Source: Alphaproteobacteria bacterium
GTDB taxonomy: Bacteria; Pseudomonadota; Alphaproteobacteria; UBA2966
Assembly (NCBI GenBank): GCA_018650465.1
Contig: JABIFY010000109.1
Span: 1-60,750 of the forward strand
Length of the DNA: 60,750 bases
Reading direction: 5' to 3'
Under the pieces are notes generated by a model. The model had not been told where the DNA came from. It did no database searches and was given only the letters and a program-made list of their open reading frames with translations. Within the stretch, counting starts at the first letter, position 1. The number at the start of each line of letters is the position of its first letter. The translations under genes and the position numbers were made by a program. Shown in pieces: positions 1 to 60,750 of the stretch.

Positions 1-81
1 ACCCAATGCGATTATACTCGTGGGTGGTCGGGAGGGGGAGCGGGCGGCCCGGCGATCCAAAACTCAAGATGGAAATTCAAA

Positions 82-1662
82 ATGCCCAAAGTCCTTATCT
101 CGGATAAAATGAGTCCTCTCGCTGCTGAAGTTTTTCGCAATCGCGGCGTTGAAGTCGATGAAATCACCGGCATGAGCCCGGAAGAACTGATCGCCTGCAT
201 CAACAACTATGATGGCCTGGCCATCCGCTCTTCGACCAAAGCCACAGCTGATGTGCTGAAGGCAGCCCCGAATCTGAAAGTCATTGGTCGCGCCGGTATC
301 GGTGTTGATAATGTTGATGTACTGGCCGCCACGCAAAGCGGTACGGTGGTCATGAACACACCTTTCGGCAATTCCATCACCACCGCCGAACATGCCATCG
401 CCATGCTGCTGGCCCTGGCCCGTGATCTGCCACAGGCCAGTGCCTCGACCCATGCCGGGAAATGGGAAAAATCCCGTTTCATGGGCGTTGAGGTCACCGG
501 CAAGACACTTGGTCTGATTGGGTGCGGTAATATTGGCTCGGTCGTTGCTGACCGCGCCCAAGGCTTGAAGATGAAGGTTTTGGCTTTTGATCCGTTCCTG
601 TCTGTGGAACGGGCCGCAGAACTGGGTGTGGAAAAGGTCGAGTTGGACGAGATGTTCCCGCGCGTTGATTTCATTACCCTGCATACGCCGTTGACAGATA
701 ACACCCGCAATATCGTTGATGCCGCTGCCATGGCCAAGATGAAAAAAGGCGTGCGTATCGTTAACTGTGCCCGCGGTGGCCTGATTGACGAAGTTGCCCT
801 GAAAGAAGCATTGGAAAGTGGCCATGTCGCCGGTGCTGCCCTGGATGTGTTCGCTGTTGAGCCGGCAAAGGAAAATGCCTTGTTCGGTATGGAACAGGTT
901 ATCGTGACACCTCACCTGGGGGCCTCGACAACCGAAGCCCAGGAAAAGGTTGCCGTACAAGTCGCTGAACAGATGGCAGATTATCTGCTGTCCGGTGCTG
1001 TAACCAATGCCCTGAACATGCCGTCTGTGTCGGCAGAAGATGCACCCAAGCTTGCGCCTTATATGAAGCTGGCCGAACAGATCGGCCAGTTTGCCGGTCA
1101 AATCACGGAAACCGGCCTGAAATCTGTGACCATTGAATATGCCGGTCATGCGGCAACCCTGAACACAAAACCGCTGACCGCCATTGTGCTGGAAGGTTTG
1201 TTGTCGCCGCTGATGGAAACCGTCAACATGGTCAATGCGCCGATCATCGCCAAAGACCGGGGCATTTCGGTAACTGAATCAACTGTTGAAGGGGCGTCAG
1301 ACTATCCGACGCTGGTTCGCCTGACCGTGGAAACGGAACGTCGCAAGCGTTGTGTTGCCGGCACCCTGTTCGGCGATCACAAACCGCGTGTTGTGCAAAT
1401 TAATGACATGGGCGTGGAAGCCGAGTTGGCCCCTCATATGTTGTATCTCAACAATGAAGACGAGCCAGGCCTGATCGGTGACGTGGGGCGTTTGCTGGGT
1501 GATGCCGGTGTGAATATCGCCACATTCCACCTTGGTCGTTCCAAGGCTGGCGGTGACGCCCTGGCCCTGATTGAGGTCGATGAAGCCGTAACAGACGATG
1601 TCATCGAGAAATTAATGGCTGTGAAACACGTTAAACAGGCCAAAGCCCTTAATTTTGTCTGA
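82..1662 (+). CDS. serA: D-3-phosphoglycerate dehydrogenase
   Basis: Catalyses NAD-dependent oxidation of 3-phosphoglycerate to 3-phosphohydroxypyruvate, the first committed step of serine synthesis, in the cytosol. The 526-residue length is that of the long type with an extra intervening domain and a C-terminal ACT domain. Visible are the NAD motif GCGNIG (147-152), the catalytic Arg in NCARGG (R231), Glu260 and His278 (TPHLGAST), and the ACT segment from about 453 (NNEDEPGLIGDVGRLLG), which usually senses serine. The ATG at 82 has only a weak TGGA upstream. It is followed by hisZ after 66 bp that contain a separate promoter. serC would be expected upstream, outside the window. Confidence 0.96.
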   Translation: MPKVLISDKMSPLAAEVFRNRGVEVDEITGMSPEELIACINNYDGLAIRSSTKATADVLKAAPNLKVIGRAGIGVDNVDVLAATQSGTVVMNTPFGNSITTAEHAIAMLLALARDLPQASASTHAGKWEKSRFMGVEVTGKTLGLIGCGNIGSVVADRAQGLKMKVLAFDPFLSVERAAELGVEKVELDEMFPRVDFITLHTPLTDNTRNIVDAAAMAKMKKGVRIVNCARGGLIDEVALKEALESGHVAGAALDVFAVEPAKENALFGMEQVIVTPHLGASTTEAQEKVAVQVAEQMADYLLSGAVTNALNMPSVSAEDAPKLAPYMKLAEQIGQFAGQITETGLKSVTIEYAGHAATLNTKPLTAIVLEGLLSPLMETVNMVNAPIIAKDRGISVTESTVEGASDYPTLVRLTVETERRKRCVAGTLFGDHKPRVVQINDMGVEAELAPHMLYLNNEDEPGLIGDVGRLLGDAGVNIATFHLGRSKAGGDALALIEVDEAVTDDVIEKLMAVKHVKQAKALNFV

Positions 1663-1690
1663 TGATTAGAGCCAGATCATGCCTTTTGGG

Positions 1691-1719
1691 TTGGATGTGG
1701 TGAGGGCTGTGGGTATAGT
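1691..1719 (+). promoter_or_regulatory. Sigma70-type promoter of hisZ
   Basis: TTGGAT (1691-1696), 17 nt, then TATAGT (1714-1719). The predicted +1 at about 1726 lies only about 3 nt before the hisZ ATG at 1729. There is no Shine-Dalgarno sequence in front of that ATG, so a leaderless or nearly leaderless transcript is predicted. The promoter call comes from sequence alone. Confidence 0.55.
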
Positions 1720-1728
1720 GCGCGCGCT

Positions 1729-2880
1729 ATGAACGAGACATCACATATCGGGCTGCTGCCCAACGGCCTTGCCGACACATTGAACCCTGATGCTGCCTGG
1801 GAATCAGACAGCATCGAGGGCTTGATGGCGGCTTTTGCTGCGTTCGGTTATGACCGTATCAAACCGCCCCTGGTGGAATTTGAGGAAAGCCTGCTGGATG
1901 GACCTGGGCAGGCCATTGGCAGTGATATGTTCCGGCTGATGGATCCGGTTACGCAGCGCATGATGGGTGTGCGGCCAGATATTACGCCGCAAATCGCCCG
2001 CATTGCCGTAACCCGTCTGGCCAATGCGCCGCGCCCTCTGCGCCTGTCCTATGGTGGCCAGGTGCTGAAGGTTCGGGCCTCACAAATGCGCAACGAACGT
2101 CAGTTCACCCAGATCGGTGTGGAATTGATCGGTGCGCCTGAACTGGCCGCCGATGCCGAAGTTGTCACACTTGCCTGGCGGTCCTTAAGCGACCTTGGCG
2201 TCAAGGGCATTTCCATTGATCTGAACTTGCCGACCCTTGTGCCAACCGTGTGTGCGGGCTTGGGCATGACTGAGGCCGATGCTGAACAAGCGCGCCTGGC
2301 CCTTGATCGCAAAGACGCCGCCGCTGTTGCCGAATTTGGTGCCGGAATTGGCGAAGGTATCGGTGATCTGTTGGGCCAAATGCTGTCTGCCGCTGGACCG
2401 GCGGACAAGGCCTTGGCAAAATTGCAAGCGCTTGATTTGCCAGACCAGGCAAAAGCCGAAGTGCAAAATCTGGCGCAAGCGGTAGATTTGATCCAGGCAG
2501 CAGCCCCTGGCTTGTCCTTGACCGTGGATGCCACAGAATTTCGCGGGCTTGAATATCAAAGCGGCATTTGCTTTACGATCTATTCTCGCGGCGTGCGGGG
2601 CGAACTGGGCCGTGGTGGGCGTTACGTTTTATCTTCCCGCGAGACCGCCACAGGTTTTTCCCTGTTTGGCGATAGTTTGATGCGCGCCTTGCCCGCTGCG
2701 AAGAAGCCGCAAAAAGTTTTTTTACCATACGGCACGACAGTGTCCGAAGCTGATGCCGTCCGCGCCCAGGGCCATGCCACACTGCAAGGCTTTGTGAATG
2801 AGACGGACGCAAATGCAGAGGCACGCCGTTTGGACTGCAGTCATATCTTTATCAACGGACAGGTTCGGGAAACAAACTGA
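1729..2880 (+). CDS. hisZ: ATP phosphoribosyltransferase regulatory subunit
   Basis: HisZ is a catalytically inactive histidyl-tRNA-synthetase paralogue. It complexes with short-form HisG and confers histidine feedback on the first step of histidine synthesis. The protein has 383 residues and a class II synthetase-like fold. Motif 2 reads RLSYGGQVLKV...RNERQFTQIG (about 103-125), and a later segment is GLEYQSGICF. It lacks a C-terminal anticodon-binding domain, as expected for HisZ rather than HisS. hisG is not in the window. In alphaproteobacteria serA, hisZ and purA are often adjacent. The start has no visible ribosome-binding site (see the promoter at 1691). Confidence 0.93.
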   Translation: MNETSHIGLLPNGLADTLNPDAAWESDSIEGLMAAFAAFGYDRIKPPLVEFEESLLDGPGQAIGSDMFRLMDPVTQRMMGVRPDITPQIARIAVTRLANAPRPLRLSYGGQVLKVRASQMRNERQFTQIGVELIGAPELAADAEVVTLAWRSLSDLGVKGISIDLNLPTLVPTVCAGLGMTEADAEQARLALDRKDAAAVAEFGAGIGEGIGDLLGQMLSAAGPADKALAKLQALDLPDQAKAEVQNLAQAVDLIQAAAPGLSLTVDATEFRGLEYQSGICFTIYSRGVRGELGRGGRYVLSSRETATGFSLFGDSLMRALPAAKKPQKVFLPYGTTVSEADAVRAQGHATLQGFVNETDANAEARRLDCSHIFINGQVRETN

Positions 2881-2924
2881 TTTCAGAACTTCCGATTTTT
2901 TAACTCATAAACCGAGAGACCATC

Positions 2925-4214
2925 ATGGCAAACGTAACAGTTGTGGGCGCCCAGTGGGGCGACGAAGGCAAAGGCAAGATCGTCGACTGGCTCAGTAGCC
3001 GGGCCGATGTTGTTGTGCGTTTCCAGGGCGGGCATAACGCCGGACATACACTGGTTGTTGATAGCGTGACCTACAAGCTTAGTTCTTTGCCATCAGGTGT
3101 TGTCGGCGGTAAATTGTCGATCATCGGGAATGGTGTGGTGCTGGATCCCTGGGCCTTTCTGGATGAAGTCAAACGCATCACAGATCAGGGCGTGACGATC
3201 AATCCGGACGTGCTGAAAATCGCCGAAAACACCACCCTGATTTTGCCGCTGCACCAGGAACTGGATGTCATTCGCGAAGAAGCCAAGGGTACGGACGTTA
3301 TCGGTACGACCCGCCGGGGCATTGGCCCGGCCTATGAAGACAAGGTGGCCCGCCGTTCCTTACGCGTCGGCGATCTGGCCGATCCTGAAAACCTGATGGG
3401 CCGTATCAACAATATGCTGGTACACCACAATGCCCTGCGCAAAGGCATGGATGTGGCACCCTTTGACGGTGAAAAACTGTATGCAGACCTGCTGGCCGTT
3501 GCCCCCAAAATCCTGCCCTATGTTGACGTCGTCTGGAAGGTTCTCGATCAGGCCAAACGCAGTGGCAAACGGGTTTTGTTTGAAGGTGCCCAGGGTGCCT
3601 TGCTGGATAACGACCATGGCACATTCCCCTTTGTAACCTCTTCAAATACCCTAGCCGGACAGGCCGCCGTTGGCTCGGGCCTGGGGCCGGATGCTGTCGG
3701 ATTTGTGCTGGGTATCGTCAAGGCCTATACGACCCGCGTCGGCACCGGACCTTTTCCAACTGAATTGTTTGATGATGTGGGCCAGGGCCTGGGCGAACGT
3801 GGCCACGAATTTGGCACGGTGACCGGACGCTCCCGTCGCTGTGGCTGGTTTGACGCCGTTCTGGTTCGCCAGACCGCCCGCTTGAACGGCATGCACGGCA
3901 TTGCCCTGACCAAGTTGGATGTGTTGGATGGCATGGATGAACTGAAGGTCTGTGTCGCCTATAAGCTGGACGGCGAGGTTCTGGATTACCTGCCCTCCCA
4001 GCCCGCCTTGCAGGCCCGTGTTGAGCCGGTCTATGAGACAATGGAAGGCTGGTCCGACAGTACTGTGGGTGCCAAGGGCTGGGGTGATTTACCGGCAACA
4101 GCGGTCAAATATATCCGTCGAATCGAAGAACTGATCGAAGCTCCGGTGGCCATGTTGTCAACAAGCCCTCATCGCCAGGATACCTTGCTGGTGCGCGACC
4201 CGTTTGAAGATTGA
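2925..4214 (+). CDS. purA: Adenylosuccinate synthetase
   Basis: Joins IMP and aspartate with GTP hydrolysis to make adenylosuccinate in AMP synthesis. The 429-residue length is typical. The N-terminal GTP loop GDEGKGK (12-18) carries catalytic Asp13, and GGHNAGHT carries His41. Further landmarks are [36 protein letters not shown], and the Arg-rich [12 protein letters not shown] segment. It starts at an ATG preceded by an A/G-rich stretch (ACCGAGAGACC). It ends 26 bp before the end of the convergent gene at 4241. Confidence 0.97.
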
Positions 4215-4240
4215 GTTAAGCCTGGGCGAGGATTAAGTCT

Positions 4241-4645
4241 CTACCAGACCTTCGTGCCATCCGTTGTTGAGACGTGGGCGCTGACGACTTTCCAGCCCTC
4301 TTCGGGAAACCTCACCCACGTCTGGCTTTGACGCCCGATCAGGTCTTGTCCGCGAACCTTGAATTCCAGATTAACCGTGGAAAAATCACGGCCGATTGTC
4401 AGGATTTCAAGTCTTATTCGTTTTTCCTTGATTCCGGGGCCGGGCTTGCGGGCGACCCGATGGGCATGAATTTCATCAAATCCATAGCCGTGCTCACTCA
4501 TGGCGAGGCGGACAGTGTGGGGACTGCGCCAGAAAGTATTGTCCAGGATATCAATATCCCGCGTCTCCAACGCTGTTTCATATTGTTCAAACAGTTGCCG
4601 GATCTCCTCGACGACCTCGGGGATATTTGCCGTAAAGTCTGTCAT
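4241..4645 (-). CDS. AtzH/HpxZ-like SnoaL-fold protein (DUF3225 type)
   Basis: A 134-residue protein of the NTF2/SnoaL-like fold, similar to the AtzH/HpxZ family that repeatedly sits next to AtzE-type amidases. Characteristic pieces are FEQYETALETRDIDILDNTFW near the N-terminus, the EIHAHRVARKPGPG turn, and QTWVRFPEEGWKVVSAHVS at the C-terminus. The ATG at 4645 is preferred over a far upstream in-frame ATG (4810) because the longer version would run into the amidase gene and its extra residues look non-native. It lies 13 nt downstream of the amidase on the same strand, so the two are probably co-transcribed. Its exact role is unknown; in relatives it is thought to assist or stabilise amide-hydrolysing enzymes. 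Confidence 0.82.
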   Translation of the reverse strand: MTDFTANIPEVVEEIRQLFEQYETALETRDIDILDNTFWRSPHTVRLAMSEHGYGFDEIHAHRVARKPGPGIKEKRIRLEILTIGRDFSTVNLEFKVRGQDLIGRQSQTWVRFPEEGWKVVSAHVSTTDGTKVW

Positions 4646-4658
4646 GTTTTCTAACCCT

Positions 4659-5843
4659 TTATTCACTCGCAAGCGCGCTGGCCAATTCACTGGCCAGGGC
4701 AACCAGGCTGGCATCTTCGTCGGCCCCGGCGAGGATGGATAGCCCGACGGGTGCACCGTCGACAGTTGCCCCCGGAATGCTGACCTGGGGAAAACCTGCC
4801 AGGCCACCATGGGCGCACAAGCCCAATATTTTTTCCCTGACCTGGTTTTGTTCGGGCAGGGGCAGGTTTTTTGGCGGGGCGGGGAAAGGGGTTGTTGGCA
4901 TGACCAAAACGCTTCCCTGCGGCAGCAGGTATTCCAGCCTGGCCCGGGCTTCGTGTTTCATCAACATTGCCCATTGTTTGTCGACTTCAGGCACCATCGA
5001 TCCCATCAGCAATCCACGGGCAACATTGAAGGAAACCCGGGGATTTGTTTTTTCAATCCAGCCCTGAAAAGTTTGCCAGGCCTGGGCCATTTGCAAGGTC
5101 CGCTGGGTCCGGCCCCAGACTGAAATGCCTTGCGGTGCCATGACTTCTTCAACAACATTGCCGGTCAGCTTCGCGATTTTGTCGACAAGCGGATACAAGG
5201 CTTCTCTGGTTTGCGGATCCGCGAAGCCAAAGGTATCTACAGCGATGACAAGGCGTGTGGGCAGTGCTGAATTAATTGTCTCACCCAGCAGAACAGAAGA
5301 TACGCGCTCAAAAGTATTTGCATCCCGTGCGAACCAACCGGTTGTGTCGCTGTCGGGTGCCTGCGGCATCATACCGGCCAGGTTCAGGCGACCATGTGTC
5401 GGGCGAATGCCGTATAAACCGCAAAAGCTGGCCGGCACACGAATTGAGCCACCGGTGTCACTGCCTAATCCTGTGTCCGCAAGCCCGCCCGCGACCGCAG
5501 CTGCCGTGCCGGAAGAGGACCCGCCAGGCACCCGGTCCGGTGCCGCACTGTTCAGGGGTGTGCCATAAAAAGCATTTTCCCCAAGAATCCCTAAGGACAC
5601 TTCGTCTGTAATGGTTTTTCCCGTCAGACAGGCTCCGGCATCAAGCAGTGTCTGTACGGCCCAGGCATGTCTGGAAGGGATAGCATTGTGTGATGCCCAA
5701 TCCGGGTTTCCGCCGCCGGTTACATGGCCTGCAACATCGAAAAGGTCTTTGGCGACAAAGGTTAATCCGTCGAGAGGACCACTGGATGTTGCTTCAACAC
5801 GGATGCGACCTTCCGGTGCGAAGGCATTGATATCTTCGGTCAT
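4659..5843 (-). CDS. Amidase (amidase-signature family, AtzE-like)
   Basis: Hydrolyses a carboxamide to acid plus ammonia; the substrate cannot be read from sequence. The 394 residues contain the Ser-cisSer-Lys triad of the amidase-signature family: Lys32 (FVAKDLFD), the glycine/serine loop PGGSSSGTAAAV (106-117), and nucleophile Ser133 (GSDTGGSIRVPAS). At 394 residues it is shorter than GatA-type amidases (about 480) and lacks their C-terminal features, so a GatA role is unlikely. The downstream AtzH/HpxZ-like gene suggests action on urea-, biuret- or oxamate-like nitrogen compounds or a small amide. Confidence 0.88.
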   Translation of the reverse strand: MTEDINAFAPEGRIRVEATSSGPLDGLTFVAKDLFDVAGHVTGGGNPDWASHNAIPSRHAWAVQTLLDAGACLTGKTITDEVSLGILGENAFYGTPLNSAAPDRVPGGSSSGTAAAVAGGLADTGLGSDTGGSIRVPASFCGLYGIRPTHGRLNLAGMMPQAPDSDTTGWFARDANTFERVSSVLLGETINSALPTRLVIAVDTFGFADPQTREALYPLVDKIAKLTGNVVEEVMAPQGISVWGRTQRTLQMAQAWQTFQGWIEKTNPRVSFNVARGLLMGSMVPEVDKQWAMLMKHEARARLEYLLPQGSVLVMPTTPFPAPPKNLPLPEQNQVREKILGLCAHGGLAGFPQVSIPGATVDGAPVGLSILAGADEDASLVALASELASALASE

Positions 5844-5931
5844 GCAAAAACTCTCCGACAGGGTGATGGATCGGGGGCCGACAGGTCAGCACGATTCTGC
5901 CGACAGGAAAACGGCCACCAGAAAAGGTGCC

Positions 5932-7917
5932 TCAGGCAGGTTTTTTCTTTTTCTTTTGGCGCCATTCAACAAGCGAAACAGGGACCGGCTCGGCGATACC
6001 CTTGAACATTTTGGGTTCAACATCCTGAAATTCCAGGGCCCGGCCCTGGCACATCTCTTTCAGCATATTGGTGATCATAACGCCATCTGTTCCGGCTCCG
6101 TCACACAGGCGGGCCGCCATCTGCACCGTGGCACCAAACAGATCATCATCTTCGGCAATCGGCTCACCGACTGAGATACCAACGCGCAAACGCAGCTCGA
6201 TATCCGGCTTGGTGGTATTGTACTGTTTGACACCGCGCTGCATATCCACACCGGCATCGACCGCGGCGGGCGGGTTGGAGAACCCGGCCATAATACCATC
6301 GCCCGTGTGTTTGACCTCCCAGCCGCCGTGGGCCTGCAAGGCACCCCGGACAATGGAATTATGAATGTTCACCATGACCTGGCTGGCTTCGTCGCCATGT
6401 TCCTGGGTGATACTGGTCGAGCCAACAATATCGGTAAACAGAACCGCTGTCAGATTGCCTTTGCGATCCTTGGGTGAACGCCAGGCATCCAGGGCCTGGG
6501 CCAGGAAAATGCCGATGTCTTCTTCGCTTTCCCAGTCACCGTCAAAATCGTCGTCCGCCGGGCTGCGTATTTTTTTGGGCGCACTACTGGCGGCTTCGGC
6601 TTCGTCGGCTGCGGCTTTTTCAGCGGCTTTGACCTCGTCCTGCAGGGCTGTGGTCATGGCTTCCCGCCCGGCCCGGAACATATCCAGATAGCCCGGTTCC
6701 AGCAGATAACTTTCATATTTGTCGGCGAATTTGGCGACTTGTTCCTTGCTCTGACCCAGGGCCATGGCGCAAGGCACCAGGACTTTACCCAGTTGCCCGG
6801 CATCCATACGTTGTTGTTTGATCAAAACCTCGGCTGCACCGGCAAAGAACAACTGGCAGCCGAAACTGGTCACCGCATCCAGACGCCCGCCTTTCAGATC
6901 CGGATCGATCGCCATCACATAGGCCATGCAACGCTCAAAAAACTTGACCAGTTGCGCCCGGGTTTCTGTCAGCTTACCAGCAATTCCAGTATCCGCAGCA
7001 TCCGTGCCTTCTTTATCGTCTTTATCGCCGCCCGTGCTATCATCCTGATCTTCGCCGGTGTCAGCTTCACCCGTTTCTGATTTTTTCTTCTTTTTCTTCT
7101 TCTTGCCGCCCTCTTTCCGGACATCCTTACCGGCTTGTTCCAGGTCCTCGACATCCTTGTTTGCGGCGCTCGTTCTGCGGTTTTGCGGGCGTGGTGCCTG
7201 GGGCTGGTGACCTACTGGCTTGGACTGAAAGGCCGCTGCAACGTCACGTCCACTGATCGTCGCCGGGATCAGAATGAAAAGCGAAATCAGGAAGCCAAGC
7301 CCCATGGTCTTGGCCGCTGTATTGCGCGGGCCTACCAGGTCTATCAAAATGTCCATGCCGCCAAGATGACTGATCGCAGTCCACAAGCCCCAGCCAACGC
7401 CCAGGGAAATAAAGGCCACGGTAAACAATTTGACTGGCAAGGCTGCCGCGCTGCCTGATGGTTGTGCCGGGACGGCGGCTGGTTGATGGGCCTGGCGGTC
7501 TCCGCCGTCATCGTCGGCGTTTTCTTCCTGCTCGTCGAAATATTTGCCCTGCTGGGCATCATGTTCCTGCTGCGACAGGGGAATGACAGGGAACTGGTTC
7601 AGGTCAGGCGTATTCTTAATTCTGGTATCGCAGTATGCCAGGGTTTCGACCGCTGGACCGCCGCGGCGTTCCGGTCCTTCCCGAATAATGCCGACGGCAT
7701 CAACCTTCTTGCTGGCCAATAATTTTTCAGCGTCACCAATGGCGCGATTCAGCGTTTTGCCTTCATATTGCTGATAAAGCGTCCACCTGTTCCGCGACAG
7801 CGTATAAAGATCATTTACGATATCTGACAACGCGCATGTTCCCCCTGCGATTTGAAGTCGCCCCAAGGCCTCAATTCTACCCCGACCAGCGTCTGAAACA
7901 ACCCTCTCATTCACCAA
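5932..7917 (-). CDS. Membrane-bound class III adenylate/guanylate cyclase
   Basis: 661 residues. There is an N-terminal cytosolic region, an acidic linker, two predicted membrane helices (about 163-186 and 203-222), a highly charged linker with an eight-lysine run (272-279), and a C-terminal class III cyclase domain (about 488-655). Metal-binding Asp496 (FTDIVGST) and Asp540 (TGDG) are present, as is the base-selecting Lys at about 536 (EVKHTGDG). The transition-state Asn position in FGATVQMAARL is Gln. ATP is the more likely substrate, giving cAMP, but activity is not certain. The start is uncertain: TTG at 7917 or GTG at 7914, both with a poor ribosome site. It is divergent from the pseudokinase gene at 8005. 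Confidence 0.85.
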   Translation of the reverse strand: MVNERVVSDAGRGRIEALGRLQIAGGTCALSDIVNDLYTLSRNRWTLYQQYEGKTLNRAIGDAEKLLASKKVDAVGIIREGPERRGGPAVETLAYCDTRIKNTPDLNQFPVIPLSQQEHDAQQGKYFDEQEENADDDGGDRQAHQPAAVPAQPSGSAAALPVKLFTVAFISLGVGWGLWTAISHLGGMDILIDLVGPRNTAAKTMGLGFLISLFILIPATISGRDVAAAFQSKPVGHQPQAPRPQNRRTSAANKDVEDLEQAGKDVRKEGGKKKKKKKKSETGEADTGEDQDDSTGGDKDDKEGTDAADTGIAGKLTETRAQLVKFFERCMAYVMAIDPDLKGGRLDAVTSFGCQLFFAGAAEVLIKQQRMDAGQLGKVLVPCAMALGQSKEQVAKFADKYESYLLEPGYLDMFRAGREAMTTALQDEVKAAEKAAADEAEAASSAPKKIRSPADDDFDGDWESEEDIGIFLAQALDAWRSPKDRKGNLTAVLFTDIVGSTSITQEHGDEASQVMVNIHNSIVRGALQAHGGWEVKHTGDGIMAGFSNPPAAVDAGVDMQRGVKQYNTTKPDIELRLRVGISVGEPIAEDDDLFGATVQMAARLCDGAGTDGVMITNMLKEMCQGRALEFQDVEPKMFKGIAEPVPVSLVEWRQKKKKKPA

Positions 7918-8004
7918 TCGTCGGTGACCAGCGCTTGTCTATACATATATTTTACCAATATAACGGTAAAACCCAGAAGGATACCTGTTTCGATGGAATA
8001 ACAA

Positions 8005-10101
8005 GTGGCTCTGTATCCGGTGTTGATGGCAGAGTATCCAAACTGCAGCGTCTCCGTCCAGGCGGTAAACGCTCTCATTATGCGGGATTGTGATTTGGTT
8101 GAATCTGATTGGAAAATCAAGGGAAACGGCGCTGTCGTTATTGATGGCCGCCTGCGGATTGATTTTTCAGCCCCGCTGGAAGATTTGCATGCCCCCAATG
8201 CCCAGGCTTTTGCTGCCAGCGATAAGGAAAGCCCGCAACAGGCTTTGGTCGCCTACATTTGCCGCGCGGATTTGCCCCAGCGATTGCATTTTTATACGGC
8301 ACTTGAAGACCGGGCTATCAACGGCATCCTTAAGGTGTTCCACAGCGGCGTCGTTGAAATTGATGGTGACCACCGTCGCTATTTTATTCTAGAACGCCCT
8401 ATTGGCGGACGTGTCATGGATATGTCGGCCCAAAACCGGGGATTTTCAGAACCCATTGTTACGGAGCGGTTTCTACCCGTCTTGATCGAAATCCTGGATA
8501 GCCTGGATCATCAGGACCTGACCCATCGACGGATCCGGCCTGAAAACCTTTATTATCGGGACAAGGGGCAACAGGCGCTGGTTCTGGGTGAAGGTTTCAC
8601 CGAACCGCCGGGATATTCACAACCTGCGATCTTTGAAACGGTTGAACGCAGTATGGCACACCCCATTGGTCGGGGTGAAGGAACTGGCAGCAGTGACCTT
8701 TATGCCCTGGGTGTAACTCTGACGATGTTGTTAAAAGGCGACGACCCAACAGCGGGAAAAAGCGACAGACAAATCCAGGAAATGAAGATGTCGAAGGGGT
8801 CCTTTGTGACCCTGGTGGGGGACCATCGTTTAACCGGCCCAACGGAGAAACTCTTGCGCGGTTTGCTGAACGATGACATCAGCCAGCGCTGGACAATCGA
8901 AGATACCAAAGGCTGGTCCTGGGGCAACACCCGCTCTTTGCGCCACATACCCTCAGGTGTGCGGGCGCGACGTCCTCTGGTCATTGGTGATGAGGAAATA
9001 TTCTACGACCGTATGGCCGCCCTGAAAATTGCCACCCTGGGCGATGGTGCAACTGAATTTGTCAAAAAAAGCGGACTTGTCGGCTGGATCAAGCAATCCC
9101 TGGGTGACAAGGACAAGGCTGAATATGTCGCCCAGGCCATTGCCGAGGCCCAACCCGGCAACAGCCTCGCCAATGACTTGTTGGTGACCCGCGTGTGCGG
9201 TGCCCTGGACCCACTTGGACCGGTTCGCTATCGGGGGCTGGCCCTGTGTAATGACGGCTTCGGCGCTGCCGTTGCCTCGGCATTGGGCACAGGTGATATC
9301 GCCCTGCAGGGCACCCTGGGAGAGTTTTTTAAAACAAATTATCTGGCAGGCTGGGAATCCTCACAAAAAATGTCACGGGAAAAATCTGGCGGTGATATTG
9401 ACTACGCCAAACTGACGGGCTGGATGGAAAATGCTGCACCTGGATTTGGCCTGGAACGATGCCTGTATGAACTAAACCAGGCGACCCCCTGCCTTAGTCC
9501 CATGATCATCACATTCGGTGCGCTTGATCTTGGCAGCGTCTTGCAATGCATCAATGCGGCCATCGTTTCGGCCAACGAAGGGGTGGATATTTTCGACCGT
9601 CATGTGGCCGCCTTTGTTGCCGCCCGGTCGGAAGATGCAGCCAAACTTGTGCCCGCCCTCAGCGTTTCTGGCGGCGATCCAGCCGAGCGCAATTTGACCA
9701 TTATTGGCCTGTTCGGTGCCATGCAAACAGCTTCTGATTGTGGTGCCCTGATCAATCTGGCCAAGCGCATGGAAGACCGCCTGCCACCCATCCTGGAGCT
9801 GTATCACAGTAAAAACAGGCGCAAAAATCTGTCGGAACAGGCTCGTCTGCATGCCTCAGTCGGCGATCTTTCCGGCATGTTCAAAGTCGTCGGTAATCGC
9901 AAGATGCGCCGTCTGGACGAAAGCGAGTGCCGCCAGGGGGCAGCTGAATATGCTGAATTGAATAAACAGCTGAAGGACCTTGAATCAGGATCCCGGCGAA
10001 TTACCAACGAGCTTAAATTATCAGGTTACAAGGCAGCGACGATCTTGGGCGCACTGGTGCTGGCGGCTTCTCTCTGGTTTTCAATCGAAACAGGGCTGTA
10101 A
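8005..10101 (+). CDS. Tail-anchored pseudokinase (Ser/Thr kinase-like)
   Basis: 698 residues from GTG 8005; ATG 8026 is an alternative, and neither has a clear Shine-Dalgarno. Residues about 80-300 follow a Hanks-type kinase fold: LTHRRIRPENLYY (172-184) is the catalytic loop, and SSDLYALGVTLTMLLKG (229-245) is the helix-F motif. The catalytic Asp of HRD is Arg176. The DFG segment is replaced by GEGF (195-198). The VAIK lysine is also not visible. Phosphotransfer is therefore improbable. The C-terminal half (about 300-670) is helical and unrecognised. A single hydrophobic helix (about 673-695) ends the protein, suggesting tail anchoring with the body in the cytosol. It is paired with the divergent cyclase and followed 33 nt later by a small membrane protein. 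Confidence 0.75.
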   Translation: MALYPVLMAEYPNCSVSVQAVNALIMRDCDLVESDWKIKGNGAVVIDGRLRIDFSAPLEDLHAPNAQAFAASDKESPQQALVAYICRADLPQRLHFYTALEDRAINGILKVFHSGVVEIDGDHRRYFILERPIGGRVMDMSAQNRGFSEPIVTERFLPVLIEILDSLDHQDLTHRRIRPENLYYRDKGQQALVLGEGFTEPPGYSQPAIFETVERSMAHPIGRGEGTGSSDLYALGVTLTMLLKGDDPTAGKSDRQIQEMKMSKGSFVTLVGDHRLTGPTEKLLRGLLNDDISQRWTIEDTKGWSWGNTRSLRHIPSGVRARRPLVIGDEEIFYDRMAALKIATLGDGATEFVKKSGLVGWIKQSLGDKDKAEYVAQAIAEAQPGNSLANDLLVTRVCGALDPLGPVRYRGLALCNDGFGAAVASALGTGDIALQGTLGEFFKTNYLAGWESSQKMSREKSGGDIDYAKLTGWMENAAPGFGLERCLYELNQATPCLSPMIITFGALDLGSVLQCINAAIVSANEGVDIFDRHVAAFVAARSEDAAKLVPALSVSGGDPAERNLTIIGLFGAMQTASDCGALINLAKRMEDRLPPILELYHSKNRRKNLSEQARLHASVGDLSGMFKVVGNRKMRRLDESECRQGAAEYAELNKQLKDLESGSRRITNELKLSGYKAATILGALVLAASLWFSIETGL

Positions 10102-10134
10102 AATGCAAAACTCATTTAAAAAGGCATTGCCGTT

Positions 10135-10506
10135 ATGATGGGCGCTCTGTTCAGCAGTATTTTTATCATTATTTTCGGCATGGCACCGACGGTTGTGTCT
10201 TTCATCATCGAGCGCAAACCCGGTGCCTCCAGCTCAACTGTTGTGCTGATGTTCAACCTCGCCGGTCTTGTCCCTGTTATCGGCCTGGTCTGGAGCGGCC
10301 CCATGGAAGGCGGTACCAGGGCTATGTCGGAAATGCTGAACTGGCTGATTATCTATGGTGCAGCCGGTACCGGTGCCCTGGTGGCCTGGGCCGCCCCTCA
10401 ATTTTCCGCCATGGTCCAGCAAATTTTTTCCGGCTCTCGATCCACAAAAATCAAGGCCCGGCAAAAGGAACTTTACGACGAATGGGGATCATCTGTGGTG
10501 GAGTAG
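10135..10506 (+). CDS. Small membrane protein of unknown function
   Basis: 123 residues, not recognised. Three hydrophobic helices are visible at about 2-26, 37-56 and 68-90, followed by a short charged cytosolic tail (KIKARQKELYDEWGSS). It follows the pseudokinase gene by 33 nt with the same orientation and is probably co-transcribed. A role in the membrane complex of the cyclase/pseudokinase pair is inferred only from neighbourhood. Confidence 0.7.
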   Translation: MMGALFSSIFIIIFGMAPTVVSFIIERKPGASSSTVVLMFNLAGLVPVIGLVWSGPMEGGTRAMSEMLNWLIIYGAAGTGALVAWAAPQFSAMVQQIFSGSRSTKIKARQKELYDEWGSSVVE

Positions 10507-10722
10507 GGTGAGAATTCCCCGTGGCCCTTTTCCAGGGTCCTTTTCCGCGGCCCTTTATGGCGTTAAGGGGACTAATGACTGTTGAATGGCCAATATTGTG
10601 GGCACCAGCAATAGTCGATATAGTCCTTGCAACGATCCACCGCAGATTTGGTGTAGATCGGACGAAGATCATGGGCAGTATCTTGGTAGAATATGATCGA
10701 CCAACAGGTACGTGAACGCAAT

Positions 10723-11502
10723 ATGAAACTTTATTCAATTTTCTTCGCCATATTTTTGGCCACCTCTGCCGCGCCTGCGTTGGCTGAAGAGTTGACCATC
10801 GTTGGCGATCATAAAGCGAAACCAAAGAACTGGCTGAATGACGAGCAAAAACCAGTCGGCATCATGATCGACCTTCTTGAAGAGGTGGGCAAACGCACAG
10901 GCATTAAATTCACCTATGCGCTCAGTCCCTGGAAACGAGCCTACGTGGAAAGTGAGCATGGCTCCGGTGCAATCATCGGGTTCTCAAAAACCAGAGAGCG
11001 AGAGAAATTGTGGCACTATTCAGTGCCCATGTATCATGATGAGATCGTCTTTGTTACGACAAAGAAAAGTGCCTTCGAATTTAAGGGAATTGACAAACTC
11101 AGTGGACGAACAATCGCCATCAAGCGAGGTGCAAGCTATGGCGATGATTTTGAGAAAAGTCGGGCCAACGGTGATTTTGTAGCGGTCGAGGGCACGAACC
11201 GGGTAAGCCAGTTAAAGATGTTGTTGCTCGGAAGGGTTGATGCCGTGCTGCTTAGCCCTGGAAAGATTGCCCTGGCGGCAGTGATTTCAAAAAATAGGCG
11301 GCTAAGAGAGCATAAGGATTCCTTTGTTGTCTTGTCCCCGCCTTATAAACTGGATCCAAATTACCTCGGCATCCCCAAAAAAATGAACAAGGGGCACTTG
11401 CTGGAAAGCATCAACAATGCCCTCACAAAGATGATGTCCGACGGCACACACAAAATGATTGTCGACACAAACATTAAACTCGTCCTGTCAGAACTGAACT
11501 AG
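10723..11502 (+). CDS. Periplasmic solute-binding protein, family 3 type
   Basis: 259 residues from the ATG at 10723, which places a clean Sec signal peptide at the N-terminus (MKLYSIFFAIFLATSAAPALAEE, cleavage after ALA). An in-frame ATG at 10693 would add ten charged residues in front of it. The mature part has family-3 solute-binding features: a lobe-1 start LTIVGDHKAKP, MIDLLEEVGKRTGIKFTYALSPWKRAY, and lobe 2 with LSGRTIAIKRGASYGDDFEK. No permease or ATPase gene is adjacent, so it may be an orphan receptor-type binding protein. Flanks of about 200 bp (10507-10722) and 145 bp hold no other gene that I can see. Confidence 0.82.
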   Translation: MKLYSIFFAIFLATSAAPALAEELTIVGDHKAKPKNWLNDEQKPVGIMIDLLEEVGKRTGIKFTYALSPWKRAYVESEHGSGAIIGFSKTREREKLWHYSVPMYHDEIVFVTTKKSAFEFKGIDKLSGRTIAIKRGASYGDDFEKSRANGDFVAVEGTNRVSQLKMLLLGRVDAVLLSPGKIALAAVISKNRRLREHKDSFVVLSPPYKLDPNYLGIPKKMNKGHLLESINNALTKMMSDGTHKMIVDTNIKLVLSELN

Positions 11503-11570
11503 CATAGTTAAGGGAACGCAATACCAAATTATATTGCAAGTATCTGAATTTGTTCGATATAAATGAAAAA

Positions 11571-11613
11571 TGGGGACATGATTCTGATTTAAACAAATCA
11601 GGTCATGTCCCCA
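11571..11613 (-). terminator. Long hairpin terminator downstream of rpoH
   Basis: Inverted repeat with an 11-bp outer stem (TGGGGACATGA paired with TCATGTCCCCA), a small bulge, then a 7-bp inner stem (CTGATTT/AAATCAG) and a 4-nt loop. Read on the minus strand, the right arm is followed by a T run (ATTTTTC), matching intrinsic termination of rpoH. The arm sequence resembles REP-type palindromes associated with RAYT transposases, but no such transposase is in the window. Confidence 0.7.
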
Positions 11614-11647
11614 CAATTGTGATGTCGGCCGGTTCAACCGGGTTCGT

Positions 11648-12562
11648 TCAGGTTGGCGCGTTTAACCTTGCACCGTCGTCCTGATGGCTCAGCTTTTCTG
11701 CCATGGCGGAGCTGCGCATGGCTTTTTGCAGTTTCTCGAAAGCCCGGACTTCGATCTGGCGAACGCGTTCGCGGCTGATGCCGTAATGCGTGCTGAGATC
11801 TTCCAGGGTTTGTGGCTCTTCCGACAGGCGCCGTTCGGTTAAGATGTGCTGTTCGCGTTCGTTCAGGCCCGACATGGCGTCGGCCATCCAGAGACGGCGC
11901 TGGTCCAGTTCCTGGCTCTCGCCCAGCATATATTCCTGATCGGGTGTGTCGTCGACCAACCAGTCCATCCATTCGCCGTCACCATCGATCCGCAAGGGTG
12001 CGTTCAATGAACCATCGGGTGCTGCCATGCGCCGGTTCATGGAGACAACGTCTTTTTCAGGCACGCCCAGTTTGGTGGCGATGGTGGTCACGGTGTCCGG
12101 GTGCAGGTCGCCATCATCAATGGCTTTAAGCTGGCCCTTGATTTTACGCAGATTAAAAAACAGTTTTTTCTGGGCGGCGGTGGTGCCCATTTTGACCAAC
12201 GACCATGAGTGCAGGATATATTCCTGAATCGAGGCCCGGATCCACCACATGGCATAGGTCGCGAGGCGGAAACCTTTTTCCGGATCAAAGCGTTTGACCG
12301 CTTGCATCATGCCCACGTTGCCTTCGGAAATCAGTTCGGCGACGGGCAGACCATAACCGCGATAGCCCATGGCGATTTTGGCCACAAGGCGCAAATGACT
12401 GGTGACCATTTGCCCGGCGGCGTCCACGTCTTCGTGTTCAAGCCAGCGTTTGGACAGCATATATTCATCGTCCTTGGTCAGCATCGGATATCCGCGGATC
12501 TGTTGCAGATACCTGGTCAGGCTGGTTTCCGGTGTGATTGCTGGAACAATGTTGCGTGCCAT
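11648..12562 (-). CDS. rpoH: RNA polymerase sigma factor RpoH (sigma-32)
   Basis: Heat-shock sigma factor directing RNA polymerase to chaperone and protease promoters. 304 residues. Region 2 contains SEGNVGMMQAVKRFDPEKGFRLATYAMWWIRA. The RpoH-specific box follows (QKKLFFNLRKIK). The region 4.2 helix-turn-helix is LEDLSTHYGISRERVRQIE. It lies downstream of rluD in the same orientation with 171 bp between. That gap contains a heat-shock-like promoter and an 85-nt leader that could carry translational control. Confidence 0.97.
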   Translation of the reverse strand: MARNIVPAITPETSLTRYLQQIRGYPMLTKDDEYMLSKRWLEHEDVDAAGQMVTSHLRLVAKIAMGYRGYGLPVAELISEGNVGMMQAVKRFDPEKGFRLATYAMWWIRASIQEYILHSWSLVKMGTTAAQKKLFFNLRKIKGQLKAIDDGDLHPDTVTTIATKLGVPEKDVVSMNRRMAAPDGSLNAPLRIDGDGEWMDWLVDDTPDQEYMLGESQELDQRRLWMADAMSGLNEREQHILTERRLSEEPQTLEDLSTHYGISRERVRQIEVRAFEKLQKAMRSSAMAEKLSHQDDGARLNAPT

Positions 12563-12653
12563 CTGGTTTCCTTGTTTCCCTCTATGTGCGTTCGGCTTTT
12601 TCTATATCAGCTTTTGCCGAAGCTTTCCTGTGCAGGGCTTGCTGCCCCTTACA

Positions 12654-12686
12654 CTATATAAAGGAACGAAAGGGGCGGATTTCAAG
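12654..12686 (-). promoter_or_regulatory. Candidate rpoH promoter with heat-shock-like -35
   Basis: On the minus strand CTTGAAA (12686-12680) is followed, after about 17-19 nt, by the AT-rich TTTATATAG (about 12663-12654). CTTGAAA matches the sigma-32 -35 consensus. The -10 fits a housekeeping TATA-like box at least as well as an alphaproteobacterial RpoH -10. It could be a sigma70 promoter with a sigma-32-like -35, allowing autoregulation. Confidence 0.4.
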
Positions 12687-12733
12687 ATGGTCTGGCGAAT
12701 AAATTACCGGGGAACCCTTTGTTTGCAGGGGTT

Positions 12734-13708
12734 TCAGGCGGTTTCCAGCGCTCTGATCAAGGCCGCCATATCCTCAGGTATCGGGCTTTCAAAGCGAATT
12801 TGCTCATCTGTCACCGGATGCTTGAAGCCAATCACATATGCGTGAAGCGCCTGGCGAGTAAACAATTTGATGGCTTCTCGCACCTGCGGGTCGAGGTTTT
12901 TGGTCTTCGCCGTGCGGCCATAAACCGGATCACCGATCAGAGGATGGTGGATGTGGGTCATGTGCACACGAATCTGATGGGTGCGTCCGGTTTCCAGGCG
13001 ACACTCCACAAGCGTCGCAGCATCGCCCAAGCGCTGAATAAGTTTGAAATGCGTCACCGCGTGTTTGCCGCCGGTGCCAACAACGGCCATCTTCTGGCGG
13101 TTGCGCGGGCTGCGGCCAACGGCTTCATCGATCGTGCCCTCGGCTGGATAGGGGCGACCGCGCACGATGGCGAGGTACGCCCGTTCCAGCGAATGATCGG
13201 CAAACTGTTCGGCAAGGCCAGCATGGGCGAGATCCGTTTTCGCCACGACCATCAAGCCGCTGGTGTCTTTATCTATGCGATGCACAATGCCGGGTCGCTT
13301 GACGCCGTTGATCCCCGACAGGCTGTCGCCACAATGATGGATCAGGGCGTTTACCAACGTGCCGTCGTCGTTGCCGACCGCGGGATGCACAACCATGCCC
13401 GCCGGTTTGTCGATGACGATCAAATAGTCATCTTCATAAACCACGTTCAGGGGGATGTCCTGGCCCTGGGGTATCGGCTCAATGGCTTGCGGGACGATGA
13501 GATCAAAGACCTGGCCCGTCTTGACCTTCCACGAGATGTTGGTGATGACCTTGTCGTCGGCCCGCACCTGGCCCTCCTGGATCAGGCCCTTGATGCGCAT
13601 GCGTGAAATTTCTGGCAGGGTACTGGCGATATATTTATCCAGGCGCGTGCCTTCCCGTTCCGCGTCGACAGCGGGCAAGGACAGCGATATGCTTGTAGGC
13701 TCAGTCAT
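12734..13708 (-). CDS. rluD: 23S rRNA pseudouridine synthase, RluD/RluA family
   Basis: Isomerises uridines to pseudouridine in 23S rRNA; RluD acts around helix 69. 324 residues with an N-terminal S4-like RNA-binding segment (GTRLDKYIASTLPEISRMRIKGLIQEG). The RluA-family catalytic motif HRIDKDTSGLMVV holds the nucleophilic Asp. A C-terminal ETGRTHQIRVHMTHIHHPLIGD segment is also present. Adjacency to rpoH is typical for Rhodospirillales-like genomes. It is divergent from the small gene at 13773, sharing a 64-bp promoter region. Confidence 0.93.
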   Translation of the reverse strand: MTEPTSISLSLPAVDAEREGTRLDKYIASTLPEISRMRIKGLIQEGQVRADDKVITNISWKVKTGQVFDLIVPQAIEPIPQGQDIPLNVVYEDDYLIVIDKPAGMVVHPAVGNDDGTLVNALIHHCGDSLSGINGVKRPGIVHRIDKDTSGLMVVAKTDLAHAGLAEQFADHSLERAYLAIVRGRPYPAEGTIDEAVGRSPRNRQKMAVVGTGGKHAVTHFKLIQRLGDAATLVECRLETGRTHQIRVHMTHIHHPLIGDPVYGRTAKTKNLDPQVREAIKLFTRQALHAYVIGFKHPVTDEQIRFESPIPEDMAALIRALETA

Positions 13709-13772
13709 TTGATTCTTTTGGCATTATCTAATTCAGACCACTAATCGGGCTCGACAGGACCAGTTCAACATT

Positions 13773-14165
13773 ATGGAAAATCAACATCGCGGCCTGAAAT
13801 TTCTGGTTATCTTTATGGGTGTGCTGATTATTCTCGGCGTCAGCGTGATTGCCTATACCATAATCAGTCGCCTGGCGGCAGGGGGCAAAACTGAATCGCC
13901 GCAAACTGTGGCTCAGACCGTGGCTCCGACGGCCACCCAACCCGTGGCTGCACAGCGCCCGCATTCAAAATGGAAGCTTCGGCCTTTGAAGGCCTTTGGT
14001 GACGTCACAGCCAAAATACCTGCCGGTGCCGTAATCGAAGAGATGACCACCGACCGCCGCCGCCTGATCCTGCGCCTGCGTCTGGTTTCTGGCGATCAAG
14101 CCGTGCACATCTTTAACCTGGCCACTGGCGACCGCCTCGGCTCGATAAAATTGCAGGCTGAGTAA
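13773..14165 (+). CDS. Small single-pass membrane protein (DUF6476-like)
   Basis: 130 residues with one N-terminal membrane helix (about 9-30, FLVIFMGVLIILGVSVIAYT). An Ala/Thr/Gln-rich linker follows, then a C-terminal soluble portion of short beta-strand-like segments (AVIEEMTTDRRRLILRLRL...). I recognise it only as the small protein conserved beside rluD in alphaproteobacteria; its function is unknown. It is followed 17 bp later by the JAMM protease gene, probably in one transcript. Confidence 0.72.
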   Translation: MENQHRGLKFLVIFMGVLIILGVSVIAYTIISRLAAGGKTESPQTVAQTVAPTATQPVAAQRPHSKWKLRPLKAFGDVTAKIPAGAVIEEMTTDRRRLILRLRLVSGDQAVHIFNLATGDRLGSIKLQAE

Positions 14166-14182
14166 GATACCCTGTTTGTACC

Positions 14183-14623
14183 ATGAAACCCGAGGTCATA
14201 AATCTCGCAGCCACAGATCGGGCCGAGCTTTCACGCCTGGCACTGGCGGCGTCACCGGCGGAATGTTGCGGCTTGCTGGTTGGGCATCATACGGAAGCGG
14301 CAGTTCAAATCACGGCGATCCACAAAAGCGAAAACCTGGCGGCAGATAAACTCAGCGGCTTTGAAGTGGATTTTCGAATTCGCTTGCGTCTGGAAGAAGA
14401 ACTGGTGTCGGGCCCGGATCAGATCATCGGTATTTATCATTCTCACCCGAACGGCAGTCCAAAGCCATCGGGCAAAGATCTCGCCGATGCGGCGGAACCG
14501 GGATTGGTCTGGTTAATCCTGGCGGTGGATGGTGTCGGGGCAGTTGACCTATCGGCCTGGTTGATGTGCCGAGAGGCAGACGGTGAGAAATCATTTTCTG
14601 CACTCCCGGTCGTGATCAAATGA
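14183..14623 (+). CDS. Mov34/MPN/JAMM-family metalloprotease (M67)
   Basis: 146 residues forming a single JAMM domain. It has an N-terminal ECCGLLVGHH segment and the zinc motif H-S-H-P-x6-S-x2-D (YHSHPNGSPKPSGKDLADA), with all ligands present. Prokaryotic stand-alone JAMM proteins release C-terminal extensions from ubiquitin-like sulfur carriers (ThiS/MoaD/CysO type) or cleave related isopeptides. No sulfur-carrier gene is adjacent, so the substrate is unknown. It lies between the small membrane protein and threonine aldolase genes. Confidence 0.88.
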   Translation: MKPEVINLAATDRAELSRLALAASPAECCGLLVGHHTEAAVQITAIHKSENLAADKLSGFEVDFRIRLRLEEELVSGPDQIIGIYHSHPNGSPKPSGKDLADAAEPGLVWLILAVDGVGAVDLSAWLMCREADGEKSFSALPVVIK

Positions 14624-14676
14624 TGTTAATAATCCGGGATCAGAATTTCCCCCGATAACAGACGAGCGAATATTTC

Positions 14677-15750
14677 ATGCCAAGCACGAACGCGAATACC
14701 CAGGCAGCCCCAACCGATTTCAGAAGCGATAACGTCACTGGCGTCGCACCCCAGATCATGGAAGCCATCATGGCGGCCAATGCCGGCACGGTGACATCTT
14801 ATGGTGATGATGAAACCACCGCACGGGTGCAGGCGCGTCTGGCAGAAATTTTTGAAACTGACGTCTGGATGTTTCCTGTGGCTACCGGCACGGCGGCCAA
14901 TTCACTTTCGCTGGCAGCCCTGACGCCGTCGCATGGTTCGGTCTATTGCCACCGTGAAGCTCATATCGAAGTCGACGAATGCGGCGCGCCTGAATTTTAT
15001 ACCGGCGGGGCCAAGTTAGTGTTGCTCGGCGATGCGGACGGAAAGTTCACTGCTGCTGAGTTGGATGCAAATCTTTCAAGCGCCCATATCGGTTTTCAAC
15101 ATGCCGTGCAGCCTGCCGCAGTATCCGTAACCCAGGCCGCCGAACTTGGCACGGTTTATTCTGTCGAGGAACTTACCGCCATCGGCGACGTGGCCAAAAA
15201 ATTTAACCTTGGTTATCACATGGACGGTGCCCGATTTGCCAACGCCCTGATCAATCTCGGTTGTACGCCAGCCGAGATGACCTGGAAGGCCGGGGTCGAT
15301 GTGCTGTCTTTTGGCGCAACCAAGAACGGTGCCATGGCCGCCGAGGCCGTGATCTTCTTTAAAGAGGAACTGGCAGAGAATTTTCTTTATCGTCGCAAGC
15401 GCGGCGGACATCTGTTTTCCAAAATGAGATTTCTCTCAGCCCAGTTGGAAGCCTATTTGACGGATGACCTTTGGCTCAAAAATGCGCGCTATTCAAATGG
15501 CCTTGCCACGCGCCTGGCGACGGCCCTGGAAAAGCTGCCCGGCGGTAAATTATTTGCGCCGGTCCAGGCCAACGAAATTTTCATCGGCCTGCCCGCCAGC
15601 GTCATCGAAGCCATGGAAGCCGACGGCCATCTTTTTTATCGCTGGACCACGGACGGCGACAACATCGTCATTCGATTGGTCACCGGATTTAGCACCGACG
15701 ACTCCATGGTCGACGCCTTTATCGCCGCTGCGACAAAACTCAGAAATTAG
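14677..15750 (+). CDS. ltaE: Low-specificity L-threonine aldolase
   Basis: PLP enzyme cleaving threonine or allo-threonine (and other beta-hydroxy amino acids) to glycine plus aldehyde. 357 residues. It has the N-terminal FRSDNVTGVAPQIMEAI and a glycine-rich TGTAANSLSLAAL. The aspartate of YHMDGARFANA contacts PLP, and the Schiff-base lysine is in LSFGATKNGAMAAEAV. The C-terminal domain is complete. It is followed by a strong hairpin terminator at 15759. Confidence 0.92.
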   Translation: MPSTNANTQAAPTDFRSDNVTGVAPQIMEAIMAANAGTVTSYGDDETTARVQARLAEIFETDVWMFPVATGTAANSLSLAALTPSHGSVYCHREAHIEVDECGAPEFYTGGAKLVLLGDADGKFTAAELDANLSSAHIGFQHAVQPAAVSVTQAAELGTVYSVEELTAIGDVAKKFNLGYHMDGARFANALINLGCTPAEMTWKAGVDVLSFGATKNGAMAAEAVIFFKEELAENFLYRRKRGGHLFSKMRFLSAQLEAYLTDDLWLKNARYSNGLATRLATALEKLPGGKLFAPVQANEIFIGLPASVIEAMEADGHLFYRWTTDGDNIVIRLVTGFSTDDSMVDAFIAAATKLRN

Positions 15751-15758
15751 GGTGAGAT

Positions 15759-15781
15759 CCGGCCCCCTGAAAAGGGGCTGG
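15759..15781 (+). terminator. Intrinsic terminator downstream of ltaE
   Basis: Eight-base-pair GC-rich stem (CCGGCCCC paired with GGGGCTGG, one G-T pair), 7-nt loop CTGAAAA, followed by CATTTTA. A second copy of the core CCCTGAAAAG occurs inverted at 15871-15880. The remaining about 160 bp to the next gene hold only the tetR promoter and operator. Confidence 0.7.
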
Positions 15782-15945
15782 CATTTTATGGGTAATCGGG
15801 GGCGCAAATGTCCGGCCTTTGTCCCCTGAATGCTCTGCGGTTGCCCGTTATTGTCCACAAAATGCTTGCTCTTTTCAGGGCGTTTTAGCGGGTCATTTCA
15901 TCCAGTCAGTTGGTGTCTAAAACCTGATCTGAGGCTTGAGACTAC

Positions 15946-15975
15946 TTGACCAACGACCTGTTTTCCTCCTATACC
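15946..15975 (+). promoter_or_regulatory. Sigma70 promoter of the acyl-CoA mutase operon
   Basis: TTGACC (15946-15951), 18 nt, TATACC (15970-15975). The palindromic operator begins at the very next base, and the ATG at 16003 follows about 20 nt after the predicted +1. The promoter position rules out the upstream TTG (15946) as the translation start of the regulator. Confidence 0.65.
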
Positions 15976-15991
15976 AAACAAGCGTTTGTTT
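15976..15991 (+). promoter_or_regulatory. Palindromic operator, probably for the TetR regulator
   Basis: AAACAAGCGTTTGTTT is a near-perfect dyad (six-base outer arms AAACAA/TTGTTT around a CG-centred core, one mismatched pair). It covers the predicted transcription start directly after the -10 box. This position fits steric repression and autoregulation by the TetR protein encoded 11 bp downstream. Confidence 0.65.
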
Positions 15992-16002
15992 TAGGATCAA
16001 TT

Positions 16003-16626
16003 ATGACCGCCGATACCGCCTCACTAACCGCCAGCCGCTCGCCTCGCGGACCGCGCCAGGATAATCGTCGTCAGCCCTTGCTGGATGCGGCGGCAGCCCT
16101 GTTCCGGGCACGTGGTTTTCATGCGGTGACCATGCGGGAAATCGCCAAATCTGCCGGTATGCTGGCAGGCTCGGTCTATTATCACTTTCCGTCGAAAGAT
16201 GACTTGCTGGTTTCGGTCTATGAAGAAGGCGTCCGCTTGATCGCTGACCGCGTTGAAGAAGCTTGCCAGGACACTGAAAATCCTTGGGAAAAACTGGAAG
16301 CCGCCTGCCGCGCTCACACAGAAATGTTGTTGGATGAAAGCGATTATGCGCAGGTGATTTTGAAGGTCATGCCGGAAGATGTGCCCTCTGGCGAGGAGCA
16401 GTTGATCGCCTGCCGGGATGGTTATGAAAGCCTCTTTCGCAATCTGGTAGATGACCTGCCGCTGGCCCCCACAGTTGACCGCACAATGCTGCGCCTGACA
16501 CTTCTCGGGGCGCTGAATTCCGCCAAAAACTGGTACCGGTCCGGTGGCATGCCACCAGGTGAAGTGGCCATGAAAATGATTGAATTATTGAAAAACCCCC
16601 TGCAGGAAAAAGGATCTCGGGTATGA
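16003..16626 (+). CDS. TetR-family transcriptional regulator
   Basis: 207 residues from the ATG at 16003. The N-terminal helix-turn-helix spans LLDAAAALFRARGFHAVTMREIAKSAGMLAGSVYYHFPSKDDLL; the C-terminal ligand-binding domain is variable. It is the first gene of an operon with the B12-mutase subunits and overlaps the small subunit gene by 4 bp (ATGA). It probably represses the operon through the operator at 15976 and is released by a pathway acyl-CoA or acid; the ligand is inferred, not seen. Confidence 0.9.
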   Translation: MTADTASLTASRSPRGPRQDNRRQPLLDAAAALFRARGFHAVTMREIAKSAGMLAGSVYYHFPSKDDLLVSVYEEGVRLIADRVEEACQDTENPWEKLEAACRAHTEMLLDESDYAQVILKVMPEDVPSGEEQLIACRDGYESLFRNLVDDLPLAPTVDRTMLRLTLLGALNSAKNWYRSGGMPPGEVAMKMIELLKNPLQEKGSRV

Positions 16627-17060
16627 GTGAAGTAACAAATCTGGTGCGGCCGGCAAAAGTCCTCGTCACCAAAATCGGCCTCGACGGCCACGACCGGGGC
16701 AGCCGCATTGTCGCCGCTGCCTTGCGCGATGCAGGGCTGGAAGTTGTTTACACCGCGCCCTGGCAGGAAATTCCCACTGTTGCCAAACTGGCCCTGGAAG
16801 AAGATGTCGATGTGATCGGCGTCAGCTCGCTGGCGACAGACCATCTGCTGGTGCCCAAGCTGATGAAGGAACTGCACAAGGCCGGACTGGATTATGTCAA
16901 GGTTATCGTTGGTGGCATTGTGCCGGATAATGAAGAACAGGATTTACTCGATGCCGGCGTGGCGCGGGTCTTTCACCCAGGTGCTGATATGGCCGACATC
17001 GTTGGTACCGTTCAGTCGCTGGCCGGTGAAGCCCAGAACGACGCCGCCCGACAGCTTTAG
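16623..17060 (+). CDS. B12-binding small subunit of acyl-CoA mutase
   Basis: 145 residues forming one cobalamin-binding Rossmann domain. The base-off/His-on signature DGHDRG (D21-x-H23-x-x-G26) supplies the axial histidine to cobalt. The later SSLATDH and GGIVPDNE glycine-rich segments hold the nucleotide tail. It is the stand-alone equivalent of the C-terminal domain of methylmalonyl-CoA mutase, as in two-subunit isobutyryl-CoA, 2-hydroxyisobutyryl-CoA and ethylmalonyl-type mutases. It is 13 bp upstream of the large subunit, with which it must form the holoenzyme. Confidence 0.92.
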   Translation: MSEVTNLVRPAKVLVTKIGLDGHDRGSRIVAAALRDAGLEVVYTAPWQEIPTVAKLALEEDVDVIGVSSLATDHLLVPKLMKELHKAGLDYVKVIVGGIVPDNEEQDLLDAGVARVFHPGADMADIVGTVQSLAGEAQNDAARQL

Positions 17061-17073
17061 AAAGGAATAGATC

Positions 17074-18744
17074 ATGCCCCGGAATGAACAGCTTGCGCTG
17101 CCAGGATTCGATGACTGGCAAGCGGCCTATGACAAACAACTGCCGGACGGTAAAACCGTTCGAAACCGCTCTGGCATTGAGGTTCAGCCCATGTACACGC
17201 CAGCTGACTGGGACGGAAATCAATATGAAGACAAGCTTGGATATCCAGGTACGGCGCCTTTTACGCGCGGCATTTACCCGACCATGCACCGGGGCCGCAC
17301 CTGGTCTCAACGCCAATTAATCGGGCTTGGTATTCCGAAACAATATAACGAACGCCTGCACCGGATGTTGAAGGCCGGCACCAGTGCCATCAGCATGATT
17401 CCCTGCAATTCGATCTACCGTGGTCTGGATGCCGACCAGTGCGATCCGTTGATTTTGGGCACCTGTGGCACGATCATCAATACCGTCGACGATATGGAAA
17501 CTTGTCTCGACGGCATTCCTATTGACGAAATTTCCACAGCCCTGAACGACCCCTTGCCCTTCACCATGCTGGCCCAGGTCCTGACCGTGGCCGAGCGTCG
17601 CCAGATCCCCTGGACCAAGATCTCGGGCACGGCCAACCAGAGCGATTATATATCGCACTTCGTTGCCAACCATATGTTCTACCGCCTGGCCCTGCCGGGC
17701 TCGCGCCGGGTGTTGCTGGATCACATTGAGTTCGCCCGCGAAAAGGTGCCGAACTGGAACCCCATGTCGGTTGTCGGTCAGCACATGCAACAGGCCGGTG
17801 CCACCCCGGCAGAAGCCATGGCTTTCACCTTGTCGACGGCGATCCAGAATACCGAAGATTGCCTGTCGCGTGGTATGGATCTGGAAGATGTGCTGACCCG
17901 CTTTACATTTTTCTTTGATATTTCCGTCAGCTTTTTTGAAGAAGTCGCCAAGTTCCGCGCCGGTCGGCGTATCTGGGCCCGGATCGTACGGGATCGCTTT
18001 GGCATCTCAAGTGAAAAGGCCCAGCGTTTCAAATTTCATGGTCAGACGTCTGGCGTTGATCTGACCCGCCAGCAACCGCTGAATAATATTGCCCGGGTCA
18101 CGGCTCAGGCCATTGCCGGTATCTTTGGTGGCCTTCAATCCCTGCACACAGACAGCTTTGACGAAGTGCTGAGTACGCCAACAGAAGACGCCGCCCGCAT
18201 TGCTATTGCGACACAGAATATCTTGCGCGAAGAAGCCCATTTGACCGACGTCATTGATCCGCTGGGCGGTAGTTATTACATCGAACGCCTGACGGACCAG
18301 ATGGAAGAAGAAATCGTGGCACTGATGGAAAAAATTGATGATCTTGGTGGCATGTACAAGGCTGTTGAAAGCGGCTGGGTACAAGGCAAGATCGGCGCGT
18401 CAGCCATGGCCTTCCAGGATCGCATTACCCATGGCGATGAAACCATTGTCGGGGTAAATGCTTATCAGGTTGATAGTGAAGTTGAATTGCCGGTGAAACC
18501 TCTGGATCGTCCGGCCCCGGAAGATATCGAAGCTTTCATTGAAAACCTCGCAAAATATAAACGCAATCGCGATCAGGACGCCGTCGACAGGGCGCTTGAT
18601 GATTTGGGTGATATCGCCAACGACAACAAGCGCAACACTTTTGAAGGTGTCGTCAATGCGTCCCGTGCCGGGGCAACTCAAAGCGAAACCATTGCCGTCT
18701 TGAGAGCAGAGTTGGGCTTTGGCCAACCTCTTGTTGTTGCATGA
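17074..18744 (+). CDS. AdoCbl-dependent acyl-CoA mutase, large subunit; not methylmalonyl-type
   Basis: 556-residue substrate-binding TIM-barrel subunit. Conserved family marks include FTRGIYPTM, the catalytic His in [10 protein letters not shown], and [30 protein letters not shown] and [10 protein letters not shown]. Aligned from memory with human and Propionibacterium methylmalonyl-CoA mutase, the substrate-specificity tyrosine (RQYAG) is Leu82 (RQLIG). The carboxylate-binding arginine (FMVRN) is Ala198 (HFVAN). The acid in FDLxTHRG is Cys111, and the Tyr before the catalytic His is Gln. These changes exclude methylmalonyl-CoA as a likely substrate and point to a non-carboxylated branched acyl-CoA. 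A MeaB chaperone, ligase and thiolase genes follow. Confidence 0.9.
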
Positions 18745-18773
18745 CAAAATGGAAAGTTGTTGCATGACAAAAT
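18733..18773 (+). repeat. Tandem 18-bp duplication at the mutase/MeaB gene junction
   Basis: GTTGTTGCATGACAAAAT occurs perfectly at 18733-18750 and 18756-18773 (period 23 bp). The first copy contains the mutase stop codon inside ATGA. The second copy contains the MeaB start ATG, with GGAAAG from the spacer as its ribosome-binding site. A 4-bp ATGA overlap was probably converted into separate stop and start signals by this duplication. Confidence 0.85.
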
Positions 18774-19765
18774 CAGAGCTGAGCGAGGCCGGACGGCGGC
18801 TGATTGAGCGACTGTACGCAGGCAATCCGGCCGCCTTGTCTCGGGCCATCACGGAAGTCGAAAACGAAACCGCGCATGCAGCCTCCCTGTTGGCTGCCGT
18901 GCAAAAGTCAACGGGCAAGGCCATCACCATCGGTATCACCGGGCCACCGGGAGCCGGTAAATCAACTTTGGTCAATGCACTGATCGGTGAATACCGCGCT
19001 CAAGACAAGACCGTTGCCGTTATCGCCGTTGATCCATCCAGCCCTTTGAGCGGTGGTGCCATCCTTGGTGATCGCATTCGCATGGCCGAACATTCCCATG
19101 ATACGGGCGTATTTGTGCGCTCCTTTGCCTCCCGCGGGCATCTGGGTGGATTGTCCCGCACAGCAGGTCGGGTCATTGATCTGATGGATGCAGCAGGCTG
19201 GGATATTATCTTGATCGAAACGGTTGGGGCCGGGCAGTCGGAAGTCGAAGTGGCCGATATAGCTGCGGTTAAAATTGTGGTGAGCGCACCTGGTCTGGGC
19301 GATGATATTCAGGCCATCAAGGCCGGTATCCTTGAAATCGCCGATATTCTGGTTGTGAACAAATGCGACCAGCCCCTGGCCGATCAAACCAAACGCTCCC
19401 TGAAAGCCATGCTGAAGCTAAAGCGCCAGGGATCACAGGATATCCCGGTGCTGGGGACCGTCGCGACTACCTCTGAAGGCCTGCCTGAGTTGGTAGGTGA
19501 AATCACCATTGCGGATGAAAAACAACGCCTGGGCACCGGTCTGGTTGACCGTAAACCACGCCTTAGACGTAACCTTGCCGAAGCCCTGGGGCAATTGGCC
19601 AAGCAGAGATTGCGACAAAATACGTCACCAGAGATTGACGCGCTGGTTGCGGCATTGGAAAGTGGTGAAACAGACTATATGGCAGCAGCGGAAACACTGT
19701 TGGATGGGGGATATTTGGGTGCGGTTGCTGACACAGCCGCGCGCGCACGAATAACCGGGAGTTAG
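18764..19765 (+). CDS. meaB: MeaB/ArgK-family GTPase chaperone of B12 mutase
   Basis: 333 residues from the ATG at 18764 (ribosome site GGAAAG, 7 nt spacing); an upstream in-frame start at 18719 would overlap the mutase gene. It is a G3E-type GTPase with Walker A GPPGAGKST, a switch region with DPSSPLSGGAILGDRIRM, the Walker-B-like IILIETVGAGQSEVEVAD, and base motif NKCD. MeaB proteins gate delivery of adenosylcobalamin to acyl-CoA mutases and protect them from radical inactivation. Direct linkage to the mutase subunits fits that job for this enzyme. Confidence 0.93.
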   Translation: MTKSELSEAGRRLIERLYAGNPAALSRAITEVENETAHAASLLAAVQKSTGKAITIGITGPPGAGKSTLVNALIGEYRAQDKTVAVIAVDPSSPLSGGAILGDRIRMAEHSHDTGVFVRSFASRGHLGGLSRTAGRVIDLMDAAGWDIILIETVGAGQSEVEVADIAAVKIVVSAPGLGDDIQAIKAGILEIADILVVNKCDQPLADQTKRSLKAMLKLKRQGSQDIPVLGTVATTSEGLPELVGEITIADEKQRLGTGLVDRKPRLRRNLAEALGQLAKQRLRQNTSPEIDALVAALESGETDYMAAAETLLDGGYLGAVADTAARARITGS

Positions 19766-19772
19766 AAGAAAC

Positions 19773-21332
19773 ATGCATTTAACCCAAGCCATTAAACGGG
19801 CCTGCCAGATCAAAGGTGGTGGACTGGCAACAATATGCGGTGATCGTCGTCGAACCTGGCTGGAATGCAAGGACCGCGTCGCCAAACTGGCCGGGGCTTT
19901 ACGTGAACTGGGAATTTGCGATGGTGAGCGGGCCGGTATTCTGGCCCTGAACAGTGACCGCTATTTTGAAGCCTATGTTGCACTGCCTTGGGCCGCGGCA
20001 GCCTTTGTGCCGATTAATGGGCGCCTGGCCGCGCCGGAAATGGCCTACTGGTTAAACGATTCCGAATCGAAGGCGCTTTTCATTGACGAACCTTTTATCG
20101 GTATGATGGCAGACCTGAAACCGCAACTGGAAACGGTCAAACATTTTATTTATGTCGGTGATGGCGCGACCCCTGAGGGCATGCTGAATTACGAAGAAAT
20201 TCTGGCAACTGGCGACCCTGTGGAAGATGCCGGGGCCGGTTATGATGACATGGCCGGTATTCTTTATACGGGTGGTACCACCGGTAAATCAAAAGGCGTC
20301 ATGCTGAGCCACGCCAATCTGATGTCCAATACCATGAACTGTATTCCGGCCCTGAATTTCCGGACGGGCATGAGCTGGCTTTATGTGCCGCCCATGTTCC
20401 ATATCGCGGGATCGGTCGCGGTGACAGGCGTGACCATGGTGGCGGGCACGCATGTATTTGTCCCGGCGTTCGAACCGACCGCCGTGTTGACCGCCTTGCA
20501 GGATGAAAAAATTACCGATTTGTTGATGGTGCCAACCATGATCAACATGATGGTGAATTCCGAAGGGGCTGAGAACTACGATCTGAGCAACCTCAAGACC
20601 CTGTCCTATGGCGCCTCGCCCATGCCCGCCGATGTGATCAGGAAGACGGTCGACTTGATTCCTGGTTGTGAATTTGTGCATGCCTATGGGCAAACCGAAA
20701 CATCACCCCTGATTTCCATGAATGGTGCCGAGGCGCACCGGGGAGAGGGACTGAAAAACGAGCTGTTCAAATCCTGTGGTCCCGTGGTTTTGAATTCCGA
20801 AGTCAAGGTCGTCGATGAAAACGACAATCCTGTTGCCAACGGAACAATAGGCGAACTTTGCGTGCGCGGCCCTATCGTAATGCTGGGATACTGGAAATTG
20901 CCGGAACAAACAGCAGCGGCGGTGCAGGATGGCTGGATGCATACCGGTGACGGTGCCTATATCGACGAAAACGGCTATATCTTTATCGTTGATCGCACCA
21001 AGGATATGATTATTTCCGGCGGTGAAAACGTCTATTCCGCAGAAGTCGAAAATGCCCTCTATCAACATCCAGCGGTTATCGAATGTGCTGTGGTGGGTGT
21101 ACCGGACGACAAGTGGGGCGAGAGTGTGCATGCCATCGTTCGCCTGCACGAAGGACAAAGCGTGTCAGAAGAAGAGCTGATGGCTTTCTGTCACACCCTG
21201 ATCGCCGGCTTCAAATGTCCACGCAGTATTCTGTTCCGGGATGAACCGCTGCCTTTGTCGGGGGCTGGTAAAATTCTCAAGCGTGAATTGCGGGCACCCT
21301 ATTGGGAAGGCCAGGACAAGCAAGTCCACTAA
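19773..21332 (+). CDS. AMP-forming acyl-CoA synthetase
   Basis: 519 residues of the ANL superfamily; activates a carboxylic acid with ATP and CoA. Motifs in order: YTGGTTGKSKGVMLSHAN (phosphate loop), YGQTETSP (A5), GWMHTGDGAYIDENGYIFIVDRTKDMI (A7/A8 hinge), GGENVYSAEVENAL, and the catalytic lysine region GAGKILKREL near the C-terminus. The binding-pocket residues do not give me a substrate. The position between meaB and a thiolase gene suggests it makes the substrate of the neighbouring mutase from a free branched acid. Confidence 0.9.
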   Translation: MHLTQAIKRACQIKGGGLATICGDRRRTWLECKDRVAKLAGALRELGICDGERAGILALNSDRYFEAYVALPWAAAAFVPINGRLAAPEMAYWLNDSESKALFIDEPFIGMMADLKPQLETVKHFIYVGDGATPEGMLNYEEILATGDPVEDAGAGYDDMAGILYTGGTTGKSKGVMLSHANLMSNTMNCIPALNFRTGMSWLYVPPMFHIAGSVAVTGVTMVAGTHVFVPAFEPTAVLTALQDEKITDLLMVPTMINMMVNSEGAENYDLSNLKTLSYGASPMPADVIRKTVDLIPGCEFVHAYGQTETSPLISMNGAEAHRGEGLKNELFKSCGPVVLNSEVKVVDENDNPVANGTIGELCVRGPIVMLGYWKLPEQTAAAVQDGWMHTGDGAYIDENGYIFIVDRTKDMIISGGENVYSAEVENALYQHPAVIECAVVGVPDDKWGESVHAIVRLHEGQSVSEEELMAFCHTLIAGFKCPRSILFRDEPLPLSGAGKILKRELRAPYWEGQDKQVH

Positions 21333-21344
21333 AGGATTTTGGTC

Positions 21345-22532
21345 ATGAATAATGAAATTGTTCTGGCAGGCGGCAAACGCACGCCCTTTGGCGACTATGG
21401 TAAATCCCTGAAAGACATTGAAGGTAACAAGCTGGGCGAACACGCGGCGAGCGCCTGTCTGGAAGATGCCGGTCTCAAGGCCAGTGAAATTGACCATCTT
21501 GTTTGTGGCAATGTCTTGCCTGTGGACCAGGCGGGGTATTTTTCCGGTCGGGTGATTGCCCTGAACATTGGCATGGCGGAGGAAAGCCAGGCCCTGAATG
21601 TTTCACGCGCCTGTGGGTCCGGGACGCAAGCCATTGTCTCTGCGGCCGAGCAGATTATTTCCGGACATAGCCAGATGGCATTGGCCGGTGGCTTTGAAAA
21701 CTTCTCCCGCGCACCTTATGTTTCCAATGACCTTCGTTGGGGTGCCAAGCGCGGTCCGCAAACCATGATCGACACTTTGGATTATGCCTATCGTGACCCC
21801 TTTAATCTGGAATTGATGGGTGAAACCGCCGAAAATCTGGCAGAAGATTTTCAGTATCAGCGCGACGAGATGGATGAATGGGCCTTGATGAGCCAGCAGC
21901 GCGCCGGCGCCGCCATCGACAGTGGCTTCCTTGCCCGCCAGATCAAACCCATTGAAGTTCGGGACGGCAAAAATATCCGTCTGATGGAACATGACGAATT
22001 TCCCCGCCCCGCGATCACGATGGAAAAACTGCAAAAACTCAATCCGGTATTCAGGGAAGGTGGCAAGGTTACGCCCGGTAATTCAAGTGGTGTCACAGAC
22101 GGTGCGGCCTTTGTCGTTGTTGGCGACCGGACTGCGGTTGAAGGCCGAGGTGTTGATCCCGGTTTCAAACTGGTTGACTGGGCCGTTGTTGGCGTGCCGC
22201 CCCGGATCATGGGTGTGGGCCCCGTTCCCGCCATTCAGAAGTTGCTGGACCGGCAGTCCCTGAAGGTGTCGGACATTGACTATTATGAGATCAATGAGGC
22301 CTTCGCTGCGGTTAACTTGCATGCTGAAAAGCAACTGGGCATTTCGCGTGAAATCACCAATTTGTACGGCGGCGGTATATCCATTGGCCACCCGCCAGGT
22401 GCGACCGGGGTCCGCATGACCATTACAGCCATGCATCACCTGGAAGAAACAGCTGGTCGCTATGGTGTCATCAGCATGTGCCTGGGCGCGGGGCAGGGCA
22501 TGGCCGTTTTGATTGAAAACCTGAAGCGGTAG
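21345..22532 (+). CDS. Thiolase (acetyl-CoA C-acyltransferase)
   Basis: 395 residues from the ATG at 21345, preceded by AAAGGA. The N-terminal nucleophile Cys is in VSRACGSGTQA. The later catalytic elements are YYEINEAFA, GGGISIGHPPGATGVR (His) and the C-terminal CLGAGQGMA (second Cys). GGGISIGHPPG differs from the usual GGAIALGHPLG but retains the His. It probably catalyses thiolytic cleavage of a 3-ketoacyl-CoA as the last step of the operon. It ends 3 bp before the end of the convergent GST gene. Confidence 0.92.
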   Translation: MNNEIVLAGGKRTPFGDYGKSLKDIEGNKLGEHAASACLEDAGLKASEIDHLVCGNVLPVDQAGYFSGRVIALNIGMAEESQALNVSRACGSGTQAIVSAAEQIISGHSQMALAGGFENFSRAPYVSNDLRWGAKRGPQTMIDTLDYAYRDPFNLELMGETAENLAEDFQYQRDEMDEWALMSQQRAGAAIDSGFLARQIKPIEVRDGKNIRLMEHDEFPRPAITMEKLQKLNPVFREGGKVTPGNSSGVTDGAAFVVVGDRTAVEGRGVDPGFKLVDWAVVGVPPRIMGVGPVPAIQKLLDRQSLKVSDIDYYEINEAFAAVNLHAEKQLGISREITNLYGGGISIGHPPGATGVRMTITAMHHLEETAGRYGVISMCLGAGQGMAVLIENLKR

Positions 22533-22535
22533 CGG

Positions 22536-23201
22536 TTATGGCAGATGGGTTTCTGCGTCACCTGGTTTCCATTGCGGCCATTTGTTCATCACACCAGTAA
22601 ACAGGTCTGAAGCCAGGTGTTTGTTCAACCAGGATTGCAATGGTTTCAAGTCCTGGGCATCGAACCAGTTACGATCTGTGTTGGCGAATTGGCGGATGAA
22701 GGGGAATATGGCGAAGTCAGCCAGGCACGCACGCTGGCCTGCCAGAAAGGGCTGATTATCCAGCATGACATCAAGTTTTTGCAGGAATTTCATACCTTCG
22801 GTCCGGTGAACGATTGGGTCCGCACCTTCATATCGGTTGGCGTATTTGTAGCGATCCAGATTCTCCTTGAAAGGGCCATCGCTTTCGGCAATCAGTGCCC
22901 GGACATTCTCAATCGTACCCGCTTCTGGGACAAGCCAGTTCTCGGGGTCGTTCAGGCCCAGGGCCCAGTCCATGATCTCCAGGCTTTGCTCAAGCACGGT
23001 TCCATCAGGCAACACCAGGACCGGTACGGTGGCTTTAGGGGAGGCTGTTATCATAGCCGCCGGTTTGTCGCGCAGGATCACTTCACGCAAAGCGTGGCTT
23101 TGGCCGCTTATGGCCAGCGACAGACGTGCCCGCATGGCATAGGGGCAGCGCCTGAAGGAATAAAGGATGGGGATATCCAGCGTTTCGATAGCGTCGGTCA
23201 T
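22536..23201 (-). CDS. Glutathione S-transferase family protein
   Basis: 221 residues from the ATG at 23201 (a longer in-frame start exists at 23276 but its extra residues look non-native). A thioredoxin-like N-terminal domain starts ILYSFRRCPYAMRARLSLAISG with a CPYA active-site-like motif. VPVLVLPDGTVLEQSLEIMDWAL is the glutathione-binding cis-Pro and ES region. The C-terminal helical domain has FLAGQRACLADFAIFPFIRQF. The substrate is unknown. It is divergent from the hydratase gene at 23300. Confidence 0.85.
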   Translation of the reverse strand: MTDAIETLDIPILYSFRRCPYAMRARLSLAISGQSHALREVILRDKPAAMITASPKATVPVLVLPDGTVLEQSLEIMDWALGLNDPENWLVPEAGTIENVRALIAESDGPFKENLDRYKYANRYEGADPIVHRTEGMKFLQKLDVMLDNQPFLAGQRACLADFAIFPFIRQFANTDRNWFDAQDLKPLQSWLNKHLASDLFTGVMNKWPQWKPGDAETHLP

Positions 23202-23299
23202 GTCTGTTGATATAGCACGGATGGCGAAGAACCCAAGGCAACTTGATCGGTCGTGCATTTTCACGTTATGTGGCAAGCAGAAAAACAGGGAGAGACAGT

Positions 23300-24157
23300 A
23301 TGGTTGAACAAAGTCTTGACGAAGACTATCTGGCGCGCTGGATTGGCAATGGTGAAACTATTGAAGATGTGGTCAGTGCCTCGCAGGCGGAAAAGCTTGC
23401 GGCCACCCTGGATATCAAAGATATGGACCTGAGGACAGGCGCTGCCCTGCCGCCTTTCTGGCACTGGATATATTTTTCCACGGCAGCTCCTGCTTCTGAC
23501 CTGGGGCCGGATGGGCACCCGTTGACTGGCGATTTTTATCCACCGGTGGCGCTGCCCCGGCGCATGTGGGCGGGGGGGCGGCTGGAATCCGGTAAGCCCC
23601 TGGCCATTGGTGATCATGCCCGCAGGGATTCGCGGATCAAAGGCGTGAAGGTAAAGGAAGGACGCACCGGGACCTTGTGTTTTGTCGTCGTGCGGCACGA
23701 ATTTTATGTGGGTGATGAACTTCGTGTAGCGGAAGAACACGACATTGTTTATCGCGCCGAAGCGGACCCCGGTACTGTGCCGCCAGAACCGCCCATGGCA
23801 CCGGTTGATGCTGACTGGACGCAAGATATTGTGGCCGACCCGGTGACCCTTTTTCGCTACTCAGCCCTGACCTTCAACAGCCACCGCATCCACTATGACC
23901 GACGTTATTGTCGCGAAGTCGAAAATTATGAAGGCCTCGTTGTGCATGGCCCACTGACCACGACTTTACTGCTGGATTTTGTCCGCAAACAAATGCCAGA
24001 CGCTGAGATCAGCGACTTCAGTTTCCGGGCCGTTAGCCCCTTGTTTGATACCGGGCCGGTCACCGTCGCAGGCAAGCTTGGCGATGGCCAGGTTGACCTT
24101 TGGGCCGCCAATGCCAAGGGCCAGCTTGCCATGCAGGCTACGGCAGTGCTGGCCTAA
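23300..24157 (+). CDS. MaoC-like acyl-CoA hydratase, mesaconyl-C4-CoA hydratase type
   Basis: 285 residues from the ATG at 23300, with GGGAGA as ribosome site (an upstream in-frame ATG at 23243 has none). Double-hotdog architecture: an N-terminal FAS1-type dehydratase-like half with PLPPFWHWIYF-like and LPRRMWAGGRLES pieces, and a C-terminal MaoC half with FRYSALTFNSHRIHYDRRYC. It resembles mesaconyl-C4-CoA/3-methylfumaryl-CoA hydratases of the 3-hydroxypropionate and C5-branched dicarboxylate pathways. It probably hydrates a branched enoyl-CoA. It ends 7 bp from the end of the convergent aminotransferase gene. Confidence 0.8.
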   Translation: MVEQSLDEDYLARWIGNGETIEDVVSASQAEKLAATLDIKDMDLRTGAALPPFWHWIYFSTAAPASDLGPDGHPLTGDFYPPVALPRRMWAGGRLESGKPLAIGDHARRDSRIKGVKVKEGRTGTLCFVVVRHEFYVGDELRVAEEHDIVYRAEADPGTVPPEPPMAPVDADWTQDIVADPVTLFRYSALTFNSHRIHYDRRYCREVENYEGLVVHGPLTTTLLLDFVRKQMPDAEISDFSFRAVSPLFDTGPVTVAGKLGDGQVDLWAANAKGQLAMQATAVLA

Positions 24158-24164
24158 GACGGAT

Positions 24165-25517
24165 TTAATCGGCGGCAGATAATCCGTGATCCAGGGCTGT
24201 GACAATTGTTGATACATTTTCGGCAGTCAGGATCAGCGGCGGGGACAGGATCACATTGTTGCCGGAAACCCGCACCATGACACCGGCCTCATAGGTTTTT
24301 TCAAAGACGTCAGCCATGACAGATTTTGCGACAGCAGTTTTGTTGGCGCGGTCCGCGACTAATTCAAGGCAGACCATCAAACCTTTGCCACGGACATCAC
24401 CCACGCCTTCGTGTCGAGACATCAGGTCCTTGCAGCCAGCCAACAGCTCGTCTCCCCGTACCGCCGCATTGTCAGCCACATTCAGGCGTTTTGTTTCAGC
24501 CAGGGCTGCCAGGGCGGCGGCGGCCCCAACCGGGTGAGCGGAATAGGTATAGCCGTGGCCAATATTACCAAAGGCATCGTCATTATTTTCGAAGGTCTCA
24601 ACAACTTTCTCTGAAATCATCACGGCCCCAAAAGGATAATAGCCATTTGTAATGGCTTTGGCCGTGCACATCAGGTCTGGTCGAACATTCCACAGGCGCG
24701 AACCGGTCCAGGCTCCGGTACGGCCAAAGGCAGTGATGACCTCATCGGCGATCAAAAGAATACCGTTGCGGTCGCAGATATCGCGTACCAGCGGCATAAA
24801 ACTTTCATGCGGCGGTATCACGCCGCCGGCCCCCAGGACGGGCTCCATTATAAAGGCTGCAATGGTGTCAGGCCCCTGAAAAGCAATTTCATCCTCAAGG
24901 GCGGCGGCACAAAGCAAGGCCAGTTTTGCCGGATCGGTTTCGCCGAAGGGATTGCGATAGATATGCGGACAGGCAATTTGAAAACAACCCGCCAACATAG
25001 GTTCATAATTTCGCCGGAAGTTGGCGTTGCCGTTGACCGAGGCCCCACCAAAGTGCGTGCCGTGATAGCCTTTTTTCAGGCTGAGGAATTTGGTGCGGTC
25101 ACGGTCGCCCCTGATTTTGTGGTACTGGCGGGCCAGACGCAGGGCGGTTTCCACTGAATCTGATCCCCCGGATGTAAAGAAGGAACGGGTTAATCCGTCT
25201 TCTTCAAACCACTGTCGTAATTCATATGACAGCTCGATTGCGGGACCGGTTGATGTGCCCCGGAAGGCTGAATAATAAGGCAACTCTGCCAGTTGATCCC
25301 GGATGGCGTCTTTAACCGGTTGACAGGAATAGCCCAGATTGACGTTCCACAAGCCGCCAACGGCATCCAGGGTTTTTTGGCCTTCCACATCTGTGACATG
25401 AACGCCTTCACCAGCGGTGATAACCTTGGGCGGTACGGCTTGCATTTCGGCCGGGTGCGCCATGGGGTGCCACATATGACGGGCATTGTTTTCGATCAGA
25501 AAATTGGTATCACGCAT
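24165..25517 (-). CDS. Class III omega-amino acid aminotransferase
   Basis: 450 residues of the fold-type I PLP class III family (beta-alanine/gamma-aminobutyrate:pyruvate type). Visible: GGLWNVNLGYSC, substrate arginine and GGSDSVETALRLAR phosphate region, PLP-pairing Asp258 in LLIADEVITAFGRTG, and the Schiff-base Lys287 in TAKAITNGYYPFGAV. It forms a minus-strand operon with the upstream HAD gene (8-bp overlap) and IclR gene. The amino donor cannot be assigned. Confidence 0.9.
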   Translation of the reverse strand: MRDTNFLIENNARHMWHPMAHPAEMQAVPPKVITAGEGVHVTDVEGQKTLDAVGGLWNVNLGYSCQPVKDAIRDQLAELPYYSAFRGTSTGPAIELSYELRQWFEEDGLTRSFFTSGGSDSVETALRLARQYHKIRGDRDRTKFLSLKKGYHGTHFGGASVNGNANFRRNYEPMLAGCFQIACPHIYRNPFGETDPAKLALLCAAALEDEIAFQGPDTIAAFIMEPVLGAGGVIPPHESFMPLVRDICDRNGILLIADEVITAFGRTGAWTGSRLWNVRPDLMCTAKAITNGYYPFGAVMISEKVVETFENNDDAFGNIGHGYTYSAHPVGAAAALAALAETKRLNVADNAAVRGDELLAGCKDLMSRHEGVGDVRGKGLMVCLELVADRANKTAVAKSVMADVFEKTYEAGVMVRVSGNNVILSPPLILTAENVSTIVTALDHGLSAAD

Positions 25518-26187
25518 GTGAAGTCTCCTTGTTGGTCAGGCCCATCAGATTGAGGGCTTCGGCATATGATTGTTTTGGGTTTCTGACATCGAACGCAACA
25601 GTTTTCAGGCCGACAGACCGTGCGCCGACAACATTACGCATCTGGTCATCGACGAATACGCATTGCTCAGGGTTCAGGTCCAACTGCTGCAGGCAATCGA
25701 GATAGGCTTCAGGAGCTGGTTTCAAAACTTGTGTGTAGGTTGCATCAACGATCAAATCAAAATCAGTCAGAAATGAAAGCTTCTGGCGAAAAGACTGGCC
25801 GTAAAAAAGATCCAGCTCGTTCGACAGGATTGCCAGTTTGTAGCCCGCAGTTTTAACGGCGCTGATCGTCGCGAGAGCCTCAGGTCGGATGATTTCTTCC
25901 GACGCGTCGCCGCGTGCGGCTTGAACAAAATCCGACATGGCCGGCCAGTTTTTGCCCACCAGTTTGCCCACCTCGCCGGATCGAATTTGCCAATATTCAC
26001 GTTCGGTTATCTGTTCGGCTTGCATGGATTGCCACAAGGGGTCCGCTTCAGGGGCAAACGGTCCTTGCCAGGTCAGAGACCCGGCAGGCAACCCCAGAGC
26101 TAATTCCGTGGCGGCATGGGTTTCGAACATAGTGCGGGTAATAACACCGCCAAAATCAAGGATCAGGGCTTTTGCCGGGGCGGTCAT
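25510..26187 (-). CDS. HAD-superfamily hydrolase
   Basis: 225 residues. The N-terminal motif I LILDFGGVI carries the nucleophilic Asp; the usual second Asp is Gly, as in several HAD subfamilies. LAILSNELD is motif II. KPAPEAYLDCLQQLDLNPEQCVFVDDQMRNVVGARSVGL spans motifs III and IV. It is probably a small-molecule phosphatase or dehalogenase-like enzyme. The start overlaps the IclR stop by 4 bp, and the stop overlaps the aminotransferase start by 8 bp, so translation is coupled. Confidence 0.85.
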   Translation of the reverse strand: MTAPAKALILDFGGVITRTMFETHAATELALGLPAGSLTWQGPFAPEADPLWQSMQAEQITEREYWQIRSGEVGKLVGKNWPAMSDFVQAARGDASEEIIRPEALATISAVKTAGYKLAILSNELDLFYGQSFRQKLSFLTDFDLIVDATYTQVLKPAPEAYLDCLQQLDLNPEQCVFVDDQMRNVVGARSVGLKTVAFDVRNPKQSYAEALNLMGLTNKETSHA

Positions 26188-26969
26188 TGCAAATCAACCT
26201 TTTGACATTCATAAAAACCCCGGTCAGGTAGACCACCCAAAGCCTTGGTAATGTCGAGTGCAGCCTTGTAAACCGCGGCCTTTATCTGACGAGATGTCTC
26301 GGGGGTAATACGGGAAACTGGCGTGGCCACTGCAATGGCCCCGCTGGCCTGGGCATTGTGATCAAAAACGGGCGCGGCAATGCCGTGGACCTCATCTTCA
26401 TAACTTTGGTCAGCAACGGCGATACCACATTCACGGGCCGCACCGATCAGTTCCCGCAAGCGAGTGGGGTCTATTTCGCTGTGCTTCGTTTGGGCCTTCA
26501 GGGGCTTTGCCAACAAGCGCTGGACAGTTTTCTCCGGGGCGAAGGCCAGCCAGGCGATGCCGGAAGCTGTGCAATGCAGCGGCAGGCGTTCGCCCGTTTC
26601 AAGACTGACGCGATTGGCGCGTGGACTTTCCGCGATCATCATCGTGGCCATGCTGTTTCCGGCCGCCAATGAAAAATGGGTTGTTTCGCCGGTTTCATCC
26701 CGCAATCCGTTCAGCAAGGGCAACACCAGATCTGTCACTGGAAATGTTGTTTCACGCACATGGGCGAGACGAAGCAACGCCGCGCCAAGCCTATATTTTT
26801 TTGTTTCTGGATCCTGTTCGACATAACCATGATTGCCCAGCGAAATGAGGAAGCGACGGGTTGTTGCCTTGTCGTATCCCGCCAGACGTGCCAGTTCGCT
26901 AAGTCCCGATTCCGGCATAGCCTCGGAAAAAAGGTCAAGCAATACCAAAGCCCTGTCGACCGTACTCAA
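26184..26969 (-). CDS. IclR-family transcriptional regulator
   Basis: 261 residues. The N-terminal winged helix is VDRALVLLDLFSEAMPESGLSELARLAGYDKATTRRFLISLGNHGYV. The C-terminal GAF-like effector domain has the usual CGIAVADQSYEDEVHGIAAPVFD stretch. It heads the minus-strand operon with HAD and aminotransferase genes, and faces the CoA-transferase gene across a 404-bp region holding perfect dyads (27092-27106 and 27104-27125). These dyads are plausible operators. The effector is unknown. Confidence 0.9.
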   Translation of the reverse strand: MSTVDRALVLLDLFSEAMPESGLSELARLAGYDKATTRRFLISLGNHGYVEQDPETKKYRLGAALLRLAHVRETTFPVTDLVLPLLNGLRDETGETTHFSLAAGNSMATMMIAESPRANRVSLETGERLPLHCTASGIAWLAFAPEKTVQRLLAKPLKAQTKHSEIDPTRLRELIGAARECGIAVADQSYEDEVHGIAAPVFDHNAQASGAIAVATPVSRITPETSRQIKAAVYKAALDITKALGGLPDRGFYECQKVDLQ

Positions 26970-27373
26970 ATCAATTCACCCTGGTTGCCTTGCCCGTATC
27001 AGATGCAGGTGAAAAGCCGGGCTGAAGGCCCCTCCCGCAAATTATGATGCCTTATTTGACTTTGTCCTCCGTGAAATAGCAAGTCTTTAACTGAACCATT
27101 GGTTCATATAATGACCCATATATGAAGGTGGACTGCCGACCGGACGAATAGGCCTTTGCCAGTGTTCAAATAATAAGGGGCGCAAGATGATGACATGAGT
27201 ACCCATGAGCATTGTATACTCATACATGCGAATTCAGCTTAATATCGCCTGTAAATCAATAATTTTGCATGTTTCTGTATACCAAAACTGATTCCTGTTC
27301 TATATTTTCTGAATATTTTCAGTGGCCATAAACTGATCAGAACAAACATTGTTATTTATAAGGATTCTTTCAA
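26970..27373. other. 404-bp regulatory intergenic region without genes
   Basis: No coding region is supported here. It separates the divergent IclR operon and CoA-transferase operon. It contains a perfect 15-bp palindrome (27092-27106), an overlapping inverted repeat TCATATA-N8-TATATGA (27104-27125), and a third inverted repeat ATGAGTA-N15-TACTCAT (27195-27223). AT content is clearly higher than in the flanking genes. I could not assign a confident -35/-10 pair. Confidence 0.6.
27092..27106. promoter_or_regulatory. Candidate IclR operator palindrome
   Basis: TGAACCA-T-TGGTTCA is a perfect 7-bp-arm palindrome, with the size and shape of IclR-family operators. It is placed 123 bp upstream of the IclR start. 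A second inverted repeat shares its right edge, which suggests side-by-side binding of two dimers. Confidence 0.55.
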
Positions 27374-28609
27374 ATGACTGTTTCAGCAGACAAGCGTGAC
27401 ACCCGTCTGAAAGGGCCGATGGAGGGGGTCCGGGTTATCGAATTGGGACAACTTTTGGCGGGTCCTTTTGCTGGATCCAGGCTCGCTGATTTTGGCGCTG
27501 AAGTCATCAAGGTTGAAGCACCGGTCAAGGGTGATCCCATGCGCGAGTGGGGCCATCATCGCTGGGAAGGCCATGCCCTGTGGTGGCCGGTTCTGGCGCG
27601 TAACAAAAAATCTGTTACAGCCAACTTAAGGGTTAAACGAGGTCAGGATTTGATCCGCGAACTGGTTGTTGACGCTGATGTACTGATCGAAAATTTCAAG
27701 CCGGGCACATTGGAAAAATGGGGCCTTGGACCGGCGGAATTACACAAGATCAATCCAGGCCTGGTGATCGCGCGCATTTCCGGATTTGGCCAGAGCGGCC
27801 CCTATTCCGAACGCCCCGGTTTTGCCAGTGTTGGCGAAGCCATGAGCGGCATGCGTTACATCAACGGCTATCCTGATCAGCCCCCGCCCCGGACCGGTCT
27901 GTCATTGGGCGATACGCTGACTGGCATGTTCGCGGCCCAGGGCATTATCATGGCTCTGTTCTGGCGTGATGGTGTGGGGAACGGCAAGGGCCAGGTCGTT
28001 GATGCCTCGATTACCGAAAGCTGCTTTGCATTGATGGAAAGCTCCTTGCCGGAATATGACAAGCTTGGCCTTGTTCGCCAGCCCAGCGGCACTGGTCTTG
28101 CCAATGTTTCACCCTCCAATATCTTCCCGACCAGCGATGACAAATTTGTTGTCATTGCGGCCAACATTGATCCCATGTTTGTTCGGCTGTGTGCCGCCAT
28201 GGATCAGCCCGAACTGGCGGAGAATCCGCGTTACAGTTCCCATGTTGCCCGTGGTCAGCACGCGGATGAGCTGGATGGCCTGATCGCTGAATGGACCAAA
28301 ACCATGACAGCGGATGAACTGGACAAGCGGATGGATGAATTCGGCGTCGTTGTCGGGCCGATCTACACCATTGCCGAAGTTGCCGCAGATCCTCACTTCC
28401 AGGACCGGGGCATGGTCCGCCGGGTGCAGGACGATACCTTTGGTGATCTTGCCGTACCAGGCTTTGCCCCTGTTCTGACCGAATCCCCAAGTGACGTCGC
28501 CTGGCTGGGTCCGCAAGAAGTTGGCGCGCATAATGCCGAAGTGTATGGTGGTATTCTGGGCAAAAGTGAAGATCAAATTGCGGAGTTGGAAAATGACGGC
28601 ATCATCTGA
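27374..28609 (+). CDS. Family III CoA-transferase (CaiB/BaiF)
   Basis: 411 residues. Family III transferases move CoA between carboxylates through an aspartyl-CoA anhydride. The N-terminal GVRVIELGQLLAGPFAGSRLADFGAEVIKVE is diagnostic, and the catalytic Asp is D180 in GLSLGDTLTGM. It is followed by ENFKPGTLEKWGLG-type and KGQVVDASITESCFALMES segments. It overlaps the downstream lyase gene by 17 bp. The pair suggests activation of a branched hydroxy-dicarboxylate and then retro-aldol cleavage; the substrate is inferred. Confidence 0.92.
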   Translation: MTVSADKRDTRLKGPMEGVRVIELGQLLAGPFAGSRLADFGAEVIKVEAPVKGDPMREWGHHRWEGHALWWPVLARNKKSVTANLRVKRGQDLIRELVVDADVLIENFKPGTLEKWGLGPAELHKINPGLVIARISGFGQSGPYSERPGFASVGEAMSGMRYINGYPDQPPPRTGLSLGDTLTGMFAAQGIIMALFWRDGVGNGKGQVVDASITESCFALMESSLPEYDKLGLVRQPSGTGLANVSPSNIFPTSDDKFVVIAANIDPMFVRLCAAMDQPELAENPRYSSHVARGQHADELDGLIAEWTKTMTADELDKRMDEFGVVVGPIYTIAEVAADPHFQDRGMVRRVQDDTFGDLAVPGFAPVLTESPSDVAWLGPQEVGAHNAEVYGGILGKSEDQIAELENDGII

Positions 28610-29522
28610 ATCAAACAAGGTCAGCATTTGCGATGTTGGCCCCCGGGATGGTCTGCAAAGTGAGAAACGGATATGGACCGTCGATGAACGGGTGGAGTTC
28701 ATTAACAGGCTCTCGCGTACGGGTCTGGACCGTATTGAAGCCGTCAGCTTTGTGAACCCCAAACGGGTGCCACAGATGGCTGATGCAGAAAGCGTCATGG
28801 CCAAAATTGATCGCCCGGATGGTGTGCGATATGCGGGTTTGGCCCTGAACCTGAAGGGGGTTGAACGGGCGTTGGAGTCCGGCGTTGACGAAATCCGCTA
28901 TGTCGTCGTGGCTTCCGAAACCTTCAATCAAAAAAATCAAGGTGCCAGCATTGAACAATCCATGTCGGCCTTTGATGGTATTGCCGAAACTGTGCGGGCT
29001 GCGGGCAAGCGTTTGTCCGGAACCATTGGTGTGACATTTGGCTGCCCCTTCGAGGGCGAAGTGCCTTTGGAACAAGTCTTGAAGATTGCCAAGCGCTATG
29101 TGGACGCCGGTGTGCACGAAATCGGTCTGGCCGATACCATCGGCTGTGCCGTGCCCAACCAGATCACTGAACGTGTCGGTGCCGTCATGGATGTTATCGG
29201 CAAGGACATTGATCTGACCTGTCATTTCCATAACACCCGCAATACCGGCATTGCCAATGCGGCCGCTGCTGTGATGGCGGGCGTACGACTGTTTGATGCG
29301 TCTCTGGGCGGCATCGGCGGCTGCCCGTTTGCGCCGCGGGCGACGGGCAACATTGCCTCTGAAGACCTCGCCTATATGCTCCGCAATATGGGATATGATA
29401 CCGGTATTGATCTGAACGCCTTGCTGGATGTGGCAACCTGGCTGGAAGGTTTCTTCCCGGCACCGTTGCCAGGTCAGGTCATGAAGGCCGGACTGTTTCC
29501 TGAAGTTGCGCAAGCCTCTTGA
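28593..29522 (+). CDS. HMG-CoA-lyase-like aldolase
   Basis: 309 residues from the ATG at 28593 (ribosome site GGAG, about 7 nt spacing), inside the end of the CoA-transferase gene. It is a TIM-barrel lyase with ICDVGPRDGLQSEK at the N-terminus, LADTIGCAVPNQ, the metal HxH in CHFHNTRNTG, and the active-site cysteine loop GGIGGCPFAPRATGN. In true HMG-CoA lyases the last loop reads GGCPYA-x-GASGN, so the Arg and Phe here may mark another 3-hydroxy-3-methylacyl-CoA substrate such as a citramalyl-CoA-like compound. Confidence 0.88.
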   Translation: MTASSESNKVSICDVGPRDGLQSEKRIWTVDERVEFINRLSRTGLDRIEAVSFVNPKRVPQMADAESVMAKIDRPDGVRYAGLALNLKGVERALESGVDEIRYVVVASETFNQKNQGASIEQSMSAFDGIAETVRAAGKRLSGTIGVTFGCPFEGEVPLEQVLKIAKRYVDAGVHEIGLADTIGCAVPNQITERVGAVMDVIGKDIDLTCHFHNTRNTGIANAAAAVMAGVRLFDASLGGIGGCPFAPRATGNIASEDLAYMLRNMGYDTGIDLNALLDVATWLEGFFPAPLPGQVMKAGLFPEVAQAS

Positions 29523-29528
29523 TCAAAG

Positions 29529-29551
29529 CGTTTCCGGGTTTCACGGAAACG
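29529..29551. repeat. Small alphaproteobacterial palindrome, copy 1
   Basis: CGTTTCCG, 7-nt loop, CGGAAACG, between the ends of two convergent genes. The same arms recur at 48844-48866, and a variant is at 48772-48796. It may act as a bidirectional terminator here, although no T run follows. Confidence 0.7.
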
Positions 29552-29553
29552 TC

Positions 29554-30189
29554 CTAGCTGCCTTTTGGATCAGCCAGATAGGCATCAATAGCAGGGCGAA
29601 TATCTTCCCAGCCTTGATAGCCCTGGGTTATTGCGCGATAGCCGTTTTCATTGTCTCCCGCCAACAGCGTCGGGAAGCCGGTTACATTGATACTACGGGA
29701 AAACTCGAAACCACGTTGTGTCGCTTTGTGGATTTCCTCCGCGTCAAAGGCAGCCAGGAAAGCACTGCGATCATGCCCCAGTTCTTCTGCGATGTCGGCC
29801 AGAACGTCAGATGATGTAACGTCTTTGTTCTCGGCATAAAAAGCCTTGTGGACTGATTTCAGAGCCGTTAATGATCCGTCCTGGGCCAGACTGTGCATGG
29901 CGATGATGGCGCGCGAAGGTGGTTCAGTATCATAGATAAATCCGTCGCGATCAAAAAAAGTCTGGTCAAATGGTTGGGCGGAACGCTCGTATACATGACC
30001 CCAATGTTCCTTGATGCTTTCCTTGGCTTTTTCCGTCAATGGTTTGGTATTGCCCGGTTGCAGGCCACCCAGAACCAGTAAAACCGGCAGGTCCTCGCCA
30101 TAAGATTCCTGAATTTGGTCGACAACGGGCGAAAATCCCCAGCACCAGGAACACATGGGGTCGGCAAAATAGATCAACTGATCAGGCAT
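29554..30189 (-). CDS. DsbA/FrnE-like thiol oxidoreductase
   Basis: 211 residues. A thioredoxin-fold domain with active-site C13-S-W-C16 (DPMCSWCWGFSP), a helical insertion, and the cis-Pro loop VTGFPTLL. No signal peptide is visible, so it is probably cytoplasmic and of the FrnE/DsbA-like group rather than a periplasmic DsbA. It is convergent with the lyase gene and divergent from the amidohydrolase gene at 30367. Its target is unknown. Confidence 0.87.
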   Translation of the reverse strand: MPDQLIYFADPMCSWCWGFSPVVDQIQESYGEDLPVLLVLGGLQPGNTKPLTEKAKESIKEHWGHVYERSAQPFDQTFFDRDGFIYDTEPPSRAIIAMHSLAQDGSLTALKSVHKAFYAENKDVTSSDVLADIAEELGHDRSAFLAAFDAEEIHKATQRGFEFSRSINVTGFPTLLAGDNENGYRAITQGYQGWEDIRPAIDAYLADPKGS

Positions 30190-30366
30190 AGTATTATTCC
30201 AAAATAGTAGACACCAGGACTATAGAAGGGTTTTGCAATTTGCAGGCACACGATCTGTTGAAGGGCCATTGGCAAAAAAAGAAAGGTTGCACTGTATTCA
30301 GGCTTGCATTGATTTGACAATATCTATGTCGCTGCATTTTTGCCTGAAAAGGGAAACCCCGCTGAT

Positions 30367-31602
30367 ATGCCAAAGATAAATGCTGAACGGCTAATTTCCA
30401 ACCTTCGTGAACTACGCAGTATTGGCGCCGAGGGCACAGGCGTTGTCCGGCCTGCATTTTCAATAAAAGATATGGAAGCTCGCAACTGGCTGAAATCCCT
30501 TTACGAAGACGCTGGTCTCGAAGCGCAAATTGATGGCATTGGTAATGTTCTTGGGCGGTCCCGAAATTCCGGTCCCGCCTTGTTGATCGGCTCTCATTCT
30601 GACACCCAACCCACGGGTGGTTGGCTGGATGGTGCCCTGGGTGTGATCTATGGCCTTGAGGTGGCACGCGCTTTGGCAGAAGACCCGACAACCCGCCACC
30701 TAGCTGTGGATGCCATCGCCCTGCAGGATGAAGAATCAAGATTTCTGGGCTGTATGGGTAGTCATCACTATTGCGGTTTGCTTGAGCCCGGCTTCGAGCA
30801 AGGCGTCGTTGACAAAGATGGCATCTCTCTGGTCGACGCCATTCGTGAGGCTGGTTTGACGGAGGCGCCTCGACTACAGGTGGACAGGGAACGTTATATC
30901 GGATTTTTGGAAGCCCATATTGAACAGGGACCTCACCTGGAACAAGATGGCCTGCAGATCGGGGTTGTGGATGTCATCGTTGGATTGCGTGGCATTGTTT
31001 TCACGTTTGAAGGTCAGCAAAATCACGCCGGGACAACAATGATGGCCGGGCGTCGCGATGCGGCGACGGCTCTCTATGAAGTTGCCCACACGATCAATCA
31101 GGAATTTCCGAAGGTCGCCGGTGACCGGTCTGTCTGGACGATGGGTCGGGTGAATGTGTCGCCTGGTGCGCCTTCCATCGTTCCCGGCTATGCAGAACTT
31201 GAACTGCAATTCCGGGACCGCTCGGAAGATGTGTTGGACGCCTTTACGGCCCTGGCACACAAAATTGCTGAAGAGGTCAACAAGCGTGGTGGTGCCAGTG
31301 TTACGACAGAAAATTCACGGGTTAAAATATCCCCTGCGCTCATGGATGATAATCTGCAAAAACATCTGTCGGCTGCGGCGAAAGCTCATACAAGTGATCA
31401 CTGGCAAACCATGCCCAGCGGCGCTTTTCATGACGCAGGTGTGATTTCAAACGTCTTGCCTTGTGGATTGATGTTCATTCCATCTATCGATGGCATTAGT
31501 CATGACTTCGCGGAAGACAGTTTTGAGGCAGATATCATTCGCGGCTGCGAGGTTTTTGCCGATGCCGCTGCTTCGATTTTGCTTGAAGCCACAACCGGAT
31601 AA
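30367..31602 (+). CDS. M20-family amidohydrolase (N-carbamoyl-amino acid hydrolase type)
   Basis: 411 residues from ATG 30367 (a TTG nine codons earlier is less likely). Dinuclear-metal peptidase M20 fold: metal ligands in IGSHSDTQPTGGWLDGALGV and ALQDEESRFLGCMGS. The dimerisation domain has HIEQGPHLEQDGLQIGVVD and FEGQQNHAGTTMMAGRRDA. The pattern is that of hydantoinase/carbamoylase and allantoate or ureidoglycolate amidohydrolases. It is followed by hydroxyacid dehydrogenase and hydratase genes in the same orientation. Confidence 0.88.
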   Translation: MPKINAERLISNLRELRSIGAEGTGVVRPAFSIKDMEARNWLKSLYEDAGLEAQIDGIGNVLGRSRNSGPALLIGSHSDTQPTGGWLDGALGVIYGLEVARALAEDPTTRHLAVDAIALQDEESRFLGCMGSHHYCGLLEPGFEQGVVDKDGISLVDAIREAGLTEAPRLQVDRERYIGFLEAHIEQGPHLEQDGLQIGVVDVIVGLRGIVFTFEGQQNHAGTTMMAGRRDAATALYEVAHTINQEFPKVAGDRSVWTMGRVNVSPGAPSIVPGYAELELQFRDRSEDVLDAFTALAHKIAEEVNKRGGASVTTENSRVKISPALMDDNLQKHLSAAAKAHTSDHWQTMPSGAFHDAGVISNVLPCGLMFIPSIDGISHDFAEDSFEADIIRGCEVFADAAASILLEATTG

Positions 31603-31623
31603 CTTCAACCCCGGAGGAACAAG

Positions 31624-32583
31624 ATGCTTAAGGTTGCCATACTCGACGACTATCAAAATGCGGCCATGGACGCGGCCGACTGGGGGCAGTTGTCAGATGT
31701 TGATTTGATGGTTTTTGACAAACATCTGGGTCATGATGAGCCTGCCATCGTTGCGGCATTGCAGCCTTTTGACATCATCGTTGCCATGCGGGAACGTACA
31801 CGGTTTCCCCGTTCCGTATTCGAAGCCCTGCCAAATCTGAAAATGCTGGTCAGCGTTGGCATGCGCAATCTGGCTGTGGACGCACAGGCCGCGCGGGATT
31901 GCGGCATCGATGTTTGTGGAACAGATATGTTGGCCTATCCGGCCTTTGAACATGCCTGGGCCTTGATCCTGTCCCTGACCAAACAGATAACCGTCGAGGA
32001 TCAAGTGATGAAAAATGGCGGGTGGCAACATGGATTTGGTGTCGGGTTGAACGGCAAGACTCTGGGCATACTGGGCCTGGGGCGGTTGGGCAAAAAAGTA
32101 GCCACCGTCGCAAAGGCCTTTGATATGAACGTCATCGCCTGGAGTGAGAATCTGACTTCAGAACGGGCAGCAGAGGCAGGCGTTGGATATGTTGATAAAG
32201 AAACCCTGTTCCGTGAGGCTGATATACTGAGTGTGCATTTGCTGATGAGCCCACGCTCAAAGGACATGGTTGGGGCCGCTGAACTGGCGCTCATGAAGCC
32301 GTCTGCCTATTTGGTCAACTCGGCACGCGGGCCCATTGTGAATGAAGCGGCCTTGCTAGACGCACTGGAAAACAAATTAATCGCTGGAGCGGCGCTGGAT
32401 GTCTATGACGTGGAACCCCTGCCCGTGGATCACAAATTGCGAAAGCTGGATAATGTTATCCTGACCGGCCACACGGGGTTCGTTATTCGGGAATTTCATC
32501 AGCTGGTTTATCAACAGTCAGTGGAAGATATCCAGGCCTGGCAGACCGGCAATCCCTTGCGGCTGCTTAATCCGACGGCCTGA
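31624..32583 (+). CDS. D-2-hydroxyacid dehydrogenase
   Basis: 319 residues, NAD(P)-dependent. GKTLGILGLGRLGKKVA is the dinucleotide-binding motif, the catalytic Arg is in LVNSARGPIVNEAA, Glu in YDVEPLP, and the histidine position lies in VILTGHTGF. It is separated from the upstream amidohydrolase gene by 21 bp, with CCGGAGGAAC as ribosome site, so it is in the same operon. The exact substrate cannot be read. Confidence 0.9.
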   Translation: MLKVAILDDYQNAAMDAADWGQLSDVDLMVFDKHLGHDEPAIVAALQPFDIIVAMRERTRFPRSVFEALPNLKMLVSVGMRNLAVDAQAARDCGIDVCGTDMLAYPAFEHAWALILSLTKQITVEDQVMKNGGWQHGFGVGLNGKTLGILGLGRLGKKVATVAKAFDMNVIAWSENLTSERAAEAGVGYVDKETLFREADILSVHLLMSPRSKDMVGAAELALMKPSAYLVNSARGPIVNEAALLDALENKLIAGAALDVYDVEPLPVDHKLRKLDNVILTGHTGFVIREFHQLVYQQSVEDIQAWQTGNPLRLLNPTA

Positions 32584-32637
32584 GGGAAAATAGCCCCTGA
32601 AGCCTGTCGACAAAGTACAAAGTATTAAGGTAGTTCC

Positions 32638-33459
32638 ATGACGACAGATCAGGAAAATGATGCCGCTGTGCTTAGATTGCGTAATATCTGGGGGGCAGCC
32701 AGGCGGTTGCGACAGGTCTGGCAGGATGGTGTCCTATGCGCGCCGGTGCGAGATTTAATCGGGCTTGAAGATATCGAAGCCGCCTATGCCGTACAGTCCC
32801 TGAATACCGCCCAATGGCAGGCGGAGGGACGACATTTGATCGGGCGCAAAATTGGCGCGACGTCACAGGCCATCCAGGAAATGATGGGCGTCGATTACCC
32901 GGATTTTGGCATGCTGTTTATGGATATGCAGATTGAAAACGGGGCGACGGTTCCTGTTTCAAACTTGCATCAGCCCTTTGTGGAAGCGGAAATGGCCGTC
33001 GTTCTGAAATATGATCTGAACAAACCGGAAACAACTTTGGATGACATTACCGAGGCCATTGATTACGTGCTTCCTGCGATTGAAATCATTGGCTCGCGCG
33101 TTGAAGGCTGGGATTTGAAAATGCCGGATACGATTGCTGACAATGCCTCTTCCAGTCATTTTGTTATTGGATCAACGCCTGTTGGTGTTGAAGATGTTGA
33201 TCTTTTCGGGGCCGCGACAACGACATATAAAAACAGTGAAATTGTGTCGCAAGGCACTGCCGAACTGTGTCTTGGCAGCCCACTGTTTTCCCTGATCTGG
33301 TTGGCGACCGAAGCCAGGCGTCAAGGCAAACCACTGAAGGCCGGGGAATTGATCCTGACCGGTGCCATGGGGCCAATTGTACCGGTCGAGGCGCTGGATG
33401 AAATCTATGTTCAGATTGATGGTCTGGAAGATCTCATCGTTTGTTTCGGGGCAGATTAA
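32638..33459 (+). CDS. 2-keto-4-pentenoate hydratase (MhpD-like)
   Basis: 273 residues of the fumarylacetoacetase/hydratase superfamily. GRKIGATSQAIQEMMGVDYPDFGMLFMDM is the typical N-terminal signature. Metal-binding acidic residues are in FVEAEMAVVL and PAIEIIGSRVEGW. A C-terminal GELILTGAMGPIVPV follows. It probably adds water to a 2-oxo-4-enoate. It completes a three-gene operon (amidohydrolase, hydroxyacid dehydrogenase, hydratase) and ends 6 bp from the convergent thiN. Confidence 0.88.
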   Translation: MTTDQENDAAVLRLRNIWGAARRLRQVWQDGVLCAPVRDLIGLEDIEAAYAVQSLNTAQWQAEGRHLIGRKIGATSQAIQEMMGVDYPDFGMLFMDMQIENGATVPVSNLHQPFVEAEMAVVLKYDLNKPETTLDDITEAIDYVLPAIEIIGSRVEGWDLKMPDTIADNASSSHFVIGSTPVGVEDVDLFGAATTTYKNSEIVSQGTAELCLGSPLFSLIWLATEARRQGKPLKAGELILTGAMGPIVPVEALDEIYVQIDGLEDLIVCFGAD

Positions 33460-33465
33460 CTTTGC

Positions 33466-34131
33466 TCAGGATTTCATTTCGAAGGCGTGATTTTCGCTGC
33501 TGACAATAACGGCGTAGGGCGCCTCGGTATTTGCTGATGGCCGAATTTGAACTTGCGCCTCGGTTGATTTGTTGGAGGTGCCGCTGGCTTGGCCAATTTC
33601 CATCGTCAGACCGTCCAGCGGGTATTCAAGGCCGCTGGACATTTCAAAAGTTACCTTGCCCAAAGGGAAAACTGAAACACGGCTGCCAATCGGCAGGGCC
33701 AGATTAACGGTGCCGCGTGTGACAAAAACCGTGTCCAGCATATCGATGAGGCGTATTGTTTTCTCGCTACAATATTTTGCCAATATATGCAACGCAGCCA
33801 GAGAGTGGTCGAACCGTTTGCCCAGAAACCCGAAGCCAACAAAGGCCGGTGCTGCAATCGAATAAAGACATTTTTCAAAATCCGTACTGTTCTGTTCGTC
33901 GATTTTGATGACTGTCGTACTTTGCGGAAAGTTCATCTGATCGCCGATAGAATCCAGATCACCAATGATCAAATCAGGTAAAATATTGTTTTTTATCAGT
34001 AGGTTGGTAGCGCCATCAGCCGCGATCACCGGATATCCACGATCCAGATAATCCTGCAAAACGGGCCAGTTTATATCACCGCCACCCACCAGAATGACGG
34101 GTCGGTCATTTGATTTTATTACCTTGCTCAT
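33466..34131 (-). CDS. thiN: Thiamine pyrophosphokinase
   Basis: 221 residues. Transfers pyrophosphate from ATP to thiamine to make TPP. N-terminal motifs are VIAADGATNLLI and LPDLIIGDLDSIG, with substrate segment DEQNSTDFEKCLY. GFLGKRFDHSLAALHIL and an all-beta C-terminal domain follow. It is divergent from the thiamine transporter operon, consistent with uptake and phosphorylation of scavenged thiamine. Confidence 0.93.
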   Translation of the reverse strand: MSKVIKSNDRPVILVGGGDINWPVLQDYLDRGYPVIAADGATNLLIKNNILPDLIIGDLDSIGDQMNFPQSTTVIKIDEQNSTDFEKCLYSIAAPAFVGFGFLGKRFDHSLAALHILAKYCSEKTIRLIDMLDTVFVTRGTVNLALPIGSRVSVFPLGKVTFEMSSGLEYPLDGLTMEIGQASGTSNKSTEAQVQIRPSANTEAPYAVIVSSENHAFEMKS

Positions 34132-34185
34132 GGCTTTGAGGCATAAACACTCTTGCCAGCAAAATCCAGCGTTCTATATTGAGAC

Positions 34186-34293
34186 CGTCTCTCTGGGGTG
34201 CCCACCGAACAAATCTTTTTGATCTTTTTCGGGGGCTGAGAAAAAACCCATTGAACCTGAACCGGATTATGCCGGCGGAGGAAGTTGGAGACG
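34186..34293 (+). ncRNA. TPP riboswitch (Thi-box)
   Basis: Conserved elements appear in order: GGGGTGCC (34195-34202), a variable P3a loop, GGCTGAGA (about 34234-34241), ACCCATTGAACCTGA, ACCGGATTATGCCGGCGGAGG. The P1 helix is closed by CGTCTC (34186-34191) with GAGACG (34288-34293). TPP binding is expected to lower expression of the downstream thiBPQ. Confidence 0.95.
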
Positions 34294-34338
34294 AAGAGCC
34301 GTAGTCGTTACTCGCCTTATCACGTCGTACCCCGTTGT

Positions 34339-34406
34339 ATTTGGCACTTTCAGCTTTTCGAAACCGTATTCACCGCCGCCCAAACAAACTGAAGGGCGTG
34401 CCAAAT
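34339..34406 (+). promoter_or_regulatory. Riboswitch expression platform sequestering thiB start
   Basis: ATTTGGCAC (34339-34347) is exactly complementary to GTGCCAAAT (34398-34406), which contains the start of the thiB ATG (34405). TTCAG (34349-34353) also pairs with CTGAA (34389-34393). The ribosome site GAAGGGC lies within this stem, implying control of translation initiation rather than only termination. Confidence 0.7.
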
Positions 34407-35409
34407 GAAACGTTTTATCTACCCGATATTATCAGCGGCGTTGATGTTATCAGCCACCGTTGCCCAAGCTGCTGACAAGCCAAAACTTGTTATTTATACC
34501 TACGATGCTTTTGCGGCGGACTGGGGTCCGGCCCCGGCTGTGAAAAAAGCTTTTGAGCCGATGTGCGATTGCGAAGTGCAATTTGTAACAGCGGACTCAT
34601 CCATTGGAATTTTAAGAATAATCCAGCTTGAGGGTGCCTCAACCAAGGCGGATATTGCCCTGGGCCTGGATACAAACCTGACGGATATTGCACAAAAAAC
34701 AGGCCTTTTTATCGAGCATAAAGCGGACATTTCGGAACTAAATCTGCCCATTAGATGGACAAATCCCGTGTTTTTGCCCTTCGATTATGGCTATTTTTCC
34801 TTCGTTTATGATTCAGAAAAAATAGCCACCGCCCCAACATCATTCGACGAACTTTTGGCGATGCCAGAGGATTTCAAGATCGTCATTCAGGATCCACGCT
34901 CCAGTACACCGGGTCTTGGATTGTTGCTTTGGGTGCGCCAGATTTATGGCAACAAGGCACCTGAAGTCTGGAAGAAACTCAAACCCCGAATTCTGACGAT
35001 TACCAAAGGCTGGTCGGAAGCTTATGGTTTGTTTCTTAAAGGCGAAGCAGAAATGGTGCTGTCTTACACAACGTCTCCGGCCTATCACATGATCGCCGAG
35101 AAGGTGCATAAATATCGTGCCGCCGGTTTCACAGACGGTCATTACATGCAGGTCGAGGTTGCCGCCGTGGTCAAGGCCAGCAAGCAACAGGCCCTGGCCC
35201 GCAAATTCATGGCCTTCATGTTAACCCCGGCCTTCCAGGATATCATTCCGACGACTAACTGGATGTATCCCGTGGCAAAGGGTAAAGATTTGCCCGCCGG
35301 ATTTGAGAAACTGCATCAACCGAACAAGGCCTTGTTGATGTCGGGTGCAGACGTTGCCAAAAACCGCAAGGCATGGGTGCAAGAGTGGCTGGACAACGTC
35401 AGCAAATAA
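34405..35409 (+). CDS. thiB: Thiamine ABC transporter, periplasmic binding protein
   Basis: 334 residues with a signal peptide (MKRFIYPILSAALMLSATVAQA) and a periplasmic solute-binding fold of the iron/thiamine class. Typical ThiB pieces are LVIYTYDAFAADWGPAPAVKKAFE, ADIALGLDTNLT, PFDYGYFSFVYDSE, IVIQDPRSSTPGLGLLLW and LSYTTSPAYHM. It is directly downstream of the TPP riboswitch, which seals the assignment. ThiP and ThiQ follow. Confidence 0.96.
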   Translation: MKRFIYPILSAALMLSATVAQAADKPKLVIYTYDAFAADWGPAPAVKKAFEPMCDCEVQFVTADSSIGILRIIQLEGASTKADIALGLDTNLTDIAQKTGLFIEHKADISELNLPIRWTNPVFLPFDYGYFSFVYDSEKIATAPTSFDELLAMPEDFKIVIQDPRSSTPGLGLLLWVRQIYGNKAPEVWKKLKPRILTITKGWSEAYGLFLKGEAEMVLSYTTSPAYHMIAEKVHKYRAAGFTDGHYMQVEVAAVVKASKQQALARKFMAFMLTPAFQDIIPTTNWMYPVAKGKDLPAGFEKLHQPNKALLMSGADVAKNRKAWVQEWLDNVSK

Positions 35410-35435
35410 CACTGGCCCCAATCAGCGAGGTCAAA

Positions 35436-37052
35436 TTGGTCAGTGACTGGTCCTGGCGACCAGGGGTGCTAGTCGCCCTTGGATTGCTGGGGCTGGTTGT
35501 TCTGGTTTTTGTCGCCATCCTTAATGTTGGCGACACGACATCCAGTTCCACTGAATTTGCGGGCATCGGTGATATTTTGCTTGTTACAACTGTTCAAGCC
35601 GGATTATCAACCCTGTTTTCCCTGTGCGTAGGCATCTTGCTGGCCTGGAGCCTGCGCCACAGACATCAGTTCCCTGGGCGGCGTATTTTATTGTCCCTGC
35701 TGTCAACCAGCATGGTATTGCCAACCCTTGTGGTGGCGCTGGGTTTGATCGGCGTCTTTGGCCGTCGGGGGTGGTGGAATGCGGTGCTGGGCGAAGGCGG
35801 CATAGACCTTCTTCACATTTCTGTCTACGGCCTCGGCGGGATTGTACTTGCACATACCTATATGGACGCGCCCTTCATGGCGCGCGGTATGTTGCACCGC
35901 CTGGAAAATATACCCGTCGAACATTTTAAGCTCGCGAGAGGGTTGGGCCTTTCGTCCTGGCAACGTTTTCGAACTGTCGAATGGCCTGCCCTGACACCCG
36001 TGATTCCCGGTCAGTGCCTCGTCGTTTTTCTGCTCAGCTTCACATCCTTCGCCATTGTTTTGATGCTGGGCGGGTCGCCCCGGTATAACACCCTGGAAGT
36101 TGCAATATTTGAAGCGGTGAAGCTGGAGTTTGATCTGCCGCGCGCTGTCATACTGGCGCTGGTTCAATTGGCCATCTGTGCCGGATTGGTGTTGATGGCC
36201 CAGGCCTTCAGGCCGGCATCGGCTGCACAGGCTGTTCAGCGTCTGACATTCATGTGGCCGGAATCGCGCGTTATCCTGATTATGCAGTGGACCATTATCG
36301 GATTGTTTTCGATCCTGTTTTTGGGACCGTTGCTGGCCGTATCGCTTGATGGCATGGGTGCCGATTTTTCACGCATCACAGCCACCGACACCTTTCGCAG
36401 AGCCTTTGTCAGCAGTCTGACGTTGGCGGCTATTTCGGCAGTTGTTGCGATCACTCTGGGCTTGTTGATGGCCCGCAGTCAGCGTCACTTTTCCTCAATT
36501 TTGCGATCCGGAAACCGATCCTCCAATAATATCTGGCTTGGCTTGCTCGGCTTTAGCGCCACGGTTTACCTGGCGGTGCCTGCCCTGGTTCTTGGCCTTG
36601 GTTTTTTCCTGTTGGCACGCGAATTATCCGCCGACCGTGCGATTGTCGCACCTGTTGCGCTGATTGCTGCCAATGTCATGATGGCGTTGCCGTTTATTCT
36701 GGTCATCTTGACACCGGCACTTGGCAAGGCCGCAGACAAATATGACCGCTTGGCGTTTTCGCTTGACCTGCGGGGCTGGACCCGTTGGCGTTTGATCGAG
36801 TGGCCTGTCCTGCGCCGGGATCTGGGATATCTTCTGGCCCTGGCCTTTTGCCTGTCCTTGGGCGATCTGGGTGTCATCGCCCTGTTCGGCAGTCAGGATT
36901 TTGCCACGCTGCCGTGGTTGCTCTACCAGCACATGGGCTCCTACCGCACCAGTGACGCAGCGGGCATTGCCCTGATCCTGCTGGCCCTGTGCCTCAGTGT
37001 ATTCTTTATTGTCCCACGATTATTTGAAGGCCGCTCCCATGCTGAAACTTGA
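35436..37052 (+). CDS. thiP: Thiamine ABC transporter permease
   Basis: 538 residues from TTG 35436, supported by GAGG 5 nt upstream; a longer in-frame start would overlap thiB and add unlikely residues. It has two fused permease halves, each with about six membrane helices. Each carries the EAA-type cytoplasmic loop: FKLARGLGLSSWQRFRTVEWPAL in the first half and LAFSLDLRGWTRWRLIEWPVL in the second. The length matches ThiP (about 536). It overlaps the thiQ start by 14 bp. Confidence 0.93.
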   Translation: MVSDWSWRPGVLVALGLLGLVVLVFVAILNVGDTTSSSTEFAGIGDILLVTTVQAGLSTLFSLCVGILLAWSLRHRHQFPGRRILLSLLSTSMVLPTLVVALGLIGVFGRRGWWNAVLGEGGIDLLHISVYGLGGIVLAHTYMDAPFMARGMLHRLENIPVEHFKLARGLGLSSWQRFRTVEWPALTPVIPGQCLVVFLLSFTSFAIVLMLGGSPRYNTLEVAIFEAVKLEFDLPRAVILALVQLAICAGLVLMAQAFRPASAAQAVQRLTFMWPESRVILIMQWTIIGLFSILFLGPLLAVSLDGMGADFSRITATDTFRRAFVSSLTLAAISAVVAITLGLLMARSQRHFSSILRSGNRSSNNIWLGLLGFSATVYLAVPALVLGLGFFLLARELSADRAIVAPVALIAANVMMALPFILVILTPALGKAADKYDRLAFSLDLRGWTRWRLIEWPVLRRDLGYLLALAFCLSLGDLGVIALFGSQDFATLPWLLYQHMGSYRTSDAAGIALILLALCLSVFFIVPRLFEGRSHAET

Positions 37053-37713
37053 GGATTTGAGTTTTCACTACACCGGCAACCAGGACGGTGAAAGCGCGCA
37101 AGACTATTGTTTTGATCTTGAGGCGAACGCCGGTGAGATCGTTGGGCTGACCGGGCGCAGCGGCAGTGGCAAATCTACCTGCCTTGATTTGATCGCCGGT
37201 TTTCTGACACCGACAAAAGGGCGCGCCTTGATCAATGGCGATGACATATCCGCCCGCCCGCCAGGCCAGCGACCCGTGACAATCCTGTTCCAGAACAACA
37301 ATTTGTTTGAACATCTGGGCACGGCTGACAACGTCGCCTTGGGGATCAATCCATCCCTGCGCCTGACGCCCACCCAAAAGGCACAAGTAAATGACGCTCT
37401 ATTCAAAGTAGGCCTCGATGGCTTGGCAGAGCGCGCCGCAGCCAGATTATCCGGCGGGGAACAACAACGCGTCGCCCTGGCACGATCCCTGGTCGCACAA
37501 AAACCTGTTTTGTTGCTGGATGAGCCTTTCAGCGCCCTGGACATGGATACCCGCGACGACATGCTGGCCCTGGTGCGCCGGATCGTAACCGAACGCAACC
37601 TGACTTGCCTGATGGTGACCCACGACGTACGCGACTGCGATCGCGTCGCCGACCGGCGCTATCAGATGGTCGTCGACAATGGCAACCGCCGCGTGGAAGA
37701 AGTGCAAACATGA
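37039..37713 (+). CDS. thiQ: Thiamine ABC transporter ATPase
   Basis: 224 residues from ATG 37039 (ribosome site GAAGG). Walker A GRSGSGKST, Q-loop FQNNNLFEHL, signature LSGGEQQR, Walker B LLLDEPFSALD and H-loop VTHDVRDC are all present. It energises import of thiamine, TPP or phosphates with ThiB and ThiP. It ends 7 bp before the CCA end of the opposing tRNA-Sec gene. Confidence 0.95.
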   Translation: MLKLEDLSFHYTGNQDGESAQDYCFDLEANAGEIVGLTGRSGSGKSTCLDLIAGFLTPTKGRALINGDDISARPPGQRPVTILFQNNNLFEHLGTADNVALGINPSLRLTPTQKAQVNDALFKVGLDGLAERAAARLSGGEQQRVALARSLVAQKPVLLLDEPFSALDMDTRDDMLALVRRIVTERNLTCLMVTHDVRDCDRVADRRYQMVVDNGNRRVEEVQT

Positions 37714-37719
37714 AGGAAA

Positions 37720-37815
37720 TGGCGAAAGAGGGTGGGAGTTGAACCCACCAGGCACGTTGTACGCCCCTCACCGGATTTGAAGTCCGGGCGCCCCACCGGG
37801 GAACGATCCTCCTTC
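37720..37815 (-). tRNA. selC: tRNA-Sec (anticodon TCA)
   Basis: On the minus strand an 8-bp acceptor stem (GAAGGAGG with CCTCTTTC, one G-T pair) is followed by discriminator G and encoded CCA. The D stem is CCCC/GGGG. The anticodon arm CCGGA-CTTCAAA-TCCGG gives TCA, a long extra arm follows, and the T arm is GTGGG-TTCAACT-CCCAC. The 8-bp acceptor with 5-bp T stem and long variable arm is the tRNA-Sec form. It lies downstream of selB in the selA-selB-selC order. Confidence 0.96.
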
Positions 37816-37835
37816 GAAGTTTTTCATCTTCTCTT

Positions 37836-37953
37836 CGTCATAGCCGGACTTGATCCGGCTATCTCAGTCAGGCTAACCGGCCCCCCTGGAAATGACAGAA
37901 ACAAGCCAGTTTGTAACAGCCTTGGAGATTACCGGGTCAAGCCCGGTAATGAC
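37836..37953. repeat. Alphaproteobacterial long palindromic element, copy A
   Basis: Left arm CGTCATAGCCGGACTTGATC... (37836-37865) and right arm GGAGATTACCGGGTCAAGCC... (37924-37953) are imperfect inverted copies of the CGTCA-x-CCGG-CTTGA-CCGG type. It fills most of the selB-selC gap (37816-38026), where no other feature is seen. A related element with perfect arms is at 49866. Confidence 0.75.
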
Positions 37954-38026
37954 ATATGGCGGCGGGATTTTTTTCTTTTCCACGCAGAATATCATACCTG
38001 CAATATTGTCAATTTTACCGACCCAC

Positions 38027-39946
38027 TCAACTCCCGAAAATGTTTTTGGCCTCGGCGATCAGGGTTCGGGTGTTGCCGTCGCGTTTCGTCAGGCCGACGC
38101 TGTCGAAAAATTCCAGGACTTCGATGGCCAGGTTGCGGCCAATGCCGGTGCGGTCGCGGAAGGCGATGATGTCGATCTTGTTTTCATCCGATGCGTCGGC
38201 CAGCTCGCGTGCCAGGTTGGCCAGTTCCATCAAGGTTTCCGGCAGAAAATAACGGTTCCGGGCGACGCGAAAAACCCAGCCGGTGGCGGCGGCGCGGGTC
38301 AGGAATTTTTCGGTCTGGATCAGTTTAATTTGCAAGGCATCGGTCAATTCCCGCACCCGCAGGGGCCGCAAGCCGCCTTCCCGTAACAGAGGTTCAGTCT
38401 TTTCCCACAAGGCCAGGTCTTCTGGTTGTGGCTGGGCGCTGTGGCCGGGCAAATGGAATAAAGGGCCACGACAGACCAGGGCGTCGGCCTGGCGATGGTG
38501 GTGCAAGGCCGCCTTGATCAGGGCTTCTGCCGGGTGGTCCGGGATCGTTGAGATCAGCTCACGCGCAGAAGCGCCCAATACATGTGGATGGGTATTGTGC
38601 CAGGTCGCCATGGCCGCCAAGGCATCCACACATACGGTGTTCCAGCGGTCGGTCGACAGGCCCCACAGGCGTTTGCCGTCTTGCACCTGGATCAAACCCG
38701 ATTGCGCGAACAGATTTTCACCTGCCAACGCGGACAGATTATGAGCAATGGCAAAGGCCCCAAGGTCCGTGCCGCCGGGCTGTACTTTCAACAGGGCCGC
38801 CAGGGCTGTTGCTGGATCAGCATTTTCCATGGCCGTGACGGCTGCGATGCGCGAAGGACGGGCGCGACCACGGGTGGGTGAAAATGGGTCAATAATCACA
38901 CCGCCAGCAATAGTGCGTTTGGCGGACTGGTCGCGCAAGACAAAACGGTCGCCCTTCAGGGCCGCAATCGGTGCGTCTGTGACTAATTGCACGAGGGCAG
39001 CATCGCCTGGTGCGATAGTACCGCCTTCCAGCACGGCGACCCTGGCGGTGAAATCTCCGGCCCCCAGGTGCAGGTGGACAGGGCTCCAGTGTTTCAAGGC
39101 TTTGGCTTCACTGGCCGCAACTTGCAATCGGGCATCCAGGCGTTTCACCGGCGCATGGGCGGCGGGGGCCAGCAGCCAGTCGCCACGATGCAATGCTTCC
39201 TTGTCGACATCACCTGCAATGTTCACGGCACAACGCTGTCCGGCCTGGCCCACCTCGCTTTGCTGATCCTGCACATGCAAGCCGCGCACCCGAACTGGCT
39301 TGCCTGACGGCGATACCAGCAACTGATCGCCTATCTTGACCTGGCCAGATACAGCCGTGCCAGTGATGACCAGTCCAGCTCCCTTGATGCTGAAGGCCCT
39401 GTCGATGGACAAACGGAAATTGCCGGAAGTATCCCGGGTGCTGGTGTCGGCGGCGGCCTGTTGCAAACAATCCTGCAAGTCCGGCACACCCTCGCCGGTA
39501 ATCGCAGACAGGGGAAAGACAGGTGCCGCGGCCAAAACCGTGTCGGACAACAGCGCTTTGATCTCGCCTTGTACCTCCACCAGGCGTTCGGGCGAAACCC
39601 GGTCGATTTTGTTCAGGGCAATGGCCCCTCGTGTCAGTCCCATAAAGCCCAGGATCGCTAGGTGTTCGCGGGTTTGTGGCATGGGGCCGTCATCGGCGGC
39701 AATAATGATCAGGGCGAAATCAATGCCACCCACGCCCGCCACCATATTACGCACGAACTTTTCATGGCCAGGCACGTCGATAAAACCAACCCGCGCGCCA
39801 TTGTCCAGGGTCTGATAAGCAAATCCCAAATCAATCGTCAGGCCGCGTTTTTTTTCTTCCGGCAGGCGATCGGTGTCGGTGCCGGTCAGCGCTTTGATGA
39901 GCGCCGTCTTGCCGTGGTCGACATGGCCTGCGGTGGCAATAATCAT
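38027..39946 (-). CDS. selB: Selenocysteine-specific elongation factor
   Basis: 639 residues. EF-Tu-like GTPase with GHVDHGK (7-13), DVPGHEKFV and NKID motifs. Domains II and III follow, then C-terminal winged-helix domains (about 400-639) that bind SECIS RNA hairpins in the mRNA. It delivers Sec-tRNA-Sec to recoded UGA codons. selA ends 2 bp upstream, so the genes are co-transcribed, and selC follows downstream. Confidence 0.97.
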
Positions 39947-39948
39947 GG

Positions 39949-41361
39949 TCAGGAATTATTCAGGCTACTGAGCTGTTCAACAAAGATGGTGCTGTCTTCC
40001 AGGCATCTGATATCGAACAGTAGCTGGTCTTCGTGAATGCGCCCGATGACGGGCACAGGTAAGGCGCGAAAGGCGGCGGCCAGGCGTTTCAACTGTCGGC
40101 CTACACTGCCGCCACTTGTGGGGGAAATCGCCAATGCCGCTGAGGGCAGAGTATCCACCGGCAAGGCCCCACTGCCGATCTGGCTAAAGCTGTCGATAAC
40201 AGATACCTCCGCCTCCCCATCCAGTGCCGCCGCCAGGTGTGGGACCAGCGAGTTTGCCATGGCCCGGATTTCTTCCTGTGGTCGGGACAGCAGGCGCAGG
40301 GCCGGGATTTTTTGCGCCAAGTGATCCGGGTTCAGATAGAGCCTGAATATGGCTTCCAGGGCGGCTATGGTCATCTTGTCGACGCGCAAGGCGCGCTTCA
40401 TGGGGTTCTTCTTGATTTTGGCAATCAGGTCGGCCCGTCCGGCAATAATGCCGCATTGCGGACCGCCCAACAATTTGTCACCGCTGAAAGTTACTACATC
40501 GGCCCCGTCAGCAAAGGATTGGTTCGGTGTGGGTTCCGCGGGCAGGCCAAAGCGCGTCAGGTCGGCCAGGGTGCCACTGCCCAGGTCGACCACAAAAGAC
40601 AGGTCATGTTCATGGGCCAGGGTCGCCAGATCATGTTCGGGTACTTCGGCGGTAAAGCCCTGAACTTCGTAATTGCTGGTATGGACTTTCATTAACATGG
40701 CGGATTTGGGACTAATGGCAGCGGCAAAGTCTTTCAGATGCGTACGATTGGTGGTGCCGACCTCATGTAATTTACAGCCCGCCCGCGCCATGATGTCGGG
40801 AATACGAAAGGCCCCGCCGATCTCGATTAATTCACCGCGTGAGACAGCAACTTCCTTGCGGTTGGCCAGGCTGTTCAGGGTCAGCAAGACGGCAGCTGCA
40901 TTGTTGTTGACGACCGTCGCCGCTTCCGCCCCCGTCAGGCGGCAAACCAGGCTTTCCAGATGATCGTCACGGTCACCGCGCTTGCCGCGGCCCAAATCAA
41001 ATTCCAGATTGCTGGCCCCGGCGGCAACCCGGCTCATGGCCTCAATGGCTTCGGCGGGCAGAGGGGCGCGCCCCAGATTGGTATGCAAGACAGTACCGGT
41101 CAGATTAAAGACAGGCCTTAAGGACGGCTGGCTGATCTGGTCCAGCCGGCGGGCCAGTCGGCGAATGATGGCAGCTGTCGAGATGTCCGGTGATTTTTTG
41201 GCGACAGGTATTTCATCGCGCAAGGATTGCAAGGTTTCGCGAATAGAGTCCGTCACCAGGTCCCGGCCATGATCCACGATCAAGTCGGCCACAACATCCT
41301 GTTCCAGCAGGAAATGTACGGACGGCAGGTCGGATAGATCGGTTTTGGCAGTATCATTCAT
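39949..41361 (-). CDS. selA: L-seryl-tRNA(Sec) selenium transferase
   Basis: 470 residues. PLP enzyme converting Ser-tRNA-Sec to Sec-tRNA-Sec with selenophosphate. The N-terminal [17 protein letters not shown] is diagnostic, and the Schiff-base lysine is in [16 protein letters not shown]. The length matches the family. It is divergent from the GrdB-like selenoprotein gene at 41465, with about 100 bp between. selD (selenophosphate synthetase) is not in the window. Confidence 0.97.
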
Positions 41362-41464
41362 AGATGTGACCTTATCACAAAGCCGCGAAGGGCCACACTA
41401 GAGCGTTTGGAATTTCAGATGTTTATGCCAGGATACAGCCTTGAACAAACGAAAAGGACCGTAA

Positions 41465-42706
41465 ATGGTTTCCATGAATAATTTGACGGAACATTATCAA
41501 AAGCTGTTGGGCGATCTTGAATGCCCAAATTTTGACAGTGAACCGTGGGTCAAACCGGTGCCGCTGTCGGAGCGTCGGGTGACCGTGATTTCTTCGGCTG
41601 GCATTCACGACCGGGATGAAGTCCCATTCAAAGGTGGTGATGTGGGCTATCGCACTATCCCCTCCAATGCAAATGCCAAAGATATTGTCATGAGCCACGT
41701 ATCGGTCAATTTTGACCGTACGGCTTTTCAACAGGATTTGAACGCGATATTCCCCATTGATCATCTGAAAGACATGGCGGCGGACGGTACCATCGGCAGT
41801 GTGGCGACGGATCATTATTCCTTCATGGGCGCATCTGACCCTGTGAAAATGGAAGATGAAGTGCGCGAACTGGCGAAACGTTTGCTTGGCGACAAGGTTG
41901 ATACTGCCGTTCTGATTCCTGTTTGACCGTTCTGCACACGCGCCGTGAGCGCGTTGGGACATTTTCTGGAAGAAGAAGGCATCGCCACAACCATCATCAG
42001 TCTGATCCGGGTGCACAGCGAAAAGGTGCGCCCACCACGCAGCCTGTTTGTGCCCTTCGAACTGGGCCGCCCCCTTGGCGCACCCAATGATCCGGCTATG
42101 CAAAAACAGGTGCTGAAGGCCGCCCTTGATTTGCTTGACCGTGACGATGGCCCAAGCTTCATCGAAGATTTCGATTATGATGGTGCTTATCAAGAGCCAA
42201 CGGAAGATTGGCAAAATCCGGCGGCTGATATGGCGGTGGATACGGACGTGTCCGATATGGCTGCCGCCCGTGCCGCGGTTCGTACGGAAGTTGCGGCACT
42301 CAGGCCTTTATACGATAAAGCTGTTGCGCAAAGTGGCCGTGACCCTGTTGGCACGTCGGGGCTGGCTATGGAGCAGATCGCAGATTATGTGACAGCCTTT
42401 TTGGGTGAGCCACCGGAAAGCCCCCCTGACGGTGCAAGGGCAGATATCTCGGTCGCCATGATTTTGCGCTACGCCGCCGATGATCTGACCGCCTTTTATC
42501 TTCACGCCACCTCAGCCGGAAGCCTCACACGTGACCTCACGCCGTCCAGTGTTCAACAGACCGACTGGTTCTGGCAACAAACCGCTGCCGCCAAAGTCCT
42601 GATCGCGCTGCGTGCGAAATGGATGGACAGCGACAACACCGGCCTGAAAACCGTCTGCGGCAGATTCATGATTCCCCACATGCAGATACATGGTCTGGGG
42701 TTGTAA
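41465..42706 (+). CDS. Selenoprotein, GrdB/PrdB-like (glycine/betaine/D-proline reductase B family), UGA-recoded
   Basis: A single 413-residue protein read through TGA 41924-41926, which naive calling splits into two ORFs (41465-41926 and 41945-42706). The residue is U154 in VLIPV-U-P-F-C-T-R-A, the UxxCT motif of reductase B selenoproteins (resolving Cys157). N-terminal VISSAGIHDRDEVPFKGGDVGYRTIP and DHYSFMGASDP are characteristic of the family. A C-terminal region (about 230-413) extends beyond the usual core. A SECIS-like hairpin follows the TGA at the correct distance. The start uses AAAGGA about 9 nt upstream. It is divergent from selA. The usual clostridial GrdA/GrdC/GrdD partners are not nearby, so the reaction is unknown. 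Confidence 0.9.
41938..41954 (+). promoter_or_regulatory. bSECIS hairpin of the GrdB-like selenoprotein
   Basis: ACGCGC (41938-41943), loop CGTGA (41944-41948), GCGCGT (41949-41954). The 6-bp stem begins 11 nt and the loop 17 nt after the TGA. The second loop base is G. This meets the published bacterial SECIS model (loop 16-37 nt from UGA, G in the first two loop bases), which I state from memory. Confidence 0.75.
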
Positions 42707-42740
42707 GTTTTAGAGTCTGTGATTTGTGGCGGGTATCGCT

Positions 42741-42773
42741 GAAGAGTTGAGGTTGGTTCGACCTCAGCTCTTC
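42741..42773. terminator. Hairpin between convergent selenoprotein and EamA genes
   Basis: GAAGAGTTGAGGT, 7-nt loop TGGTTCG, ACCTCAGCTCTTC: 13 bp with one G-T pair. It overlaps the last codons of the EamA gene. It lies between two convergent genes and probably terminates both, although the T run on the plus strand is short. Confidence 0.6.
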
Positions 42774-43621
42774 TTGCGCTCCCGCACATAAATATATAGC
42801 CCGCTGGCAATAATGATCGCGCTGCCGATCCAGCCTTGTGCAGTCGGGACATCGCCCCAGATGAAATAGCCCAGTAAAAACGCCCACAGTAACGTCGTGT
42901 ACTGGAAGGGTGCGACGACATTGGCTTCGCAGATGCGGAAGGCATGATTGATACTGAAATGACCGGCCATGGCGACAAGGCCCAGGCCACACAGGAACAG
43001 GAAGTCGGGGAACGAAGGTGTGACCCAGTAAAAGGGCAGGGTTGCAGCCCCGGCGATGGCGACACCCACGGTTTGATAGGTGATCAGGGCCAGGCCATCC
43101 ACGTCGGTCAGGATGCGGGTCATGACCATCATCAGAGCAAGGACCACGCTGCCGAGGATGGCGATCAGGGCGGGCAAGCTGAAGGAAGCCTGGCCCGGCC
43201 CTAAGATAATGATAACCCCCACAAAGCCAATCAGGATGGCGGACCAGCGATGCAGGCCCACACGTTCTCTCAACAGGGGGATGGAAAGCGCGGCGACAAA
43301 AATTGGCGCGGCCAGATAATACATGAAGGCGTCTGCCAGCGGGATATAGCGCACGGCCCAGTAAAAGCAGGCGACCTCTGAGGCCACCAGAACCATGCGC
43401 AACAGGTGCAGGCCCTTGCGTTCGGGTAATTTGCGCCAGATGTCCGGGCGGTTACGGATCAGGGGCATCAGGACAACAAGGGCGGCGACGCTGCGGATGA
43501 ACAGCAGCTGGCCCACAGAATAATCCTGCACCAGCCATTTGCCGATGGCATCGTTCATGGTGAACAGCAACATGCCGACATTCATGAACAAGATGCCGGT
43601 GCGGGTATTATCAAGCGCCAA
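42764..43621 (-). CDS. EamA/DMT-family transporter
   Basis: 285 residues with about ten membrane helices in two repeated EamA halves (first about 1-140, second about 150-280). Typical pieces are LFTMNDAIGKWLVQDYSVGQLLFIRSVAA at the N-terminus and AFLLGYFIWGDVPTAQGWIGSAIIIASGLY near the end. It exports or imports small metabolites across the inner membrane; the substrate is not assignable. Stand-alone gene facing the selenoprotein gene. Confidence 0.88.
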   Translation of the reverse strand: MALDNTRTGILFMNVGMLLFTMNDAIGKWLVQDYSVGQLLFIRSVAALVVLMPLIRNRPDIWRKLPERKGLHLLRMVLVASEVACFYWAVRYIPLADAFMYYLAAPIFVAALSIPLLRERVGLHRWSAILIGFVGVIIILGPGQASFSLPALIAILGSVVLALMMVMTRILTDVDGLALITYQTVGVAIAGAATLPFYWVTPSFPDFLFLCGLGLVAMAGHFSINHAFRICEANVVAPFQYTTLLWAFLLGYFIWGDVPTAQGWIGSAIIIASGLYIYVRERKKS

Positions 43622-43696
43622 GATATAGTCCTCAATCTGGGTTCAGGCGGTCATAACCCGATTAAAGCATCGAGGGAAGTGCGGAAGGGGTGAGCC

Positions 43697-44140
43697 CTAA
43701 AGTGTGACGGAAGCAGCGACGCTCGTTTTTGGCTGGAACAGGGGCAGATCGGCCATAACCTTCAGCACATCCCGGCTCGAAACCATGCCGTGCAATTTAC
43801 CTCGATTGGTGATGGGCAGATGCCGGATACCATATTCGGCCATCAGCCAGATGGCGGTCTGCGGGTCTTCCGTAACTTCGCAAACCACGACATTGTCCGA
43901 CATATAATCGGCGACGGTTGCGCCTGACAGGGCCTGGCAGTCTTGATCGCAATTGTCGGCAACGGCGCGTGTGATATCACGTTCGGAAAGAATACCGACA
44001 GGGCGGCCACTTGCGTCGACAGCAACCACAACACCAATACCGTTGTCGCGCAGTATTTTTGCGGCTTCAACCAGTTGGGTGTCCGGTGTGATCGTGACCA
44101 GGCTTGCCTGACCGATGTTCAGCACGTCGCTTATTCGCAT
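43697..44140 (-). CDS. CBS-domain pair protein
   Basis: 147 residues made of two CBS motifs (about 8-65 and 72-130). Each ends in the usual G-x-LSERDITRAVA or G-x-VSSRDVLKVMA signature. Such proteins bind adenosine nucleotides as energy sensors. There is no attached enzyme domain. Its partner is unknown; it lies alone upstream of the EamA gene. Confidence 0.87.
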   Translation of the reverse strand: MRISDVLNIGQASLVTITPDTQLVEAAKILRDNGIGVVVAVDASGRPVGILSERDITRAVADNCDQDCQALSGATVADYMSDNVVVCEVTEDPQTAIWLMAEYGIRHLPITNRGKLHGMVSSRDVLKVMADLPLFQPKTSVAASVTL

Positions 44141-44244
44141 GGAAGTTTTCGCCCCGTTTATGAGGCTTGATATATATGCCAGGCATTGAATTCAGGCGAT
44201 GTGACACGTCGACGCAGAGTATTCCAGGTCAGGCGTTTACATGT

Positions 44245-45342
44245 TCAGGCTTTTACCTGTTCTGTGAGGGCGACCAGCACAGCGTCGGTATCTTCCGCCT
44301 GGCCGATGCCTATCCGCAAGCAGCCGTCTTCATCGGGCCAGGGCAGGGATGAAATCATGATGTTTTTGGCGGCCAGGGCGTCAACATATTGGCTGGCCGG
44401 ACCGATGGATCGCGCCATCAGGAAGTTGGCTTGTGATTCATAGGGTTTGAAACCCAAAGCACGCAGACCTTCAGCCAGGCGCTCTCGTTCGGCGATGACA
44501 GTCTCCAGGGTGTTGGCCAGGTATTCATCATCATCCAAAGCCGCCGCGGCCCCGGCCAGGGCGACCCGGTTAATGTTAAAGCCCGTGCGCAGGCTCCAGA
44601 ATGAATTGCGCAATTCTTTGGTGCTGGTGAAAGCGTAGCCAATGCGCATACCGGCCAGGCCATAGGCCTTGGAAAAACTGCGGGTGACAATCCACGGAGC
44701 ATCACGTCTCGCCAGGATGTCCAGCACGCCTTCACCAGGGACCGTTGCTGAAAACTCAAAATAGGCTTCGTCGACGACCAACAAACAATTCTTCGGGACT
44801 TCGGTGGCGGCCCGCTTCAGATCGTTGGCGCTGATCGCGGCACCGGTCGGGTTGTTGGGCGTGCAGAGATAAAAAATTCGGGTTTTGTCGCTCAATTTCT
44901 CCAGCATGGCCGGCACATCATTACCGCCATGTTGATCCACCGGCACATTGATGATTGAACCACCGGCCTGATTAATACCTGCGGCGCAGGCCGGAAAGGT
45001 CGGGGCAGGCAGGATAGCCTCGTCGCCAGGCTCGATCATCACCTGCGCGATGTGGGACAGGATTTCGGAACTGCCATTGCCAAAAGTAATACGGTCTTCG
45101 TGGATATTGTTTTTGGCCGACAAGCGACTGATCAGCGCCGTACAACCATGATCGGGATAGCGGGTAATCTCGGTCAAGGCTGTGGTCATGGCGGCTTGTG
45201 CCAGGGGTGACGGCGGCCAGGGCGATTCGTTCAGATTCAGGCGTCGAATGCCTGTGGCAAGGCGCGCCTCAGGCTCAGCGATTTCCGGCGCCTGGGAGGA
45301 TTGTAAAATATTCAGGCGCGGTAGCGTAATTTGATCAGTCAT
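44245..45342 (-). CDS. hisC: Histidinol-phosphate aminotransferase-like class I/II enzyme
   Basis: 365 residues, PLP fold type I. LNLNESPWPPSPLAQ and the RYPDHGCTALISRL stretch are the HisC N-terminal pattern. TFGNGSSEIL is the phosphate-binding loop, CTPNNPTGAAI follows, and the Schiff-base lysine is in VTRSFSKAYGLAGMRIGYA. HisC and its Cobc-like paralogues (such as CobD-type) overlap in sequence. Because the histidine operon is not here, this could be a paralogue acting on another imidazole or aromatic substrate. Confidence 0.85.
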   Translation of the reverse strand: MTDQITLPRLNILQSSQAPEIAEPEARLATGIRRLNLNESPWPPSPLAQAAMTTALTEITRYPDHGCTALISRLSAKNNIHEDRITFGNGSSEILSHIAQVMIEPGDEAILPAPTFPACAAGINQAGGSIINVPVDQHGGNDVPAMLEKLSDKTRIFYLCTPNNPTGAAISANDLKRAATEVPKNCLLVVDEAYFEFSATVPGEGVLDILARRDAPWIVTRSFSKAYGLAGMRIGYAFTSTKELRNSFWSLRTGFNINRVALAGAAAALDDDEYLANTLETVIAERERLAEGLRALGFKPYESQANFLMARSIGPASQYVDALAAKNIMISSLPWPDEDGCLRIGIGQAEDTDAVLVALTEQVKA

Positions 45343-45367
45343 ATGCCGTTAGTCTCTGTGCCTGAGC

Positions 45368-45976
45368 TTAAGTGTGGTTCCAGTCGTCGGGATTTTCCGA
45401 ATTGTTGGGGGACAGGCCAATGACGTCACCGGCGGTGCTGCAGCCCAGACCCAGGACGGTCCTGTTGGCATAATTGAAATAGGCCGAGACCTGGTTGATC
45501 TCCAGAATCTGACCATCATCATAGCCCACATCCCGCAGCTCCTGGATCGTGGCTTCTGTAACCTCCGTCGGATGCCGGGTCAGGGTCTGGGCATATTTCA
45601 GGGCCAGGCTTTCCTTGGCATCAAAGGGGCCACCATCGAGGCGGGCGTTATCCAGGGCCACGCGAATGGCGTCAGATTTTGCATCGTCATTGATCAGTCG
45701 GCGCATGCCCTGAAAGTGATGGTCGACACAATAGTCACAGGTGTTCAGCAGACTGACCCAGACACCGATGGCTTCCAAAAACCATTTTGGGATGGTGTTG
45801 CCGGTATGGTGCAGGACATACTTATAGATCGCCATATGCCCTTCCATGGTGTGTGGGCGCAGGCTGTGCGACATCATGATATTGTCGACATTATTATCCG
45901 GTCCCTTGACCCGATCATAAAGCTGTTTCAAACGGCCATCAGCTTCGTCATAGGGAACGGTTTTTATCCAGGTCAT
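45368..45976 (-). CDS. Carboxymuconolactone-decarboxylase/AhpD-like family protein
   Basis: 202 residues, all helical. The redox/active motif NTCDYCVDHHFQGM has the AhpD-like C-x-x-C and following His, typical of peroxidase-related alkylhydroperoxidase-like proteins rather than true decarboxylases. It lies 25 bp upstream of hisC-like DNA on the same strand, so it may be co-transcribed. Probable thiol-dependent peroxide or alkyl hydroperoxide role; the substrate is unknown. Confidence 0.83.
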   Translation of the reverse strand: MTWIKTVPYDEADGRLKQLYDRVKGPDNNVDNIMMSHSLRPHTMEGHMAIYKYVLHHTGNTIPKWFLEAIGVWVSLLNTCDYCVDHHFQGMRRLINDDAKSDAIRVALDNARLDGGPFDAKESLALKYAQTLTRHPTEVTEATIQELRDVGYDDGQILEINQVSAYFNYANRTVLGLGCSTAGDVIGLSPNNSENPDDWNHT

Positions 45977-45998
45977 TTGTGGAACCTTTAATCGGGGG

Positions 45999-46550
45999 TC
46001 AGAATGTTTGCGGAAGGTCTTTCAGGCGGGGGTGGGCAGCATCTTTTTCCGACACCAGGGCGTCGTCGATTGAAACCGGCCAGTTGATATTCAAGGCAGG
46101 ATCACACCACAACAGACCCTTGTAAAGGTCGGGGGTATAATGATCAGACATTTTGTAGGTGACTTCTGAATCATCTTCCAGGGTGCAAAAACCATGGGCG
46201 AAGCCATCCGGGATCAAGACACATTTTGGTTCAGCGGCGGAAAGTTCAAAGCTGATATGTTGTGCAAAGGTTGCTGAGTTCGCTCGCAAGTCAACGATGA
46301 CATCAAAGACCCGACCGCGAATAACCCGTACGATTTTGCTTTGCGCGTGGGGTGGTAGCTGGAAATGCAGACCGCGCACGACGCCAGCCTTTGCCGAATG
46401 GGACCAGGAATCTTGCACAAAAACTGTGTCGATGCCCAAGGCTGCAAAGGACCTGGCATCAAATGTTTCGGCAAAACTGCCACGCCCGTCGGCAAAGACA
46501 TCCAGATGGATGATTTTCACGCCTGACAGTTCTGTCTCCTCAACCTGCAT
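45999..46550 (-). CDS. dTDP-4-dehydrorhamnose 3,5-epimerase-like protein
   Basis: 183 residues from ATG 46550, preceded by AGGAGAAG; a longer in-frame start would extend into the epimerase gene. It has the RmlC cupin fold: the catalytic His is in VVRGLHFQLPPHAQSKIVRVIRG, and VYDV-equivalent FDVIVDLRA follows. IPDGFAHGF and YKMSDHYTPDLYKG supply the Tyr region. It belongs to a three-gene sugar set with the epimerase and RfbH-like genes, starting 10 bp inside the former. Confidence 0.87.
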   Translation of the reverse strand: MQVEETELSGVKIIHLDVFADGRGSFAETFDARSFAALGIDTVFVQDSWSHSAKAGVVRGLHFQLPPHAQSKIVRVIRGRVFDVIVDLRANSATFAQHISFELSAAEPKCVLIPDGFAHGFCTLEDDSEVTYKMSDHYTPDLYKGLLWCDPALNINWPVSIDDALVSEKDAAHPRLKDLPQTF

Positions 46551-47466
46551 TTTGTTCTTCTCCTGACAGGAACCGACGCACACCTTCCGCCAGGCGTACT
46601 TGTGGCTGCCAGCCCGGCAGCACAGGGCCTTCCCACGGCGGAGTGGGGGTGCGAGGCGGTACAGCATAAACGCCATAATTGGCCGTAATCGACTGGCCCT
46701 TTTCCTGCTCGAATGTTTTGATCACGTCGGCCAACGTTGAACGTAGCGGACTGCGGATCGCCCAGGGACCACCGTCGATGTTTTCCTGAACTGTGTGCAG
46801 CATGGCGTCGACAACGTCTTCGACAAAGACCAGGTCCATGATCGTATCAGCGGCGACCAGATCAAGTGGTTTGTTGGCGGCTTGGGCATCCCGGATCGCA
46901 CCCATCAGCTTGGCCCGCCAGTCGCCAGGGCCATAAACGTCATACAGGATTAGCGTCGTTGAACTGATGCCATGGGCGTCGCTGTAATAATCGATAATTT
47001 TTTCAAAGGCCTGCTTGGTGGCGGCATAAAGATTGGTCGGCAGGTAACTGTCACTGTTGTGAAACTGAAAAAAGGTGCCGAGATTAATCAGCCGTTTGAC
47101 GTCCGTTGCGCGCATGGCCTCCAGCAACTGTGTGCCAAACAATATGTTATCTGCGATCAGGTCAGAAATCTGTGCCGGGCTATGATCGCGCAAATAATTT
47201 GTTGCCAGATGAAAAACTGTCGATGGTTGGGCCTCGGCCACAATGTCGATCAGGTTTTCGCTGCTGCCGTCATGTTCATGAAAAACAGGCGTGCCGGGTA
47301 ACCCATCAAGGCGGCTACGGTCGGAACCAGGCCGAACCACAATGTGAACGCTGGCCCCTTTGGCCAGCAGACGCGCAGCCAGACGGCGGCCCAGATAACT
47401 GGTACCGCCGGTGATCAAAACTCGGTCAGTGCTTGTCTGCAAGGGATTTAAAGACATCGAAGACAT
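46540..47466 (-). CDS. NAD-dependent nucleotide-sugar epimerase/dehydratase
   Basis: 308 residues, extended short-chain dehydrogenase fold. Cofactor motif ITGGTSYLGRRLA and catalytic Tyr-Lys in LYAATKQAF. A Thr/Ser partner is in LGTFFQ. The start (47466, or ATG 47457 without the first three residues) overlaps the upstream RfbH-like gene by up to 41 bp. It probably makes the keto-sugar used by the 3-dehydratase-like enzyme, or reduces its product. Confidence 0.87.
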   Translation of the reverse strand: MSSMSLNPLQTSTDRVLITGGTSYLGRRLAARLLAKGASVHIVVRPGSDRSRLDGLPGTPVFHEHDGSSENLIDIVAEAQPSTVFHLATNYLRDHSPAQISDLIADNILFGTQLLEAMRATDVKRLINLGTFFQFHNSDSYLPTNLYAATKQAFEKIIDYYSDAHGISSTTLILYDVYGPGDWRAKLMGAIRDAQAANKPLDLVAADTIMDLVFVEDVVDAMLHTVQENIDGGPWAIRSPLRSTLADVIKTFEQEKGQSITANYGVYAVPPRTPTPPWEGPVLPGWQPQVRLAEGVRRFLSGEEQNAG

Positions 47467-48622
47467 AATTCATTTGCTCTGCATCCAGCCCCTGGTGACA
47501 GCCCAGCAGAATACCGCCCTGCATAACCTGATCCGCATTGGGATAACCGGCAGGATCGGCCTTGTGTACGATGTTGGCAAAACCGGGCTGGCGCAGGATG
47601 TTGCCGGTGAACACGGTCCGGGTCTGGACGTTGTTGCTTTCGAAATGGATTTGCAATTCACGCCGGGTGAAGGGCGCGTCCGGGCGCACAATCAACGGCA
47701 CCGCCAACCAGTTGGTTCGGGTCTCAGGTTGTTGGCGCGGCAGGATGAACCATTTTTCATATTCGGCAAAAAAGTTGCGCATGGCCGCAAAGTTATTTTG
47801 ACGCCGTGAGCCATAATCATCCAGCCGATCCAGCTGCACCAGGCCAAAAGCTGCCGATATTTCAGACGGCTGAAAGTTGTAGCCGATATCACCAAAGACA
47901 AATTTTGAATCATATTCGATGCCATCGACCTGTACACCAAAGCGGTCTTCGATGGCCTCTGATTCGCCTACCAGGCTGGATTGGCGTCCCCAACCGCGCA
48001 ATTGTTTGGCTTTGCGGTAGCAGTCGTCGTCGTTGAAACAAACCATGCCGCCAAAGCCAGCACCCGTCATGACGTGCGAGGCATAAAAGCTGGTGGTGGA
48101 GATATCAGACAAGGTGCCCGTGGGTTTTCCCTTGTACAAATTACCAATCGTATCGGCGCTGTCTTCGATGGTACGCAAGCCGTGTTTGTCGGCGATTTCT
48201 TTTATTCGCCCCCAGTTGGCCAGATTGCCGATCAGATTGGGGATCATCATGGCCTTTGTCTTGTCCGTGATCATGCGTTCGATCTGTTCCGGATCAATGA
48301 CATAAGTGTCTGGTTCCACATCGACAAAAGCCGGGATCAAACCTTGCTGAACCAGCGGGGCGACGGTCGTCGAAAAAGTCAGGGCCGGGGTAATAACTTC
48401 GTCACCGGCATCCAGGCCCAAACTGGCCATGGCCAGGGTATTGGCGGAGGAGCCTGAATTCACCATCAAGCCGTTGGATTTACCAAATTTTTCGGAAACG
48501 CGTTGTTCGAATTGCTTGACCGAGGGGCCATCCATCAGGGTCAGGGATTTGTCCCGCAGAACCCTGGTTACAGCTTCAATTTCCTCATCGCCATAAATGG
48601 CTTCAGCATAATAAACGCGCAC
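47426..48622 (-). CDS. DegT/DnrJ-family 3-dehydratase-like enzyme (RfbH type)
   Basis: 398 residues from GTG 48622 (AGAGG upstream). An in-frame ATG at 48838 would extend it through the palindrome at 48772, which looks intergenic. It has the fold of DegT-type PLP sugar aminotransferases, with MVNSGSSANTLAM and TIEDSADTIGNLYKGK. The lysine that normally binds PLP (SF-x-P-T-K) is replaced by His183 (SFYASHVMTGAG). This is the hallmark of PMP-dependent 3-dehydratases such as RfbH/AscC, which deoxygenate CDP-6-deoxy sugars. With the epimerases it would make a 3,6-dideoxy sugar for surface polysaccharide. Confidence 0.85.
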   Translation of the reverse strand: MRVYYAEAIYGDEEIEAVTRVLRDKSLTLMDGPSVKQFEQRVSEKFGKSNGLMVNSGSSANTLAMASLGLDAGDEVITPALTFSTTVAPLVQQGLIPAFVDVEPDTYVIDPEQIERMITDKTKAMMIPNLIGNLANWGRIKEIADKHGLRTIEDSADTIGNLYKGKPTGTLSDISTTSFYASHVMTGAGFGGMVCFNDDDCYRKAKQLRGWGRQSSLVGESEAIEDRFGVQVDGIEYDSKFVFGDIGYNFQPSEISAAFGLVQLDRLDDYGSRRQNNFAAMRNFFAEYEKWFILPRQQPETRTNWLAVPLIVRPDAPFTRRELQIHFESNNVQTRTVFTGNILRQPGFANIVHKADPAGYPNADQVMQGGILLGCHQGLDAEQMNYVFDVFKSLADKH

Positions 48623-48771
48623 AAAGGGCCTCTTTTCAAATCGGGAATGTAACGTCGTATTGTGGCAGCAATTGCCAGCTGATAACATGTTTTCTTGTCC
48701 GCCAGCAAATGCATTTGCGCATAATTTGACAGGGACTGCAAAGGGCCGCCATGACCGCCCCGCAGCCCAGG

Positions 48772-48796
48772 GCGATTCCGGCTTAATCGGAATCGC
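48772..48796. repeat. Small palindrome, variant copy 2
   Basis: GCGATTCCG, 7-nt loop GCTTAAT, CGGAATCGC. Same architecture (9-bp arms, 7-nt loop) as the elements at 29529 and 48844. It lies 72 bp from the third copy, upstream of the sugar operon. Confidence 0.7.
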
Positions 48797-48843
48797 TACA
48801 GTTTTGATATTTTGACTCATACCTTGGGTTTGAAGCAACGCCG

Positions 48844-48866
48844 CGTTTCCGTTAAACTCGGAAACG
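48844..48866. repeat. Small palindrome, copy 3
   Basis: CGTTTCCG, 7-nt loop TTAAACT, CGGAAACG. The arms are identical to the copy at 29529. It is followed by TTCTA and lies between the sugar operon and the GST-like gene. Confidence 0.7.
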
Positions 48867-48897
48867 TTCTACCAACCCCGAATACAGGAATATATGA

Positions 48898-49809
48898 ATG
48901 TCTGACTTGATTTTGCACCACTATGATGGCTCTCCTTTTGCGGAAAAGGTCCGCACCATGATGGGCCTCAAGGGCCTGGCCTGGCAGTCGGTGGACATTC
49001 CCATGATCATGCCCAAACCAGACCTCATGCCGCTAACCGGTGGCTATCGTAAAACGCCCGTCCTGCAAATCGGGGCTGATATCTATTGTGATACGCGCCT
49101 GATCGCGGACGTGCTGGAAGCCCACAAGCCTGACCCTTCCTTTTATGCCACGGGCGGTATCGGCCTGAACAAGGCGATTGAGACCTGGGCAGATGAGCAC
49201 ATGTTCTGGCCAGCCGTGGGCTTCATGCTGGGGTGTTTCGCTGACAAGCTGCCCATGGCCTTTCACGAAGACCGTGCTGCCATGCGCGGTGCCAAGCCGA
49301 ATGTCGAGGCTGCCGTAAAAGCGGTTCCTGTGGCCATGGAGAAACTTCAGGCCCATCTTGCTTTGCTGGAAGACATGCTGGCGGACGGGCGGGATTATTT
49401 GTTGGGTGCCGCCGCTGGTCTGGCTGATCTGGCTGCCTATCATTGTGTCTGGTCTATCGGGCGGTCGGGCAAAACCCGTGTAGCCCTGGAACCTTTTCCA
49501 AAAACCGATGCCTGGCTGGCCCGCATGATGGACATCGGCCACGGTGACAAAACTGATCTGGACTCGAAAGCAGCCCTGGAAATTGCCGCCAAGGCAACGC
49601 CTGCCGACATTTCCCCGATTGATGCCGTTGCCGGACCTGCCCTTGGATCACAGGTTATGGTTGGCACCGAAGACCGGGTCCCTGAGCCGGTCGCCGGAGA
49701 ACTGGTCATTTCAACCGGATCTGAAATCGCTGTGCGCCGCCAAACAGATGACCTGGGTGAGTTGGTCGTGCACTTCCCGCGTCTGGGTTATTACATCAAG
49801 GCGGTTTGA
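48898..49809 (+). CDS. Glutathione S-transferase-like protein with C-terminal extension
   Basis: 303 residues from ATG 48898 (AGGA at 48886). The N-terminal thioredoxin-like half has LILHHYDGSPFAEKVRTMMGLKGLAWQSVDIPM and the cis-Pro loop RKTPVLQIGADIYCDT. The helical domain has EDMLADGRDYLLGAAAGLADLAAYHC. About 80 residues beyond the usual GST length form a strand-rich tail I cannot assign. Function unknown. Confidence 0.8.
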   Translation: MSDLILHHYDGSPFAEKVRTMMGLKGLAWQSVDIPMIMPKPDLMPLTGGYRKTPVLQIGADIYCDTRLIADVLEAHKPDPSFYATGGIGLNKAIETWADEHMFWPAVGFMLGCFADKLPMAFHEDRAAMRGAKPNVEAAVKAVPVAMEKLQAHLALLEDMLADGRDYLLGAAAGLADLAAYHCVWSIGRSGKTRVALEPFPKTDAWLARMMDIGHGDKTDLDSKAALEIAAKATPADISPIDAVAGPALGSQVMVGTEDRVPEPVAGELVISTGSEIAVRRQTDDLGELVVHFPRLGYYIKAV

Positions 49810-49865
49810 GGCGGCAATCGATCGCATTTTGGAAAGCCGGGACAGGAAATCGGAATTAAACTCTT

Positions 49866-49965
49866 CGTCACCCCGCACTTGATGCGGGGTCTACGCCTAT
49901 GTTGCTATGCACAATGCATCTCAATTGAACCGAGGCATGGACCCCGCATCAAGTGCGGGGTGACG
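49866..49965. repeat. Long palindromic element with perfect 26-bp arms, copy B
   Basis: The left arm CGTCACCCCGCACTTGATGC... (49866-49891) is exactly inverted at 49940-49965, with a 48-nt interior. It belongs to the widespread alphaproteobacterial CGTCA-CCCCGG-CTTGA-CCGGGGTC family and resembles the element at 37836. It occupies much of the gene-free 49810-50059 gap. Confidence 0.85.
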
Positions 49966-50059
49966 GAAAAATTTTGGTAAGGTCTACCGTAACTAACCGA
50001 AGCCTGAAGGCGAAATCAAACCAACTTGATTTGAGCTGTTCAGTGAAATCTGGCCCCCC

Positions 50060-50998
50060 CTAGCCCCCCGTTGCCACCAACACCACGCCGGTAAACACAA
50101 GCACAACTGTGATGACCTTGCTGAGGGTGATTTGTTCTCGTCGAAAGACAAAAATCGTCAGCAGCAAGGCAATGACCGGCGTGATTGAGGCAATGGGAAT
50201 AACCTCGATGATCTGGCCCTCTTGCAGGGCTGCATTTATCGACAGGGCAGCGATGGCATTCAGGATACCCGCCAGTAAAAACCACCCCATGCCAGGGCTG
50301 CGCGGGTTAAACCTGTGTCCGCGGGCCTTGAAAAAAGTGACGGCAAGCACGCAGGAAACGGTCGCACTGACCAGGGCCGCGTAATAGGGACTTGAGACAT
50401 CTTCATAGCCCAGCTTGACCATAAGATGGCCCAGGGCCCGGAAAAAGGCCGCACCCAGCGGCAATAACAAGGCCCACAAGGGCCATCCGGATACGACCTT
50501 GTCATGTTTCTTGAGAGTCTGGGACAGCAATCCACCGGCGATAAAACCGATGCCGATGGCCATGGGAACGGTAATCAGTTCTGACAGGAAAACCAGACCG
50601 AAAAAGGCCCCCCACAAGGGTGACGTGGACGCCAGGGCGCTGGACAGCGTTGGCCCCAACATTCTGACAGCATTGATTGACAGGTTGGCCGATATGAAAG
50701 GCCTGAACAAACCAACAAAGGCAAATATCAACGTGGCAGAGGTCAGAAACCATGCCGGGTCCAGATAAAACGGGGCCATGGCCCAATAGATGATCGCCGT
50801 AACCGTAATATGGATGGTAGAGCCTGCCATCGGGGCGCCATGCTTCAGCCCAAGATTGGTGAACTGAACCGAAATGGCAAACAGCGTAGCTGCCGTCAAG
50901 GCGAGCAATATGGGTTGATTATCGGCAAACAACGCTGGCACGGGCGGCTGGCTTCCACAAATAAACGGCGGGAAAATCAACATACTTTGTTTGATCAT
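50060..50998 (-). CDS. EamA/DMT-family transporter
   Basis: 312 residues from ATG 50998 (a longer in-frame start at 51178 would cross the divergent flavoprotein start). About ten helices in two EamA halves, with LALTAATLFAISVQFTNLGLKHG at the N-terminus and IEVIPIASITPVIALLLTIFVFRREQ near the C-terminus. Substrate unknown. It is divergent from the TcuA-like gene and might move its substrate. Confidence 0.85.
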   Translation of the reverse strand: MIKQSMLIFPPFICGSQPPVPALFADNQPILLALTAATLFAISVQFTNLGLKHGAPMAGSTIHITVTAIIYWAMAPFYLDPAWFLTSATLIFAFVGLFRPFISANLSINAVRMLGPTLSSALASTSPLWGAFFGLVFLSELITVPMAIGIGFIAGGLLSQTLKKHDKVVSGWPLWALLLPLGAAFFRALGHLMVKLGYEDVSSPYYAALVSATVSCVLAVTFFKARGHRFNPRSPGMGWFLLAGILNAIAALSINAALQEGQIIEVIPIASITPVIALLLTIFVFRREQITLSKVITVVLVFTGVVLVATGG

Positions 50999-51070
50999 TT
51001 TCCGACAGGGGTTTGCCCCCTCGTGCTTCAAGGTCTTTAATGCAGGGATTGGAAAGTGCGAGGAAAAGTC

Positions 51071-52561
51071 ATGAGAGATACAGACGTCATTGTCATCGGA
51101 GCCGGGAATGCTGCCTTGTGTGCCGCCCTGTCCGCTGCGGATCAGGGTGCCAGGGTTGTGGTTCTGGAACGGGCCCACGAAGACGAACGCGGTGGCAATT
51201 CACGCTTTACCGCCGGGGCCATGCGCGTTGTTTACAATGGCCTGGACGATCTGCTGGAACTGATGCCCGACCTGACAGAAGAAGACCGTCTGAATGAATT
51301 TGGCCAATACACCTCCGATCAGTTCTTTGACGACATGGGTCGGATCACGGATTATCGCGCCGATCCTGACCTGGTTGAAACCCTGGTGCATGGCAGTTAT
51401 CCAGCCCTGAAATGGATGCACGGCAAGGGCGTGCGTTTCATGCCTATGTATGCCCGCCAGGCCTTCAAGACTGATGAGGGCCGCTTCCGGTTTTGGGGTG
51501 GGCTGACGGTTGAAGCCTGGGGGGGCGGCGAAGGTTTGGTTGAATCACTGCACAAGGCCGTCGCCAAACATAATATCGACGTGCGATATGGCGCCCGTGC
51601 GCTGTCCTTGTTGCAAGATGACAACGGCATTCATGGTGTACGTTTGAAGCAACTGGGCATTACGCAAGACTTGCGCGCCGGAGCAGTCGTCATTGCCGCT
51701 GGCGGATTTCAGGCCAACACCGAAATGCGCACGCGCTATCTGGGTCCGGGCTGGGATTTGGCCAAGGTGCGCGGTAGCCGCTTTAACACGGGCGATGGAA
51801 TTAATATGGCGCTGGAGGCCGGGGCCATGCCCTTTGGCAACTGGTCCGGCTGTCATTCGGTGGGCTGGGACCGCAACGCACCAGCCTTTGGTGACCTCGC
51901 TGTTGGCGATGGTTTTCAAAAGCATTCCTATCCCTTTGGCATTATCGTCAATGCCAATGGTGAACGCTTCGTTGATGAAGGGGCTGATTTCCGCAACTAC
52001 ACCTACGCCAAATATGGCGGTGAAGTTCTGAAACAGCCCGGCCAGTTTGCCTGGCAAATATTCGACGCCAAATCAGAAAGCCTGCTGCGCGACGAATATC
52101 GCATTCGGGAAATCACCAAGGTGCAATCGGATACAATAGAAGGCCTCGCCGATCAGCTGGAAGGTGTGGACAAGGCCGGTTTCCTGAAAACGGTTGCCGA
52201 CTATAACGCCGCTGTCGATCAAGCAACGCCTTTTGATCCGACGGTCAAGGATGGACGCGCAACGGAAGGCCTGGCCTTACCCAAATCGAACTGGGCCAAT
52301 CCCCTGGATACACCGCCCTTCAAGGCCTTCGCCATTACCTGCGGTATTACCTTTACCTTCGGTGGCTTGAAGGTCAGCCCGGCTGGCCAGGTCATCGATA
52401 CGGAAGGCGACGTCATTCGTGGTTTGTTCGCGGCTGGCGAACTGGTCGGTGGCTTGTTCTATGGCAACTATCCAGGTGGGTCAGGCCTGACATCGGGTGC
52501 TGTTTTTGGACGCGCCGCGGGGACATCTGCCGGGCACCTGGCGACGGGTGCCGGACTATGA
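51071..52561 (+). CDS. TcuA-like FAD-dependent dehydrogenase (fumarate-reductase flavoprotein family)
   Basis: 496 residues from ATG 51071 (AGGAAA 5 nt upstream). FAD-binding Rossmann motif VIVIGAGNAALCAALSAADQG with the acidic end VLERAHE. GGNSRFTAGAMR and WGGGEGLVESL precede the cap domain. The C-terminal FAD loop is FAAGELVGGLFYGNYPGGSGLTSGAVFGR. The pattern is that of tricarballylate dehydrogenase TcuA and relatives, which desaturate carboxylic acids. It overlaps the downstream dehydrogenase gene by ATGA (4 bp). Confidence 0.9.
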   Translation: MRDTDVIVIGAGNAALCAALSAADQGARVVVLERAHEDERGGNSRFTAGAMRVVYNGLDDLLELMPDLTEEDRLNEFGQYTSDQFFDDMGRITDYRADPDLVETLVHGSYPALKWMHGKGVRFMPMYARQAFKTDEGRFRFWGGLTVEAWGGGEGLVESLHKAVAKHNIDVRYGARALSLLQDDNGIHGVRLKQLGITQDLRAGAVVIAAGGFQANTEMRTRYLGPGWDLAKVRGSRFNTGDGINMALEAGAMPFGNWSGCHSVGWDRNAPAFGDLAVGDGFQKHSYPFGIIVNANGERFVDEGADFRNYTYAKYGGEVLKQPGQFAWQIFDAKSESLLRDEYRIREITKVQSDTIEGLADQLEGVDKAGFLKTVADYNAAVDQATPFDPTVKDGRATEGLALPKSNWANPLDTPPFKAFAITCGITFTFGGLKVSPAGQVIDTEGDVIRGLFAAGELVGGLFYGNYPGGSGLTSGAVFGRAAGTSAGHLATGAGL

Positions 52562-53454
52562 AGATTTCAAAGATTGGCTTTATTGGCTTGGGCGTGATGG
52601 GTGAACCCATGTGTCGCAACCTGGCCCGTCAATGCGGCCTGCCGGTTATGGCTTTTGATCTCAACCCGGAACCTCTTGCCCGCGCGGCCCAGGATGGTGT
52701 GGTGACGGCAACGTCCATGGCTGACCTGGTTGGCAATGCTGATGTGATCTTCCTTTCCCTGCCAGGCGGCGAACAGTTGGAAACTGTGTGCCGGGGGGCG
52801 GACGGCCTGCTGGCGCATGTGCGGATGGGTCAAACCATTGTCGATACCAGTACGTCGCCGGTCTCCCTGACACGTGAGCTGGCCGCCGAATTTCAGACCA
52901 AAGGTGTGGGCTATGCCGACGCGCCCATCGCCCGCACCCGACAAGCGGCGCAGGATGGCACCCTCAGTATTATGGTCGGTGCATCAGTTGAGCTGTTTGA
53001 CCGCCTGAAACCTCTGCTCGATTTCATGGGATCAGACGTGGCCCATTGTGGCGATGTGGGTTGTGGGCAAATCGTCAAGACGCTCAACAACATGGTGTTG
53101 ATGGAAACGGTTCAGGCCTTGTCCGAAGCCCTGACCATTGGCCAGCGTGCCGGCATGGATGGCGAGGTTTTGTTCAAGACCTTGATGAACGGCTCTGCCG
53201 ACAGCTTTGCTCTGCGTAACCATGGCATGAAGGCCATGCTGCCGGGTGTCTTTCCTGAAAAGGCCTTCTCTGTTGATTATGCCCTGAAGGATATGTCCTA
53301 TGCCCTGGACCTGGCGCACGAGACAGGTGTGGCCGCAACCGGTGCTCTGAATGCAGACGCCAGCCTGCGCAAGGCGCAGGAACTGGGTTATGGCGACAAT
53401 TATTGGCCGGTAATTGTAAAAGGAATTGCCAAAGCCATTGATGATAATCATTGA
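52558..53454 (+). CDS. Beta-hydroxyacid dehydrogenase (3-hydroxyisobutyrate dehydrogenase family)
   Basis: 298 residues, NAD(P)-dependent. N-terminal IGFIGLGVMGEPMCRNLAR is the dinucleotide motif. FLSLPGGEQLETVC and DTSTSPVSLTRELA follow. The catalytic lysine is in CGQIVKTLNNMV. It resembles 3-hydroxyisobutyrate dehydrogenase and tartronate semialdehyde reductase. It is translationally coupled to the TcuA-like gene and probably acts on its pathway product. Confidence 0.9.
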   Translation: MKISKIGFIGLGVMGEPMCRNLARQCGLPVMAFDLNPEPLARAAQDGVVTATSMADLVGNADVIFLSLPGGEQLETVCRGADGLLAHVRMGQTIVDTSTSPVSLTRELAAEFQTKGVGYADAPIARTRQAAQDGTLSIMVGASVELFDRLKPLLDFMGSDVAHCGDVGCGQIVKTLNNMVLMETVQALSEALTIGQRAGMDGEVLFKTLMNGSADSFALRNHGMKAMLPGVFPEKAFSVDYALKDMSYALDLAHETGVAATGALNADASLRKAQELGYGDNYWPVIVKGIAKAIDDNH

Positions 53455-53521
53455 GCCTCAAGGGCTTTACCTTTTTGCCCAGACCCCGATAGGATTGACG
53501 GGTAACAAAAGGGAGTAGCTG

Positions 53522-54208
53522 GTGACGGATTATAATTACAAGGATTTCGAGATGGCGCGGGAGATGCCGCCCTTTGACGAATTTCGCAACAAATTGTTCG
53601 TGGGCGAAAAGGCCCCGGACTTTCCACTGGAGGATCTGACCACGGGCGAGACCGTGCAACTCAGTTCGCTCTGGAAAAAAGGCCCGGCCATTATCGAGTT
53701 TGGATCCTTCACCTGACCGTATTGCGCCATGGCGACCGCAGCGATGGATGACCTCGCTGCTCGCCTGGCAGATCGAACCGTGAGTTCGGCATTTATATAC
53801 ACTCGTGAAGCCCATCCCGGCGAAAACTATCGTCACCACACGACGATGGATGACAAACGCGCCAACGCCAAAGCCTATCAGGAACACTCAAGCGTTCAAC
53901 GTCCGATCTTGCTGGATACCGTGGAAGGCGATTGCCACCAGGCCTACGGCATTTTACCCAACATGACCTGGATCATCGGACGCGGCGGCATCATTATCTA
54001 CAAGGGTGCCTGGACTGGCGTCGAAGATGTGGAACAGGCCTTCGACGCCTACATGGACGGCAAAGACCGCCAGATCAAGGATCAATTGGTGCCGTTCTAC
54101 TCCGAACGCTTTTCCTGGCGCACCCGCAACGAAGAAGGCTTCAACGAAGGCCTCGTTCGCGCTGGACCACAAGCCGTGTCGGATTTTTTTCCGGACAAAA
54201 AGGATTGA
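53522..54208 (+). CDS. Selenoprotein, iodothyronine-deiodinase-like thioredoxin-fold protein, UGA-recoded
   Basis: A single 228-residue protein read through TGA 53714-53716, which otherwise looks like two ORFs (53522-53716 and 53729-54208). It starts at GTG 53522 with GGGAG upstream. APDFPLEDLTTGETVQLSSL is the peroxiredoxin/deiodinase-like entry. The recoded residue is U65 in FGSFT-U-P-Y-C, giving a UxxC redox pair with Cys68. EAHP (96-99) matches the deiodinase-family EAHP-S-D-G motif, and RPILLDTVEGDCHQAYGILPNMTW and GRGGIIIYKGAWTG complete the thioredoxin fold. Vertebrate deiodinases lack this resolving Cys, so a redox role is more likely than deiodination. A SECIS hairpin and a downstream terminator are visible. 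Confidence 0.92.
53738..53760 (+). promoter_or_regulatory. bSECIS hairpin of the deiodinase-like selenoprotein
   Basis: GCAGCGA (53738-53744), loop TGGATGACC (53745-53753), TCGCTGC (53754-53760): a perfect 7-bp stem. The loop starts 28 nt after the TGA, inside the 16-37 nt window of the bacterial SECIS model. The second loop base is G as required. SelB in the window should bind it. Confidence 0.8.
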
Positions 54209-54215
54209 AACGGAT

Positions 54216-54252
54216 GCAGGCCCGGCAAATAAATTCCCGGGCCTGCGTTTTT
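54216..54252 (+). terminator. Intrinsic terminator of the deiodinase-like gene
   Basis: GCAGGCCCGG (54216-54225) paired with CCGGGCCTGC (54237-54246), an 11-nt loop, then GTTTTT. It is a strong plus-strand terminator 8 bp after the stop codon. Confidence 0.9.
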
Positions 54253-54277
54253 CAGACTAACCACTCAAGTCGTTTCA

Positions 54278-55081
54278 TCACCGCACCGGATCGATATCCA
54301 GCCTTGAGACAATGCCTTCAAGATCAGCGCTCGGTGCGGCATACATCTTCCGCACCAGAGGATCGTGGCCGGGAATGATGTGATCTTCGGATGACGCCAG
54401 GTCGCGCATTTTACCGAAGCCATCGATCATGTCGGCGACGCTGTGCACGATGATAAAGGGGGAAGGGGTTTGCATGTTTTCATAGAAATGCGCGGCGTCT
54501 GAGGCCAGCACAACATCGCCGCGTTTTGTTTTGACCTTCACACATTGCACGCCCATGGTATGGCCGCCGATTAAATGAACGGAAATGCCAGGGGCGATTT
54601 CGCGGCTGCCATCATGCCAGGCAACCCGGCCTTCAAAGTTTTTGCGCACCAGGTTGCAAACGTGATCCGCCGAATAGGCATGACCCATGGGATCGGAACA
54701 CATATGCCGACCGGTGGCGTAGTTCATTTCCTTTTCCTGCAGATGGAATTTCGCGGCGGGAAAGTCGTCCAGGGTGCCGGCATGGTCATAATGCATGTGA
54801 CTGACGACAACGTCTTTCACCTTTTCTGCGTCTACTCCCAGCATGGCCAAGCCTTCGCGGGGCAAGCGGACCAGCTCGCGTCCCCGGCCCTTGGCTTCTT
54901 CGTGGTCAAAGCCTGTATCTACCACAATGGCGCGGTCTTCGTTGCGGATCAGCCAGACAAAATAATCCAGGGGCATGGGCTGGTCGTGATGAGGATCAGT
55001 AATGAAATTGTCGCGACGGAAGCGCAGGTCCATACTGCCATAGCGGATTGCATAAACTTCATAAATATCGTTGCCGGTCAT
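54278..55081 (-). CDS. Metallo-beta-lactamase-fold hydrolase (AHL-lactonase-like)
   Basis: 267 residues. Zinc ligands H95, H97, D99 and H100 (SHMHYDHAG), then GGHTMG, LASDAAHFYENM and the late His in IIPGHDPLV. The arrangement is that of N-acyl homoserine lactonases and related lactone hydrolases, but the class is broad, so the substrate may be another lactone or thioester. It faces the deiodinase-like gene and is divergent from the CoA-transferase gene. Confidence 0.87.
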   Translation of the reverse strand: MTGNDIYEVYAIRYGSMDLRFRRDNFITDPHHDQPMPLDYFVWLIRNEDRAIVVDTGFDHEEAKGRGRELVRLPREGLAMLGVDAEKVKDVVVSHMHYDHAGTLDDFPAAKFHLQEKEMNYATGRHMCSDPMGHAYSADHVCNLVRKNFEGRVAWHDGSREIAPGISVHLIGGHTMGVQCVKVKTKRGDVVLASDAAHFYENMQTPSPFIIVHSVADMIDGFGKMRDLASSEDHIIPGHDPLVRKMYAAPSADLEGIVSRLDIDPVR

Positions 55082-55173
55082 GTTCGTCCCTCCCCGGGAT
55101 TTACCAATTTATTTCTCATATGATGACTTGAAAGCCGGGAACGGGGAAGCCCACATTGTCCAACGCATTGCAA

Positions 55174-55207
55174 ATTTCAAAAGGTATGTTTATATACGTT
55201 TTGAAAT
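55174..55207. promoter_or_regulatory. 34-bp dyad upstream of CoA-transferase gene
   Basis: ATTTCAAAA (55174-55182) is perfectly inverted as TTTTGAAAT (55199-55207). Within it GTATG (84-88) and TATAC (93-97) form an inner symmetric pair with one G-T wobble. The left edge lies 57 bp and the right edge 23 bp from the start of the gene at 55231, so it probably overlaps the promoter. No regulator gene is adjacent. Confidence 0.6.
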
Positions 55208-55230
55208 GATGGTATGCAACGGAGACTTTC

Positions 55231-56439
55231 ATGTCGATTGAGACCCAGCCCCAGAAACAGTCATTACCACTGGCGGGGATCAGGGTGCTTGAGCTGGGTC
55301 ATGTGGTCATGGGGGCCTGTTGTGGCCTGGTGTTGGCCGACATGGGGGCCGAGGTCATCAAGGTTGAACGTGCCCCGGAAGGCGATGATACCCGGCGCTT
55401 TGGCGGCTTTGGCCAGGGGCTGTTCCATTTTTTCAATCGTAATAAAAAAAGCCTCGCCATTGATCTGAAAAGCGACGCCGGCAAGGCGGTGTTCCGCCGG
55501 GCGTTAGAGAATACAGACGTGTTGATTGAGAACTTTGGCCCCGGTGCTGTTGAGCGCCTGGGGTTCGGTTATGAGGCGTGCAAAGAGATCAATCCGGGCC
55601 TGGTTTATTGCAGCCTGAAAGGCTTTATGCCGGGACCCTATGAACACCGCCCCAGCCTGGATAACCTGGTACAGATGATGGGGGGCCTCGCCTATATGAC
55701 GGGCCCTACCGGACAGCCACTCAGGGCCGGGGCCTCAGTGACAGATATCCTTGGGGCGACTTACGGTGCCTTGGGCGTGGTTGCTGCCTTGCGTGAAAGA
55801 GACCAGACCGGACTTGGCCAGAATGTGCGGGCCTCGTTGTTTGAAGCCACCAGCTTTCTGGTCGGCCAACATATGTCCACCGCCGCCATCACAGACGCAC
55901 CTGTGCCGCCCATGCCTGAAGGCGAAAACCCCTGGACGGTCTATGAATTATTCACGACGGCGGACGGGGATCAGGTTTGCATCGGCATTATCAGCGACAA
56001 ACACTGGGCGGCTCTGTGCCGGGAAATGAAGCTTGGCCTTTTGGCGGCTGATGATCGTTTCACCCTGGAAAATGGCCGGCGCGAACATAAAGACGAAGTC
56101 CTGGGCAGTTTGCAAAAGGAAGTGGCCGCCCGCAGCACAAAAGAAGTTTTGGCCGCTTGCGATGCCGCCCGCATCCCCTTCGCGCCTGTAAATCGTCCCG
56201 ATGAACTGGCTGACGATCCGCACCTCAATCAATCCGGTGCATTGGTTGAGACCGTCTTGCCGGACGGCCGCACGGCAAAACTGCCGAAGCTGCCTTTGCA
56301 GATGAAAGACCAGGGATTTGATTTACGCCATGAGCCGCCCACAATAGGCCAGGGCGGTGCAGATTTTTTACGCATCATCGGCTTGTCAGATCAGGAAATC
56401 GAAGATCTGTTTGAGCAACAGGTGATTGTCGAAAAGTAG
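55231..56439 (+). CDS. Family III CoA-transferase (CaiB/BaiF)
   Basis: 402 residues from ATG 55231 (GGAG about 7 nt upstream). N-terminal GIRVLELGHVVMGACCGLVLADMGAEVIKVE is typical, with catalytic Asp172 in GASVTDILGA. It is a second family III transferase in the window and is not linked to a lyase gene. The substrate is unknown; it sits behind the 34-bp dyad and is convergent with the caspase-like gene (6 bp gap). Confidence 0.92.
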   Translation: MSIETQPQKQSLPLAGIRVLELGHVVMGACCGLVLADMGAEVIKVERAPEGDDTRRFGGFGQGLFHFFNRNKKSLAIDLKSDAGKAVFRRALENTDVLIENFGPGAVERLGFGYEACKEINPGLVYCSLKGFMPGPYEHRPSLDNLVQMMGGLAYMTGPTGQPLRAGASVTDILGATYGALGVVAALRERDQTGLGQNVRASLFEATSFLVGQHMSTAAITDAPVPPMPEGENPWTVYELFTTADGDQVCIGIISDKHWAALCREMKLGLLAADDRFTLENGRREHKDEVLGSLQKEVAARSTKEVLAACDAARIPFAPVNRPDELADDPHLNQSGALVETVLPDGRTAKLPKLPLQMKDQGFDLRHEPPTIGQGGADFLRIIGLSDQEIEDLFEQQVIVEK

Positions 56440-56445
56440 GTGCCT

Positions 56446-57873
56446 TTAATTTCTGGGCTTGGGCCGGGGCTGGAAATTATTGCCGCCCAAAGCCTTTTGC
56501 GCCAGTTCCCGTACGAACACCAGGGCCAGGTCAACAAACAGACCGTTGGCGTGGTGACGGATGTAGTCCATGTAATCCTGGGCGCGGCCGGACTGACTGG
56601 CTTTTTCCCAGCGCCGGATCTCGGAAGCTTCGCGACGGGGCAGGGCATCGCCTGGAATAAAGCCTGGCTTGCCATTTTTGCGGGAAATGCGAAGCCAGCC
56701 GTTTCGACGTACCCAGCCTGTAACGCGGACCTCACGCCCGGATTTGATGATACCCGCGCGGGCGGCACCTGTGTTCGGGCGTTTATAGACAGTTATTTTG
56801 CGATTGGCGACAAAGCGGGTATCCAGGCGCTCGATGGCGCGATCACGCTTGGGGGGTGGCTGGGTTGGTTGCCACTTTGGTTGACTTTGGGGTTGTGGCT
56901 GCGGCTGGCGGGAGACGACCTGCGGCTGCGGCTGCGGCTGAGGTGGTGGGGTTGGTGCAACGATTACTTTTGGCGCAACCACGCGACCGTCCGTAATGGT
57001 TGGACGGTGCGGGCGACGAGCCGGATCGTATGAGGCCATCACCCGTAGGGGTGAGCCAGACAGGGAGGCATTTTGCTCCCGACCATAGGTGCGCCGGGCA
57101 ATGCGGGTCATATGCTCGTCGAGGAAATCTTTCAGTTCTGCTGCATTGACCTTGCCATTGCTATCTTCGTCTGCCTCGCCATAGACACCACGCAGGAAAT
57201 ATTCTGTGAACAGTCCATGCTTTGATCGATGATCCCAGCTGGCCAACTGACTGGATGACGATGCTGTCAATATAGTCAAACCAGTTGTGCCCTTGATGGC
57301 TTTGGGTGAGACCAGAATACCAGAGGATGAAGGGAACAAGGTGCCGCCATCGCTGGTACCGGAAAAGCAGGCATCGATTAACAAGGTTGCCTTTTTGTAG
57401 ATGCCCAGGTTTTTCACCAGACGGGAAAGCGGATAGCCGCTGAGCTCGACAAAGTCAGCCTCGGCATCTGTCGGCAGCAAATAGCTTTCGCGATCTTCAA
57501 TACCGGGAATGCCATGGCCGGAATAAAACACCAGTATTTCACCATCTTTGGTCGGGTCGGCATAGCGCCACAATTTGCCACGCGGATTGTGTTCTGAACC
57601 AAAAGTTGCTTCCAGCTGGGCCTTGGTGGCATTGCGCAGATCAATGATATTGTCCGGGTCGACGTCGCGCACCGTGATCAGCCAGTGGCGGATGGCATCA
57701 GCATCATTTTTGGCATAGGACACTTCCGGTATGCCTTTGCCATAGTTGCTGTTGCCGATCACCACAGCAACGTCGTATCGCCCGGCCCAGGCCGCTGACG
57801 ACACGATTGTCGCCATTCCCAAGAGGGCGAACAAGAAGGTTAGTGTTACGTTTTTCAACATATGTTCAGACAT
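56446..57873 (-). CDS. Secreted caspase-like (C14) protein with SH3-like domain
   Basis: 475 residues from ATG 57873, giving a signal peptide (LKNVTLTFLFALLGMATIVSS, cleavage near AAWA). Caspase fold: His120 in FYSGHGIPG and nucleophile Cys169 in LLIDACFSGTS, both present. DEDSNGKVNAAEL is an EF-hand-like loop. A Pro/Gln-rich linker (about 300-350) joins a C-terminal bacterial SH3-like domain (VANRKITVYKRPNTGAARAGI...). Probably a periplasmic or envelope protease/metacaspase-like factor. No defence genes are adjacent. Confidence 0.82.
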   Translation of the reverse strand: MSEHMLKNVTLTFLFALLGMATIVSSAAWAGRYDVAVVIGNSNYGKGIPEVSYAKNDADAIRHWLITVRDVDPDNIIDLRNATKAQLEATFGSEHNPRGKLWRYADPTKDGEILVFYSGHGIPGIEDRESYLLPTDAEADFVELSGYPLSRLVKNLGIYKKATLLIDACFSGTSDGGTLFPSSSGILVSPKAIKGTTGLTILTASSSSQLASWDHRSKHGLFTEYFLRGVYGEADEDSNGKVNAAELKDFLDEHMTRIARRTYGREQNASLSGSPLRVMASYDPARRPHRPTITDGRVVAPKVIVAPTPPPQPQPQPQVVSRQPQPQPQSQPKWQPTQPPPKRDRAIERLDTRFVANRKITVYKRPNTGAARAGIIKSGREVRVTGWVRRNGWLRISRKNGKPGFIPGDALPRREASEIRRWEKASQSGRAQDYMDYIRHHANGLFVDLALVFVRELAQKALGGNNFQPRPKPRN

Positions 57874-58068
57874 TAATCTATGGATCCGATCAGGCCATGT
57901 TACCCTGCATGGGCGAAAATTACAAAATATGCGTGCAACCAAAAAGCGCAAATGCGCAAAATTAAGTATCCTTGCGAAACTCTATCGCCTGTAATGTAGG
58001 GATTAGGGCTTTATTTTTGCATAATTGCATAAACAATTTGCAGGTCGTTGACTGACTGTGGGGGGTAT

Positions 58069-59655
58069 ATGTTCGATTTTATTGTAATCGGCGGTGGTTC
58101 GGCGGGTTGTGTGGTTGCAAGTCGGCTCACTGAAAATCCGGATGTATCGGTATGTTTGCTGGAAGCTGGCGGTCCGGACAGCAGCGTGCTGATCCATGCC
58201 CCCATGGGTGTTGCGGCCATGTTGCCGATCAAGTTTAACAACTGGGGTTTCAAAACAACGGCGCAAAAAGGCTTGAATGGTCGTCAGGGCTATCAGCCGC
58301 GTGGCCGGGTTATGGGTGGCTCCAGCTCCATCAATGCCATGCTGTATATTCGCGGTCACAAAAGTGACTACGATGACTGGGCAAATCAGGGCAATGACGG
58401 CTGGGCCTGGGATGACGTTTTGCCCTGGTTCAAACGCTGTGAAAACAATGAACGTGGTGGCGATGACCTGCATGGTGCCGGTGGTCCGCTGAACATTGCC
58501 GACCAGCGTTCACCGCGCAAAATTGGCAATGCCTTTATAGAAGCCGGGGCAGAAATTCAGGCCCGCCGCAACGATGATTTTAATGGTCCTGAACAGGAAG
58601 GCATCGGCTTTTATCAGGTCACGCAAAAAGATGGTGAACGCTATAGCGCGGCCAAGGCCTATTTGACGCCGCATCTGTCTCGACCCAATCTGACGGTCGT
58701 GACCAGGGCCCGCGTTGCCAAAATTCTGATCAAAGACAAGCGGGCTGTTGGTGTGGCCTATATCCATCAGGGCAAGCGGGTTGAGATCAAGGCAAAGCAC
58801 GAAGTAATCGTCAGTGGCGGTGCCTTTGGCAGTCCGCAGACGTTGCTTCTTTCCGGTATTGGCCCAATGGATGAGTTGCAAAAACATGGCATTGACGTTG
58901 TGCATGAATTGCCCGGCGTCGGCCAAAACTTACAGGATCATATTGATTACACGGCGGCGTACAAATCACCGTCTAAAGATGTTCTCGGCGCATCACTGTC
59001 AGGCACGGTTGCGATCCTGAAAGGCATTATGGAATGGCGTCGCCAGCGCACCGGCGTCATCACAACACCTTTTGCGGAAGGCGGGGCCTTTCTGAAGACA
59101 CTCGCTGATCTGGACCGACCTGATATCCAGCTGCATTTTGTTGTCGGGATTGTTGATGACCACAACCGCAAACCACATCTCGGCAATGGCTACAGCTGTC
59201 ATATATGTGTGTTGCGACCCAAAAGCCGGGGGCGCGTTGGCCTCAACAGCAGCAACCCAAAACACGACCCCTTCATTGATCCCGGTTTTCTATCAGACGA
59301 GCACGATCTGGATACCCTGGCAGCAGGTGTGCGGATGACCCGACAGCTGCTGGAAGCCCCGGCCCTGGCGCCCTACCGAGGCAAGGAACTTTACAAGGTT
59401 GATCACAATGATGATCAGGCCCTGAAAAAAATGATCCGCGACCGGGCCGACACGGTTTACCATCCGGTCGGCACCTGCAAAATGGGGTCGGACGACATGG
59501 CCGTTGTGGATAACAAACTCCGGGTTCATGGCATAGACGGGCTGCGCGTGGTCGATGCCTCCATCATGCCGACCTTAATCGGCGGCAATACAAATGCCCC
59601 CACGATCATGATCGGCGAGCGGGCCGCTGACTTTATCCGCCAAGCGATGGCTTGA
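58069..59655 (+). CDS. GMC-family oxidoreductase (choline/alcohol dehydrogenase type)
   Basis: 528 residues from ATG 58069 (poly-G ribosome site). FAD-binding GGGSAGCVVASRLTENP at the N-terminus, PRGRVMGGSSSINAMLYIRG (GMC signature 1), GAFGSPQTLLLSGIGP (signature 2), and the catalytic His region VYHPVGTCKMG and NTNAPTIMIGERAAD at the C-terminus. It is a flavin alcohol dehydrogenase; choline dehydrogenase is one possibility but there is no BetB/BetI gene beside it. Substrate unknown. Confidence 0.92.
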   Translation: MFDFIVIGGGSAGCVVASRLTENPDVSVCLLEAGGPDSSVLIHAPMGVAAMLPIKFNNWGFKTTAQKGLNGRQGYQPRGRVMGGSSSINAMLYIRGHKSDYDDWANQGNDGWAWDDVLPWFKRCENNERGGDDLHGAGGPLNIADQRSPRKIGNAFIEAGAEIQARRNDDFNGPEQEGIGFYQVTQKDGERYSAAKAYLTPHLSRPNLTVVTRARVAKILIKDKRAVGVAYIHQGKRVEIKAKHEVIVSGGAFGSPQTLLLSGIGPMDELQKHGIDVVHELPGVGQNLQDHIDYTAAYKSPSKDVLGASLSGTVAILKGIMEWRRQRTGVITTPFAEGGAFLKTLADLDRPDIQLHFVVGIVDDHNRKPHLGNGYSCHICVLRPKSRGRVGLNSSNPKHDPFIDPGFLSDEHDLDTLAAGVRMTRQLLEAPALAPYRGKELYKVDHNDDQALKKMIRDRADTVYHPVGTCKMGSDDMAVVDNKLRVHGIDGLRVVDASIMPTLIGGNTNAPTIMIGERAADFIRQAMA

Positions 59656-59739
59656 AGCCTGTTTCGATCACACCTAAAGTTCTGATCAGACCTGAAAAGG
59701 AATACACCTTTGTTTGCGGACTGGATTGAAGGACTAACC

Positions 59740-59973
59740 TTGAAACGCTTCTCCGTATTTTCGATGGTCTTGGCCATCATGACCCTGATGGCATCGACCA
59801 GTCCTGCCCTGGCCTATCTGGATCCCGGCACGGGCAGCATTCTGTTGCAGATGTTGCTGGGTGGTGTGGCGGGAGGATTAGTGGTTGCCCGGCTCTACTG
59901 GGCCCGGATCAAGGGCTGGTTCTCACCAGGCAAACCGCCCTCGGATAATGAACAAGGGCCTGGCGGCGCGTGA
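59740..59973 (+). CDS. Small secreted/membrane protein with YLDPGTGS motif
   Basis: 77 residues from TTG 59740 (AAGGA 6 nt upstream), which gives a clean signal sequence (MKRFSVFSMVLAIMTLMAST, ending near ALA). The motif YLDPGTGSILLQMLLGG and a second hydrophobic helix (AGGLVVARLYWARIKGW) follow. The YLDPGTG family is widespread next to glycan or methyltransferase genes but has no known function. It overlaps the downstream gene by 4 bp. Confidence 0.7.
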   Translation: MKRFSVFSMVLAIMTLMASTSPALAYLDPGTGSILLQMLLGGVAGGLVVARLYWARIKGWFSPGKPPSDNEQGPGGA

Positions 59974-60692
59974 GCGTCGATAACAAACCCTTTGTTGATG
60001 CCGGCTCCTTTCGGGACCCGGCCGGTCAGGTGCTGCACCATAACAACCGAATGTTTCGAACCGTCAGTAAATCTGGCTGGACGGATTTTTCAAAGGTTGT
60101 TGATTCCGGTTTGATTGATGACCTGGCGACGGCTGGTATGTTGTTGCCGTTGTGGCCGGTTGATGCCGGGCAAGCTGGAAATCCGGAGGGTGCCGAGCGA
60201 ATTTTCGGGACAGAAAAACTGGCCATGATTTCCTGGCCATACGAGTGGTCCTTTTCAGCTTTGAAAACTGCGGCTTTATTACATCTGGATGTTCATTTGG
60301 CCGCCCTGGAAAAGAAATTTACCCTCGCGGATGCCTCTGCCTACAACGTGCAATTCCGGGGGGCCGAGCCGGTCTTCATCGATCATCTTTCTTTGCGACC
60401 CTATGTGGACGGTGAAATCTGGGCCGGGCACCGACAGTTTTGCGAACAGTTTATCAATCCATTGGTTCTGGCCTCAAAGGTCGGCGTTATGCCCAATGCC
60501 TGGTACCGTGGCACCCAGGAAGGATTGCCGACAGCTGACGTCGCCCGGCTGATACCCCTGCGCCACAAATTCTCCTGGTCTGTCTTCATGCATGTCATCA
60601 TGCAGGCGCGCCTCGACCGGGCGGCTGTTTCAGGTTCAGGTGACATTGATACCAAAGCCCACAGTACCCGACTTAATAGGATAAAGCCCTGA
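59970..60692 (+). CDS. Protein resembling N-terminal half of a surface-glycan methyltransferase family; possibly truncated
   Basis: 240 residues from a GTG start (GTGA overlap with the upstream stop). Recognisable only as the N-terminal part of a roughly 450-residue SAM-methyltransferase-containing family associated with nodulation NoeA-like proteins (SYPYEW-like WPYEWSF, LTLADASAYNVQF-like region, FIDHLSLRP). The usual methyltransferase half is absent. After TGA at 60690-60692 the same frame stays open to the window end, beginning S-D-S-Y-F-E-I-L-R, so a nonsense mutation is possible. The function of the fragment is unknown. Confidence 0.5.
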   Translation: MSVDNKPFVDAGSFRDPAGQVLHHNNRMFRTVSKSGWTDFSKVVDSGLIDDLATAGMLLPLWPVDAGQAGNPEGAERIFGTEKLAMISWPYEWSFSALKTAALLHLDVHLAALEKKFTLADASAYNVQFRGAEPVFIDHLSLRPYVDGEIWAGHRQFCEQFINPLVLASKVGVMPNAWYRGTQEGLPTADVARLIPLRHKFSWSVFMHVIMQARLDRAAVSGSGDIDTKAHSTRLNRIKP

Positions 60693-60750
60693 AGTGATTC
60701 ATACTTTGAGATTCTCCGACCAAAGAAAGTCTCAAAATATGCAGCAATTA

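Follow-up and report, generated by a model that had tools for sequence, protein, structure and literature searches.

The question raised by this locus is whether the in-frame TGA at 53714..53716 (+) of the window, that is, of the whole 60,750-nt stretch of alphaproteobacterial DNA analysed here, ends a gene or is read within one as selenocysteine (Sec). A sequence-only reading had joined the ORFs on its two sides into a single deiodinase-like selenoprotein, and the frame is indeed open from a GTG start at 53522 to a TGA stop at 54206-54208 (53522..54208, +). Read-through of the TGA at 53714 yields one frame of 228 residues, in which this codon becomes Sec65 in the context FGSFT-U-PYC and a TGC codon (53723..53725, +) supplies Cys68, its +3 partner in U-P-Y-C. 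Judged from the letters, a Shine-Dalgarno-like AGGGAG (53510..53515, +) precedes the GTG, and AAAGGGAG likewise lies 5′ of the start codon in the relative L002. No signal sequence was seen by eye in the protein, which is probably cytosolic. If the 53714 TGA were instead a genuine stop, the two ORFs would be separate genes or the remains of a decayed one; in keeping with this, the ORF listing (at least 100 aa) reports for 53522-54208 the downstream part alone (53729-54208, from an ATG at 53729). This alternative was weighed against the relatives of the gene and against the RNA that follows the TGA.

What lies on either side of the TGA is a single family, as had been proposed: the match of the protein to T4_deiodinase (PF00837; 2.2e-10, 40.7 bits, cut-off 27) spans residues 23-163, and AhpC-TSA is matched as well (3.5e-11, 43.6 bits, cut-off 26). 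PF00837 is also matched at E ≤ 0.001 by 49/49 rows of our family alignment; the NCBIfam model NF038285 (deiodinase_rel) gives 66.5 bits, below its cut-off of 250. The top sequence match with a solved structure is mouse Dio3 (2.9e-6). A second genome of the genus carries a protein 95% identical over residues 1-228, with the TGA at the identical position. To look further afield, 84,980 species were scanned with the pattern [VIL]Y[VT]REAHPG, 369 relatives were confirmed and the best 80 were kept. TGA or Cys occupies the 53714 column, at which the sequence-only reading had advised looking for Sec/Cys homologues, in all of these best 80 of 369: 75, counting L045, combine TGA with Cys at +3, in L120 the TGA is accompanied by Phe at +3, and in L113, L115, L121 and L124 the column holds Cys. 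No CxxC form occurs among the best 80 of 369, a statement restricted to these since the remaining 289 relatives were unseen. In the alignment, from which L045 (on the same contig as L002) and the duplicate loci L039-L041, L043 and L044 were dropped, Cys68 is Cys in 76/77 Sec rows, the window included. The 75 relatives belong to Alpha-, Beta-, Gamma- and Deltaproteobacteria, Myxococcales, Acidobacteria, Chloroflexi, Thermomicrobia, Actinobacteria and Bacillota; their genomes are nearly all metagenome-assembled, but one of the actinobacterial carriers of the UxxC gene is a named strain, Haloechinothrix aidingensis YIM 98757 (L088).

Four of 41 related genomes (its own included) have a match, one of them being the same-genus, 95% identical gene with its TGA, and across the class some match at E ≤ 0.001 is found in 44/385 genomes. 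The closer Cys relatives (L003, L005-L009) have Cys at the TGA column. Outside the genus, all nine inspected loci with a strong TGA-bearing match read TUPPF (L010-L017 and L022, of which L010, L012, L014 and L022 were read for the motif only and the other five were aligned), a class count in which G041, with a weak TGA-bearing match at 2.6e-5, is not included. A phylum sample searched with the 49-row family alignment at E ≤ 1e-10 gave matches in 8/398 genomes, of which none but the window gene bears a TGA, and no relative was found on viral contigs (scanned with six peptide patterns, one of which had a Cys codon in place of Sec) or plasmids.

The region following the TGA folds as a bacterial SECIS element would. 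The hairpin that the sequence-only reading had described proved exact in every detail: arms at 53738-53744 and 53754-53760 form a 7-bp stem (GCAGCGA/TCGCTGC; 53738..53760, +) around the 9-nt loop TGGATGACC, and the loop (53745-53753, UGGAUGACC) has G as its second base and begins 28 nt past the TGA. Published limits for bacterial SECIS elements are a loop of 3-9 nt, a stem of 4-16 bp and a spacing of 16-37 nt, with a G within the first two loop bases and an energy ≤ -7.5 (PMC13188914). The window element lies inside all of them: its 7-bp stem, 9-nt loop, G at the second loop base and 28-nt spacing comply, and a 51-nt fold reaches -17.8 kcal/mol. An extended fold (53714..53784, +) has a minimum energy of -31.2 kcal/mol, with z -4.09 against dinucleotide shuffles, and forms two extra GG/CC pairs within the loop, leaving AUGA unpaired; shorter folds of the segment are unremarkable against shuffles (z -0.07 for 41 nt, -1.09 for 51 nt).

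Simple hairpins are frequent in coding sequence. In a cruder control with looser limits, one of at least 6 bp is present in 35% of 17,372 windows taken elsewhere in the same genes, as against 68/77 at the TGA. We also compared the Sec genes of the window, L002 and 75 further loci, 77 in all, with 200 synonymous-codon resamplings. Hairpins of at least 6 bp that obey the loop, spacing and G rules occur in 64 of the 77 genes, the resampled mean being 17.05 and the maximum 27. The energy of the whole segment is less distinctive (mean z -0.56, lower than resampled in 56/77; window -2.42). Hairpin loops in the window's group mostly lie 24-31 nt after the TGA, with exceptions; most sequences from L062 on have loops such as GGC, GUC, GGUC or CGUGC, 16-19 nt after it, and in L046 no qualifying hairpin was found, even at 5 bp. 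The stem also covaries among 18 alpha/beta-type sequences: the first pair at a third codon position is GC in 11, CG in 3, GU in 1 and unpaired in 3, and the second is GC in 7, AU in 5, GU in 2, CG in 1 and unpaired in 3. The covarying stem cells of these 18 sequences are paired in 89% of cases, and in at most 62% when the stem is slid. Between the sister genes, 2/20 codons past the TGA carry synonymous changes against 52/187 elsewhere, a difference that is not decisive (p 0.065).

A true stop or a sequencing error can be rejected, because the second genome and relatives in other phyla have TGA at this very codon. For a genuine stop there is, in our judgement, practically no chance: the reading has the ORF listing on its side, but would have to accommodate the identical TGA in a second genome whose protein is so similar throughout, its presence in 75 of the best 80 of 369 relatives and the excess of SECIS hairpins over synonymous resampling.

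The machinery for Sec insertion had likewise been placed in the window, and all three of its named components are there, at 37720-41361 (-): tRNA-Sec with anticodon TCA (37720..37815, -), the Sec-specific elongation factor gene selB (38027..39946, -; TIGR00475, 468 bits, cut-off 242.25) and the Sec synthase gene selA (39949..41361, -; TIGR00474, 600.1 bits, cut-off 267.9), the two proteins scoring above curated cut-offs. selD sits on another contig of the same genome (427.6 bits against 125). Among genomes with Sec-type members of the family, selB is above its cut-off in 38/46 and lacking at that level in 8/46; it is found in 2/4 Cys-type genomes and in 2/14 controls. The genome also holds, at G000:C32:31400-33400 (L139), a selenoprotein candidate with an AhpC-TSA domain and an in-frame TGA read as TWASW-U-GC. 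Two formate dehydrogenase alpha homologues above cut-off, on contigs C27 and C159 (L127, L128), have no stop within the match and are therefore unlike Sec enzymes.

A second selenoprotein gene lies in the window at 41465-42706 (+), adjoining selA and divergent from it. An in-frame TGA (41924-41926, PVUPFC) links its two ORFs, which share a reading frame, and the gene matches PF07355 (GRDB; 33.1 bits against 22); the segment past its TGA forms a 6-bp hairpin with loop CGUGA, but folds no better than shuffles (z -0.09). The distance to the UxxC gene is 10.8 kb, and the sister genome likewise has both families on a single contig, separated by about 10.6 kb. The next gene downstream of the UxxC gene, at -11 to 72 bp, is a PF07355 (GrdB/PrdB) homologue in six loci from actinobacteria (L073, L085, L087, L089, L090 and L096), identified by Pfam for L085 and by similarity for the other five. 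In all six the PF07355-like ORF stops at a TGA past which the frame continues, and we read this site as ATUPVC; these loci are predicted two-selenoprotein gene pairs. A PF07355-like gene (L046:6812-7612) also adjoins a UxxC gene convergently. PF07355 is present in 24/46 Sec-type and 0/4 Cys-type genomes. A specific genome-wide link between PF07355 and the UxxC gene was considered and not upheld, because PF07355 is found as well in 5/9 genomes of the class with a TUPPF gene and in 43/385 of the class overall, the window's genus included.

Apart from the PF07355 pair in a few loci, nothing in the gene neighbourhood stood out. Clustering of neighbouring ORFs around 80 loci and the window, with flanks of up to 6 kb (shorter at contig ends), gave no cluster present in more than 8 loci, and among 62 same-strand neighbours chosen from a longer list no Pfam family had more than 4 members; a gene from which the substrate could be told is thus not widely repeated around UxxC loci. 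At 51056-53454 (+), a gene for a TcuA-like FAD-dependent dehydrogenase (580.7 bits, cut-off 369) overlaps one of 3-hydroxyisobutyrate-dehydrogenase type, which ends 67 bp upstream of the selenoprotein gene, and in L045 the selenoprotein gene is likewise preceded by a homologue of this second dehydrogenase gene, at 89% identity. Farther off in the window, a TPP riboswitch (34184-34300, +; 58.5 bits, cut-off 54.3) is followed on its 3′ side by genes for a solute-binding protein, a permease and a ThiQ-like ATPase (scoring below the cut-off for ThiQ); this is probably an operon for thiamine transport.

We then turned to the structure of the protein. An AlphaFold model built with 49 family members (pLDDT 94.4, pTM 0.91) has a thioredoxin-type fold in which Sec65 immediately precedes helix 66-81. 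Foldseek places Dio3 and Dio2 on top (4tr3, E 5.1e-11), and in VIA-align the best superpositions are with Dio2 (9h48; Z 19.0, 158 aligned, 2.3 Å) and Dio3 (4tr3; Z 18.1, 160 aligned, 3.1 Å), the next entry being at Z 16.6. In what the sequence-only reading had called the cis-Pro region, the column of P146 is Pro in 70/76 UxxC rows. For Dio2, a proton relay of Glu160, His162, His182, Ser127, Thr129 and Tyr157 has been proposed (PMC11592359). Mapping positions through the Dio3 alignment and motif spacing, the respective counterparts are Glu96, His98, His106, Ser62, Thr64 and Tyr93. Among UxxC rows Ser62 is kept in 74/76, Thr64 in 73/76 and His106 in 65/76; Tyr93, Glu96 and His98 are kept in 76/76, a figure partly built in, since the scan pattern [VIL]Y[VT]REAHPG itself covers Tyr93 and Arg95-Gly100. 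In Dio1, the Cys at -2 bonds to the catalytic residue and is required for reduction by glutathione (PMC9141512). The residue at -2 is Phe63 in the window protein and F, L, I, V or Y in 76/76 rows, with Cys in 0/76, and besides +3 no Cys column exceeds 15/76 UxxC rows. From EAHP to the His106 column there are 6 residues in 76/76 UxxC rows, as against 18 in five aligned TUPPF rows; the substrate loop is thus absent. Given the conserved relay, the missing Cys at -2 and the short stretch after EAHP, the chemistry looks deiodinase-like, but with a different recycling Cys and substrate loop. The reading as one deiodinase-like UxxC selenoprotein thus has the support of its relatives, of the hairpin statistics, of the Sec genes and of the modelled fold, and that 53522-54208 encodes a real selenoprotein we regard as almost certain. 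Ordinary gene calling cuts such a gene in two or shortens it.

In a tree with a peroxiredoxin-like outgroup, for which 39/76 UxxC rows were taken (L001, L002 and every second other), the UxxC sequences branch off as a basal grade, and mouse Dio3 is nested within a derived clade of TUPPF and Cys sequences. The basal grade is still preferred once motif columns and four long rows are removed (basal forks at 66-70% bootstrap); a single UxxC clade is not rejected in this reduced tree test (p-AU 0.198). One might suppose that the whole deiodinase family goes back to UxxC proteins, as bacterial thiol reductases known with Sec only and encoded in some lineages as a gene pair with a PF07355 (GrdB/PrdB-like) UPVC partner, from which Cys-containing bacterial, TUPPF and vertebrate forms would have derived by loss of the +3 Cys, the last two also gaining the substrate loop. 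We offer this scenario as a speculation that is rather more doubtful than probable.

What the enzyme does is most plausibly explained, all evidence considered, by a Sec65/Cys68 selenoenzyme of the prokaryotic deiodinase-like family acting on a small oxidised substrate, and a thiol-redox cycle between the two residues is likely in its own right. That the protein is a thiol-redox enzyme, as the sequence-only reading had suggested, is something we infer. SelB and tRNA-Sec would decode the UGA at 53714 as selenocysteine with the aid of the downstream hairpin, a step to which comparison lends strong support. In the model, Sec65 lies beside the Ser/Thr/Tyr/Glu/His/His set as in the proposed deiodinase relay, and this set may serve as a relay here too. 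Its selenolate could attack a small electrophilic or oxidised substrate; Cys68 could capture the oxidised Sec as a Sec65-Cys68 selenenylsulfide, which a cellular thiol (thioredoxin, glutaredoxin or glutathione) might reset. With its recycling Cys at +3 rather than -2 and no thyronine-binding loop, the enzyme probably acts on a peroxide, a disulfide or another small oxidant rather than on an iodothyronine. Deiodination of thyronines is unlikely, since the protein lacks both the Cys at -2 and the deiodinase loop insertion.

Two other functions share part of this evidence. The protein could be a selenium-dependent, peroxiredoxin-like peroxidase whose main job is the removal of peroxide, with Sec65 peroxidatic and Cys68 resolving. 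That AhpC-TSA (PF00578) is matched by 49/49 rows of the family alignment, and that many peroxiredoxins appear among the structural matches at Z about 14.5-15, would fit such a role. Deiodinases superpose better, however, as the Z of 19.0 and 18.1 given above attest, and a Cys at +3 is in the thioredoxin/glutaredoxin-type position. Peroxiredoxins carry the active-site motif PxxxT/SxxC (in its T/S form); Ser62 at -3 fits its T/SxxC part, as does Ser in 74/76 rows, but Ile58 stands where the motif has Pro (-7). With half of the motif present, peroxide specificity is not indicated by the sequence. A PxxxTxxU form is given in the review literature (one of PMC9312934 and PMC13188914). We consider this role possible but on the unlikely side. 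A reductive dehalogenase, which would apply deiodinase chemistry to small aryl halides or iodotyrosine-like compounds, would explain the retention of the deiodinase relay residues and the place of Dio2 and Dio3 as top fold matches. It is hard to reconcile with the short stretch from EAHP to the relay His (6 residues in 76/76 UxxC rows), and Dio3 is nine residues longer after EAHP in the sequence alignment; nor do dehalogenation genes recur alongside the UxxC gene. This we hold to be improbable, and the Sec65/Cys68 thiol-redox enzyme of the deiodinase-like family remains our preferred reading.

The interest of the UxxC subfamily is that it spans several phyla and keeps the relay residues of deiodinases with the recycling Cys elsewhere. 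As a natural experiment, it bears on the way deiodinase-type chemistry is reset and on the origin of the vertebrate deiodinases. In the literature searched, by titles and abstract openings, we recognised no functional test of a bacterial deiodinase-like member; a selenoprotein family that is listed but, as far as that literature goes, unstudied thus becomes testable.

Proteins of this kind have been met before. The Sargasso Sea study of 2005 reported four Sec-containing bacterial deiodinase-like sequences together with Cys homologues (apparently six) and suggested a redox function (PMC1088965). The GOS study of 2008 counted 22 Sec and 21 Cys members, the family motif being absent from its table (PMC2398784), and a marine study of 2021 described a fusion of a deiodinase-like protein with an EF-hand domain (PMC9402790). 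Reviews of 2022 and 2026 equate the prokaryotic deiodinase-like family with PF00837 and UxxC, with MBO99264.1 and MFL2763324.1 as published representatives (PMC9312934, PMC13188914). The sequence-only reading was thus right that UxxC differs from vertebrate deiodinases, but the arrangement is not an unknown one, as two reviews give the motif.

Compared with known systems, the window protein agrees with the prokaryotic family in its PF00837 match, Sec at the catalytic position, UxxC motif and bacterial SECIS, a likeness judged on these features. To Dio1-Dio3 (4tr3, 9h48) it is alike in the fold of the catalytic core, the GSxTU context and the proton-relay residues. It departs from them in that Dio1 and Dio3 have their recycling Cys at -2, where the window protein has none, its own being at +3; in that vertebrate deiodinases carry a loop insertion after EAHP which it lacks; and in that Phe258 of Dio3 corresponds to P146 in the sequence alignment. 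Bacterial TUPPF Sec proteins share with it EAHP and Sec at the same column, and are 29-31% identical to it over the core (five loci), but they have Phe at +3 and, in the five aligned, the 18-residue stretch after EAHP. With thioredoxin-like oxidoreductases (ResA, DsbE) and peroxiredoxins it has the fold in common, at structural scores below those of the deiodinases; to our knowledge, EAHP and the relay set are not features of ResA/DsbE-type oxidoreductases or peroxiredoxins. Since the reviews list a PF00837 UxxC family, the deiodinase-like UxxC protein is a kind already in the literature, of which the window gene is an additional member.
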